A stretch of DNA of 39,130 nt from Myxococcales bacterium (GTDB taxonomy: Bacteria > Myxococcota_A > Polyangia > Polyangiales > Houyiibacteriaceae), in contig JAOTXX010000040.1 of the NCBI GenBank assembly GCA_029862185.1, positions 1 through 39,130 of the forward strand, read 5' to 3'. A model generated the notes under the pieces. It saw only the letters and a list, made by a program, of their open reading frames with translations, did not search any database and was not told the DNA's origin. The translations under genes were made by a program, and so were the position numbers. Positions 1 to 39,130 of this stretch are shown here, piece after piece (position 1 is the first letter of the stretch; every line of letters starts with the position of its first letter).

Positions 1-984
1 GGCTTGGTCGTCATCGTCCGATTTGCCGGTTGCTTTGCTGATCGAGTCACGCATCTCGGTGTCGGCCGCCACGTTGCGGAGGTTGTAGTAGTCCATCACG
101 CCGAGGTTGCCTTCCTTGAGCGCTTCAGCCATCGCTGCAGGGATCTTGGCTTCGGCCTCGACCAGGTGTGCGCGCATCTCCTCTACCTTCGCGCGCATTT
201 CCTGCTCGGCCGCCACCGCGAGCGCTCTTCGCCCTTCGGCGCGCGCCTGCGCAACCTGTTTGTCCGCTTCGGCCTGCTCGGTCATCAGCTTGGCGCCGAT
301 GTTGGTCCCCACATCGACGTCGGCGATGTCGATCGACAAGATGTTGAAAGCCGTGCCGCTGTCCAAGCCGCGCGAGAGCACGTTTTTGGAAATGGTGTCC
401 GGGTTCTCCAGAACTTCGGCGTAGTTCAGCGATGAGCCGATCGTAGAAACGATGCCCTCGCCGACGCGCGCGACGACCGTCTCTTCGGTTGCGCCACCGA
501 CCAGCCGGTCGATGTTGGACCGAACCGTGATTCGCGTGACCACCAAGAGCTGAATGCCGTCCTTGGCTACGGCGGTGATCTTCGGTGTCGTGATGACTCT
601 CGGGTTGACGCTCGTCTGCACCGCTTCGAGCACGTCGCGGCCCGCCAGGTCGATCGCAGCCGCCTGCTGGAAGCCGAGCGTGATGCCCGCTTTGTCGGCG
701 CTGATCAGCGCATTGACCACGCGTTCGACGTTGCCTCCCGCAAGGTAATGCGACTCGAGGGTGTTGGTCGGCAGATCGATGCCCGCTTTCACCGCGGTGA
801 TGCGAGGATTGACGACGGCGCCGGGTGACACGCGCCGCAAGCGCATGCCGATGAGCTCGCCGAAGCCAACCCGCGCACCGCTCGACCAGGCCGCGATCCA
901 AAGGCGGACCGGGATCAGCCAGACGAACAGCACGAAGACGACGATGATGAGGAGAAAAATTAGGGCGACTGGAGCGAACTGCAT
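1..984 (-). CDS. floA: Flotillin-like protein FloA (3' end outside window)
   Basis: FloA is an SPFH-family scaffold protein of bacterial membrane microdomains. Reading the minus strand from the ATG at 984, the frame stays open for 328 codons to the window edge with no stop, so only the last few residues are missing (the family is about 330 aa). It opens with a long hydrophobic stretch (about residues 3-28), as in FloA, followed by an SPFH body. A charged, Ala/Glu-rich C-terminal half (about 225-310) suggests coiled coil, and the sequence ends in an acidic KSDDDDQ stretch. A good Shine-Dalgarno (GGAAG, 991-996 region) sits about 6 bases before the ATG. It lies just downstream of two NfeD genes on the same strand, the usual partnership for this family. 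The overlapping minus-strand frame at 125-901 is a shadow. Very secure. Confidence 0.95.
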
Positions 985-996
985 GGGACTTCCTTC

Positions 997-1467
997 CTAG
1001 GTTGCATCGGGGATTCGCACGACGACGCGTGCCCCCTCCACCGTCATGACTTCGACCTCTTGCTGGCGGTCGATGTATTCACCTTCGGTCACCACATCGA
1101 CCTCGTCCGAACCAAAGCGGACACGCCCGCTTGGCCGGAGTGGGGTGACGGTGACCCCTCGACGACCAATCAATCCGGTTCGGTCTTCCTGCGAAAGCGT
1201 TTGCGCTTGGCTGTGCTCGAGCACCATTTGTCGCCCGACCCGGCTCTTTGGCAGCCAGATGAGCATGATGCCCGCAGCGACGACCGACACCGCGCCTGTC
1301 ATGCCCCCCCAAAAAGGGCCGAGCTCGGTCCAGGCGGCGATCGCGCCCGCTGCGAGGGCCAGCAGGCCCAAGGCGCCTGCGACGCCGAAGCCTGGCACCA
1401 CGGCCACCTCGGTGAACAGCAGGATCAAACCGATCACCAGGACGATGACGATGACGACCGCGGTCAC
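997..1467 (-). CDS. Short NfeD-like membrane protein
   Basis: A 156-aa NfeD-family protein: two to three membrane segments (about residues 2-70) followed by a soluble beta-rich domain (about 90-155) of the NfeD OB-fold type, with the typical GLIGRRGVTVTPLRPSGRV region. These proteins are thought to work with SPFH/flotillin proteins in the membrane. The start is a GTG whose first bases overlap the stop of the upstream protease gene (GTGA, 1464-1467), and floA follows 12 bases after its stop. The three genes therefore look like one translationally coupled unit. There is no protease domain in this copy, unlike its upstream neighbour. Family assignment is firm; the biochemical role is not known. 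Confidence 0.9.
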   Translation of the reverse strand: MTAVVIVIVLVIGLILLFTEVAVVPGFGVAGALGLLALAAGAIAAWTELGPFWGGMTGAVSVVAAGIMLIWLPKSRVGRQMVLEHSQAQTLSQEDRTGLIGRRGVTVTPLRPSGRVRFGSDEVDVVTEGEYIDRQQEVEVMTVEGARVVVRIPDAT

Positions 1468-2912
1468 TTCACCCCCGCAGGACGAACGACCAGCTCGGGG
1501 CCCTCCTTGCCGATCACGACAACCTTCGTGCCACGCGCGATGAACTCGCGCTCGCTCGTTGCCTCGTGGCGCTCTCCGTCGATGATGATCTTCCCGCCCG
1601 GCCTCAGGTCGGTCAGCGCCTCGCCGGCCTGTCCGACGAGATCCGATGCGCTCGGCGCAGAGAGAAAGCCTGTCTCGGCGTCCTGCAAGACGAGTGCTTG
1701 GCCCATCGCGGTCCGTGAAAACAGGCGCATCACGACGAGGGCCAGGACGAATGCCCCGAGCAGGGACAGCAAGACCCGCGTCATCGCGTCCGCAAGCACC
1801 CCCGTCTCGAACGAGACATCGAGTGGAATGCCGATCAAGGCGAGCACGAGCGCGGCGATCACGAAGACCAGCCCGAGCACGCCGGGCACGCCGAGCCCGG
1901 GAACGAAGAAGATTTCGACGACGACCAGCGCGACGCCGGCGATGAACAGGAGAGCCTCCTCCCAGCCGACGAGATGAACGACCGCGTGACCTCCAAAGAA
2001 CATGGCGAGCGAGACGAAGCCGACGACGGTGAATGCGCCTACGGTACGCGTATAGAACGCGACCATCAGGCCGAGCATGCCGACGGAGAGCAAAAGGCCG
2101 CTGATCGTCGGCTCGGTGAGCCAGCGCGCGATCTCTTCGCCCCAGTTGAGCTCACCCTTTTCAATCGTCGGGTTTTCAAGGGTGAGCATCGCCATCACCT
2201 CGTCGAGGTTGGCCGCCTTGCCGTCGGCCATACCCAACTTGAGGGCCTGGTCGGTATCGAGGGTCAGCAGCTTGCCCGCATCGACGATACCCTGGATCAC
2301 CACCTCGTTGTCGACCATCGCCTCGGCAATGTCGCCCCGCCTGCCGTTGGCTTCTGCGGTCGCCCGCATCTCCGTCCGCATGTAGGAAACCATCTTCTCG
2401 CCCACCGCATCGGCCTGCCCGCCCGGACCGGCTTGAATCGGCGTCGCGGCGCCAATGGTCCCACCCTCGGTCATGATCACGTTGTCACAGGCCAGGCTGA
2501 TCAAGGCGCCTGCGCTGATCGCACGTGGGTGGATGAAGGCGACCGTGCGGGGCTTGGCCTCCAGCAGCGCGTCTCGAATCTGGATTGCAGCGTCGACGCG
2601 CCCACCGAGCGTGTTGACTTCGAGCACGATCGCCGCGGCGTCGGGATGGGTTTCGATCTCGCGCCGAACGAAGGCAGCCAGCCCAAGCTCGACCGTGCGG
2701 TCGATCGCGATGACGACCACCTTGCTACCGGCAGGTGCGTCGATCGGAAGGGCCTGGACGTCACTTTGAACGTTGGCGCTCGGCTGCGGCCGATAACCGG
2801 GGTCGTCGTCATCGTCGGGCTTCTGGCCCAGCGTCGCCTGCGCGGTGCATAGAATCACGCTGGCGATCAGAAAGCCGCGGAAGCTCAAGCGCGGATACTG
2901 TGCCCACCTCAC
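1464..2912 (-). CDS. Long NfeD: membrane-bound ClpP-class serine protease
   Basis: From N to C terminus: a signal/anchor segment (about residues 9-28), a ClpP/SppA-like protease domain (about 55-250), four or five membrane segments (about 275-410) and a C-terminal NfeD OB domain (about 425-480). The catalytic dyad can be placed: Ser133 in AISAGALIS and Lys173 in GEKMVSYM. Their 40-residue spacing is close to that of the archaeal homologue PH1510 (Ser97/Lys138). An NTLGGRVDA loop precedes them as the likely oxyanion region. I place the start at the GTG at 2912 because it opens the signal peptide directly; a TTG at 2948 in the same frame would add 12 residues but has no visible ribosome site. 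The gene is coupled to the short NfeD by a GTGA overlap and lies divergent from the phosphotransferase gene. Confidence 0.88.
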   Translation of the reverse strand: MRWAQYPRLSFRGFLIASVILCTAQATLGQKPDDDDDPGYRPQPSANVQSDVQALPIDAPAGSKVVVIAIDRTVELGLAAFVRREIETHPDAAAIVLEVNTLGGRVDAAIQIRDALLEAKPRTVAFIHPRAISAGALISLACDNVIMTEGGTIGAATPIQAGPGGQADAVGEKMVSYMRTEMRATAEANGRRGDIAEAMVDNEVVIQGIVDAGKLLTLDTDQALKLGMADGKAANLDEVMAMLTLENPTIEKGELNWGEEIARWLTEPTISGLLLSVGMLGLMVAFYTRTVGAFTVVGFVSLAMFFGGHAVVHLVGWEEALLFIAGVALVVVEIFFVPGLGVPGVLGLVFVIAALVLALIGIPLDVSFETGVLADAMTRVLLSLLGAFVLALVVMRLFSRTAMGQALVLQDAETGFLSAPSASDLVGQAGEALTDLRPGGKIIIDGERHEATSEREFIARGTKVVVIGKEGPELVVRPAGVK

Positions 2913-3017
2913 GCCGGGAAACCTAGCGCCCTTGGGACCCGTGCTCAATGCGTACGTTCAGTGGCTCAGGACCGGGCCGGCCGTGATAGGCTCCCGACCT
3001 CCCCCGAGCGAGGATCG

Positions 3018-4070
3018 ATGCCCCCGGTGCCCCCCAAAAACGCTGGACCCGTTCGCGAAGCGCATCGTTTCGACGAATCGAGACTCGATGCCTGGATGGC
3101 GGAGAACGTCGAGGGCTATACAAGTGGGCTTCAGGTCTGCCAGTTCAAAGGGGGTCAATCGAATCCGACGTATTGGCTCGCCGACCGCGAGCGCCAGTAC
3201 GCGCTGCGCAAGAAGCCGCCCGGAAAGCTGCTTCAGTCGGCCCATGCGGTCGACCGCGAATACAGGGTGATGCGCGCGCTCGCTGACACCGACGTGCCGA
3301 GCGCGACGATGTACGCGCTTTGCGAGGACGATTCGGTCATCGGAACCTCCTTCTTCGTCATGGAGTACGTTCAAGGGCGGATCTTTTGGAATGTGCAGCT
3401 CCCGGAGCTCGAGCCGCCGGAGCGGCGGGCCATCTACGAGGAGCTCGCTCGGGTCTTGGCTGCGATTCACAGCGTCGAGCTCGGCGCGGTGGGTCTCTCG
3501 GACTATGGACGCCCCGATGCCTATGTCGCCCGGCAGGTGAAGCGCTGGGCCAAGCAGTACCTCGCCTCCCAGACCGCAGACGTAGAGCCGATGAACACCC
3601 TCATCGAGTGGCTGCCGGCCAACATCCCGGACGACGAGGCCACCGCACTGGTGCACGGGGACTACCGGCTCGACAACATCATCTTCCACCCAAGCGAGCC
3701 TCGGGCGCTGGCCGTAATCGACTGGGAGCTTTCGACGCTCGGCCATCCGCTTTCGGACCTGGCGTACACTTGCATGCTGTACGACGTGATGCTCCCGAAG
3801 ATCGGCGGCCTGGCCGGGGTGGATTTCGAAAAGAGCGGCATCCCCGACGAAGGCGCCTTCGTCGCGCGGTACTGCGAGCTGGTGGGCCGCAATAGCGTGC
3901 CGGACTTGAGCTACTACAAGGCGTTTTCGGTTTTCCGCCTAGCTGCGATCGCGCAGGGCGTGTACAAGCGCAGCCTAGACGGGAACGCCAGCTCGACGGA
4001 GGCCGCCATGTTTGGCGCAGCCGTGCCGCACTTGGCGGGAATCGGTTGCGGGCTCGCAGGGATCGGATAG
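3018..4070 (+). CDS. Phosphotransferase family protein (ACAD10/11 N-domain / LvaA-like)
   Basis: A 350-aa protein with the aminoglycoside-phosphotransferase/choline-kinase fold. The N-lobe has a glycine-rich FKGGQSNPTYWL loop and the LRKKPPGKLL Lys stretch. The catalytic loop reads LVHGDYRLDNIIF (Brenner-type HGDxxxxN) and the metal site is VIDWELSTLGHPLSDLAY. This subfamily includes the N-terminal kinase domain of ACAD10/ACAD11 and bacterial LvaA, which phosphorylate 4-hydroxyacyl-CoAs; it is not a resistance enzyme. The start is the ATG at 3018 with GAGGA just upstream; an in-frame ATG at 2961 lacks a ribosome site. A Dabb gene follows after 4 bases. Substrate is inferred only from family; choline-like substrates cannot be excluded. 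Confidence 0.85.
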   Translation: MPPVPPKNAGPVREAHRFDESRLDAWMAENVEGYTSGLQVCQFKGGQSNPTYWLADRERQYALRKKPPGKLLQSAHAVDREYRVMRALADTDVPSATMYALCEDDSVIGTSFFVMEYVQGRIFWNVQLPELEPPERRAIYEELARVLAAIHSVELGAVGLSDYGRPDAYVARQVKRWAKQYLASQTADVEPMNTLIEWLPANIPDDEATALVHGDYRLDNIIFHPSEPRALAVIDWELSTLGHPLSDLAYTCMLYDVMLPKIGGLAGVDFEKSGIPDEGAFVARYCELVGRNSVPDLSYYKAFSVFRLAAIAQGVYKRSLDGNASSTEAAMFGAAVPHLAGIGCGLAGIG

Positions 4071-4074
4071 GGCG

Positions 4075-4374
4075 ATGATCGACCGAATCGTATTGTTCAA
4101 GTTGAAAGACGAGTACTGCAACGACGCGGCACGCGCCGCGTTTGCCGAACGAACGCGGCGCGACCTCAGCGCGCTCGAGAGGGTCCGCAGCGTCACCGTC
4201 GGAGTGCCGGCCGACGAAGCGTCCGAAGCGAGCTGGGACATCAGCATCGTCGTCCGCTTCGATTCCATGGAAGACGTCCAGCAGTACATCGTCGACCCAG
4301 CCCACCGCGCCTACGTCGACGGCTACGCGATGCCCCGTATCGAAGTCCGCAAGGCCTGGAACTTCCACAGCTGA
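4075..4374 (+). CDS. Dabb (stress-responsive A/B barrel) domain protein
   Basis: A 99-aa protein that starts IDRIVLFKLKDE and ends MPRIEVRKAWNF, the typical first and last strands of the dimeric alpha+beta barrel (Dabb, Pfam stress-responsive A/B barrel). The middle contains the expected DPAHRAYVDGY helix. The ATG at 4075 follows the phosphotransferase stop by 4 bases, so the two are very probably one operon. Members of this fold range from stress proteins to small cyclases and decarboxylases; nothing here shows a catalytic residue set, so no reaction is proposed. An upstream in-frame ATG (4012) lies inside the preceding gene and is not needed. Confidence 0.85.
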   Translation: MIDRIVLFKLKDEYCNDAARAAFAERTRRDLSALERVRSVTVGVPADEASEASWDISIVVRFDSMEDVQQYIVDPAHRAYVDGYAMPRIEVRKAWNFHS

Positions 4375-4479
4375 AAACGAGACGGCCCCCTATTTGATTG
4401 GCTTAAACTGGGGAGTCCGCGCAGCGGGCAAGACGCGTTCGCACCGGGGCTGTCGGTCTGCTAGCTTCGCCGCGCAACG

Positions 4480-5781
4480 ATGATCCCACGCTACACACCC
4501 GCCGAATTTCAAGATCTCTGGTCGCAAAAACGCAAGTACGAGACCTGGTTCGATATCGAGGTGGCCGCGTGCCGCGCGATGGAAAGTGCAGGCCTGGTTC
4601 CCGCTGGAACGGCCGACGCCGTAGCCCCGTTCCGCGCGCAGCTCGATCCCGACGCAATCGACGAAATCGAGAAGGTGACCCGCCACGACGTCATCGCGTT
4701 CCTGACGCACGTCGAAGGCCTCGCCGGGGAGCCCGCGCGCTGGCTGCACCGCGGCATGACCTCGTCGGACGTACTCGACTCCTCGCTGGCCCTGCTTCTC
4801 GTAGAGGCGACCGACAGCCTCTTGGTTCGTTTGGACGCGGTGCTCGAAGCGCTGCGCGGCCGCATCGAGGAGCATCGACGCACCCCCGCGATCGGTCGGT
4901 CTCACGCCATTCACGCCGAGCCGACCACCTTTGGATTGATCTTGGCCGGCCATTATGCAGAGCTCGCCCGCGGACGAAAGCGGCTCGAGGTCGCGCGATA
5001 CGAAATCGCCGTCGGCAAGATCGCCGGTGCCGTGGGGACCTACGCCCACCTGACGCCGGCCATCGAAGCCGAAGCGCTCGGCGCCCTGGGACTCCGGCCC
5101 GAGACGGCCTCGACGCAGGTCGTCGCGCGCGACCGTCATGCCGCCTACGTCTCCGCGCTCGGAATCGTTGCCGCAGGCATCGAGCGCTTCTCGACCAACG
5201 TCCGTCATTGGCAGCGAACCGAGGTCGGTGAAGCTGAAGAGCACTTCAAAAAAGGCCAAAAAGGGTCGAGCGCCATGCCGCACAAGCGCAATCCCGTTCT
5301 GACCGAGAACCTCTGCGGCCTCGGCCGGGTCGTCCGCGCCGCGGTCGTCCCGGGCCTCGAAAACGTCGCCCTTTGGCATGAGCGCGACATCAGCCACTCG
5401 TCGGCCGAACGCATGATGCTCCCGGATGCGACGGCAACGCTGGCCTTCATGTTGGACCGGCTCCGCGGCGTGGTCGCCGATCTGGTCGTTTACCCGGAGC
5501 GGCTCCGGCAGAACCTCGACCAGACCGGCGGGCTTTGGGCGAGCGAGGGCATCTTGCTCGCCCTGATCGGAAAAGGACTCGGCCGGCAGGAGGCCTACGT
5601 GCTCGTTCAGCGAAACGCGATGAAGGCGTTCGAAGGAAAGGGGGAGTTCCGCGCGCTCCTTCAAGAGGATGCGGACATTCGCGCGCGGGTCTCGGCCGAT
5701 GAAATCGATCGCGAGTTCGACATGAACCACGCGCTTGCACACGTCGACACGATCATCGATCGCGTCCTGGAAGGAGATTGA
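4480..5781 (+). CDS. purB: Adenylosuccinate lyase
   Basis: PurB cleaves SAICAR to AICAR and adenylosuccinate to AMP, releasing fumarate in both reactions. The 433-aa length is normal for the family. The fumarase/ASL signature [11 protein letters not shown] occurs at about residues 262-272, with the flexible-loop serine. Other hallmarks are [12 protein letters not shown] near residues 92-103, the [14 protein letters not shown] His loop near 140-153 and [12 protein letters not shown] near 305-316. The start codon ATG 4480 lacks a strong ribosome site. purC begins 1 base after its stop and purS overlaps purC, so this is a compact purine biosynthesis operon. The 105 bases upstream probably carry the operon promoter, but I could not pick out convincing boxes. 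Confidence 0.97.
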
Positions 5782-5782
5782 G

Positions 5783-6754
5783 ATGACGGTCTCACCGGAA
5801 ATCCTACAAGAGGGGCTCACACGAACCCTCGATGGCACCAACTTCGAATCGCTCGGGCGCAAATACGAGGGCAAGGTTCGTGACTGTTACATTGCAGACG
5901 GCAAGCGTTACATCGTCGTCACCGACCGCATCAGCGCCTTCGATCGCGTGCTTGGGACGCTTCCCTACAAGGGACAAGTGCTCAACGGCCTTGCCGCGTG
6001 GTGGTTCGAAGAAACCAAGCGCATCGTTCCCAACCACGTCGTCGACGTTCCGGATCCAAACGTCATGGTCGGCGTCGAGTGCGAGCCGCTTCCCGTCGAA
6101 ATGGTCGTTCGCGCCTACATCACCGGTGTCACCTCGACCAGCATCTGGACCCACTACGAGAAGGGCACGCGCATCTTCTGCGGGCACGAGCTTCCAGACG
6201 GTTTGAAGAAGCACCAGAAGCTTCCGGATCCGATCTTGACCCCGAGCACCAAGGCGGCGAAAGGCGATCACGACGTGTCGGTCTCCCGCGACGAAATTCT
6301 CGCGATGGGTCGCATCAGCGCGGATGACTTCGACGAGGCGGCTCGCTACGCGATGGCGCTCTTCACGCATGGCCAGAAGGTTTGCGCCGATCGTGGTTTG
6401 ATCCTGGTCGATACCAAATACGAATTCGGGAAGACGCCGGAAGGCAAGATCGTCGTCATCGACGAGATCCACACCCCCGACTCGTCGCGGTTCTGGTACG
6501 CCAACAGTTATCCGAAGCGATTCGAGGCAGGCGAAGACCCGGAGAGCTTCGACAAGGAATACGTCCGACGCTGGCTTGCCAGCAAGGGCTACAAAGGCGA
6601 CGGCCCCGTGCCGACGATCCCCGACGACGTTCGAGTCGAAGCGTCGCGCCGCTACATTCAGGCCTGCGACGAGATTCGCGGCACCGCGTTCGCGCCGGAC
6701 ACCACGGACCCATCGTCACGAATCGCGAAGAACCTGGGCTTGGAGGGATCATGA
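5783..6754 (+). CDS. purC: Phosphoribosylaminoimidazole-succinocarboxamide synthase (SAICAR synthetase)
   Basis: PurC joins CAIR and aspartate with ATP to give SAICAR, the substrate of the PurB encoded immediately upstream. The 323-aa protein is of the longer type (closer in length to yeast Ade1 than to the ~240-aa E. coli enzyme). Visible hallmarks are [10 protein letters not shown] (nucleotide loop), the [10 protein letters not shown] motif, [19 protein letters not shown] and [12 protein letters not shown]. The start is the ATG at 5783, with AAGGAG 5771-5776 inside the end of purB. An in-frame ATG at 5735 lies within purB and is rejected. The stop overlaps the purS start (ATGA, 6751-6754). 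Confidence 0.96.
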
Positions 6755-6993
6755 AAGCGAACATTTTCGTCACGCTGAAGCGTGAAGTCCTCGACCCGCA
6801 GGGCGATGCCGTTCGACGCTCACTCGGCTCACTTGGCTTTGAAGAGGTGAAATCCGCGCGCGTCGGCAAGCTCATCGAGCTCGAGCTCGACGGCAACGAC
6901 AAGGCCTCCGCCGACGCCCACATCCAATCCATGTGCGAGAAGCTCCTGGCGAACCCCGTCATCGAAGACTTTCGCTACGAGATCGTCGACTAG
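6751..6993 (+). CDS. purS: Phosphoribosylformylglycinamidine synthase subunit PurS
   Basis: PurS is the small subunit that bridges PurQ and PurL in the FGAR amidotransferase of most bacteria. The 80-aa protein has the family pattern: [20 protein letters not shown] at the N terminus, [20 protein letters not shown] in the middle and [14 protein letters not shown] at the end. GGAGG precedes the ATG at 6751, which overlaps the purC stop by ATGA. purQ and purL, which normally follow, are not here; the next gene is a NUDIX hydrolase, so they must lie elsewhere in the genome. The longer open frame from 6382 runs through purC and is spurious. Confidence 0.95.
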
Positions 6994-6998
6994 GGAGG

Positions 6999-7580
6999 AT
7001 GACGGTTCTCGGACTGCCGGATGTTCGCAATGTGCTCGTGGAGCGAACCCCACGGGAGCTTGCGGAGCACGAGAAGTGGGCCGCGGTGGCGATGCTCCTT
7101 CGCGAAGGCGTCGCGGGGCCTGAATTGTTCTTCATCCGGCGGGCGGAACAACCGCAGGACCCCTGGTCGGGGCACATGGCGTTTCCCGGTGGCCGGCAGG
7201 ACGCGGGCGACGCGACGCTCCTACAGACAGCGATGCGCGAGACCCGCGAAGAGGTTGGCCTCGACTTGTCGATCGAAGCGGAGCACATCGGGCAGCTCGA
7301 CGACCTTCAGGCGATCGCCCGCGGCAAGCCTCAAGAGACGGTGATTCGCCCCTTCGTCTTCGAGGTTCACCGCGAGTCGCCGCTCCAAGTCGACGATCGC
7401 GAAGTCGCCGAGGCGCTCTGGACACCGCTTCTGCCGCTCTACCGAGGCGAGGTCGACACCGTCCGCCCCTATCAATGGCACGGCACGAACATCGACTTCC
7501 CCGCCTACGACGTGGGCGGCCGTGTCGTCTGGGGGCTGACCTATCAGATGCTGCGCTCGTTCTTCCGGATTCTGGGCTAG
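6999..7580 (+). CDS. NUDIX hydrolase, CoA pyrophosphatase-like
   Basis: A 193-aa NUDIX protein. The NUDIX helix is visible as FPGGRQDAGD followed by AMRETREEVGLDL, with the REUXEEXGU part intact. The upstream IRRAEQPQDPWSGHMAFPGG stretch matches the CoA-pyrophosphatase branch (NudL/Nudt7 type), where the first Glu of the NUDIX box is replaced by the GGxxDxxD pattern. The likely reaction is hydrolysis of CoA or acyl-CoA to 4'-phosphopantetheine and 3',5'-ADP, though substrate range in this branch varies. The ATG at 6999 follows purS by 5 bases and is placed directly after AGGGAGG, an unusually short spacing; an in-frame GTG shortly downstream is an alternative start. Probably co-transcribed with the purine genes. 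Confidence 0.88.
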   Translation: MTVLGLPDVRNVLVERTPRELAEHEKWAAVAMLLREGVAGPELFFIRRAEQPQDPWSGHMAFPGGRQDAGDATLLQTAMRETREEVGLDLSIEAEHIGQLDDLQAIARGKPQETVIRPFVFEVHRESPLQVDDREVAEALWTPLLPLYRGEVDTVRPYQWHGTNIDFPAYDVGGRVVWGLTYQMLRSFFRILG

Positions 7581-7616
7581 CCAGCCGTCGGCCCGGTGCT
7601 AGGTTCTCCGGCAGCC

Positions 7617-7907
7617 ATGCCTGAAGCCGATCCGAATCGCCTCGTTCACTGTATCAAGCTCGGCCGCGAGCTTCCGGGGCTCAGTAAGCCCCCTTTCCCA
7701 AACGAAATTGGGCAATTTGTCTTCGAAAAGGTCTCCAAAGAGGGTTGGGACCAGTGGCTCGAGGAGAGCGTCCGCTACATCAACACCTACCGGGTCGACC
7801 TCTCTTCGCGCGAAGGCACCGACTTCATGTTGAAACAGCTGCGAATTTGGCTCGGTCTCGAAGAGGGTGAGCTGGCTGCGACGGCCTGGACCCCGCCCAG
7901 CAAATAG
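7617..7907 (+). CDS. yggX: Probable Fe(2+)-trafficking / oxidative-damage protection protein (YggX family)
   Basis: A 96-aa protein with the YggX layout: an N-terminal VHCIKLGRELPGL strand carrying the conserved Cys, the FPNEIGQFVFEKVSKEGWDQW helix region, and a C-terminal FMLKQLRIWLGLEEGE helix. YggX proteins protect iron-sulfur enzymes from oxidants and have been proposed to handle ferrous iron. The start at 7617 opens the conserved domain; an ATG at 7596 in the same frame would add seven residues. It lies 36 bases after the NUDIX gene on the same strand. The identification rests on overall pattern and length rather than a catalytic motif. Confidence 0.85.
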   Translation: MPEADPNRLVHCIKLGRELPGLSKPPFPNEIGQFVFEKVSKEGWDQWLEESVRYINTYRVDLSSREGTDFMLKQLRIWLGLEEGELAATAWTPPSK

Positions 7908-7999
7908 GCGCGGCAGCCTACCGCTTCCGCTGGAAAATTGGCCGTCGTCCGGGTGCTGAGCGACCCCGTTGTCAATTACTTCCAGCGGGGGAAGACCGG

Positions 8000-8995
8000 A
8001 TGACGCATCGAGTAGTAGGGCTTGGTTTGGCCTTTTGTTTCTTCTTGTTCAGCTAGGCTGCAACGAAATCGTGACGCCGCCGACAAGTGGCGGTGGAGGC
8101 GGTGGCAGCGGTGGAGGCGGCATCGACGTCTGTTCGGACGAAGGCGGACGGGCCGTTGCGATTGTCCTTCCGACGCCCGCCTCCGACCCGAACGTGGACG
8201 CGCTCGTCACCAACCCCAACCTCAGCGTGGAATGCGCGGTCATGGCCACCGACGCGTTGGTGGGCGACTCCTCCCCGGCAGGTCGATGCGCGAGCGCGAC
8301 GGTCATGACGTTTCTCGATTTGGGGCCCAGCGTCGTGATCCTCGCCCCGAACGATGGCTCGGTCCAGGCGGGAGGCATGGACGTCGAGTTCACGATCATG
8401 GCGGACCCGGTGAGTGATTAGGACACCTTGGCGGAGCCAAACCTCGCAGGCACCGGCAGCCTGATCGTTGCGGGCGCACAGATCACGAACATCGTCAGCG
8501 AGGAGGGCGTCCTCATCGGGACGGTGGATTTCGACGACCCGACCCTGTACCAGACTCCGCTCAACGGCGACTACGAGTTTTCCGTCAGCGTCGCCAACGG
8601 TCGCGGCGTTACCCGCCGCGAGACGCGTAGTTTCACGGTGGATGCCGGCGGTCCGACGATCAACGTCATGGAGCCCGAGCTCGCTTCGATCATCGCCGGC
8701 GCGACCGATGTCATCGCCGAAGTACCGACCCATCGGGCGTCGACGTCTCGACCGTGCGGTACCGAATCGACGCGCAGGAATTCAGCATGACCCAGATCGG
8801 AGGCACCAACCGGTACACAGGTTCGTTCGATGCGAACCAATATCCGGAGACGATTGGTCAGATCACGATCAATGTCACCGCCGCCGATCTCTCGGGCAAC
8901 GACCGCACTCAGTCGGTTCGGCGCTGGACTTCGTCGAAGACGATCCAAACGTCGGCAAGGTGCTCCACAGCCGCCTGATCGGCCCGTTGCAGTAG
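8000..8995 (+). pseudogene. Decayed lipoprotein gene with Ig-like domains
   Basis: A single coding sequence can be followed through three frames. An ATG at 8000, preceded by GGGGA, opens a signal peptide (THRVVGLGLAFCFFLFS) that hits TAG at 8054; a one-base shift there restores the lipobox and LGCNEIVTPP, followed by a Gly/Ser linker. The frame then meets TAG at 8419 and continues in the same frame as AEPNLAGTGSLIVAG. Near 8722-8727 a one-base deletion moves coding to the frame reading DPSGVDVSTVRYRID, and near 8920 another moves it to ALDFVEDDPNVGKVLH, ending at TAG 8993. The intact protein would have been about 330 aa, an exported lipoprotein with beta-sandwich repeats. A TTG start at 7969 could also lead into the lipobox frame. 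Sequencing error is the alternative explanation, but four lesions in one gene favour decay. Confidence 0.75.
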
Positions 8996-9011
8996 TCGGG
9001 CGCGTGGTCGT

Positions 9012-9605
9012 TTACTGGAAGTTCTGCACCGACCAGAACTGCCCGTCTGCGGTTTCGTAGAAGCCGCACGCGACCATGCTGTACTCGGGGTTGGTCATGT
9101 TGATGTAGTGACCGTGCACCGAGAAGGGTTCGCCGGGGCCCTCATCCCACATGGCCTGGAGGCAACCCGTGATCACGCGCTCTTCGGACGGCCAGCCCGG
9201 GCATTCGTTCTGAGCCCAGCCTCGGGGTGAACAGATGTCGTCCCGGAAACCCGCGTGTGCGCTACGGCTGCTGTCGTACTCGGCGTGCTGGTCGGCGCAG
9301 CCCTCGGCCGCGTTCCAGCGCTGAAGCGCGGGGAGGCACTGGCACTCCCAGCGGAGCTGGTTGATCCGGGTCACACAGTCGGCGTACGGGTCGCCGGTGC
9401 TTGGCAGAGGCTCCGGTTGGCAATTCGCCAGAGGCGCCGCGAGCGCGCCGTTGCGACAGTCAGCGATGAAACGCGGGTCACCCGGCGTCCCGCTGGTTCC
9501 GCCGGTTCCGCCTCCAGATCCGCCGGCGCCCGGGTCCACCAAGAATTCGCCGCATCCCGTGGCCATCAAACAAATCGCCAGCACCGTCGTCGTCATTCCG
9601 CGCAT
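9012..9605 (-). CDS. CAP (SCP/PR1-like) domain lipoprotein, copy B
   Basis: A 197-aa predicted lipoprotein: signal peptide with lipobox LMATGC (Cys18), a short Gly/Ser linker, then a Cys-rich CAP-type domain. Family-like elements are INQLRWECQC, HAEYDSS with SAHAGF, WAQNECPGW, a GHYINM motif and VACGFYETADGQFWSVQNF at the end. The repeated Cys residues probably form disulfides in the periplasm or outside the cell. The ATG at 9605 has AAGGGGG about 5 bases upstream; an upstream in-frame start at 9671 lies in the neighbouring gene. It follows its paralogue (9616-10296) by only 10 bases, so the pair is a tandem duplication in one operon. The biochemical role of bacterial CAP proteins is poorly known. 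Confidence 0.87.
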   Translation of the reverse strand: MRGMTTTVLAICLMATGCGEFLVDPGAGGSGGGTGGTSGTPGDPRFIADCRNGALAAPLANCQPEPLPSTGDPYADCVTRINQLRWECQCLPALQRWNAAEGCADQHAEYDSSRSAHAGFRDDICSPRGWAQNECPGWPSEERVITGCLQAMWDEGPGEPFSVHGHYINMTNPEYSMVACGFYETADGQFWSVQNFQ

Positions 9606-9615
9606 CCGCGCCCCC

Positions 9616-10296
9616 TTAGTCAAAGTTCTGAACGCCCCAGACATTGCCCGAAGGCGTCGTAAAGAACCCACAGGCCACCCGCGTGTAGGTGCTCGTCGCC
9701 ATGCTTTCGTAGTGGCCGTTGATCGTGTTCGGGTCTCCGTCCTCCGGTCCCTCGTCCCACATGGCTTGCAGGCAGCCGCTGATGACCACCTGGTTCGACG
9801 GCCAGTTGGGGCACTCGTTCTGCGCGCGGCTGCCGCTCCCGCAGGGGATGGCGGAGAAGCTGGCGTGCACGCCGTTGACGCTGTCGTACTCGGCGTTGCT
9901 GTCCGTGCAGCTTTCGCCGCTGACCCAGCGGCTCAGTGGAGCAAGGCACTGGCACTCCCAGCGAAACTGATTGATCCGCGCGACGCAGTCGGCGTGGATG
10001 TCGCCGGTGTTGGGTACGGGCGTGGGGGTGCAGTTGGGAATGGGTGAGGCGAGAGGGCCGCCAGCGCACTGACCAGGATCGCCGCCGGCTCCCGCGCTGC
10101 CGCCGGCTCCGCCGGTGCCAGCGTCCGTGCCAGCGTCCGTGCCAGCGTCAGGGTCCGTGCCAGCGTCCGTGCCAGCGTCCGTGCCAGCGTCGGTGTCCGT
10201 GCCCGCGTCGAACGTGCGCGGCGGCTCGTCGGTGATCGCGCCTTCGCACCCCGAGGCCAGCGCGAGCACTGCGATCAGTAAGAATCGAGTCCCCAT
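9616..10296 (-). CDS. CAP (SCP/PR1-like) domain lipoprotein, copy A, with DAGT-repeat linker
   Basis: A 226-aa paralogue of the gene that follows it. The signal peptide ends in lipobox ALASGC (Cys17). A linker made of DAGT/DAGTD repeats (about residues 30-62) and a Gly/Ala stretch then lead into the same CAP-type domain: INQFRWECQC, NAEYDSVNGVHASF, RAQNECPNWPS, SGCLQAMWDEGP, NGHYESM and VACGFFTTPSGNVWGVQNF. The Cys positions agree with those of copy B, which supports structural disulfides. The linker is encoded by a 12-base tandem repeat and may vary in length between strains. It is the first gene of the pair; a 79-base gap separates it from the DCC gene upstream. Confidence 0.88.
   Translation of the reverse strand: MGTRFLLIAVLALASGCEGAITDEPPRTFDAGTDTDAGTDAGTDAGTDPDAGTDAGTDAGTGGAGGSAGAGGDPGQCAGGPLASPIPNCTPTPVPNTGDIHADCVARINQFRWECQCLAPLSRWVSGESCTDSNAEYDSVNGVHASFSAIPCGSGSRAQNECPNWPSNQVVISGCLQAMWDEGPEDGDPNTINGHYESMATSTYTRVACGFFTTPSGNVWGVQNFD
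10115..10210. repeat. 12-bp tandem repeat encoding a DAGT linker
   Basis: Near-perfect copies of a 12-base unit (GTGCCAGCGTCC on the plus strand) run through this stretch, interrupted by small variants. On the minus strand they encode the Asp-Ala-Gly-Thr linker of the CAP lipoprotein. Units of 12 bases keep the frame, so copy-number change would alter linker length without breaking the gene. Confidence 0.85.
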
Positions 10297-10375
10297 CCAG
10301 CGTTCAAGCTAGCAATCGATGGGGTTTCGCCCAAATGGGTGAGACACTTCCTTACATCGAGTTGCTCGGGGCGAC

Positions 10376-10783
10376 TTAGGGCAGAAATCGGTTCCGGGCT
10401 TCGGCGGGAGGCAGAGGGCAGTGCTCGTACTTGCCAAAGACGCGGTAGCGAACGCGGGCGACGATTCCGTAAAAGAAATCGGTGAGCCAGACGGGCAGAA
10501 ATCGGAACCAGGAGAGGGCCTTGGCCGGGTAGCGCAGCTCCTGCGCGGCGAGGGTCGCGGCGCGTGACCGCAAGAATACCTCGCCCCGCCTCAGGTAGAC
10601 CACGGTTTCAATCTCGGTTGGGAAGTCCGGATGAAGCGTGCGCGCGAGCTCGGCGGTTTCGCCCTGGAGGGGCGCGAAGCGGAAGATGCCCTGTTTGTCG
10701 TTGCGCAGCACGCTCTTGACGATGCCATTACACATCGCGCAGACGCCATCGTAGAACAGCACGTGCCGTGGGAGCTCGGTCAT
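10376..10783 (-). CDS. DCC-family thiol-disulfide oxidoreductase-like protein (DUF393)
   Basis: A 135-aa protein whose N terminus reads VLFYDGVCAMCNGIVKSVL, the DxxCxxC signature that names the DCC (DUF393) family. The rest follows the family outline: FRFAPLQGETAELARTL, then VVYLRRGEVFLRSRA and a C-terminal FGKYEHCPLPP with a further Cys. The fold is thioredoxin-like and a redox role is assumed, but no substrate is established. The ATG at 10783 overlaps the stop of the upstream propeller gene (ATGA, 10780-10783), so the two are translationally coupled. The longer frame reaching 11077 is an artefact of the overlap. The only hydrophobic region is short, so the protein is probably cytosolic or peripheral. 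Confidence 0.88.
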   Translation of the reverse strand: MTELPRHVLFYDGVCAMCNGIVKSVLRNDKQGIFRFAPLQGETAELARTLHPDFPTEIETVVYLRRGEVFLRSRAATLAAQELRYPAKALSWFRFLPVWLTDFFYGIVARVRYRVFGKYEHCPLPPAEARNRFLP

Positions 10784-12399
10784 CGAGGTTTCAATAGCAG
10801 AAGCCCAGCCTTGGGCGGGCCGGCGACCTGGAGGCGCTCGGGCAGGACGCGATTGACCATGTAATAGAAAATCGAGGTGATCGCACCCGAGGTGGTGATC
10901 ATCACCTTGCCGTTTGGAAGCGGCGTGACGAATCCCTCGCTCGTTTCCGGGAGCCGCAGGGGATCGGTGGCGGGGTCGCCGGTCGCCAGGTCGAAGGTGA
11001 CGAAGAGCGATTCTTGCGGGATCGGAACCCGGGTTCGATCGCTCCGCGAGAGGAGCTTCGGCAGGTGATAACCACAAACGACGTTCATCCAGCCGCGTCG
11101 TAGGCCCACCGTGAGAATGCTGTCGACGAAGGCCACCGGCTCGGAAAGCACGTAGCTCCAGATGCCGCCGGGCTCGGGCAAGCGCTCCTTGCAGAGCTCG
11201 TCGTAGGATTTCTCCCAGCGCACCTCGCCGTCCTTCGTGTATGCGGTGATCCGGTCTTGGAAGGGCGTGTAAATCGTCTCGTCCGGACCAATGCTCGGTG
11301 ACGCGGAGCCGCCTCCGCCTTCTTTGCTCTGCCAGATCCGCTGGCCGGTGTGCGCATCGATGGAGATCATCCGCCCGCGCTCATCGACGGCATAGACCGC
11401 GCTTCCGTCGTGCGAAATGGCAGGGCTGGTGCCGCTTCCCCCACCCATCGGCGCTTGGAACACGATGCGAAGCGCGTCGTCGCTGATGTCGATGCCGTAA
11501 AGCACGCCATTGTCTCGGTTGGCGCCCGCTGCGGTAATATAGAGTCGGCCGGTTTCCGGATGCAGCGCAGGGGTATTCGCGACTTCGAGCTCCCAGCCCT
11601 GAAGCAGGTTGAAGAGAAATGGGATCAAGTCCGGGTCCATCAAGTCCTTCCACAAGGACTCCGGAGGCTCGTCTTCAGCTTCGGGCCCGGCACCGCCCGG
11701 AAGCTCGAGTGGGGGCATCGCGAGCTCTCCGTTGTGTGACCAGAAAAACAAGACCTTGCCGTCGGTCGTCACCCCGCCGACGTAACGCTGCCGGCTGAGC
11801 ACGACGGTCATGAAACCCCAGTCGACCCCGTACGGCTTCAAGTCGACGACCCATTTGACGTCGCCGTTTGGCTTGAAGGCCCAAAGCTGGTCGCGGTCTC
11901 CGACGTAGAGGTCGCCTTCGGCATCGATGGTTGGCGCGTTCATGATGGCAAACGAGTCGAGATCGTCGAGTGATGCCTGTGGCTTCGAGGACCAGAGCAC
12001 TTCACCCTCGCGCGAGATCGCGAAGAGGTGACTGTTGCCGGGAGGCGCGCCGGTCACCACGTACGTGGTGCCGTCCAGCCCCACCGTGGGCGCCCAGAAG
12101 ATCGGGTGTCCCTGCAGAAGGTGCTTCTCGAGCTCGAACGACGTGCCGAGCTCGAGCGGGACGAAGTCGGTGTTTGAGCTGTCTCGATGCCCAGCGGGCC
12201 AGACGCTATCGAAGTACTGCGGGCTGAGGTTCGACTCGGTCTTACTCTGCCGAAACGCGGGCGGTCCGTCCGCGAGAACCGGCGGCGGCAGCGGCGCCTC
12301 GCTCTTCTTCTTGCCGCGCTGGCTCACCAGCCACACCGCGATGACGGCCAGCGCCAGGGGCACGCCCCAACGAATCCATCGGCTCTCTACCGTCCCCAT
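10780..12399 (-). CDS. Membrane-anchored PQQ-type beta-propeller protein
   Basis: A 539-aa protein with a single N-terminal membrane anchor (about residues 9-26, WGVPLALAVIAVWLV) followed by a basic RGKKK and a Pro-rich spacer. The rest is a beta-propeller of PQQ/WD-like blades, visible as repeated units of the form ...GTTYVVTGAPP..LFAISREGEVLWSS, ...GDLYVGDRDQLWAFKPNGDVKW, ...GSAVYAVDERGRMISIDAHTGQRIWQS and ...ETIYTPFQDRITAYTKDGEVRW. There is no dehydrogenase catalytic domain or cytochrome motif, so I see this as a binding/scaffold propeller, not a PQQ enzyme. The positive residues after the anchor argue for checking topology before assuming a periplasmic location. It overlaps the DCC gene by 4 bases. 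Confidence 0.85.
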   Translation of the reverse strand: MGTVESRWIRWGVPLALAVIAVWLVSQRGKKKSEAPLPPPVLADGPPAFRQSKTESNLSPQYFDSVWPAGHRDSSNTDFVPLELGTSFELEKHLLQGHPIFWAPTVGLDGTTYVVTGAPPGNSHLFAISREGEVLWSSKPQASLDDLDSFAIMNAPTIDAEGDLYVGDRDQLWAFKPNGDVKWVVDLKPYGVDWGFMTVVLSRQRYVGGVTTDGKVLFFWSHNGELAMPPLELPGGAGPEAEDEPPESLWKDLMDPDLIPFLFNLLQGWELEVANTPALHPETGRLYITAAGANRDNGVLYGIDISDDALRIVFQAPMGGGSGTSPAISHDGSAVYAVDERGRMISIDAHTGQRIWQSKEGGGGSASPSIGPDETIYTPFQDRITAYTKDGEVRWEKSYDELCKERLPEPGGIWSYVLSEPVAFVDSILTVGLRRGWMNVVCGYHLPKLLSRSDRTRVPIPQESLFVTFDLATGDPATDPLRLPETSEGFVTPLPNGKVMITTSGAITSIFYYMVNRVLPERLQVAGPPKAGLLLLKPR

Positions 12400-12403
12400 G
12401 GTC

Positions 12404-12417
12404 GCGTGCTAGCACGC
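12404..12417. promoter_or_regulatory. 14-bp perfect palindrome just upstream of the propeller start codon
   Basis: GCGTGCTAGCACGC is identical on both strands and ends 5 bases before the ATG at 12399 (minus strand), where a ribosome site would be expected. It could be an operator or an mRNA hairpin that limits translation. In a GC-rich genome it could also be chance; no second copy was noticed in the window. Confidence 0.3.
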
Positions 12418-12591
12418 TCGCGCGCTGCGCCGTCAAGCGCGATCTTCGACAACGCCCATGTCGCTGCCTCCACGCGTCACTCTCCGCCTGAGCGTCCGCA
12501 GCCCTCGCGGACGAATCGCAGCTTACGCTCTGGAGTGGCGGGGACTAAGATGGTGCGGTCGGCTCCCCCGGCGGAAAAGCGAGGTGTAGCG

Positions 12592-14865
12592 ATGTCCGGG
12601 ACCTGGGAAAAAACGGCGTGCATCCTCTGCGAGTGCAATTGCGGCCTCGAAGTACAGATCGGCGGGGAGGGCAACCGCCACTTCACCCGGATCCGCGGGG
12701 ACAAAGCACACCCATCATCGAAGGGCTACGCCTGCGAGAAGCCGCACCGGCTCGACTACTATCAAAACGGCCCTGATCGGATCACCTCGCCGCTTCGCCG
12801 CAAAGACGACGGGACCTTTGAGGAGATCGACTGGGACACCGCGATCGCAGAAGTTGCCGCGCGCCTTTCGGCGGTGCGTGAGGCGCACGGTGGTGAAACG
12901 ATCTTCTACTACGGCGGTGGAGGTCAGGGGAACCACCTGCCCGGCGCCTACGCCACGGCCACCCGCCGTGCGCTCGGATCGCGGTACCGCTCGAGCGCCT
13001 TGGCGCAGGAAAAGACCGGCGAGTTCTGGGTCAGTGGGCGACTGATGGGAAACATGACCCGTGCCGACTTCGAGCATTGCGAAGTCGGCCTCTTCATCGG
13101 CAAAAACCCCTGGCAGTCGCACGGCATCCCTCGCGCGCGGGTCACCCTCAAGGAGCTCTCGAAGGATCCCAAGCGCACTTTGATCGTCATCGACCCGCGT
13201 CGGACGGAAACCGCCGAGATGGCGGACATCCACCTGCGGGTGAAGCCGGGAACCGATGCCTGGTTGCTCTCGGCACTCGCGGCGGTCCTGGTGCAAGAAG
13301 GTCGGACCAACAAGGCCTGGATCGAGAAGCACGTGGATGGCGCCGACGACATCGTGGCTGCCCTTGGTGCCATTCCCGTCGCCGAACACTGCAGAATCTC
13401 CGGCGTCGCCGAGGAGTTGGTGCGTGGCGCGGCGCGCCGTATCGGAGCGGCGGAGAGCGTGGCGATCTTCGAGGATCTGGGCATTCAGATGAACCGCCAC
13501 TCGACCCTCAATAGCTACCTCAACAAGTTGCTTTGGGTTCTCACGGGCAACTTCGCGAAGCGCGGCGCGCAATACATTCCGGCGAGCATCGTGCCCATCA
13601 CCGGCAAGCTCGACAAGCTCGCCGCCGGAGCCGAATGCAAGCGAACTCCTGTCACTGGGGATCGGATCATCTCGGGGCTGACCCCCTGCAATTCGATTCC
13701 CGACGAGATTCTGAGCGATCATCCACAGCGCTATCGGGCGATGATCGTCGAAAGCGGGAACCCAGCGCACTCGCTGGCCGATAGCAAGCGCATGCGGGAG
13801 GCGCTGGGGGCCCTCGACACGCTGGTCGTCATCGACATCGCCATGACCGAAACCGCCCGCTTGGCCGACTACATCCTTCCTGCGGCCACGCAGTACGAGA
13901 AGGCCGAAGCGACCTTCTTCAATTTCGAGTTCCCGGAGAACTACTTCCATGTGCGGCGGCCGATGTTCGAGGCGCCCGACGGTGTCCTTCCCGAAGCCGA
14001 GATCCATGCCCGGCTCTGCGAGGCGCTCGGCGCGTACACCGACGAAGACCTCGCTCCGTTGCACGCCGCTGCGAAGCAGGGACGAGCCGCGCTCCTGCCT
14101 GTGTTTTTCGGATCGGTCCTCGGCAATCCCAGGCTCGCTCCCCTAGCTCCGGTGATCCTGTACCGGACGCTGGGCCCGCATCTTCCAGCTGGGCTCGAAT
14201 CGGCGGCGGTTGTTTGGGGGCTCGCACATCAAACCGCGAGAGCGAATCCGGGCTCACTTCGGCGCGCCGGTTTCGACGGCGAAGGCTTCGAGCCCGCGGA
14301 GAAACTCTTCGACGCGATCTTACAGAGCCCGTCGGGGGTCGTCTTTGCCATCGACGAGCAAGACGAAACCTGGGCCCGCGTGAAGTCCCCAAATGGCAAG
14401 ATCCAGGCATCGATCCCCGAGCTGCTGGAGGAGCTGGCGCGCCTGGGTGATGCGAGCGCCAGTACGGGCGACCGCGCATTCCCGTTCGTCTTGTCAGCGG
14501 GCGAACGGCGCTCGTTCACCGCCAACACGATCCTTCGGAACCCCGACTGGCGAAAGAAGGATCCCGATGGCTCACTTCGCATCAGTCCGGACGACGCGTT
14601 GCAACTAGGCATCGCGAATGGCGATCGTGTTCGCCTGACCACCAAGCGCGGGTCGGTGGAGGTGCCGGTCGAAGTCTCGGAGATGATGCAAGCGGGCCAT
14701 GTGTCCTTACCCAACGGGCTTGGTCTCGACCACACGACCGAGGGCGGCGAACGCGTTCAAACCGGCGTGGCGCCCAACGAGCTGACCGCCAGCGAGGATC
14801 GCGATTGGCTCGCGGGCACTCCCTGGCACAAGCACGTGGCGGCGCGCATCGAAGCGCTCGTCTAG
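12592..14865 (+). CDS. Molybdopterin-dependent oxidoreductase (DMSO reductase superfamily)
   Basis: A 757-aa catalytic subunit. The N terminus has a 4Fe-4S site, CILCECNC (Cys10, 13, 17) plus Cys48 in GYACEK, with Lys50 in the position used for electron transfer in formate dehydrogenases. Molybdopterin-binding body motifs follow (IDPRRTETAEMADIHLRVKPG, ESGNPAHSLAD, MTETARLADYILPAATQYEK), and the C-terminal molydopterin dinucleotide domain starts near residue 625 (RISPDDALQLGIANGDRVRL). No Tat signal is present, so it should be cytoplasmic. In the region where the Mo ligand Cys, Ser or Sec normally lies (about 133-150, SSALAQEKTGEFWV) no Cys or Sec is seen. The ATG at 12592 is preceded by AGCGAGGTG; the open frame from 12187 is not coding. 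No partner subunit genes are adjacent. Substrate unknown. Confidence 0.9.
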   Translation: MSGTWEKTACILCECNCGLEVQIGGEGNRHFTRIRGDKAHPSSKGYACEKPHRLDYYQNGPDRITSPLRRKDDGTFEEIDWDTAIAEVAARLSAVREAHGGETIFYYGGGGQGNHLPGAYATATRRALGSRYRSSALAQEKTGEFWVSGRLMGNMTRADFEHCEVGLFIGKNPWQSHGIPRARVTLKELSKDPKRTLIVIDPRRTETAEMADIHLRVKPGTDAWLLSALAAVLVQEGRTNKAWIEKHVDGADDIVAALGAIPVAEHCRISGVAEELVRGAARRIGAAESVAIFEDLGIQMNRHSTLNSYLNKLLWVLTGNFAKRGAQYIPASIVPITGKLDKLAAGAECKRTPVTGDRIISGLTPCNSIPDEILSDHPQRYRAMIVESGNPAHSLADSKRMREALGALDTLVVIDIAMTETARLADYILPAATQYEKAEATFFNFEFPENYFHVRRPMFEAPDGVLPEAEIHARLCEALGAYTDEDLAPLHAAAKQGRAALLPVFFGSVLGNPRLAPLAPVILYRTLGPHLPAGLESAAVVWGLAHQTARANPGSLRRAGFDGEGFEPAEKLFDAILQSPSGVVFAIDEQDETWARVKSPNGKIQASIPELLEELARLGDASASTGDRAFPFVLSAGERRSFTANTILRNPDWRKKDPDGSLRISPDDALQLGIANGDRVRLTTKRGSVEVPVEVSEMMQAGHVSLPNGLGLDHTTEGGERVQTGVAPNELTASEDRDWLAGTPWHKHVAARIEALV

Positions 14866-14866
14866 C

Positions 14867-15262
14867 TCAGAGCTGGTCTCTCGCGTTTTCCAGGAGGCGC
14901 CGCGCTTCGGTGGCGACCTCTTCAATCGGCGCGTCGGGCACGAGTTCGAACATCGCCTTGGGGTCGGCAAAGGAGACCAGCGCGCCTCCCTTCGATTCTT
15001 GGACCACGACGTTGCACGGCAGAAGCAGTCCAATGAACGACTCGCCTTGCAGCGCCTTGTGTGCGAGCTTCGGGTTGCAAGCGCCGAGGATCACATACGG
15101 CCGGAAGTCGACGTCGATCTTCTTCTTCAAGGTCTCTTTGACGTCGATCTTCGTGAGCACACCAAAGCCGTTTGCCTTGAGCGCTTCGGCGACCTTTTCG
15201 AGCGCTTCGTCTACCGAGACGCCATCGAGCTGTTTGGAAAACGCATAGCTTGGATCCCTCAT
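14867..15262 (-). CDS. DUF302 domain protein
   Basis: A 131-aa protein matching the DUF302 pattern: an alpha/beta unit with FGVLTKIDVKETLKKKID, then YVILGACNPKLAHKAL, GLLLPCNVVVQE and FADPKAMFELV. Two Cys residues (about 62 and 83) sit in the conserved GACNP and LPCN motifs. The family is widespread and small, with no agreed function; proposals include metal or thiol-related roles. The ATG at 15262 has GAGGAGG 6 bases upstream and is preferred over ATG 15283. It is convergent with the molybdoenzyme gene, separated by 1 base, and divergent from the dioxygenase gene, leaving 90 bases for both promoters. Confidence 0.9.
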   Translation of the reverse strand: MRDPSYAFSKQLDGVSVDEALEKVAEALKANGFGVLTKIDVKETLKKKIDVDFRPYVILGACNPKLAHKALQGESFIGLLLPCNVVVQESKGGALVSFADPKAMFELVPDAPIEEVATEARRLLENARDQL

Positions 15263-15352
15263 CGTCTGCCTCCTCTCGATCATATAAGACCTGCTTGTAG
15301 AGAAGCCAACGGTGCCGCAAAGTATGCGCCTCACTCGCCCAAAGGTCGCAAC

Positions 15353-16432
15353 GTGTACAAGACCCTCACCGCCCAGACTCTTCACTACTTCGCCCGGCCG
15401 CAGGAGCGCGTCCTGCGCGAGCAGCTCGACGTTCCAGCGGCCTGGAAAGGGAGCGAGCTCAGGCAGCGGGACGATTGGCGCGAGCCTCTGACGGACGCCG
15501 ACATCGGCGAGATCGAACGTGCGATCGAAGTCGCCCATCGGACCGGCAAGCCGATGAGAGAGCTGACCAGAGCTGACTTTCCTCTGCCGGCGCTCTCGAA
15601 GAAGATCGCTCGCTGGAGAGACGAAGTCGGGTTTGGGCGCGGTGTTCAGGTGCTTCGCGGCATTCCGGTCGAGCGCTGGCCGCAAAGCGACAGTGAGCTT
15701 TTCTTCTGGTGCTTCGGTCAGCACTTCGGAATCCCTGGTGCCCAGAATCCGCAGGCTGATCTGCTGGGACACGTGCGCGACACCGGCGACAGCCCGGACG
15801 AAGTGCGCCACTACCGAACCCGAGTGAACATCAACTTTCATTGCGATGCCGCTGACGTCGTTGGGCTCCTCTGTTTGCACAAGGCCAAGCGTGGGGGCCA
15901 AAGCCGAATCGCGAGCTCGGTTTCGGTCTACAACGAGCTGTTACGCCGGCGGCCCGACTTGGTCGATCGCTTGTACGAGCCATTCATGATGGATACCAAG
16001 GGCGAGGGCGGCGTTCGGTACATTCCGGTTCGCCCGTGCCGCTTCGACGAAGGTCGATTGCGAACCTTCTATCACACCGACTATTTTCGCTCGGCGGTCG
16101 GCTTCGATGGAAAGCTCTTGCTCTCATCAGAGGACCGTGCGGTGCTCGATCTCTACAACGAAATCGCAGGGTCCCCAGACCTCTACCTCGACATGGACTT
16201 TGAACCGGGCGATGTCCAGCTCCTCTCGAACCACACCGTACTCCACGCACGAACCGACTACGAAGACTACCCAGAGCCAGAGCTCAAGCGTCACCTCTTG
16301 CGGCTTTGGATCTCGCTACCAGGAGGAGCCTCCCTGGCCTCGCAGCTGAGACGGCAGCGGAGCCGGGCGAGCATGCTCGCCACGCTCCTCGGCACGAAGC
16401 TCGGCCACGGGCTACGGCGCGCGGTCCACTGA
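15353..16432 (+). CDS. TauD/TfdA-family Fe(II)/2-oxoglutarate-type dioxygenase
   Basis: A 359-aa protein with the TauD/TfdA double-stranded beta-helix. The iron ligands are visible: His163-x-Asp165 in NINFHCDAADVVGLL and the distal His298 in SNHTVLHARTDYED, followed by the 2-oxoglutarate arginine in RHLLRLWI (about 317). The N-terminal part (about 40-130) contains the QHFGIPGAQNP turn. Members hydroxylate or cleave diverse small molecules; its substrate cannot be told from sequence. The start is taken as GTG 15353, with AAAGG 9 bases upstream, because no in-frame ATG gives a sensible N terminus. It ends 1 base before the convergent methyltransferase gene. Earlier upstream in-frame residues back to 14999 overlap the DUF302 gene and are rejected. 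Confidence 0.88.
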   Translation: MYKTLTAQTLHYFARPQERVLREQLDVPAAWKGSELRQRDDWREPLTDADIGEIERAIEVAHRTGKPMRELTRADFPLPALSKKIARWRDEVGFGRGVQVLRGIPVERWPQSDSELFFWCFGQHFGIPGAQNPQADLLGHVRDTGDSPDEVRHYRTRVNINFHCDAADVVGLLCLHKAKRGGQSRIASSVSVYNELLRRRPDLVDRLYEPFMMDTKGEGGVRYIPVRPCRFDEGRLRTFYHTDYFRSAVGFDGKLLLSSEDRAVLDLYNEIAGSPDLYLDMDFEPGDVQLLSNHTVLHARTDYEDYPEPELKRHLLRLWISLPGGASLASQLRRQRSRASMLATLLGTKLGHGLRRAVH

Positions 16433-16433
16433 G

Positions 16434-17138
16434 TCAGGGCAGGCGTCCCGCAACGATGTATTGATAGGGGAGCGGCTGCTCCAGCAGCTCGGTCGCGAAC
16501 CCCGCCGCCTCGAGCTCGCGCCGCACTGTATCGTCAGTGAGCCGCATCTGCGGAGGCGGCCCGTGCGGACTTTCGATCGTGAAGTCCACGATCAGCAGCA
16601 GGCCGCCGCGGCCGAGCGAGGCGAGCAGTTTTTCGGCATACGCCACCCGATTGGAGATGTGGTGCCAGGTGTTGACGATCAGGATCCGATCGACCGAGCC
16701 AGGCGCCAAACCAGGGTCGTCCGCGCCGATGACGCCGGCCTTCACGTTCCCAAGCCCGTCTCGCTCGATTCGCTCGTCCATCCGATCGACCATCGAGCGG
16801 TCGGTGTCCAGGGCCAGCACGCGACCCCGCCGGCCCACCGCCTCGGACAGGTAGCCGACGAAGTACCCGGTGCCTGCCCCGAGATCGACCACCGTCATCC
16901 CCGGACGGCAGCCGAGGCGCTCGACCACCACCTCGGGCATCTGCCAGTCGTCCCGGCCTGGGTCATCGAGGCGGTCGGCATAGGTCTGGGGATCTGGGAA
17001 CCCGTGCTCGGAGCCGGTCGAGTGCTCATGGACCCCAGCGGGGCCGGCTGCCTTGGGCGGATTTTCGGCCGATCTCCCGTTGCACCCCACGCCTAGGGCT
17101 GTCACAAGCGCGAGTAGGGGTAGTGCTTTGAGGGTCAT
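16434..17138 (-). CDS. Predicted lipoprotein with class I SAM methyltransferase domain
   Basis: A 234-aa protein. It begins MTLKALPLLALVTALGVGC, a signal peptide with lipobox and Cys19. A class I methyltransferase follows: motif I VVDLGAGTGYFVGYL (about 83-97), the acidic end of strand 2 in VLALDTDRSMV (Asp111), motif II near GSVDRILIVNTWHHI and the motif III strand GGLLLIVDFTI. AdoMet is cytosolic, so a secreted methyltransferase is unexpected. Either the N terminus is a membrane anchor with cytosolic function, or the protein binds something else. The ATG at 17138 has GAGGA upstream; the frame extends further to 17240 without a better start. It diverges from pal. Confidence 0.85.
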   Translation of the reverse strand: MTLKALPLLALVTALGVGCNGRSAENPPKAAGPAGVHEHSTGSEHGFPDPQTYADRLDDPGRDDWQMPEVVVERLGCRPGMTVVDLGAGTGYFVGYLSEAVGRRGRVLALDTDRSMVDRMDERIERDGLGNVKAGVIGADDPGLAPGSVDRILIVNTWHHISNRVAYAEKLLASLGRGGLLLIVDFTIESPHGPPPQMRLTDDTVRRELEAAGFATELLEQPLPYQYIVAGRLP

Positions 17139-17256
17139 CCTGATTCCTCGGTGTCCTGGCTTTACAATTAGCGACATGTTTGACCCGGGCAAATGACTTC
17201 GCATATTTAGACGACGAAAATGTGCGCTACTTAACCCCACGTGGGTACAAGAAAAA

Positions 17257-17284
17257 TTGCGTGTAACTACCTCGGGACTATGCT
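17257..17284 (+). promoter_or_regulatory. Possible sigma70-type promoter for the pal-tol operon
   Basis: TTGCGT (17257-17262) and TATGCT (17279-17284) are separated by 16 bases, 46 bases before the pal start. Each box matches the consensus only partly. The region also holds the 10-bp palindrome CCCACGTGGG (17237-17246) upstream and a CTCTGA/TCAGAG inverted repeat (17297-17310) in the would-be leader. Reasonable placement, but not proven. Confidence 0.35.
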
Positions 17285-17329
17285 GGCGCCCGTGCTCTCT
17301 GAGTTCAGAGGGGAAGGAAAAGGAACTCC

Positions 17330-17830
17330 ATGAAGAGACATCTCAATTCATCTTTCACCGTCCTCGTGTGCCTCACGGTTTTCGCGACCATGTTGGTAGG
17401 CTGCAAGAAAGACGCGGAAGAGCCCGAGCCCGAGCCGACGACCGGCTACGAGGCTCCCGAACCGGAACCCGAAGTTTCCGTCGAGCCTGTCGAAGAACCC
17501 TGCGCCCTCGAGACGGTGTACTTCGCGTTCGACTCGGCTGAGCTAGACAGCAGCGCGCGCTCCGCGCTTCAGGAAGCCGCGGACTGCTATCGCGGGCAGG
17601 CCGACCCGGGGCTTTCGCTCCTGCTCACCGGTGCATGCGATCCACGCGGTACCGAGGAGTACAACATCGCGCTCGGCGAGCGCCGCGCGCGGTCGGTTCG
17701 TAGCTACTTGGTGTCACTTGGTTTGGACAGCAGCCGAATCTCCATCACCTCGGTAGGGGAAGAGATGGCTTCGGGCACCGACGAAGCGGGTTGGGCTCGC
17801 GACCGTAACGTGTCTGGCTCAGAGAACTGA
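17330..17830 (+). CDS. pal: Peptidoglycan-associated lipoprotein Pal
   Basis: A 166-aa lipoprotein: signal peptide with lipobox MLVGC (Cys25), an acidic Glu/Pro linker (about 28-60) and an OmpA-type peptidoglycan-binding domain. That domain has TVYFAFDSAELDSSA, then GACDPRGTEEYNIALGERRA, where Asp and Arg contact diaminopimelate in the family. Pal anchors the outer membrane to peptidoglycan and works with TolA/TolB in outer-membrane constriction at division. Three Cys residues in the mature domain may form a disulfide, a variation on the E. coli protein. AAGGAAAAGGAA precedes the ATG. It is the first gene of the Tol cluster here, instead of the last as in E. coli. Confidence 0.93.
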   Translation: MKRHLNSSFTVLVCLTVFATMLVGCKKDAEEPEPEPTTGYEAPEPEPEVSVEPVEEPCALETVYFAFDSAELDSSARSALQEAADCYRGQADPGLSLLLTGACDPRGTEEYNIALGERRARSVRSYLVSLGLDSSRISITSVGEEMASGTDEAGWARDRNVSGSEN

Positions 17831-17867
17831 CGCGCATGGGGGGTGCGCTCGTGGGGGGTAGCCATTG

Positions 17868-18587
17868 ATGCTTTCGGTCTTCCTTCAGACGAGCGCACCG
17901 GAACAACTCAATCCTTGGCAACTGGTGGTCGGCGCTTCGCCGGTCGTCCAGTTCGTCCTGGTGATTCTCGTGTTCATGATGGTGATGTGCCTGTACATCA
18001 TCGGCGCGAAGTGGATCCGATTGAAGCAGGTCACCGACCAGAGCCGAGGGTTTCTCGAGCTTTTTTGGGCCGAGGAGCGCAGTCGCACTTGGAACGGCAA
18101 GGCGATGAACGAGATCCACGGCCAATCAGCGGGTTATGACCGATCGCCGATCGCGACCGTGTTTCGCGCGGGCTATCGCGAGCTTGCGCGCATCGCTCGC
18201 GGGGGACACCCTTCCATCGCGGACATCGGCAACGTGGAGCGCGCCCTTCGCCGCGCGCAGAGCGCGGAGATGACCCGGCTCGAAAACAAGGTCTCGTTCT
18301 TGGCGACCACCGCGTCGACCGCGCCCTTCGTTGGGCTTTTCGGCACGGTCTGGGGCGTCATGAACTCGTTCATCGCAATCCATGGCGAGAAGAGCGCCGG
18401 GCTCGACGTCGTGGCGCCAGGCATCGCTGAAGCCTTGATCGCGACCGCGCTCGGGCTTGCTGCCGCGATTCCCGCCGTGATGGCCTACAACTACTTCGTG
18501 CGGCGCATTCGTGTCGTCGATAGTGAGACGGCTTCGTTCGCAAGCGACTATCTGAATATCATCCGTCGTCACTTGTTGGTGGACTAG
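17868..18587 (+). CDS. tolQ: TolQ, MotA/TolQ/ExbB-type proton channel
   Basis: TolQ forms, with TolR, the inner-membrane proton channel that energises TolA. The 239-aa protein has the three expected membrane segments: about residues 24-46, 138-160 and 180-205. The GLFGTVWGVMNSF loop-helix motif and PGIAEALIATALGLAAAIPAV helix are typical of TolQ/ExbB. The cytoplasmic stretch between the first two segments contains EERSRTWNGKAMNEIHG and RALRRAQSAEMTRLE. The ATG at 17868 is preceded by GGGGGGTA; a TTG at 17865 directly in front is less likely. tolR follows after 3 bases. Confidence 0.95.
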   Translation: MLSVFLQTSAPEQLNPWQLVVGASPVVQFVLVILVFMMVMCLYIIGAKWIRLKQVTDQSRGFLELFWAEERSRTWNGKAMNEIHGQSAGYDRSPIATVFRAGYRELARIARGGHPSIADIGNVERALRRAQSAEMTRLENKVSFLATTASTAPFVGLFGTVWGVMNSFIAIHGEKSAGLDVVAPGIAEALIATALGLAAAIPAVMAYNYFVRRIRVVDSETASFASDYLNIIRRHLLVD

Positions 18588-18590
18588 GCG

Positions 18591-19016
18591 ATGTCTTTTT
18601 CGAACGATGGCGGGGGATCGCAAAGGGCGCTCAGCGAAATCAACGTCACGCCGCTAGTCGACGTGATGCTCGTGCTCCTGATCATCTTCATGGTCGCTGC
18701 GCCGATGCTCACGACTGGCGTCAACGTCGACCTTCCAAAAGCCGACGCGCCTCGAATGGACATCGATCAGGACCAGCCGCTGATCACCGTACAGCGCGAC
18801 CAACGCATCTTTCTCTTCGACGAAGAGGTTTCGCTCGACGTGCTTCGGCAGCGTCTGGTGACAGACGAGCGCATTCGGGATGTGGACGAGGTGTTCGTGC
18901 AAGCCGACGAGCAGGTTCCGTACGGCTCCGTCGCACAAGTTCTCGCCCTCGTGCGCCAGGCCGGCATTGGAAAAATGGGGCTGGTCACCGACCCGCTCAC
19001 CCGAGAGCCGAGATAA
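18591..19016 (+). CDS. tolR: TolR, ExbD/TolR-family protein
   Basis: A 141-aa protein with one N-terminal membrane segment, INVTPLVDVMLVLLIIFMV, whose Asp (in PLVDV) is the family's proton-relay residue. A periplasmic domain of the ExbD/TolR fold follows (about 55-140), ending VLALVRQAGIGKMGLVTDP. It starts 3 bases after the tolQ stop and is followed by tolA after 3 bases, so these genes are clearly co-transcribed. The length and pattern are normal. Confidence 0.95.
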   Translation: MSFSNDGGGSQRALSEINVTPLVDVMLVLLIIFMVAAPMLTTGVNVDLPKADAPRMDIDQDQPLITVQRDQRIFLFDEEVSLDVLRQRLVTDERIRDVDEVFVQADEQVPYGSVAQVLALVRQAGIGKMGLVTDPLTREPR

Positions 19017-19019
19017 TCG

Positions 19020-19838
19020 ATGCCCGGGGCGAGCGACTGGCGGGCCCTCTCTCTTCTCGAGACGGAGCAGCCCACGCTGACCGAAATCATGGGAGGCATT
19101 GGTTTCACGCTTGCGGCGTTCGTGCTGACTCCTTCGCTAGCCTTTCTGAGCGCATTCTTACTCGCGGGGCTAGGGACGATTCTTGGCGCCGGTGTCGACG
19201 AGCTCCCGCCCCCGCCAATCGAAGTGATCGAAACGCGTTTCGTCCGACTCGGAAAGAAGAGGCCACCTCGGAGGATGCCGAGCAAAGAAGTGCCAAACGT
19301 GGACCAAACCGCTCCAGTCCCGCAGGCGCCAGACTCCGAGCCAATCGCTGCGGTGGCTATGGCGAACAACGAGAAAGGCCTGGCGAAGCCCAAGAAGAAG
19401 CGCTCGAAGCGCGACGAGGATCTTCTGTCCCAGCTTGGCGCCCGGGCCGGCGCGATTTCGGACCTTTCCAAGGCGCCGGAGCTCGAGGGCGATCCAGACG
19501 GTATCGTCGAGGGCACCAAGGCCAGCGGAAACGAACGCGAAATCTACATCGGCAAGCTCTATTCGTACTTTCGAAGGGGTTGGCAGGTGCCCACCCTGAT
19601 CAGCGACGAAGAGCTTCAAAAGCTTGCCTGCATGGTCGAGCTTTCGATCACGAACGACGGACGGGCAGCTGACTACGAAGTGAAACGTCCGAGTGGAAAT
19701 GAAGCGTTCGATGAGTCCGTTCGTCGGAGGTTGCATCAGACAGAGGGGGCGAAGCTTCCGGAGCCTCCGGAATCGGTGGCCAACCAAATATTGGGGAAAT
19801 CGGTCTCTCTGGTTTTCGTTGGGCGCCACGCTCGTTGA
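19020..19838 (+). CDS. tolA: TolA-like / TonB C-terminal domain protein
   Basis: A 272-aa protein in the TolA slot of the operon. It has an N-terminal hydrophobic region (about 25-60) that is longer than TolA's usual single helix, then a Pro-rich PPPPIEVIETRFVRLG start, a charged low-complexity middle (about 75-150, with AKPKKKRSKRDED) and a C-terminal TonB/TolA-like domain (about 170-270: EIYIGKLYSYFRRGWQVP, CMVELSITNDGRAADYEV, GNEAFDESVRRRL). There is no long Ala/Lys coiled coil as in E. coli TolA. The C-terminal pattern resembles TonB-family proteins, so TolA is assigned partly by position. Starts 3 bases after tolR; the tolB frame overlaps its end. Confidence 0.82.
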   Translation: MPGASDWRALSLLETEQPTLTEIMGGIGFTLAAFVLTPSLAFLSAFLLAGLGTILGAGVDELPPPPIEVIETRFVRLGKKRPPRRMPSKEVPNVDQTAPVPQAPDSEPIAAVAMANNEKGLAKPKKKRSKRDEDLLSQLGARAGAISDLSKAPELEGDPDGIVEGTKASGNEREIYIGKLYSYFRRGWQVPTLISDEELQKLACMVELSITNDGRAADYEVKRPSGNEAFDESVRRRLHQTEGAKLPEPPESVANQILGKSVSLVFVGRHAR

Positions 19839-19846
19839 GGTTGCAA

Positions 19847-21178
19847 ATGACTTGGATTGAAGCTCGAAATCGATGGATTGCCGAAGTGGGGATTCGTGTG
19901 GCCGAAATCGTTGCGCTTGCCGTTGGCCTGCTCGTGGTCTCGGCCTCGCCCGTCATCGGGCAAGACGAAGCTCCGCCCTTGCCAGAAGATAAAATCGTGG
20001 TCGAGATCGATGCGCCGGACGAAGACGTGTTTCGCATCGGGATTCCGAACCTGATTGGCGACAACACGGAGCTCGCGGCGAGTGGCGGGGCCATCTTGCA
20101 AAACGACTTCCGTTTGATGCCTGGCTTTCGCGTCATCGGCCCAAGTGCGGTCCGACACGATTCTGCAAGCCTCGGCCTTGGCGTGGACCTCGGCGCCTGG
20201 GCGGTGCAGGGGGCGAACGGCGTCATCAAAGGCCAAGTCTTTGGGACCAACGCCGGAATGAGCGTCGAGCTTCGTTTCTATCAGTCCAGCGGAGGGGCAG
20301 TGCCCGCGCTTCGTCGCACCTATCGAGGGCCTTCGACCGAGCTCCGAAAGTGGATGCACGACTTCGCCAACCAGGTGATCGGCGTCGTCACCGGAACCTA
20401 CGGCCCGTTCGGCACCGAGATCGCCTTCGCGCGGAAGCATGGGCCCGGACAAAAGAGCGTCTATGCCGCCGCGATGGATGGCTATGGCGTCCGGCGCGTT
20501 TCGAGCGGCGGCGGGGTCTCGATGCTTCCCTCCTTTGGGAAAGGTTCGATCTGGTACACGCGAATGTCCAAGCAGGGGATGTTCATCACCAACACCCGCG
20601 TCGGAGGCAAGCGGGTAATTGGCGGAAAGGGCATCACCATGGCTCCGGCAATCTGTGGCGAACGAGTTTACTTTTCTTCGTCGCGATCCGGGAACTACGA
20701 GATCTACAGCTCGAACCTCGATGGCTCAGGCCTGCGGCGCCTGACCCGCAGCCAGGGGATCGACGTGAGCCCGACCTGCGGACCCGGCGGCAAGCTGGCG
20801 TTCGTGTCGGACCGTCACGGAAGCCCGCAGATCTTCAGCATGAACCGCGATGGCTCGAACGTGCAGCGCGTCACGTTTCGCGGTAACCACAATCAAACGC
20901 CCGTCTGGTGCGCCGATGCGAAGCAGCCTCTCATCGCGTTCAGTGGTCGTGATGGCAATTTCGACATCTTCACCGTCAACGTCGAGACCCAAGAGTACAC
21001 ACGGCTCACCCAAGGTCAGGGCGACAACAAGGACCCGGCCTTTTCGCGCGATTGCAGGCTGATCGCATTCACATCGAACCGTCGCGGCTCCGCAGGCGTC
21101 TATCTTTCGGGCCAAGACGGGCTCGACCAGAATCAGATCATCGACGGCGTGGCCGAAACGGTTCGCTGGGCACGCTGA
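19847..21178 (+). CDS. tolB: TolB, periplasmic beta-propeller
   Basis: TolB shuttles between TolA, Pal and outer-membrane proteins in the periplasm. The 443-aa protein has a signal sequence (about residues 9-34, ending near ASPVIGQD), an N-terminal D1 domain (IGIPNLIGDNTELAASGG, FRVIGP) and a six-bladed C-terminal propeller with TolB blade motifs: YFSSSRSGNYEIYSSNLDG, LAFVSDRHGSPQIFSMNRDG, IAFSGRDGNFDIFTVN and IAFTSNRRGSAGVYLS. I take the ATG at 19847 (GAGG 6 bases upstream) over the TTG at 19835, which overlaps the tolA stop. The DUF3604 gene follows after 28 bases. Confidence 0.95.
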   Translation: MTWIEARNRWIAEVGIRVAEIVALAVGLLVVSASPVIGQDEAPPLPEDKIVVEIDAPDEDVFRIGIPNLIGDNTELAASGGAILQNDFRLMPGFRVIGPSAVRHDSASLGLGVDLGAWAVQGANGVIKGQVFGTNAGMSVELRFYQSSGGAVPALRRTYRGPSTELRKWMHDFANQVIGVVTGTYGPFGTEIAFARKHGPGQKSVYAAAMDGYGVRRVSSGGGVSMLPSFGKGSIWYTRMSKQGMFITNTRVGGKRVIGGKGITMAPAICGERVYFSSSRSGNYEIYSSNLDGSGLRRLTRSQGIDVSPTCGPGGKLAFVSDRHGSPQIFSMNRDGSNVQRVTFRGNHNQTPVWCADAKQPLIAFSGRDGNFDIFTVNVETQEYTRLTQGQGDNKDPAFSRDCRLIAFTSNRRGSAGVYLSGQDGLDQNQIIDGVAETVRWAR

Positions 21179-21206
21179 ACATACGAATCTGGTATGCTCC
21201 GGCCCC

Positions 21207-23423
21207 ATGGCGATTTGGAAGCTGGGCTGCCTTGCGACAGTCGTGGTCCTTGCGTTGGGCGCTTTCGGGCTATGGCGTGTCTACGGGGGCGGAAACCTTC
21301 ATACCGACGGTGAGATCACCGCGACTCCGCTCGACCGCGGCGTCTTGAGCGCGCGTGAGGGTGCGCAGAGCACCCTCGCGCTCAGCTCGGAGACACGCGT
21401 GCTCTTCGGCGATTTGCACGTGCACTCGACCCTGTCCGTGGACGCGTTCCAGTGGAGCCTGCCGTTGATGGGAGGCGAGGGGGTCCATCCCCCTGCCGAC
21501 GCCTGTGACTTCGCACGGTTTTGCTCGCAGCTCGACTTCTACTCGCTCACCGACCATGCCGAGGCACTGACTCCACGCACCTGGGACATGGTGCGCGAGT
21601 CGATTCGGCAGTGCAATGCCGTCGATGCGCAGAGCGAGCAACCCGATGTGGTCGCGTTCACCGGCTTCGAATGGACGCAGATTGGAACCACGCCCGAGAC
21701 ACACTTTGGCCACCGCAACGTGATTTTCAAGAACACGTCAGACGCGCAGTTGCCGAGTCGGCCCATCGCTGCGCCAGGCCTGGCTTCGCAGGCCTTCCGC
21801 GATCGCGAAACGCTCCGAGCCAACTGGAAGATCCCGTTCAAGGCGTTTCCGAACAACCAGCCATACAACGACGCAGCACGACACGTTCGGGAGATCGCAG
21901 GGCTGACGAATTGTGTCGAAGATCAAGCGTCGCCCGACCTTCCGCCTGACTGTCGTGAGTTCGCGAAGACTCCAGAATTACTCTTCCAGAAGCTCGATGA
22001 ATGGGGCTTCGATGCCATGGTGATTCCCCACGGCACGACCTGGGGCTTCTACACGCCTCCCGGCTACGACTACGACAAGCAGCTCGACGCCAAGCGCAAC
22101 AACCCGAAGTGGCAGCCAGCGATCGAAGTGTTCTCGGGGCACGGGAACTCCGAGGAGTATCGAACGTATCGCGCCGCCGAGCAGACCGACGAAGGCTGGG
22201 CCTGCCCCGAGCCGACGGATGAGTTCGAACCCTGTTGCTGGCGCGCCGGCGAGATAATCCGCAGTCGATGCGACGAGCCGCTTTCGGAAGAATGCGACGA
22301 ACGAGTGGCCGCCGCCCGCGCGAACTATCTGCGGGTCGGTGTTGCGGGTTTCCTCACGCTCCCGAGTACCGATCTCAGTGAGTGGGGCAACTGCGATCAG
22401 TGCACCGATTGCTTTCAGCCGAGCTATGCGTACCGGCCGCGCGGTTCGGTTCAATACATCCTCGCGCGCGGTAGCTTCGAACCGGGCGAGGCGCCGCGGC
22501 ATGCAACTCTCGGTCTGATCGCATCGAGCGACAACCATTCGGCTCGACCTGGCACGGGATATAAGGAGTACGAGCGTCGAAAGATGACCGAGGCGCGCGG
22601 TGTCGTGAATGAAGAGTGGCGAGAGCTGCTGTTTAGCGATGCGGAGAAGGCGGATGAGTCGGTGGCGCTTTCCCCGGAGGCGGTGTTCGCCAGGCCGCCG
22701 TTTCGTCGCGTGTGGCTCGAGCGCCAAGCGTCGTTCTTTCTCACCGGGGGCCTCGTCGCCGTGCACGCAAAGGAGCGGACGCGCGATGCGATTTGGCGGG
22801 CCTTGTTCGACCGGGAGGTCTACGGGACGTCGGGCGACCGAATCTTGCTCTGGTTCGATCTCATCAACGCTGCGGAGGACCGTGTTCCGATGGGCAGTCA
22901 GCTCGCCTTCGATGGGACTCCGAGGTTTCGGGTTCGCGCCGCGGGTGCGTTTGCGCAGCTCCCCGGCTGCCCCGACGAGGTCACCGAGGCGCTCGGGGCC
23001 GAGCGCATCGGCCGAATTTGCGCGGGAGAGTGCTACCACCCCTCGGACGAGCGTCGCAGCATCACGCGCATCGAAGTGGTACGTATCCAGCGGCAATTGG
23101 ACGAGAGCGAGGCCGTCGAAGATCTCATCGAGGACCCCTGGCTGACGATGCCGTGCCCGACGGATGCAGACGTTTGCCAGGTCGAGTTCGACGACCCCTG
23201 GTACGCGTCGGCAGACCGAGAGGTGCTCTACTACGTGCGGGCGATCCAAGAGCCCACGATGGCGGTCAATGCGGGTTTGCTCCGCTGTGAAGGCGATGAC
23301 TGCGACCCCTGCTATGGTGACTACCGAACACCATTCGACGACGACTGCCTTTCGATGACGCAAGAGCGAGCCTGGTCCTCGCCGATTTATCTCAGCCCCC
23401 CGGCTAAGCCCGAGAGCCCTTAG
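21207..23423 (+). CDS. DUF3604 domain protein, exported or membrane-anchored
   Basis: A 738-aa protein with a hydrophobic N terminus (about residues 5-22) and a DUF3604 body. The start of the body, VLFGDLHVHSTLSVDAF, and the SLTDHAE motif give a PHP-like metal-binding set (HxH and Asp-His), with further residues in VIPHGTTWGFY and ASSDNHSARPGTG. Clustered Cys residues near 395-410 and in the last 60 residues suggest disulfides, fitting export. The family resembles metal-dependent phosphoesterases, but its function is not established. It lies 28 bases after tolB on the same strand, with a possible TATGCT box between them, so it may or may not belong to the tol transcript. Its stop overlaps the convergent cpoB stop (TTAG). 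Confidence 0.85.
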   Translation: MAIWKLGCLATVVVLALGAFGLWRVYGGGNLHTDGEITATPLDRGVLSAREGAQSTLALSSETRVLFGDLHVHSTLSVDAFQWSLPLMGGEGVHPPADACDFARFCSQLDFYSLTDHAEALTPRTWDMVRESIRQCNAVDAQSEQPDVVAFTGFEWTQIGTTPETHFGHRNVIFKNTSDAQLPSRPIAAPGLASQAFRDRETLRANWKIPFKAFPNNQPYNDAARHVREIAGLTNCVEDQASPDLPPDCREFAKTPELLFQKLDEWGFDAMVIPHGTTWGFYTPPGYDYDKQLDAKRNNPKWQPAIEVFSGHGNSEEYRTYRAAEQTDEGWACPEPTDEFEPCCWRAGEIIRSRCDEPLSEECDERVAAARANYLRVGVAGFLTLPSTDLSEWGNCDQCTDCFQPSYAYRPRGSVQYILARGSFEPGEAPRHATLGLIASSDNHSARPGTGYKEYERRKMTEARGVVNEEWRELLFSDAEKADESVALSPEAVFARPPFRRVWLERQASFFLTGGLVAVHAKERTRDAIWRALFDREVYGTSGDRILLWFDLINAAEDRVPMGSQLAFDGTPRFRVRAAGAFAQLPGCPDEVTEALGAERIGRICAGECYHPSDERRSITRIEVVRIQRQLDESEAVEDLIEDPWLTMPCPTDADVCQVEFDDPWYASADREVLYYVRAIQEPTMAVNAGLLRCEGDDCDPCYGDYRTPFDDDCLSMTQERAWSSPIYLSPPAKPESP

Positions 23424-24250
23424 CGGTCGTCGCAGTCCGCGGCGCCAAGCGCGCGGATCCTGCGCAAATCTTTCTTAGCCTCGGGCATGAGCTTCGAACG
23501 CCTGTGGTTCTTCAGCAAGGCCTTGAGCGCGGTGCTTGCGTCGTTGCACGAGCGCACCTCCAAAAACGCTTTCGACATCTCGTAGAGCGTCTTGTCGAGG
23601 GCGTCGCTCTTTCGGTACGTCGACAACACCTTTTGGAACTCCCCAAGCGCGGCCGCGGCCTGGCCCTGCTTCAAGTAGCTGGAGCCGATCATGTACTGCG
23701 CGTTGTCCGCATGCTCGTCTTTGGGGTACCGCTCCACATAGGCTCGCGCTAGCCCGCGTGTGTAGGAATACTTGTTGACGCGATACGCCTTCGTGAGTGC
23801 GTCCCAGTGCGCGCTCTTGTTCTTTGGAATCTCGTCCGAGTCGATCGGGACATCCATGCCCGCGGCGCGCGCGACTTCGCTCAGCCTGCGCTGCAGCTCG
23901 AGGCTCCGTTCGGCCTGCGCTTTGCTCGTTCCGCTGCTCTCATGACGAAGCTCCGCGATCTGGCCTTCCATCGTTGCCAGCCGCTGTTGGATCTTTTCGA
24001 TTTGGAGCCCTTGGTCGGCGCTGTTGCGGCGAAGGACTCGGCTCGCCTCGGCGAGCGCTTCCTCGAGCTCTTTTCGTTTGACCTCCAGGTCCTCTTCGAG
24101 CGAGTCGAGGCGTTTTTGGTTGGCGGCAATGTCGGTCTGCATTTGGCTGATGCAAGCCGGCGCCGAGACGAGGGTGAGCGAGAGCGCGATGAGCCCCGAG
24201 GCGAAGCCCGAGCGCGTGCCGCCGAAAAGTGAAATCATCCCCATGACCAA
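23420..24250 (-). CDS. cpoB: Cell division coordinator CpoB / YbgF-like protein
   Basis: A 276-aa exported protein with a signal sequence ending in a lipobox-like SAPAC (about residue 33). A long coiled coil follows (about 38-115: KRLDSLEEDLEVKRKELEEA and later heptads), then TPR-like repeats (about 150-270), including LARAYVERYPKDEHADNAQYMIGSSYLKQG and AALGEFQKVLSTYRKSDALDKTLYEM. This is the YbgF/CpoB layout, the partner of TolA that links peptidoglycan synthesis to outer-membrane constriction. In E. coli it is the last gene of the tol operon; here it faces the operon from the opposite strand. The start may be the ATG at 24250, 24244 or 24238. A TPR protein of another role is possible but less likely given the neighbours. 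Confidence 0.82.
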   Translation of the reverse strand: MVMGMISLFGGTRSGFASGLIALSLTLVSAPACISQMQTDIAANQKRLDSLEEDLEVKRKELEEALAEASRVLRRNSADQGLQIEKIQQRLATMEGQIAELRHESSGTSKAQAERSLELQRRLSEVARAAGMDVPIDSDEIPKNKSAHWDALTKAYRVNKYSYTRGLARAYVERYPKDEHADNAQYMIGSSYLKQGQAAAALGEFQKVLSTYRKSDALDKTLYEMSKAFLEVRSCNDASTALKALLKNHRRSKLMPEAKKDLRRIRALGAADCDDR

Positions 24251-24283
24251 ACCATTTAGTATAGATGGGTTAGTCGGGCCATT

Positions 24284-24898
24284 TTATGTGTTCGTGTCGA
24301 GCAGGCCGTTGTGGTCCACGATGGCCTGGAGCTGTCGCAGACCGTCCTGAAGTTTGGCAAAAAACGAGGCCGAGTGCGGCACGAAGTAGAAACTCGGGTG
24401 CTTGGACCAGAGCTCTCGGAGGCGTAGGTCGAGGTGCCGGGCCTCCTCGTTGCTCTCGGTCCGCGCCGGATTTCCGCCTTCGATCGAGATGTCGCCGACA
24501 GCGGCCGATTCGAAGAACAGCACGGCGTCGTAGCGGCGGAGCTCTTCGTCGAGGCTGGTGCGCAGAGACTCGAAGAAGCCCGCGGGTGCGCTTTCGGGCC
24601 AGAAGGCGGCGCCGTCGATGGTGCCACGGTCGCAGAGCAAGACGCGGCCTGGGTAGAGCGCGCCCTGAATGTCTTCGAGTGCGATTTGGGCGTGGAAGAT
24701 GGCCTGCTGGGTTGCGGCACGGGCCTTCGGTTCACCGACACGAGGAAAACCGCCCGTGAACAGCATCGTGGCCGTTTCTGGCACGATGACGATCTTCTCG
24801 CCGATCTCGCGACGGAATAAATCTGCGGCCGTGCTCTTTCCGCCCCCGGGGCCGCCGGTCAACACGATGCGAAAATGGTTTCGTTCCGAAGCGTTCAT
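24284..24898 (-). CDS. AAA-type P-loop ATPase/kinase-like protein
   Basis: A 204-aa P-loop protein. Walker A is GGPGGGKST at about residues 15-23, preceded by FRIVLT. VLLCDRGTIDG near 100 is the Walker B-like region, and the end carries a KHPSFYFVPHSASFF element. The general layout matches the AAA_28 / NadR-ribosylnicotinamide-kinase-like group, whose substrates are mostly unknown. The start is ATG 24898; an in-frame ATG at 24925 has no ribosome site. The gene is divergent from the esterase (185 bases apart) and downstream of nothing obvious. No target can be proposed. Confidence 0.8.
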   Translation of the reverse strand: MNASERNHFRIVLTGGPGGGKSTAADLFRREIGEKIVIVPETATMLFTGGFPRVGEPKARAATQQAIFHAQIALEDIQGALYPGRVLLCDRGTIDGAAFWPESAPAGFFESLRTSLDEELRRYDAVLFFESAAVGDISIEGGNPARTESNEEARHLDLRLRELWSKHPSFYFVPHSASFFAKLQDGLRQLQAIVDHNGLLDTNT

Positions 24899-25082
24899 GC
24901 TCGTGCCTAAGATAGCGGATTCCACGCCGCCCGGGTACGACGAAAGGCTTTGTCGAGTTCCTTCGGGACACCGCAGAGCGGGTTGGCGAATCTCGCAATC
25001 CGGGGAGCTTCATCTGGTGAGAGGGGCGGGCGAACTGCTGCTCTCGTGGCGGGGCCGCGCGCGCTCGTGTACATCAAGCAGG

Positions 25083-25985
25083 ATGGCACTTCGACTCCCC
25101 GCCGGGCTCCTTCGCGGCCTTCTGCGCATCACTCTGAGGCCCTTTCTTGGGCCGCCCTTTCCGGTCTCTTTTCAAAGGGTCTGGTTGCGGCTCGCGTCGA
25201 TCGTCAACGCGTCGTCGAAGGCCGCGGAAATGCTGCGGCTCGACATCAAAGGCATGCCAGCGGTTCGAGCGCGGCCTCACGGAGGCGATTCGGAGCGGAC
25301 CATTCTCTATCTTCACGGAGGCGGCTACTGCGTGGGCAGCTGGCAATCTCATCGCGGCCCGATCACGCACCTGGCCGTTGCCGCCGATGCTCAGGTGTAC
25401 GCACCCAACTATCGGCTGGCGCCCGAGCACCCATACCCCGCTGCCCTCGAGGATACCATGGCGGCGTATCGCTGGCTGCTCGCGACAGGGCTGTCGCCGT
25501 CGCGCATCGCGCTCGCGGGTGACTCCGCCGGCGGGGGCCTTGCGCTGGCGACGGCAATCGCCATCCGTGATTCGGATCTTCCCGCGCCGGCGGCTCTTGC
25601 CTTGATCTCGCCCTGGGTGGACCTGCGGGGCGACACGCCGTCGATGACCAACAACGTCCGCATCGACCCGATGTTGAGGCCGGGTTGGTCGCGCGCATGC
25701 TCCACCATGTACCTCGATGGCCGTGACCCTGGCGACCCGGGCTGCTCTCCGCTCTTCGCAAGCCACCAAAACCTGCCGCCCATCCTCATTCAAACCGGAA
25801 GCGACGAGATCATCGTCGACGACTCGATCCGGCTCGACGCCAGCTGCCGCGAAGCGGGTGGAGATGTCACCCTGCAAGTATTCGACGGGCTCTGGCACGA
25901 CTTCCAAACCCACGCGGGGATCCTCGAGGAGGCAGACCAAGCGATGGAAAAGATCGCGGCGTTTCTCGACGCCCGCTGGCGTTGA
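25083..25985 (+). CDS. Alpha/beta hydrolase, hormone-sensitive-lipase (HSL) family esterase
   Basis: A 300-aa esterase of family IV (HSL type). The oxyanion motif HGGGY is at residues 78-82, the nucleophile Ser148 in GDSAGGG, Asp in QTGSDEIIVDD (241 or 246) and His272 in GLWHDFQ. A mobile N-terminal cap (about 1-60) with Pro/Leu/Arg stretches precedes the core. No signal peptide is evident, although the first 25 residues are hydrophobic-basic. The ATG at 25083 has AAGCAGG directly upstream; a much longer frame from 24669 overlaps the AAA gene and is rejected. It is convergent with the glutamate dehydrogenase gene (10 bases apart). Short- to medium-chain esters are the usual substrates; the natural one is unknown. 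Confidence 0.92.
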   Translation: MALRLPAGLLRGLLRITLRPFLGPPFPVSFQRVWLRLASIVNASSKAAEMLRLDIKGMPAVRARPHGGDSERTILYLHGGGYCVGSWQSHRGPITHLAVAADAQVYAPNYRLAPEHPYPAALEDTMAAYRWLLATGLSPSRIALAGDSAGGGLALATAIAIRDSDLPAPAALALISPWVDLRGDTPSMTNNVRIDPMLRPGWSRACSTMYLDGRDPGDPGCSPLFASHQNLPPILIQTGSDEIIVDDSIRLDASCREAGGDVTLQVFDGLWHDFQTHAGILEEADQAMEKIAAFLDARWR

Positions 25986-25995
25986 CGCGGCCCCT

Positions 25996-27402
25996 TCACG
26001 GGAATATCCCGTCGAGCGCGTATGCGCTCGCAACCGACTCGATTGCGGTGAGGTAAGCAGCGGTCCGGAGATCGGGCAGCGATCGGCGCTTCCAAAGCTC
26101 ACGAATTTTCTCGTAAGAAATCGCCATCGTGTTTTCCAGCGCCGTGCGAACGAAGTCGATCTCATTGGGCGCCTGGAGCAAAAGCGCGGCGTCCTCCGGA
26201 GGGAGGCTCTTCCCGCTCAGGCGACTGACCGCATCGAGAATCCGGTTGTTAGATATCTGTTGATAGCGGCGGGTCATGCGCTCGAAGCTCACGTGCGAGA
26301 GGTTCTTGATCCACTCGAAGTACGACACCACGACTCCGCCCGCGTTCGCGTAAATATCCGGGAGCACCACGGTCCCAGCTTCGCGAAGAATCGCATCTGC
26401 CTGGGGATCGACCGGGCCGTTCGCGGCCTCGACGATCACTTTCGCCAGAAGCTTTGGCGCGTTCTCGGCGGTGATTTGATGCTCGAGTGCCGATGGAATC
26501 AGGACGTCGCAAGGCTGTTCCAGGATCGCGTCCGGATTGGCCAGGTAGCGGGCGTCTGGGAAACCGCGAAGGGAGCCGGTGTCGGCGCGGTGGAGGAGAA
26601 CGGCTTCGACGTCGAGTCCACCTTCATCGTAGAGCGCGCCGTCGCTCACCGAGACACCCACGATGACGGCATCCCGCTCGATCGCTGCGAGCGCGGCGTG
26701 AAGCCCGACTTTGCCTAGCCCTGGCACGATGATGCGCTTTCCCGCCAACCCGGTTTCCAAGCCGAGTGGCTTCACGTCTTCTTCTTCGGACAAGAGGTGC
26801 TCGAGCGCGATGATCGCGCCAAGTCCGGTCGCCTCTCGACGCCCAGACACGCCGTGCACACTCGTTGCTTTGCCTGTGACACAGGCCAACGCGTTCAAGG
26901 TGTCCGGCCCTAGAATCTTGTAGGTGTCGTAGATCCAGCCCATTTCCCGTTCACCGGTACCGACATCGGGCGCCGGAACGTCGACGTCGGGGCCGATGAA
27001 CCGTTTGCGAATGAGCTCGCTGGTGTAGCGTCGCGTCACGCGTTCCAAAAACGCCGCGGATTCGATTCGCGGATCGACGCACACGCCACCTTTGGCCCCT
27101 CCGAACGGTACGTCGACGACCGCGCACTTGTAGGTCATGAGCGCAGAGAGGGCCATGACCTCACTCTGAGCGACATCGAGCGAATAGCGAATCCCGCCCT
27201 TGGTCGGGAGCCGGTGATGACTGTGCTCTGCTCGGTAGCCTTCGATCACGACGATTGTGCCGTCGTCCCGCCGCACGGGAAACCGCAACCGGAAGACGGC
27301 GTTGCAAGCTCGGATTTGGCCGAGGATGTCCGGGGAGACTTCCGTGTGGCGGCAAGCCGCATCGAAGTATTGGTTCACGTCGTCGAAGAAGTTGGAGGGC
27401 AT
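25996..27402 (-). CDS. gdhA: Glutamate dehydrogenase (Glu/Leu/Phe/Val dehydrogenase family)
   Basis: The enzyme interconverts glutamate and 2-oxoglutarate plus ammonia. The 468-aa protein has the family lysines at 68 (PTKGGIRY), 92 (MTYKCA) and 104 (GGAKGG). Their spacing of 24 and 12 equals that of Lys89, Lys113 and Lys125 in the clostridial enzyme. The catalytic Asp is about residue 146 (PAPDVGTGE). The Rossmann domain has GKRIIVPGLGKVGLHAA near 226-243, and NAGGVVVSYFEWIKN closes the active site. Coenzyme preference cannot be read with certainty. The start at 27402 lacks a clear ribosome site. It diverges from the next hydrolase gene across the hexamer repeat. Confidence 0.93.
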   Translation of the reverse strand: MPSNFFDDVNQYFDAACRHTEVSPDILGQIRACNAVFRLRFPVRRDDGTIVVIEGYRAEHSHHRLPTKGGIRYSLDVAQSEVMALSALMTYKCAVVDVPFGGAKGGVCVDPRIESAAFLERVTRRYTSELIRKRFIGPDVDVPAPDVGTGEREMGWIYDTYKILGPDTLNALACVTGKATSVHGVSGRREATGLGAIIALEHLLSEEEDVKPLGLETGLAGKRIIVPGLGKVGLHAALAAIERDAVIVGVSVSDGALYDEGGLDVEAVLLHRADTGSLRGFPDARYLANPDAILEQPCDVLIPSALEHQITAENAPKLLAKVIVEAANGPVDPQADAILREAGTVVLPDIYANAGGVVVSYFEWIKNLSHVSFERMTRRYQQISNNRILDAVSRLSGKSLPPEDAALLLQAPNEIDFVRTALENTMAISYEKIRELWKRRSLPDLRTAAYLTAIESVASAYALDGIFP

Positions 27403-27440
27403 CGTGACGGTAGTTATAGGGCTAGTTGCGCGGGGAGGGC

Positions 27441-27506
27441 CAGTGCTAGTGTCAGTGTCAGTGTCAGTGTCAGTGCCAGTGCCAGTGCCAGTGCCAGTGC
27501 CAGTGC
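27441..27506. repeat. 11-unit hexanucleotide tandem repeat
   Basis: Eleven units of a 6-base repeat: CAGTGC, TAGTGT, three CAGTGT, then six CAGTGC, without interruption. It lies between the divergent starts of gdhA (27402) and the alpha/beta hydrolase (27529). It is a simple sequence repeat, not CRISPR, and could change length by slippage and so alter promoter spacing or the leader. Confidence 0.9.
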
Positions 27507-27528
27507 CCGCGTCAGTGGGGGTAGGGCG

Positions 27529-28380
27529 TTGAGCTCATCGTTTACGCAGACGGGGCCTCGGCTAGCTTACCGGACCTTTGGCCAGCAGGGGCCGCCCGTT
27601 CTCTTCATCATGGGGTTTGGGATGTCCGGCGCCGTTTGGGGGCCACAGGTGGACGAGCTTCGATCGGACCATCGCTGCTGCCATTACGATCACTTGGGCG
27701 TCGGGGAGAGCGATCGTGGGCCGTTTCTTCGAACCATTCCGGCGATGGCGGACGATGCCATTCGGATCATGGACGATCTTGATTGGGATCGGTCCCACGT
27801 CGTCGGCGTTTCGATGGGAGGCATGATCGCTCAAGAGATCGCGCTTCGCTCAGCGGACCGTTGCAGGAGCCTTACCCTGATCGCCACTCACGATGGCGCG
27901 CCGGTCGCCTCGCTTCCGACGTTCAAGGGGATGGGCCTTTTTCTCCAGGGGCTGTTCGGGGGCCGCAAGGCTCGGATGAAATCGCTTCCACGCTTGCTCT
28001 ATCCCGCGGAGTTCCTCGAGTCGATCGGCACCGAAGGGATGCGCGCGCATCTCAGCGTACGCTTGGACCGGCCTCCCGCGCTTCGAACCGTACTGGGCCA
28101 GCTTCATGCGGTTTGGCGCCACTCGACACGGTCGCGTCTCTCGCAGATCGAAGCACACACGCTTCTGGTGCGACCCGGCAAAGACATCTTGATTCGCCCC
28201 ACCCAGACCGACCGGCTCGCCGCGCGCATTCCCAACGCCCGCGTGCTGCGTTTCGATGACGCCGGGCACGGCGTCACCTTTCAGAAAGCAGCGGAGCTCA
28301 ATGCGGGCTTGCGAGAGCACTTCGCACGCCATGAATCCGCCGAACCAGTCTTCGAGCGGTCAGACCCGGCCCGTCTCTAG
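27529..28380 (+). CDS. Alpha/beta hydrolase fold protein
   Basis: A 283-aa alpha/beta hydrolase. The oxyanion region is VLFIMGFGMSGAVW, the nucleophile elbow GVSMGGMIAQ, and the acid/base residues are probably Asp in LVRPGKDILIRP and His in DDAGHGVTFQ. The core resembles esterase/lactonase-type single-domain hydrolases with a short cap (about 130-180). The start is taken as TTG 27529, preceded by GGGGGTAGG; the frame upstream reads through the hexamer repeat and into the gdhA region and is not credible. The stop shares the palindromic CTAG (28377-28380) with the convergent porin fragment. Substrate unknown. Confidence 0.85.
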   Translation: MSSSFTQTGPRLAYRTFGQQGPPVLFIMGFGMSGAVWGPQVDELRSDHRCCHYDHLGVGESDRGPFLRTIPAMADDAIRIMDDLDWDRSHVVGVSMGGMIAQEIALRSADRCRSLTLIATHDGAPVASLPTFKGMGLFLQGLFGGRKARMKSLPRLLYPAEFLESIGTEGMRAHLSVRLDRPPALRTVLGQLHAVWRHSTRSRLSQIEAHTLLVRPGKDILIRPTQTDRLAARIPNARVLRFDDAGHGVTFQKAAELNAGLREHFARHESAEPVFERSDPARL

Positions 28381-28601
28381 AACGCGGTGCTCAGCTGAAT
28401 TCGCCACACAAACTGGCTTCCGTCGAAGTTGGGCTGGATCGAGTTGAGCGGGGACGTGGGAACGATATTTCCCTGTTCGCTGCCCAAGAAGTACCGGAAG
28501 TCGCTCGACCGCTTGACGTTGTCGCGACCCGGGATGACGAAGTACGAAAAACCTACGCCGAACGCATGGAAGTTGCTGAGGTCCCCTCTTGTTGGCGGCG
28601 G
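28377..28601 (-). pseudogene. C-terminal fragment of an outer-membrane beta-barrel (porin-like) protein
   Basis: On the minus strand a 75-codon frame runs from just after a TAG (28602-28604) to a stop at 28377, encoding about 74 residues. It contains FHAFGVGFSYFVIPGRDN, then SDFRYFLGSEQGNIVP and a final FVWRIQLSTAF. The amphipathic beta strands and the terminal Phe are the hallmarks of an outer-membrane protein end (BAM recognition). There is no start codon or upstream part; the 5' end stops where the neighbouring plus-strand gene also lacks its 5' part. It overlaps the hydrolase stop by the CTAG. I read it as the stump of a deleted porin-type gene; the exact porin family is not identified. 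Confidence 0.7.
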
Positions 28602-29485
28602 CTACGCTCGTTGCCTGCGGTAGCGACGGTGGCACTCCGAAGTCCAAGCACGCCCTGGTCATCGGAGTCGACGGCGTGCGCGTCGACGGACTCCTAGCGG
28701 CGTCCACGCCCACCCTCGATGGCTTGATCGCGTCGGGGACCGTGACCTACGAGGCGTTCGCTGGCGGTGAGCCCGGCACTGCGACCGAGCAGCCCACGTT
28801 TAGCGGTCCTGGCTGGAGCAGCATCTTGACCGGGGTTTGGGTCGACAAGCACGGGGTGATGAACAACGGCCTTCAAGGCGCTCGATACGACGAGTATCCA
28901 CATTTCTTCGCCCGGGTGCGGGAGAAGAACTCCGATGCACACCTCTCCTCGTTCGTCAGCTGGCAACCGATAAACGCCATCCTCACGGAATCGGCTGAGG
29001 CAGATGAAGCATTCGCGCCGATGGCGGCAACATCGTTAGAAGCCGATGTCGCGGTGACCTCTGCGGTCGTCGAACACCTGGAAGCCCAGACGCCGGACGT
29101 AGTATTCGTTCAGCTCGACGAGGTCGATCATCAAGGACACGTCGCGGGCTTCTCTCCGCTGGTTCCCGAATACCTCGAAGCGGTAGACACGGTCGACGCG
29201 CAGATAGGCCAGATGCTCGATGCAGTCCGCGCGCGGCGCAACTACGAGAAAGAGGACTGGTTGGTTCTGGTGACCACCGACCACGGTGGCCTAGGGCAGC
29301 TTCACGGCGGGCAAAGCGAAGAAGAACGAACCATTCTTCTCATTGCGAGCGGCGGTTCCGTACGGATCGGGCAAGCGATTTCCCCTGGGCCCGGTCATAC
29401 GGCCATACCGCCCACCGTGATGAAGCATCTCCAGCTCAGCGTCGATTCCGTCTGGGGTTGGGAGAGCGCGCCATTTGGGTTCTAG
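28589..29485 (+). CDS. Alkaline phosphatase-superfamily phosphodiesterase, probable lipoprotein, 5'-truncated
   Basis: A 298-residue frame with the type I phosphodiesterase/nucleotide pyrophosphatase fold. ALVIGVDGVRVD gives the first metal Asp, TFSGPGWSSILTG is the nucleophile region, QLDEVDHQGH and VTTDHGGLGQLHGG supply the other metal ligands, and GPGHTAIPPTVM carries the final His. The frame begins LAAATLVACGSDGG: this looks like the last few residues of a signal peptide plus a lipobox Cys. But the only possible starts are TTG at 28589/28592, too close to make a normal signal peptide, and the frame is closed just upstream (TGA at 28577). The gene has therefore probably lost its first ~40 bases, and may be non-functional. 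It ends 11 bases before the convergent permease gene. Confidence 0.8.
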   Translation: MLAAATLVACGSDGGTPKSKHALVIGVDGVRVDGLLAASTPTLDGLIASGTVTYEAFAGGEPGTATEQPTFSGPGWSSILTGVWVDKHGVMNNGLQGARYDEYPHFFARVREKNSDAHLSSFVSWQPINAILTESAEADEAFAPMAATSLEADVAVTSAVVEHLEAQTPDVVFVQLDEVDHQGHVAGFSPLVPEYLEAVDTVDAQIGQMLDAVRARRNYEKEDWLVLVTTDHGGLGQLHGGQSEEERTILLIASGGSVRIGQAISPGPGHTAIPPTVMKHLQLSVDSVWGWESAPFGF

Positions 29486-29496
29486 GCGGACCGGGA

Positions 29497-31863
29497 TCAC
29501 TCCCTCGTCTTCAGAACCCCGATGAGGTCCAAGCGGTCGAGCTTCCTCCGTACCAAAAGCGCACTGGCGATGCCCGACGCGAGGACCACGGCGACGGAAA
29601 AGGCGTAGGTCTGGTCCGAAATGATGAAGGGGATTCGGAAAATCTCAGGGTCGGCCCAGCTCGCGATCAGAGCTTTGGCGCCGAGCGTCCCGAGAATCAG
29701 TCCCAATGGGATGGCGATTGCGATTTGAACAGCCTGCTCACCGAGCAAAATGGCGGAAATTTCGGCGCGAGTGAAGCCGAGCACGCGGAGTGTCGCCAGG
29801 TCTCGACCTCGCATCGACACGCTGACGCGAGCATTGTTGTAGACGATCGAAATCGCAATGGCCGTTGCGAACAAGGTCATGATGAAGGTCATCACCTTCA
29901 TCGTCTCGTCGGTTTGTTTTTCAAAGCTCGCGATCGCATCGCTCTTTCGCGCGACCGCCTGGATGGCTGGGATGTCGTTCAGCCGTGACTGGACTTCGCT
30001 CTCCATGGGTGCGTCGATGCGCAACAGAGCCGACGAGTACCTCGGGGCCTCCCGCAGTAGGCGATGAAGGTTCGGCTTCGACATGTATCCTTGAAGGCCA
30101 AACCCTTCCTCGATGAGCCCCGCAACCGTCAGCTCACGATCACCGCGATCGCCCTCCTTGAGCTCGATCTCGATCACGTCTCCCGCTTTGACGTCGAGGA
30201 TGTCCGCCAGAACGCTGGTTAGAAGCACGCCTTCGTCCGGGATCGGAACGTGTTTGAAATCGAGGCTGAAGAGCTGCCGCAGCCGGGCATCGTTCGAAAT
30301 GCCCATGAGGACGGTGTCCCGCCAGCGGTGGCCCGATCGCATTCGAACCACAGTCGACCGAATCCCCTCAACCTCTTCGACGCCTGGGACGTGTGCCAGG
30401 TAACCCAGGCTCCGCTCTGGCATCGCGTCGACGAAGCTCACCGTGAGGTCCTCCCGTTGCTGCCGCTCGAACTGAATCATCATCATCGGACCGTATGCGT
30501 CGTATCCAAAGCGTCCGAGGATCACGATCGAGAGCGCCAGCGCGATTCCGAGGGACGAAAAAGCCGTGCGCCCAGGGCGGCGCCAGATCTCGCGAAACAC
30601 CATCAAAGTCGTCTGGTTCAACCAGCGCGTGAGCCCCCAGCGCTCGATCGCTGCAGTCTTGTATTTGGCAGGCGCTGGCGGTCGCATCGCTGTCGCGGGA
30701 GGGAGGATCACCGCTGCGCGAACGGCTAGCGATGCCCCAAGGGCGCCGGCAAGAAGGCTGAACAAGATCGCATTCGCGCTGACGGTCAGGTCGACCCGCT
30801 GTGGCATCTGGGGAAGACGAAAAAACTCCGCGTACATCGCGAGCATTCCTTTGCCCAGCCAGACGCCGAGCCCGAGACCGACCAGGGCGCCGAAGCTGAC
30901 GATCAGGGCCACCATCTTGAAGTAGTGGATGGCGATGGTCGGGTTGCGATAGCCCATCGCTTTCAGCACGGCGATCTGCGGACGCTGCAAGGTCACCAGG
31001 CGGCTAAACACCACGTTCAAGAGGAAGGCCGCCACGCCGAGAAAGACCCCCGGGAGAAAGATGACCAGCGTTTCGATCCCTTGGATTTCGCTCGTGAGGA
31101 TTGAATGGGAAAGCTGATGTTCGCGAGCGTAGGCGCCCAGACCACCATACGATTTGAGCAGCCGATCGATCGCGGTCAACACTGCATCCTCGTTGGCACC
31201 CGGTTCGAGCTTCACCGCCAGGTCATTGAACGCGCCCTCCATTTGATAGGCCGCAGCGATCGCGTCTTCGAGCATCCACAGGGGCGTGAATCGCTCGTCA
31301 TCGGGCATGAGCAGGCCCGTGTCGACGGCAAAAACGTACTCCGGGGAGAGCGCGTGTCCGACGATCAGCAGCTTGCGCAGCTTGCCGTTGATCACAGCGG
31401 AGAGGTGATCGCCTGGCTCGAGCCCGTGGGCCTTGGCGAAAGGCTCGTTGAGCAATACTTCGTCGTAGCGTCCTGGTTCGAGGTTGCGCCCCGCGCGAAG
31501 GACCAAGCCATTGAGGGGCGCCTTTCCCGTTGGGGGGACGGAAATGAGGTCGCCTCTTGCAGGCGAAATCAGATCGTCCATCGGCAGACGCACCTGCTCT
31601 ACGATTCGAGGATAGGCATTGGCCACCCCGGGGAGCTCCGCAATTTGCCCGGCGACCGACTTCGGCGCCCGCTCGAGGTGTGCGAACACGTCTGCGAACC
31701 GGTTCGTTTCGTAGTAGAGGTCGCGAGATTGATAGAGCGCGCGCCAGGCGCTTTGAAGGGCGATGTAACAGGCGACGCCGGACGCAACGACGACGGCAAT
31801 GGTCAGCGCCTGCCCGCGCAGCCGGACTACTTCGCGAAAAAGCTTGCGATCGAGGGCCTTCAC
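29497..31863 (-). CDS. Large FtsX-type ABC transporter permease
   Basis: A 788-aa membrane protein with two FtsX permease modules. It has an N-terminal membrane helix (about residues 18-38) and a large extracytoplasmic MacB-like domain (about 45-255). A first set of helices (about 265-395) and a second periplasmic domain (about 430-620) follow, then a final three-helix FtsX module (about 660-775). The last module contains FVDAM, VSMRGRDLATLRVLGFTRAE and related coupling-helix motifs. Such proteins normally work with an ATPase and an adaptor in lipid, lipoprotein or antibiotic export, but no ATPase gene is adjacent on either side. The start is a GTG at 31863 with a weak ribosome site. Confidence 0.88.
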   Translation of the reverse strand: MKALDRKLFREVVRLRGQALTIAVVVASGVACYIALQSAWRALYQSRDLYYETNRFADVFAHLERAPKSVAGQIAELPGVANAYPRIVEQVRLPMDDLISPARGDLISVPPTGKAPLNGLVLRAGRNLEPGRYDEVLLNEPFAKAHGLEPGDHLSAVINGKLRKLLIVGHALSPEYVFAVDTGLLMPDDERFTPLWMLEDAIAAAYQMEGAFNDLAVKLEPGANEDAVLTAIDRLLKSYGGLGAYAREHQLSHSILTSEIQGIETLVIFLPGVFLGVAAFLLNVVFSRLVTLQRPQIAVLKAMGYRNPTIAIHYFKMVALIVSFGALVGLGLGVWLGKGMLAMYAEFFRLPQMPQRVDLTVSANAILFSLLAGALGASLAVRAAVILPPATAMRPPAPAKYKTAAIERWGLTRWLNQTTLMVFREIWRRPGRTAFSSLGIALALSIVILGRFGYDAYGPMMMIQFERQQREDLTVSFVDAMPERSLGYLAHVPGVEEVEGIRSTVVRMRSGHRWRDTVLMGISNDARLRQLFSLDFKHVPIPDEGVLLTSVLADILDVKAGDVIEIELKEGDRGDRELTVAGLIEEGFGLQGYMSKPNLHRLLREAPRYSSALLRIDAPMESEVQSRLNDIPAIQAVARKSDAIASFEKQTDETMKVMTFIMTLFATAIAISIVYNNARVSVSMRGRDLATLRVLGFTRAEISAILLGEQAVQIAIAIPLGLILGTLGAKALIASWADPEIFRIPFIISDQTYAFSVAVVLASGIASALLVRRKLDRLDLIGVLKTRE

Positions 31864-31937
31864 CGCCCGGCTACTGTGCCTTCCTCGAGGCGTCAGCGCC
31901 AGTGCCGTACAGAGGGCGGATCAGCGCCTCTTCCGAC

Positions 31938-32405
31938 TCACTTGCCGTACGAGCCACCCATGTGGTCGTACGGGTCTTCGCCTTTGCCGAGGGCGTCCTC
32001 GTAGCCGATCTTGTCGATGACCTGTTCGAGCCCTTCGACCACGTAGGCGAGCAAGTCACGGCTCGACAAGATGCCCACAGGCGCACCGTTCTCGGTGACC
32101 GGCAGGTGCCGTACGCCCATCGCAGACTGCAGCTCCGCGCACTTGCGTACGTGCGTGTCCACATCCACGTGGACCACCGCAGAAGTCGAGATCTCGGAGA
32201 CCTTCGTCGCCGCCGGGTCTTTCCCTTCGGCCACGACTCGGGTCACCACGTCACGCTCGGAGACGATCCCTTTCATTGCTCCGTCTTCGACGACCAGCGC
32301 CGCGCCCACTTGGTTCTGAGCCATGAGTCGTGCGGCGTCGGCGACGCTGTCGTCCGGCTTCACGGTGACCATTTCGGTTTTCATCAACGAGCGTATGATC
32401 GCCAT
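31938..32405 (-). CDS. Two-CBS-domain protein
   Basis: A 155-aa protein made of two CBS domains: the first is about residues 3-58 (LMKTEMVTVKPDDSVADAAR and GIVSERDVVTRVV), the second about 68-125 (VVHVDVDTHVRKCAELQ and GILSSRDLLAYVVEG). Paired CBS domains bind adenosine nucleotides such as AMP, ATP or AdoMet and act as energy sensors; no effector domain is attached. A short C-terminal tail (DPYDHMGGSYGK) ends the protein. GAGGAGG lies about 8 bases before the ATG at 32405. The gap to the permease gene (74 bases) and to the PLC gene (85 bases) suggests it is monocistronic, but it could follow the PLC transcript. Confidence 0.92.
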   Translation of the reverse strand: MAIIRSLMKTEMVTVKPDDSVADAARLMAQNQVGAALVVEDGAMKGIVSERDVVTRVVAEGKDPAATKVSEISTSAVVHVDVDTHVRKCAELQSAMGVRHLPVTENGAPVGILSSRDLLAYVVEGLEQVIDKIGYEDALGKGEDPYDHMGGSYGK

Positions 32406-32424
32406 GGATCGGCCTCCTCTTGGT

Positions 32425-32450
32425 GCGGGCCAAGCCTACCTCAGGCCCGC
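32425..32450. terminator. Possible hairpin terminator after the PLC-like gene
   Basis: GCGGGCC (32425-32431) and GGCCCGC (32444-32450) form a 7-bp perfect stem with a 12-base loop, 41 bases after the stop of the minus-strand PLC-like gene. No T run follows, so intrinsic termination is doubtful. It could equally be an mRNA element in the leader of the CBS gene. Confidence 0.3.
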
Positions 32451-32490
32451 TCGATCGGCATGTGACGACACGCAGCGAATGGTGATGGTG

Positions 32491-33405
32491 TTATAGGCCG
32501 TTGAGTGCGTCGACCACTTCGAAGAGGTTCCCGATGTCGTAAAAGTCGACCGCGACGAAGTTCGGAAGGGCGTTGCGCTCTTCTTCGCACTGTCGGGCGC
32601 GGTCGATGAAGAGCGGATCGTAGTTGACCATCTCGGCGAGCTCAGGGTCGCCACCCACGGCAGTGGTCAGGAAATGGTTGAGGAGGAACAGCGGGTTGGC
32701 GGGGTCACCGCGATTGGGGTCGCAGTCGAAGTCCTCCGGGGCGGCAAAGGAAAAGTCGGTCTCCCCGGCATGGTCCCAGATGTTCATGAGCCAAGGATAC
32801 TCGGCCTCCTGTGGCAATGTCTCTTGAAAGACGACCAGGCGCGTGTTGGCGTCGATGAGCTCGCCGAGCATAGGCCATGGCGCGTCGACCTCATGCGCGT
32901 AGACCAAATCAATCAGCCCCGTCTCGTCGAACGCGCCGGCGGTTTGCGCGTGTGTGATGTAGTTCTCGAAGATGATCGAGACCACTTCGCCGGGGTTGGC
33001 GTCGAGGAAAGCTTTGATCTCTTCGAGACCATCGGCCAGCGGCTGCTTTCCCAAACCGCAGAGCACATGACACAGAAGCAGCTCACCGTTTTCGTCGTAC
33101 GTGTCGAGCATGAGCCCGCGAATGCCGTCGTCGAGCTGGCGCGTGATGCCAAAGCGCTGGTTGGGTATGCTCCAGCCCGCTTCGGCATTCGACATCGCGT
33201 TGTGGGTCATCGGGAACGCGACTTCGTCCAATCGTCGCTCGCAGAGCGCTTCATGGCCGTTGCACTTCGGCTCGAGCGCTCCGCCGTCCGGTTCCGTACC
33301 GCTGTCGGTGCCGGCGTCGGCGGCAGAGCTCGAGCTTTCACTGCTGCACGCGCTCGCGAGCAACGCGATGAGAACCAGCAGCCTTGTAATGCGCATCTCG
33401 ATCAC
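32491..33405 (-). CDS. PI-PLC X-domain-like phosphodiesterase, lipoprotein
   Basis: A 304-aa predicted lipoprotein: lipobox LLASAC (Cys20), a DAGTDSG-type linker (about 22-45) and a phosphatidylinositol phospholipase C X-like domain. The first catalytic His is His68 in FPMTHNAMSNAE, the second His113 in LLCHVLCGLG. RQLDDGIRGLMLDTY and EVVSIIFENY give the barrel strands with acidic residues. The bacterial PI-PLC branch acts without calcium on inositol lipids or GPI anchors, but many such secreted homologues have unknown substrates. The start is taken as GTG 33405, overlapping the stop of the upstream amidohydrolase gene (GTGA), with GGGGGAG just before it; ATG 33396 is possible. The coupling suggests a shared transcript. 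Confidence 0.88.
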   Translation of the reverse strand: MIEMRITRLLVLIALLASACSSESSSSAADAGTDSGTEPDGGALEPKCNGHEALCERRLDEVAFPMTHNAMSNAEAGWSIPNQRFGITRQLDDGIRGLMLDTYDENGELLLCHVLCGLGKQPLADGLEEIKAFLDANPGEVVSIIFENYITHAQTAGAFDETGLIDLVYAHEVDAPWPMLGELIDANTRLVVFQETLPQEAEYPWLMNIWDHAGETDFSFAAPEDFDCDPNRGDPANPLFLLNHFLTTAVGGDPELAEMVNYDPLFIDRARQCEEERNALPNFVAVDFYDIGNLFEVVDALNGL

Positions 33406-35168
33406 GATACTCCCCCGGCCCCGGCTCGCACCAGCCGGCCCGGCCGCTCTCCGGTGAGCGTACCATCTTTTGTGATGACCTGGCCGTTCACCAGAGTTGC
33501 GATGTAGCCCTTGGCGTGTTGCATCAGACGCTGACCCCCAGCCGGCAAGTCTTTGAGCATCGTCGGAGGGAGGAGCTCGAGCTTGTTGAAGTCGATGATG
33601 TTGACGTCTGCTCGGAGGCCCGGCGCAAGCCGCCCGCGATCGCGGAGCCCGAGGAATCGGGCTGTGTCATGGGCCTGCATTTGGATGATGCGTTCGAGTG
33701 GAATCCGGCCGTGGTCGCGGTCGCGTGCCCAGTGGGTCATCAAGAACGTGGTGAAGCTAGCGTCACAGATGGTGCCCACGTGTGCCCCGCCGTCGCTCAA
33801 GCCCGGGAGCGCAAGAGGATGGGTGAGCATGTCGTGGACTGCGTCGAGGTTCATCCCCGCGTAATTGTAGACTGGGAAGTAGAGGAGTGCCTTCCCGTCC
33901 TGCTCGAGCATGGCGTCGTAGATCAGGCTCAGCACGGCCTCGCCACGGCCCATCGCAGCCGCCCCAAAGCTCTCGGCGGGTGCGGGCTCGTAGTTGGGTT
34001 TTTCGCCAAGCCGGAAAAGACGCATCGCAACCATGTCGAGGTTGGACAAAAAATAATCGGCCAGCGGCGGGAGCATGCTGCCGTCGCCGGCAACGGGCTC
34101 GCTCTTCTCCGCGATCATGCGCGCCTTCAGCGCCGGGTCACGCATGGCCTTCACACGCCCGGCGAGGGGCAGCCGACTGATCGCCTTGTAGCTCGGGAAG
34201 CCCATGAACGGATGGAACGTCGCTTGAAGCCCCAACATCACACCGATGCCTCGGGCGCCCACCTGACATCGGACCTCGAAGCCCTTCTCGTTGGCCTTCG
34301 AAGCGCGGTCGAGAATCCACTTCCATTGTTCGGGGCTGTGGTCGCGCTGCATCGTCGAGACGCTCATCGGCCTTCCGCCGGCGGCCGCCAGCATCTGTTC
34401 GAGCACGGCCCATTCGGCATCGAAGTGATCGTCGCCGTGCAAGACGTTGAAGTCACTCACCGCTTGCAGAACTCCGTGACTCAGCCCCTGGAAGGCCTCG
34501 GCGATTCCGGCAAGCTCATTGCCATCCGCTTCGGAGGCTGGCGTCCAGTCGCCGACCGCACTCCGATGATTGTCGCTTCGGCCGGTGCTGAAACCAATCG
34601 CACCCGCTTCGAGGGATTCGCGAAGCAGCCGCCGCATCTCCGCGATGTCCTCGGCGGTCGCGGCCTCGTCATGCACCGCGCGCTCACCCATTACGTACAC
34701 CCGCAGTGCATCATGGGGGACGTGCGCGAGGAAGTCGATGCTGTGTGGCATCCGGTCGAGCACCTCCATGTATTCGGGAAAGCTCTCCCAGCCCCAGCTA
34801 ATCCCTTCGGCCAACGCCGTGCCAGGGATATCTTCGACGCCCTCCATTAGCTCAACCAGCTTGGCGTGGTCGGTCGGTCGCACCGGCGCGAAGCCAACCC
34901 CGCAGCTGCCCATCGCGCAGGTGGTCACACCATGGATGGACGATGGCGCGAGCTCTTCATCCCAGCTGATCTGGCCGTCGTAGTGCGTATGTATGTCGAC
35001 GAAACCCGGCGTTACGATTGCGCCATCCGCTTCGATCGTCTCGGCGGCGCTCCCGTCGCACTTCCCGACGTCGACGATCTTGCCGTCCTTGATGCCGAGG
35101 TCGGCGGTGTAGCGGTCCTTGCCGGTTCCGTCTACGAGCGTTCCGCCTACGATTTTCAGGTCATACAT
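33402..35168 (-). CDS. Amidohydrolase, N-acyl-D-amino-acid deacylase family
   Basis: A 588-aa amidohydrolase-superfamily enzyme. The beta-sandwich N terminus (LKIVGGTLVDGTGKDRYTAD) leads to the metal motif GFVDIHTHYDGQISWD, then GVTTCAMGSCGVGFAPV, where the Cys occupies the position of a metal ligand in D-aminoacylases. LSDGGAHVGTICDASF near residue 463 holds the catalytic Asp, and the C terminus closes the barrel with GLRADVNIIDFNKLEL. Such enzymes hydrolyse N-acyl-D-amino acids or related amides; the exact substrate is unresolved. The ATG at 35168 has GGAG upstream. A TSUP transporter gene precedes it by 15 bases and the PLC-like gene overlaps it, so the three form an operon. Confidence 0.9.
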   Translation of the reverse strand: MYDLKIVGGTLVDGTGKDRYTADLGIKDGKIVDVGKCDGSAAETIEADGAIVTPGFVDIHTHYDGQISWDEELAPSSIHGVTTCAMGSCGVGFAPVRPTDHAKLVELMEGVEDIPGTALAEGISWGWESFPEYMEVLDRMPHSIDFLAHVPHDALRVYVMGERAVHDEAATAEDIAEMRRLLRESLEAGAIGFSTGRSDNHRSAVGDWTPASEADGNELAGIAEAFQGLSHGVLQAVSDFNVLHGDDHFDAEWAVLEQMLAAAGGRPMSVSTMQRDHSPEQWKWILDRASKANEKGFEVRCQVGARGIGVMLGLQATFHPFMGFPSYKAISRLPLAGRVKAMRDPALKARMIAEKSEPVAGDGSMLPPLADYFLSNLDMVAMRLFRLGEKPNYEPAPAESFGAAAMGRGEAVLSLIYDAMLEQDGKALLYFPVYNYAGMNLDAVHDMLTHPLALPGLSDGGAHVGTICDASFTTFLMTHWARDRDHGRIPLERIIQMQAHDTARFLGLRDRGRLAPGLRADVNIIDFNKLELLPPTMLKDLPAGGQRLMQHAKGYIATLVNGQVITKDGTLTGERPGRLVRAGAGGVS

Positions 35169-35183
35169 GCTGGGTCTCCGAGC

Positions 35184-35945
35184 TCACCGCAGCTGCGCAC
35201 TATATCGCACGATCAACGAGATTGCAGCCGCGATGAGAAGCAGTAGAACCGCCATCTTGAAGCGCCGCTCGTCGACTTTGTGGTGCACCCATTCACCGAG
35301 GACGATCCCAAAGGGAACCGCTGGAACGAGCACAAGGAGGTCGAGCGCGACATTGCGGTCATAATCTCCCGCGAGGAGAAAGCGCACGACGAGGATGACA
35401 TTCAAGATGATCCAAACCATGCTGAGAGTGCTGCGAAACGCCCTCTTCGCGAGCCCTTCCCGTCCAATCGCGTATACGAGCATCGGGCCACCGGAGGCGT
35501 AGATGCCGTGAATGACGCCAGCGCTGAGCAGCGCCGCCACCGACGCAGCCTTGGAGACCGGTTTGTGGAGCGCGGCGTTCCCGGCGCGAAACTGGTGCAG
35601 GTCGTGCGCGGACAGGGCGAGGACCATCACCCCGAAGGCAAGCCCGAGCCAAGGCCCTCCGACCTTGGTGAGCAGCAAAAACGCACAGCCCATGCCGAGG
35701 CCCATCAGCGGCACGACGCGTCCGAGCAGCAAGCCCCAGTCGATCCCATCGCGATGACGAATCGCGATGTACACCGTCTGAAGGAATGAGAGCGGAACAA
35801 TCAGTCGAATGACCTCCTCGAGACCGATGAGTTGGGCCCCGAGCGTCACACAGACCAGCATGCCCCCAAAGCCCGTCGCCGTCTGGACCGCGTAGGCGAT
35901 GACGACGACGAGAGCGAAGAGCAGGAATGCGAGCTCGAACGTCAC
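35184..35945 (-). CDS. TSUP-family transporter (TauE/SafE-like)
   Basis: A 253-aa integral membrane protein with about eight hydrophobic segments in two halves, typical of the sulfite exporter TauE/SafE (TSUP) family. AYAVQTATGFGGMLVCVTLG in the first half and HGIYASGGPMLVYAIGREGL in the second are the paired family motifs. Substrates range over sulfite, sulfoacetate and other organic anions. It is the first gene of an operon with the amidohydrolase (15 bases downstream), so transport of that enzyme's substrate or product is a reasonable guess. The start is a GTG at 35945 with no clear ribosome site; the 89 bases to the divergent dehydrogenase gene hold both promoters. Confidence 0.88.
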   Translation of the reverse strand: MTFELAFLLFALVVVIAYAVQTATGFGGMLVCVTLGAQLIGLEEVIRLIVPLSFLQTVYIAIRHRDGIDWGLLLGRVVPLMGLGMGCAFLLLTKVGGPWLGLAFGVMVLALSAHDLHQFRAGNAALHKPVSKAASVAALLSAGVIHGIYASGGPMLVYAIGREGLAKRAFRSTLSMVWIILNVILVVRFLLAGDYDRNVALDLLVLVPAVPFGIVLGEWVHHKVDERRFKMAVLLLLIAAAISLIVRYSAQLR

Positions 35946-36034
35946 GGGGGGATTCCGGTGGGGAGCTTCCTACAGGGTTTGGCTGCATTCGTACAGGTTG
36001 GTGTTTAGGCATGGTCTGTGGCACGCATAAGGCC

Positions 36035-37213
36035 ATGGACTTGAGTTTCACCGACGAAGAAGAGGCATTTCGGCAGGAGGTCCGCGCCTGGATTCCGAAT
36101 GCGATGCCCAAAGACATGCTTGGAACCGCACGAGGGGCTGGGGACTTCACACCGGAGGACTCGGCCACCTGGCACAAGATTCTCTACGAGAAGGGTTGGG
36201 TTGCGCCCCACTGGCCTGCAGAAGTAGGCGGGCCCGGCTGGGATGCCGCGCGGCGTTTCATCTTCGCCGAGGAGATGGAGCTTGCCGGCGCCCCTCCGCT
36301 TTCGGTTTTTGGTTTGGGGATGGTAGGCCCGTTGATCATCAGCTACGGAACGGACGCCCAAAAGAAACGATTCCTTCCAAAGATCCTCAGCGCCGAGGAA
36401 TTCTGGTGCCAGGGTTACTCGGAGCCGGGCTCAGGAAGCGACCTCGCTTCGCTGCGGACCACTGCGGAAGACGCCGGCGATCATTTCATCGTGAACGGTC
36501 AAAAAACGTGGACCTCGCTCGCGCAGTACGCCGACTGGATTTTCTGCCTCGTGCGAACCGACCAGTCCGTGAAGAAGCAGGCCGGGATCACCTTTCTGCT
36601 GATCGATTTGAAGAGCCCTGGCGTCGAGGTGAAGCCGATGATGACGCTCGGACACACACCGGCATTTTGCGACACCTTCTTCGACAACGTGAAAGTTCCC
36701 AAAGAGAACGTGGTGGGCGCAATCAACCAGGGCTGGACGATGGCCAAGGCGTTGCTCGGCCACGAGCGGACACTTCTGGCGATGATCGGGCCGTCGCGAA
36801 ACGTCTTGCAGAAGTTGAAGCGGATTGCAGCCCACAAAACGGTCAACGGGCGTCCGATGCTCGAGGATCCGGTCTGGCGCGCTCGAATCGCGCGCCTCGA
36901 AATGCGATTTCGTGCGCACCTCATGGTGAGCTACCGGGCGCTTGCCGACCAGCAGAAGGGCAAGATGCCAGGCCCCGAGTCTTCGATTCTGAAGCTCGTC
37001 GGGACCAAGCTCATCCAAGAGCTCACGGAGCTCGCCATGGAGGTCATGGGGGAGAGCTCGCTGACTTGGTACAACGAAGGCGTTTGCCTCCCCGTGGAGG
37101 AATCGATCGGGCCCTACTTCTGCTACGAGCGCGCCGCTACGATCTACGGCGGCTCTAATGAGATTCAACGAAACGTCATCGCAAAGATGATCCTCCAGCT
37201 GCCGAGCAGCTGA
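36035..37213 (+). CDS. Acyl-CoA dehydrogenase (catalytic-type subunit)
   Basis: A 392-aa FAD-dependent acyl-CoA dehydrogenase. The N-terminal helical domain (about 1-120), the beta domain with CQGYSEPGSGSDLASL (125-140) and TWTSLAQYADWIF, and the C-terminal helical domain are all present. The usual medium-chain catalytic Glu near the C terminus is Gly here (ATIYGGSNEIQR). A Glu at residue 244 (LLGHERTLLAM) matches the alternative catalytic position used by isovaleryl-CoA dehydrogenase (Glu254) and by mycobacterial steroid side-chain FadEs. It should therefore be active. The ATG at 36035 follows AAGG; ATG 36011 is possible. A second dehydrogenase gene follows after 31 bases. Confidence 0.9.
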   Translation: MDLSFTDEEEAFRQEVRAWIPNAMPKDMLGTARGAGDFTPEDSATWHKILYEKGWVAPHWPAEVGGPGWDAARRFIFAEEMELAGAPPLSVFGLGMVGPLIISYGTDAQKKRFLPKILSAEEFWCQGYSEPGSGSDLASLRTTAEDAGDHFIVNGQKTWTSLAQYADWIFCLVRTDQSVKKQAGITFLLIDLKSPGVEVKPMMTLGHTPAFCDTFFDNVKVPKENVVGAINQGWTMAKALLGHERTLLAMIGPSRNVLQKLKRIAAHKTVNGRPMLEDPVWRARIARLEMRFRAHLMVSYRALADQQKGKMPGPESSILKLVGTKLIQELTELAMEVMGESSLTWYNEGVCLPVEESIGPYFCYERAATIYGGSNEIQRNVIAKMILQLPSS

Positions 37214-37244
37214 CCGGCGAAGCCAACTCAGGAGTGATTCCAAC

Positions 37245-38381
37245 ATGGACTTTGAGCTCGACCAAGATCAACAGATGCTCGCCAAGACGGTGGCGGACTT
37301 TGCCAAGAACGAGTCGCCCGTCGCGAGGTTCCGCGCGCTGCGCGACGATGACATCGGCTACGACCCTGCGATGTGGCAGAAGATGGGAGAGCTCGGCTGG
37401 CTTGGCATCCCCTTTTCCGAATCGGTTGGCGGCTTTGGCGGCGGGTTCGTCGAGTGCGCGATCGTGTTGGAGCACCTGGCCACCACGCTCGTGCCCGAGC
37501 CCTATCTGGCGTCGGTCGTCCTCGGCGGGATGACCCTCGCCCGTGCCGGAAACGCTGCCCAGCACGATGCCCTTCTCACCCCGATGATCGAAGGCGAGAC
37601 GAGCTTGGCGCTGGCCTACTCGGAGGCGCAGAGCCGCTACGACGTCAGCTCGGTGGAGACGATGGCCACGCCGGATGGCGCCGGCTATCGGATTTCGGGG
37701 GAAAAGGTCTGGGTCCTCAATGGGCACCGCGCCGACCAGCTTGTCGTGTCCGCCAAAGCGCCCGGCGGCGTGACGCTGTTCGTCGTGCCGCGGGACGCAG
37801 CGGGCGTGAGTGTGAGGGTCGCAAAGACGATCGACGGCAAGAAAGCAGGGTTCATCCGATTCGAAGGCGTTGCTGTCGCCGAGGACGCACGGCTCGGCGA
37901 GGAAGGTGCGGGCACCGAAGTCCTCGATCGGACGATGGACTTCGCCGCGGCCGCGGCGGTTGCAGAGGGCGTCGGGATCGCCAGCACGATGCTTCAGATG
38001 ACGGTGGACTACCTCGGCACGCGCGAGCAGTTCGGCGTCAAGATCGGCTCGTTCCAAGCCCTGCGACACCGCGCGGTCGACATGTACGCCGAAACCGAGC
38101 TCCTTCGTTCGATTTCGATGGCGGCGATGGTTCGAGCCGACGACGACGACGCAAGCGCTCGCCGCAGCGACATTTCTGCGGCGAAGTACCAACTCGCCAC
38201 CGGAGGGATTTGGGTTGCGCAGCAGTCGCTGCAGCTGCACGGCGGCATCGGCGTCACCGACGAGCACGACATCGGCCTCTACTTCAAGCGCATGTACGCC
38301 TTGAACGCGCTCTTCGGCGATCAAGAGCACCATGTCGCGCGCTTTGCGAGCGATCCGGCCTTCGCGGAAGCCGCCGTTTGA
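37245..38381 (+). CDS. Acyl-CoA dehydrogenase-like protein, probable non-catalytic partner
   Basis: A 378-aa acyl-CoA dehydrogenase homologue in the second position of the pair. The fold motifs are present, including LGWLGIPFSESVGG, LALAYSEAQSRYD and the C-terminal TREQFGVKIGSFQALRHR of the FAD-binding helix region. But no Glu is seen at either catalytic position: the helix site reads VLDRTMDFAAAAAVAEG and the C-terminal site ALNALFGDQEHH. In alpha2-beta2 dehydrogenases of steroid and cholesterol side-chain breakdown, one subunit is likewise catalytically silent but shares FAD. AGGAG lies 10 bases before the ATG. I infer that it pairs with the preceding protein. Confidence 0.9.
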   Translation: MDFELDQDQQMLAKTVADFAKNESPVARFRALRDDDIGYDPAMWQKMGELGWLGIPFSESVGGFGGGFVECAIVLEHLATTLVPEPYLASVVLGGMTLARAGNAAQHDALLTPMIEGETSLALAYSEAQSRYDVSSVETMATPDGAGYRISGEKVWVLNGHRADQLVVSAKAPGGVTLFVVPRDAAGVSVRVAKTIDGKKAGFIRFEGVAVAEDARLGEEGAGTEVLDRTMDFAAAAAVAEGVGIASTMLQMTVDYLGTREQFGVKIGSFQALRHRAVDMYAETELLRSISMAAMVRADDDDASARRSDISAAKYQLATGGIWVAQQSLQLHGGIGVTDEHDIGLYFKRMYALNALFGDQEHHVARFASDPAFAEAAV

Positions 38382-38421
38382 CGCGATGGCAATCGAAGCG
38401 CAGCCGCTCTAGACTGGCCTG

Positions 38422-38913
38422 ATGGCGGACATCGATTGGACCGACCTCGAGGCGATCAAACGGCTCAAGTATAGATACCAGCGTTGCCTCGATACGAAGC
38501 GATGGGATGAGCTGCGCGATTGCTTCACAGAGGATGCCAAAGCGGCCTACAGCGGCGGCAAATTCTCCTTCGACGGCCGTGACGCCATCATGAAGTTCCT
38601 CGAAGGCGCCATGGGGGCCGACAGCTTTCACTCGAGCCACGTGGTCAGCCAACCCGAGATCGACTTCATCGACGAACGGCACGCGACCGGTCGCTGGTGC
38701 CTCCGGGACTACGTCATCGACACCCGCTTCGATATGAGCATTCGAGGCGCTGCGTTTTACGACGACGCGTACCAGAAGGGCGACGACGGCGTCTGGCGAA
38801 TCTCCAAAACCGGCTACGAGCGCACCTACGAAGAGATGATTCCGCGCAAGTCGATCGAAGGCCTGACGCTGACCGAGAGCCGCTGGCAAGGGAAGGGCGG
38901 CTCCGAGAGCTGA
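38422..38913 (+). CDS. SnoaL/NTF2-like protein
   Basis: A 163-aa protein of the SnoaL_4/NTF2-like fold. It begins LEAIKRLKYRYQRCLDTKRWDEL, the typical first helices, followed by LRDCFTEDAKAAYSGG, DGRDAIMKFLEGAMG, SFHSSHVVSQPEID and a GRWCLRDYVIDTR strand. The pattern is that of polar-cavity enzymes such as bile-acid 7alpha-dehydratase (BaiE) or limonene-epoxide-hydrolase relatives, where Asp and His residues act on a ring or acyl substrate. It starts 40 bases after the second dehydrogenase on the same strand, which suggests work on the same acyl-CoA route. Reaction not assigned. Confidence 0.85.
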   Translation: MADIDWTDLEAIKRLKYRYQRCLDTKRWDELRDCFTEDAKAAYSGGKFSFDGRDAIMKFLEGAMGADSFHSSHVVSQPEIDFIDERHATGRWCLRDYVIDTRFDMSIRGAAFYDDAYQKGDDGVWRISKTGYERTYEEMIPRKSIEGLTLTESRWQGKGGSES

Positions 38914-38921
38914 CGTCAGGC

Positions 38922-39130
38922 TTAGTCGGGGCAATCAGAGGGCAACTGGCCGGCGCACTGGGTGAGCGCCTGCAAACACTGGCGATAGTCGGCGCCCTCG
39001 TTGCACTCTTGGCAGTCAACTACGCAGGGGTTTCCGGCACAGGCGGTGTTGCAGAGCAGCCCGCTGCACAACGCGAGCTCCGAAAAACAGGTAGCGCACT
39101 CCGTCGAAAGGTTGGGGACATCCGCTTCGA
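38922..39130 (-). CDS. Cys-rich protein, C-terminal part (5' end outside window)
   Basis: The minus strand from the window edge reads 68 residues to a TAA at 38922. It has eleven Cys residues, in patterns such as ECATCFSELALCSGLLC, ACAGNPCVVDCQEC and QCLQALTQCAG. This is a common C-terminal layout of exported myxobacterial lipoproteins with disulfide-bonded Cys-rich repeats. The N terminus, and hence any signal peptide, lies outside the window. It is convergent with the SnoaL gene. Function unknown. Confidence 0.75.
   Translation of the reverse strand, partial: EADVPNLSTECATCFSELALCSGLLCNTACAGNPCVVDCQECNEGADYRQCLQALTQCAGQLPSDCPD

Follow-up and report, generated by a model that had tools for sequence, protein, structure and literature searches.

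The neighbouring genes ORF1 and ORF2 of a Myxococcales bacterium are very probably two unequal halves of a single fat-oxidising enzyme, and it is highly likely that they encode the α and β subunits of one obligate heteromeric (α2β2) acyl-CoA dehydrogenase (ACAD) of the PimC/PimD type. Enzymes of this kind have been known before and are frequent among proteobacteria; they are not specifically the steroid-degrading type. The α2β2 pattern, already put forward in the earlier note, is well supported by complementary half-sites, conserved adjacency, phylogenetic trees and the nearest structures of the α model, which include the α subunits Tcur3483 and ChsE4. We infer an α2β2 assembly with two FAD per tetramer, and activity. 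The window, i.e. the whole stretch of DNA analysed (39,130 nucleotides), ends with its contig 749 bases past ORF2. The genes concerned are the following:

36035..37213, + strand: ORF1, α (PimC-like, large) subunit, 392 amino acids, ATG start at 36035; catalytic and flavin-ring half
37230..37234, + strand: AGGAG, ribosome-binding-like, in the gap between ORF1 and ORF2 (read directly)
37245..38381, + strand: ORF2, β (PimD-like, small) subunit, 378 amino acids; predicted non-catalytic, FAD-ADP-holding half
38422..38913, + strand: SnoaL-like ORF, 163 amino acids (Pfam SnoaL_4); same-strand neighbour, in the family limited to one genus

The span 36035-38913 treated in the earlier note includes the SnoaL-like ORF besides both ACAD genes.

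Division of the catalytic base and the FAD-binding motifs

The residues and motifs that differ between both chains were located by alignment (counts refer to the matches listed):

36419..36442, + strand: SEPGSGSD loop (residues 129-136), present in α, degenerate in β
36509..36514, + strand: Trp159-Thr160 of QKTWTS, kept in α (W159 in 82/82, T160 in 79/82 α sequences)
36764..36766, + strand: Glu244 codon, predicted catalytic base in LGHERTLLA, at the site of IVD Glu254 and LCAD Glu291
37148..37150, + strand: ORF1 Gly372 codon, in the position of MCAD Glu376, hence no second base
37944..37946, + strand: ORF2 Ala234 codon, opposite IVD Glu254 in the alignment to 1ivh_A, base absent
38022..38033, + strand: REQF (260-263), present in β, lost in α (R260, Q262 and F263 in 77/77 β sequences)
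38232..38246, + strand: QLHGG (330-334), present in β, lost in α (Q330 in 76/77, G333 in 77/77, G334 in 75/77 β sequences)

It had been claimed that ORF1 lacks the usual C-terminal Glu but has Glu244 at the isovaleryl-CoA dehydrogenase (IVD) position, and the alignments confirm both points: in its C-terminal site TIYGGSNEIQR a Gly replaces MCAD Glu376, the C-terminal base site. The further claim that ORF2 has no Glu at either site holds as well. The alignment with human IVD (1ivh_A), inspected for a Glu at the catalytic site of ORF2, places Ala234 opposite the Glu of ‘LDLERLVL’, Glu254, and the C-terminal site of ORF2 (ALNALFGDQEHH) has Phe357 in the column of MCAD Glu376. Among the 77 β rows listed the first of these columns contains Ala (41), Gly (35) or Val (1) and the second never Glu (0/77), which appears in three of the 77 one column earlier (356). 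Since Glu244 is invariant in the 82 α rows listed and a base-site Glu is found in none of the 77 β rows, the one-base pattern is beyond chance as far as these sequences go. In passages of PMC11153573 Glu254 is given as base of IVD and Glu376 as C-terminal base site of MCAD.

The FAD-binding motifs are divided in a complementary way. ORF1 has intact flavin-ring loops but is devoid of the motifs that grip the ADP end of the FAD of the neighbouring subunit, and the opposite is seen in ORF2. Here, Trp159-Thr160 is taken as motif of the flavin-ring side, and REQF and QLHGG are presumably FAD-holding. Compared with IVD, as the earlier note had proposed, neither chain joins the helix-G Glu with both FAD half-sites. 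Human IVD (1ivh) and LCAD have the helix-G base at the position of Glu244, like ORF1, but differ in being homotetramers with one FAD per subunit, according to parts of PMC11153573; the same parts describe solved ChsE complexes in which isoalloxazine, Glu and substrate site all belong to α and the ADP-ribose is contacted by β.

In the proposed mechanism each α-β dimer would form one composite active site. The α subunit (ORF1) would hold the isoalloxazine ring via the SEPGSGSD and WT motifs and bind the acyl-CoA, its Glu244 would abstract the α-proton with hydride transfer to N5 of FAD, and R260/Q262/F263 together with QLHGG of the β subunit (ORF2) would clamp the ADP end of FAD in trans. The would-be site of β itself is predicted to be dead because it has no catalytic base. 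Electrons would pass onward to ETF, as is general for ACADs.

Structure models were predicted for ORF1 and ORF2 separately, as single chains. The top four PDB matches of the α model (pLDDT 87.0) are Tcur3483 (6wy8_B and 6wy9_A), 8hk0_B from the Fic32-33 complex and ChsE4 (4x28_B) with Z-scores of 39.1-37.3, followed at a lower Z of 35.9 by LCAD. No literature naming Fic32 or Fic33 was found among the matches listed. In the fold search the β model was no closer to known β subunits than to ordinary homomeric ACADs, which it matches at Z ~46. This last result would also fit a chance proximity of two independent, homomeric enzymes, with ORF2 inactive or using another residue such as the conserved Glu241 (Glu in 71 and Asp in five of the 77 β rows, among the matches listed). 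Glu241, however, lies seven residues beyond the base position in the same helix, the FAD half-sites are reciprocally lost between the two chains and, as outlined below, the genes stay together over two phyla, so that we consider such a coincidence hardly credible.

Conserved adjacency and relationship to PimC and PimD

From a scan of genome contigs the best 80 of at least 597 stretches were kept as relatives and thus represent a sample; 76 of them are proteobacterial and four myxococcal, as judged from record titles. A β gene, sought on the same strand within 1.9 kb (centre to centre), adjoins the α gene in 75 of these 80 loci across both phyla and was not found nearby in five, some of which are near contig ends. 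Within the family the two genes adjoin at 19 of the 20 loci, the remaining one (L053) having a β gene without adjoining α. The 20 loci, several of them short contigs, represent 19 genomes, G018 contributing two. Two of them are the same DNA as two of the four Myxococcota loci among the 80 (L076 = L059, L075 = L065), i.e. the samples overlap by two. Occurrence outside Actinobacteria, which the earlier note had considered plausible, is ordinary in view of this distribution and of parts of PMC8399759 and PMC12543098.

The best family of ORF1 is TIGR03204 (PimC) with 394 bits and that of ORF2 is TIGR03203 (PimD) with 322.7 bits, both below the equivalog cut-offs of 623.85 and 652.7; the Roseomonas genes annotated as pimC and pimD do not reach them either (598 and 492 bits). 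The phylogenetic trees took 15 of the 80 scan loci and Roseomonas as the named Pim reference (PimCD of R. palustris was left out). In the later of two trees α and β sequences each fall on one side of a branch with supports of 100/99 and 100/98. ORF1 belongs to a 12-row group with Roseomonas PimC (100/97) and ORF2 to a 12-row group with PimD (98/94). The same PimC/PimD grouping was obtained in the earlier tree, 10 rows of which (five loci, both subunits) were dropped for the later one to accommodate nine other ACADs of the own genome.

PimC and PimD, the large and small subunits of pimeloyl-CoA dehydrogenase, are named in Rhodopseudomonas and annotated in Roseomonas, and a related pair occurs in Ralstonia; they fall in the tree groups of ORF1 and ORF2 and divide the base and the FAD motifs in the same way. 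The order pimC-pimD in Roseomonas is that of ORF1-ORF2, and ORF1 is 43-50% identical to the α subunits of the proteobacterial loci among the best 80 of at least 597. In Roseomonas mucosa the gene row reads 3-hydroxyacyl-CoA dehydrogenase, pimA, thiolase, pimC, pimD. The pim operon includes pimA, pimB and pimF besides pimC and pimD. Differences from PimC/PimD are the scores below the equivalog cut-offs and the gene context: homologues of PimA, PimB and PimF (tblastn, E<=1e-8, >100 aligned residues, >60 bits) were found neither in the window nor in the four Myxococcota scan loci nor in 18 of the 20 family stretches, the other two having such homologues at distances of ~8 and ~11 kb. Near the pair in the best 80 of at least 597 loci, homologues of PimF, PimA and PimB occur in 32, 19 and 16 cases, respectively. 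For a PimA-like ligase the best match in the own genome reaches no more than 37% identity, which was dismissed as a clue because AMP ligases are numerous.

The 77 β rows comprise 75 proteobacterial or myxococcal pairs (among the matches listed), the window and Roseomonas PimCD, all with the one-base pattern and with the FAD motifs kept in β. This conservation lends sequence support to the possible PimCD-like heterotetramers suggested in parts of PMC12543098, where the Ralstonia pair is described with shared fitness defects on C8-C12 diacids. The pair ORF1/ORF2 itself is one ordinary case, and the pattern of one base and divided FAD motifs offers annotators a simple test by which such a β should not count as an independent dehydrogenase.

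Other pairs of the genome and the steroid reading

Among the loci of the own genome and the window 26 ACAD-like ORFs were found, of which 25 were aligned (the weak match L013_2959_4818 was left out). They include five pairs with divided motifs, and most of the 15 other aligned ACADs keep both half-sites. Because of these five pairs a gene-by-gene count would overstate the independent ACAD activities of the genome. In one of the five (C75) the helix-G column of the alignment shows Glu in the β chain, unlike in ORF2.

The link to mycobacterial steroid side-chain degradation proposed in the earlier note found no support. That ORF1 and ORF2 act on steroid or bile-acid side chains, as dehydrogenases of the ChsE4-ChsE5 or Scd kind do, is suggested by the best PDB sequence matches, ChsE4 for ORF1 (4x28_A, 1.6e-62) and Tcur3481 for ORF2 (3.4e-41), and by Pro87 in helix E of ORF1, at the site of the ChsE4 Pro89 that is said in passages of PMC11153573 to widen the pocket. 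Yet the PDB matches listed for the two proteins include no chain under the name of PimC or PimD, so the best match may simply be the nearest solved relative, and both the best family scores and the trees place ORF1 and ORF2 with PimC and PimD, separate from ChsE4/ChsE5 and Tcur3483/Tcur3481. As Pro87 is shared by 73 of the 82 α sequences listed, the helix-E proline is uninformative and was rejected as evidence for a steroid substrate. In the alignment with the ChsE-type heteromers Tyr371, just before Gly372, stands where the steroid-type α subunits ChsE4 and Tcur3483 have Gly, and this column is Tyr or Phe in all 82 α sequences listed. This Gly, G363 in the Tcur enzyme, directly precedes the GG pair in the C-terminal flavin loop and reportedly has a role there, judging from the titles of a study and of the entry 6wy9. 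Moreover, another pair of the same genome on contig C107 is a relative of ChsE4/ChsE5 (461 bits to ChsE4 versus 215 for ORF1), and its α chain has the Gly in the alignment. In the light of the trees, Tyr371 and this better candidate the steroid assignment was discarded as very improbable. No steroid-degradation genes were recognised among the window proteins scanned, the contig ending close behind the pair, and among the literature matches listed none has a title dealing with heteromeric ACADs of Myxococcota or with steroid degradation in this phylum.

Among the known systems ChsE4-ChsE5 (FadE26-FadE27, 4x28) and ChsE1-ChsE2 of M. tuberculosis are α2β2 with Glu in α only, as stated in parts of PMC11153573 and PMC8399759; the former was compared by sequence and the latter is likened by description. 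The fold of ChsE4 α is similar to the ORF1 model. Tcur3483-Tcur3481 (6wy8/6wy9), a bile-acid ACAD of Thermomonospora that groups with ChsE, has an α subunit that superimposes on the ORF1 model with Z 39.1 and 2.8 A over 376 aligned residues at 29% identity, but its Gly (changed in 6wy9) is Tyr in ORF1. Scd1AB (Pseudomonas stutzeri Chol1), ScdC1/C2 (Comamonas) and the fusion CasC (Rhodococcus; Glu in one half only) are likened by description only: parts of PMC8399759 present them as known or proposed two-part ACADs with known or proposed steroid substrates, the first two from outside Actinobacteria.

The SnoaL-like neighbour and candidate substrates

A branched or polycyclic substrate had been derived from the SnoaL-like neighbour. 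This argument does not hold in general, because no SnoaL homologue was found near the pair in any of the best 80 of at least 597 loci and the family homologues (10 of 33 genomes) all belong to one genus. A branched or bulky substrate is conceivable in view of the same-genus genome G021 and of Pro87, the latter being common to 73 of the 82 α sequences listed. SnoaL occurs in at least five of the 20 family stretches, a lower bound since several loci are short contigs, and in three of them it lies at a distance of ~2.8-2.9 kb, two genes of the opposite strand being located in the gap. It is often not adjacent, and on these counts it was abandoned as substrate clue.

In G021 (locus L056) the genes for α, β, SnoaL, MFE-2/SCP2, a thiolase and TetR follow one another on a single strand. 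This suggests that in the myxococcal branch the same heteromer might serve hydrophobic acyl-CoAs that are long or 2-methyl-branched, as part of a module that also contains an SCP2-fused MFE-2 and a thiolase of SCPx-like type, which would agree with the helix-E proline of ORF1, with SnoaL directly after β in G015 and G016 and with SnoaL just before a partial MFE-2 match in G020. We regard this as rather unlikely. In the window genome, listed as 100% complete, there was no match to the G021 thiolase at E<=1e-60 and none to its MFE-2 among 28 of 66 first-look candidates scored, and therefore the link is kept as a rival only. Furthermore, five other genomes of the genus contain MFE-2/thiolase stretches (L171-L175) without such a pair, and the G020 stretch (L170) is also without it. 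That this branch descends from ancestors of the PimCD type and evolved, separately from the ChsE lineage, into a heteromer for branched or sterol-like side chains acting with SCP2-fused MFE-2, SCPx-like thiolase and SnoaL-like protein as in G021 is distinctly doubtful; if true, it would be a counterpart in bacteria to the branched-chain oxidation of peroxisomes.

For the PimC/PimD-type heteromer preferred here, steroid acyl-CoA is the least likely substrate. A branched or long-chain acyl-CoA is an uncertain candidate, considered because the pair of the same-genus genome lies beside the SCP2-fused MFE-2 and thiolase genes, and a dicarboxylyl-CoA may, equally uncertainly, be proposed by analogy with PimCD.

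Catalytic base and divided flavin site

Two acyl-CoA dehydrogenase (ACAD) genes, encoding the predicted alpha (ORF1) and beta (ORF2) subunits of one enzyme, are separated by 31 bases, with AGGAG preceding the second.

36035-37213, same strand as ORF2: ORF1, ACAD of 392 aa, all three ACAD Pfam domains present
37245-38381, same strand as ORF1: ORF2, ACAD of 378 aa, all three ACAD Pfam domains present

A SnoaL-like ORF follows 40 bases after ORF2, and the contig ends at 39130. Upstream, on the opposite strand, are genes for a TauE/SafE-like permease and for a protein of the Pfam family Amidohydro_3.

In alignments Glu244 of ORF1 occupies the helix G site of Glu254 in IVD and Glu291 in LCAD, and Gly372 the place of MCAD Glu376 (equivalence of base sites according to PMC11153573). 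ORF2, aligned to IVD as a check, shows no Glu at the catalytic site; Ala234 is found instead opposite Glu254, and Phe357 at the C-terminal base site. This confirms the observation of the earlier note that only one partner keeps a base. Glu244 is kept in all 82 alphas compared (window, Roseomonas PimC and 80 loci, the best 80 of at least 597 stretches). In the 77 betas (window, Roseomonas PimD and 75 of these loci) the helix G site is Ala (41), Gly (35) or Val (1), and the C-terminal site is without Glu in every one, the preceding column being Glu in three. Glu241 of ORF2 (37965-37967), on the same helix seven residues past the lost base, is conserved as Glu in 71 of the 77 betas, with Asp in five others, and is Val in Tcur3481; perhaps it closes off the unused site of the beta subunit.

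The FAD motifs are divided as well. From the window's own genome (4.29 Mb, 169 contigs) 25 of the 26 ACAD-like ORFs found were aligned, among them five alphas (window and contigs C38, C82, C107 and C75). These retain EPGxGSD-like loops and the helix G Glu and are without the RxxFG and QxxGGxG motifs; the five betas retain RxxF, have degenerate or missing EPGxGSD loops, and show QxHGG exactly (three) or in near form (HVHGG, QVHGA). Most of the 15 other ACADs retain both motif sets. This split agrees with the solved ChsE complexes, in which, according to PMC11153573, isoalloxazine, Glu and substrate reside on alpha and ADP-ribose is contacted by beta. As an exception, the C75 beta (L004:8510-9592), unlike the other four pairs, shows Glu at the aligned helix G position, which may stem from the alignment; the top NCBIfam match of this short protein is IpdE2, under cut-off. 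Altogether five alpha–beta pairs (C38, C75, C82, C107, C129) occur in this single 4.3 Mb genome, and in C38 beta precedes alpha.

Family placement and predicted structures

The top NCBIfam models are PimC for ORF1 (394 bits, cut-off 624) and PimD for ORF2 (323 bits, cut-off 653). These cut-offs are strict, since annotated Roseomonas pimC and pimD miss them as well (598 and 492 bits); in Roseomonas, pimC and pimD are preceded by genes for a 3-hydroxyacyl-CoA dehydrogenase, PimA and a thiolase. Two trees were reconstructed, one of 51 rows and one of 50 rows with 14 other ACADs among them. In both, the alphas are united on one side of a branch, as are the betas (100/99 and 100/98, respectively, in the 50-row tree), and the window pair clusters with further Myxococcota sequences, next to PimC/PimD of Proteobacteria.

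The alpha model (pLDDT 87.0) matches best Tcur3483 (6wy8_B, 6wy9_A), 8hk0_B (one chain of the Fic32-33 complex) and ChsE4 (4x28_B), with Z 39.1-37.3, followed by human LCAD (35.9). Chains A and B of 4x28 were both taken as ChsE4 because chain A has Pro89 and Pro91, residues assigned to ChsE4 in PMC11153573. For the beta model (pLDDT 86.8) many ACADs are near-equal matches (Z 43-46), Tcur3481 (44.3) and ChsE5 (43.7) among them; the assignment of ORF2 as beta therefore relies on its sequence and tree position.

The one-base pattern, the FAD-motif split, gene adjacency and the trees support the predicted heterotetramer suggested previously. Most likely each alpha–beta dimer would form one composite active site, with Glu244 of ORF1 as catalytic base and ORF2 as FAD clamp. 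A heterotetramer is raised as a possibility for a PimCD-like pair of Ralstonia, whose shared fitness defects on C8-C12 diacids average -4.7 to -6.0 (PMC12543098), and suggested for Scd1AB of Pseudomonas (PMC8399759); by the latter suggestion this architecture is not confined to Actinobacteria. ORF1/ORF2 belong to an already known kind of enzyme, and their substrate may be a dicarboxylyl-CoA or a long or branched acyl-CoA.

The steroid-like substrate also considered in the earlier note found no support. ChsE4, Tcur3483 and the C107 alpha form a separate group (100/100), apart from the window pair; Tyr371 of ORF1 (Tyr in 58, Phe in 24 of the 82 alphas) replaces a Gly of Tcur3483 that is altered in 6wy9; and against ChsE4 (4x28_A) ORF1 scores 215 bits versus 461 for the C107 alpha. 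A steroid side-chain ACAD identity is therefore unlikely for ORF1/ORF2.

The C107 pair (L003:8700-11002; C107:41700-44002), a second heteromeric pair grouping with ChsE4/ChsE5 and Tcur3483/Tcur3481, is, within this myxococcal genome, the stronger candidate for a steroid-type enzyme. Its match to 6wy8_A scores 237 bits, and its flavin loop reads Gly-Gly-Gly; a DUF4442 gene comes next after it and an enoyl-CoA hydratase lies about 3 kb upstream.

Distribution and gene neighbourhood

Matches to ORF2 at E<=1e-60 occur in 30 of the 33 genomes of the window's family, some being only a paralogue (37-43% identity), and alpha adjoins beta in 19 of 20 fetched family loci. One stretch (L053, genome G019) holds a beta gene 83% identical, without an adjoining alpha gene. 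By record title, four of the best 80 of at least 597 stretches are from Myxococcota, at 60-68% identity, and the other 76 from Proteobacteria, at 43-50%. Within these 80 loci beta is adjacent in 75, and homologues of PimF, PimA and PimB (our labels for the Roseomonas query genes) lie near the pair in 32, 19 and 16, respectively; none of the three was found in the window or in 18 of the 20 family stretches. Adjacent pairs are present on plasmid records of Roseomonas, Bradyrhizobium, Caballeronia and Croceicoccus, and 44 Rhodococcus records have alpha-like matches.

None of the same 80 loci showed a homologue of SnoaL, the amidohydrolase or TauE near the pair, and SnoaL is present in 10 of the 33 family genomes, all of one genus, which argues against the SnoaL neighbour as a clue to the substrate. 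In genome G021 (L056:4104-11433) alpha, beta, SnoaL, MFE-2/SCP2, an SCPx-like thiolase and TetR stand in a row on one strand, the MFE-2 carrying SCP2 and alkyl-sulfatase C-terminal domains; this row is a full beta-oxidation set. The window genome yielded no match to the thiolase at E<=1e-60 and none to the MFE-2 among the candidates scored (28 of 66). Fetched stretches of five other genomes of the genus hold the MFE-2/thiolase module without such an alpha–beta pair.

Elsewhere in the window, an alpha/beta-hydrolase ORF (27214-28380) has an N-terminal Ala-Ser/Val-Ser repeat tract, similar to one in a related ORF of stretch L054. A lipoprotein-like ORF (32491-33405), with no Pfam match at 0.001, resembles a PI-PLC X domain, as judged by eye.
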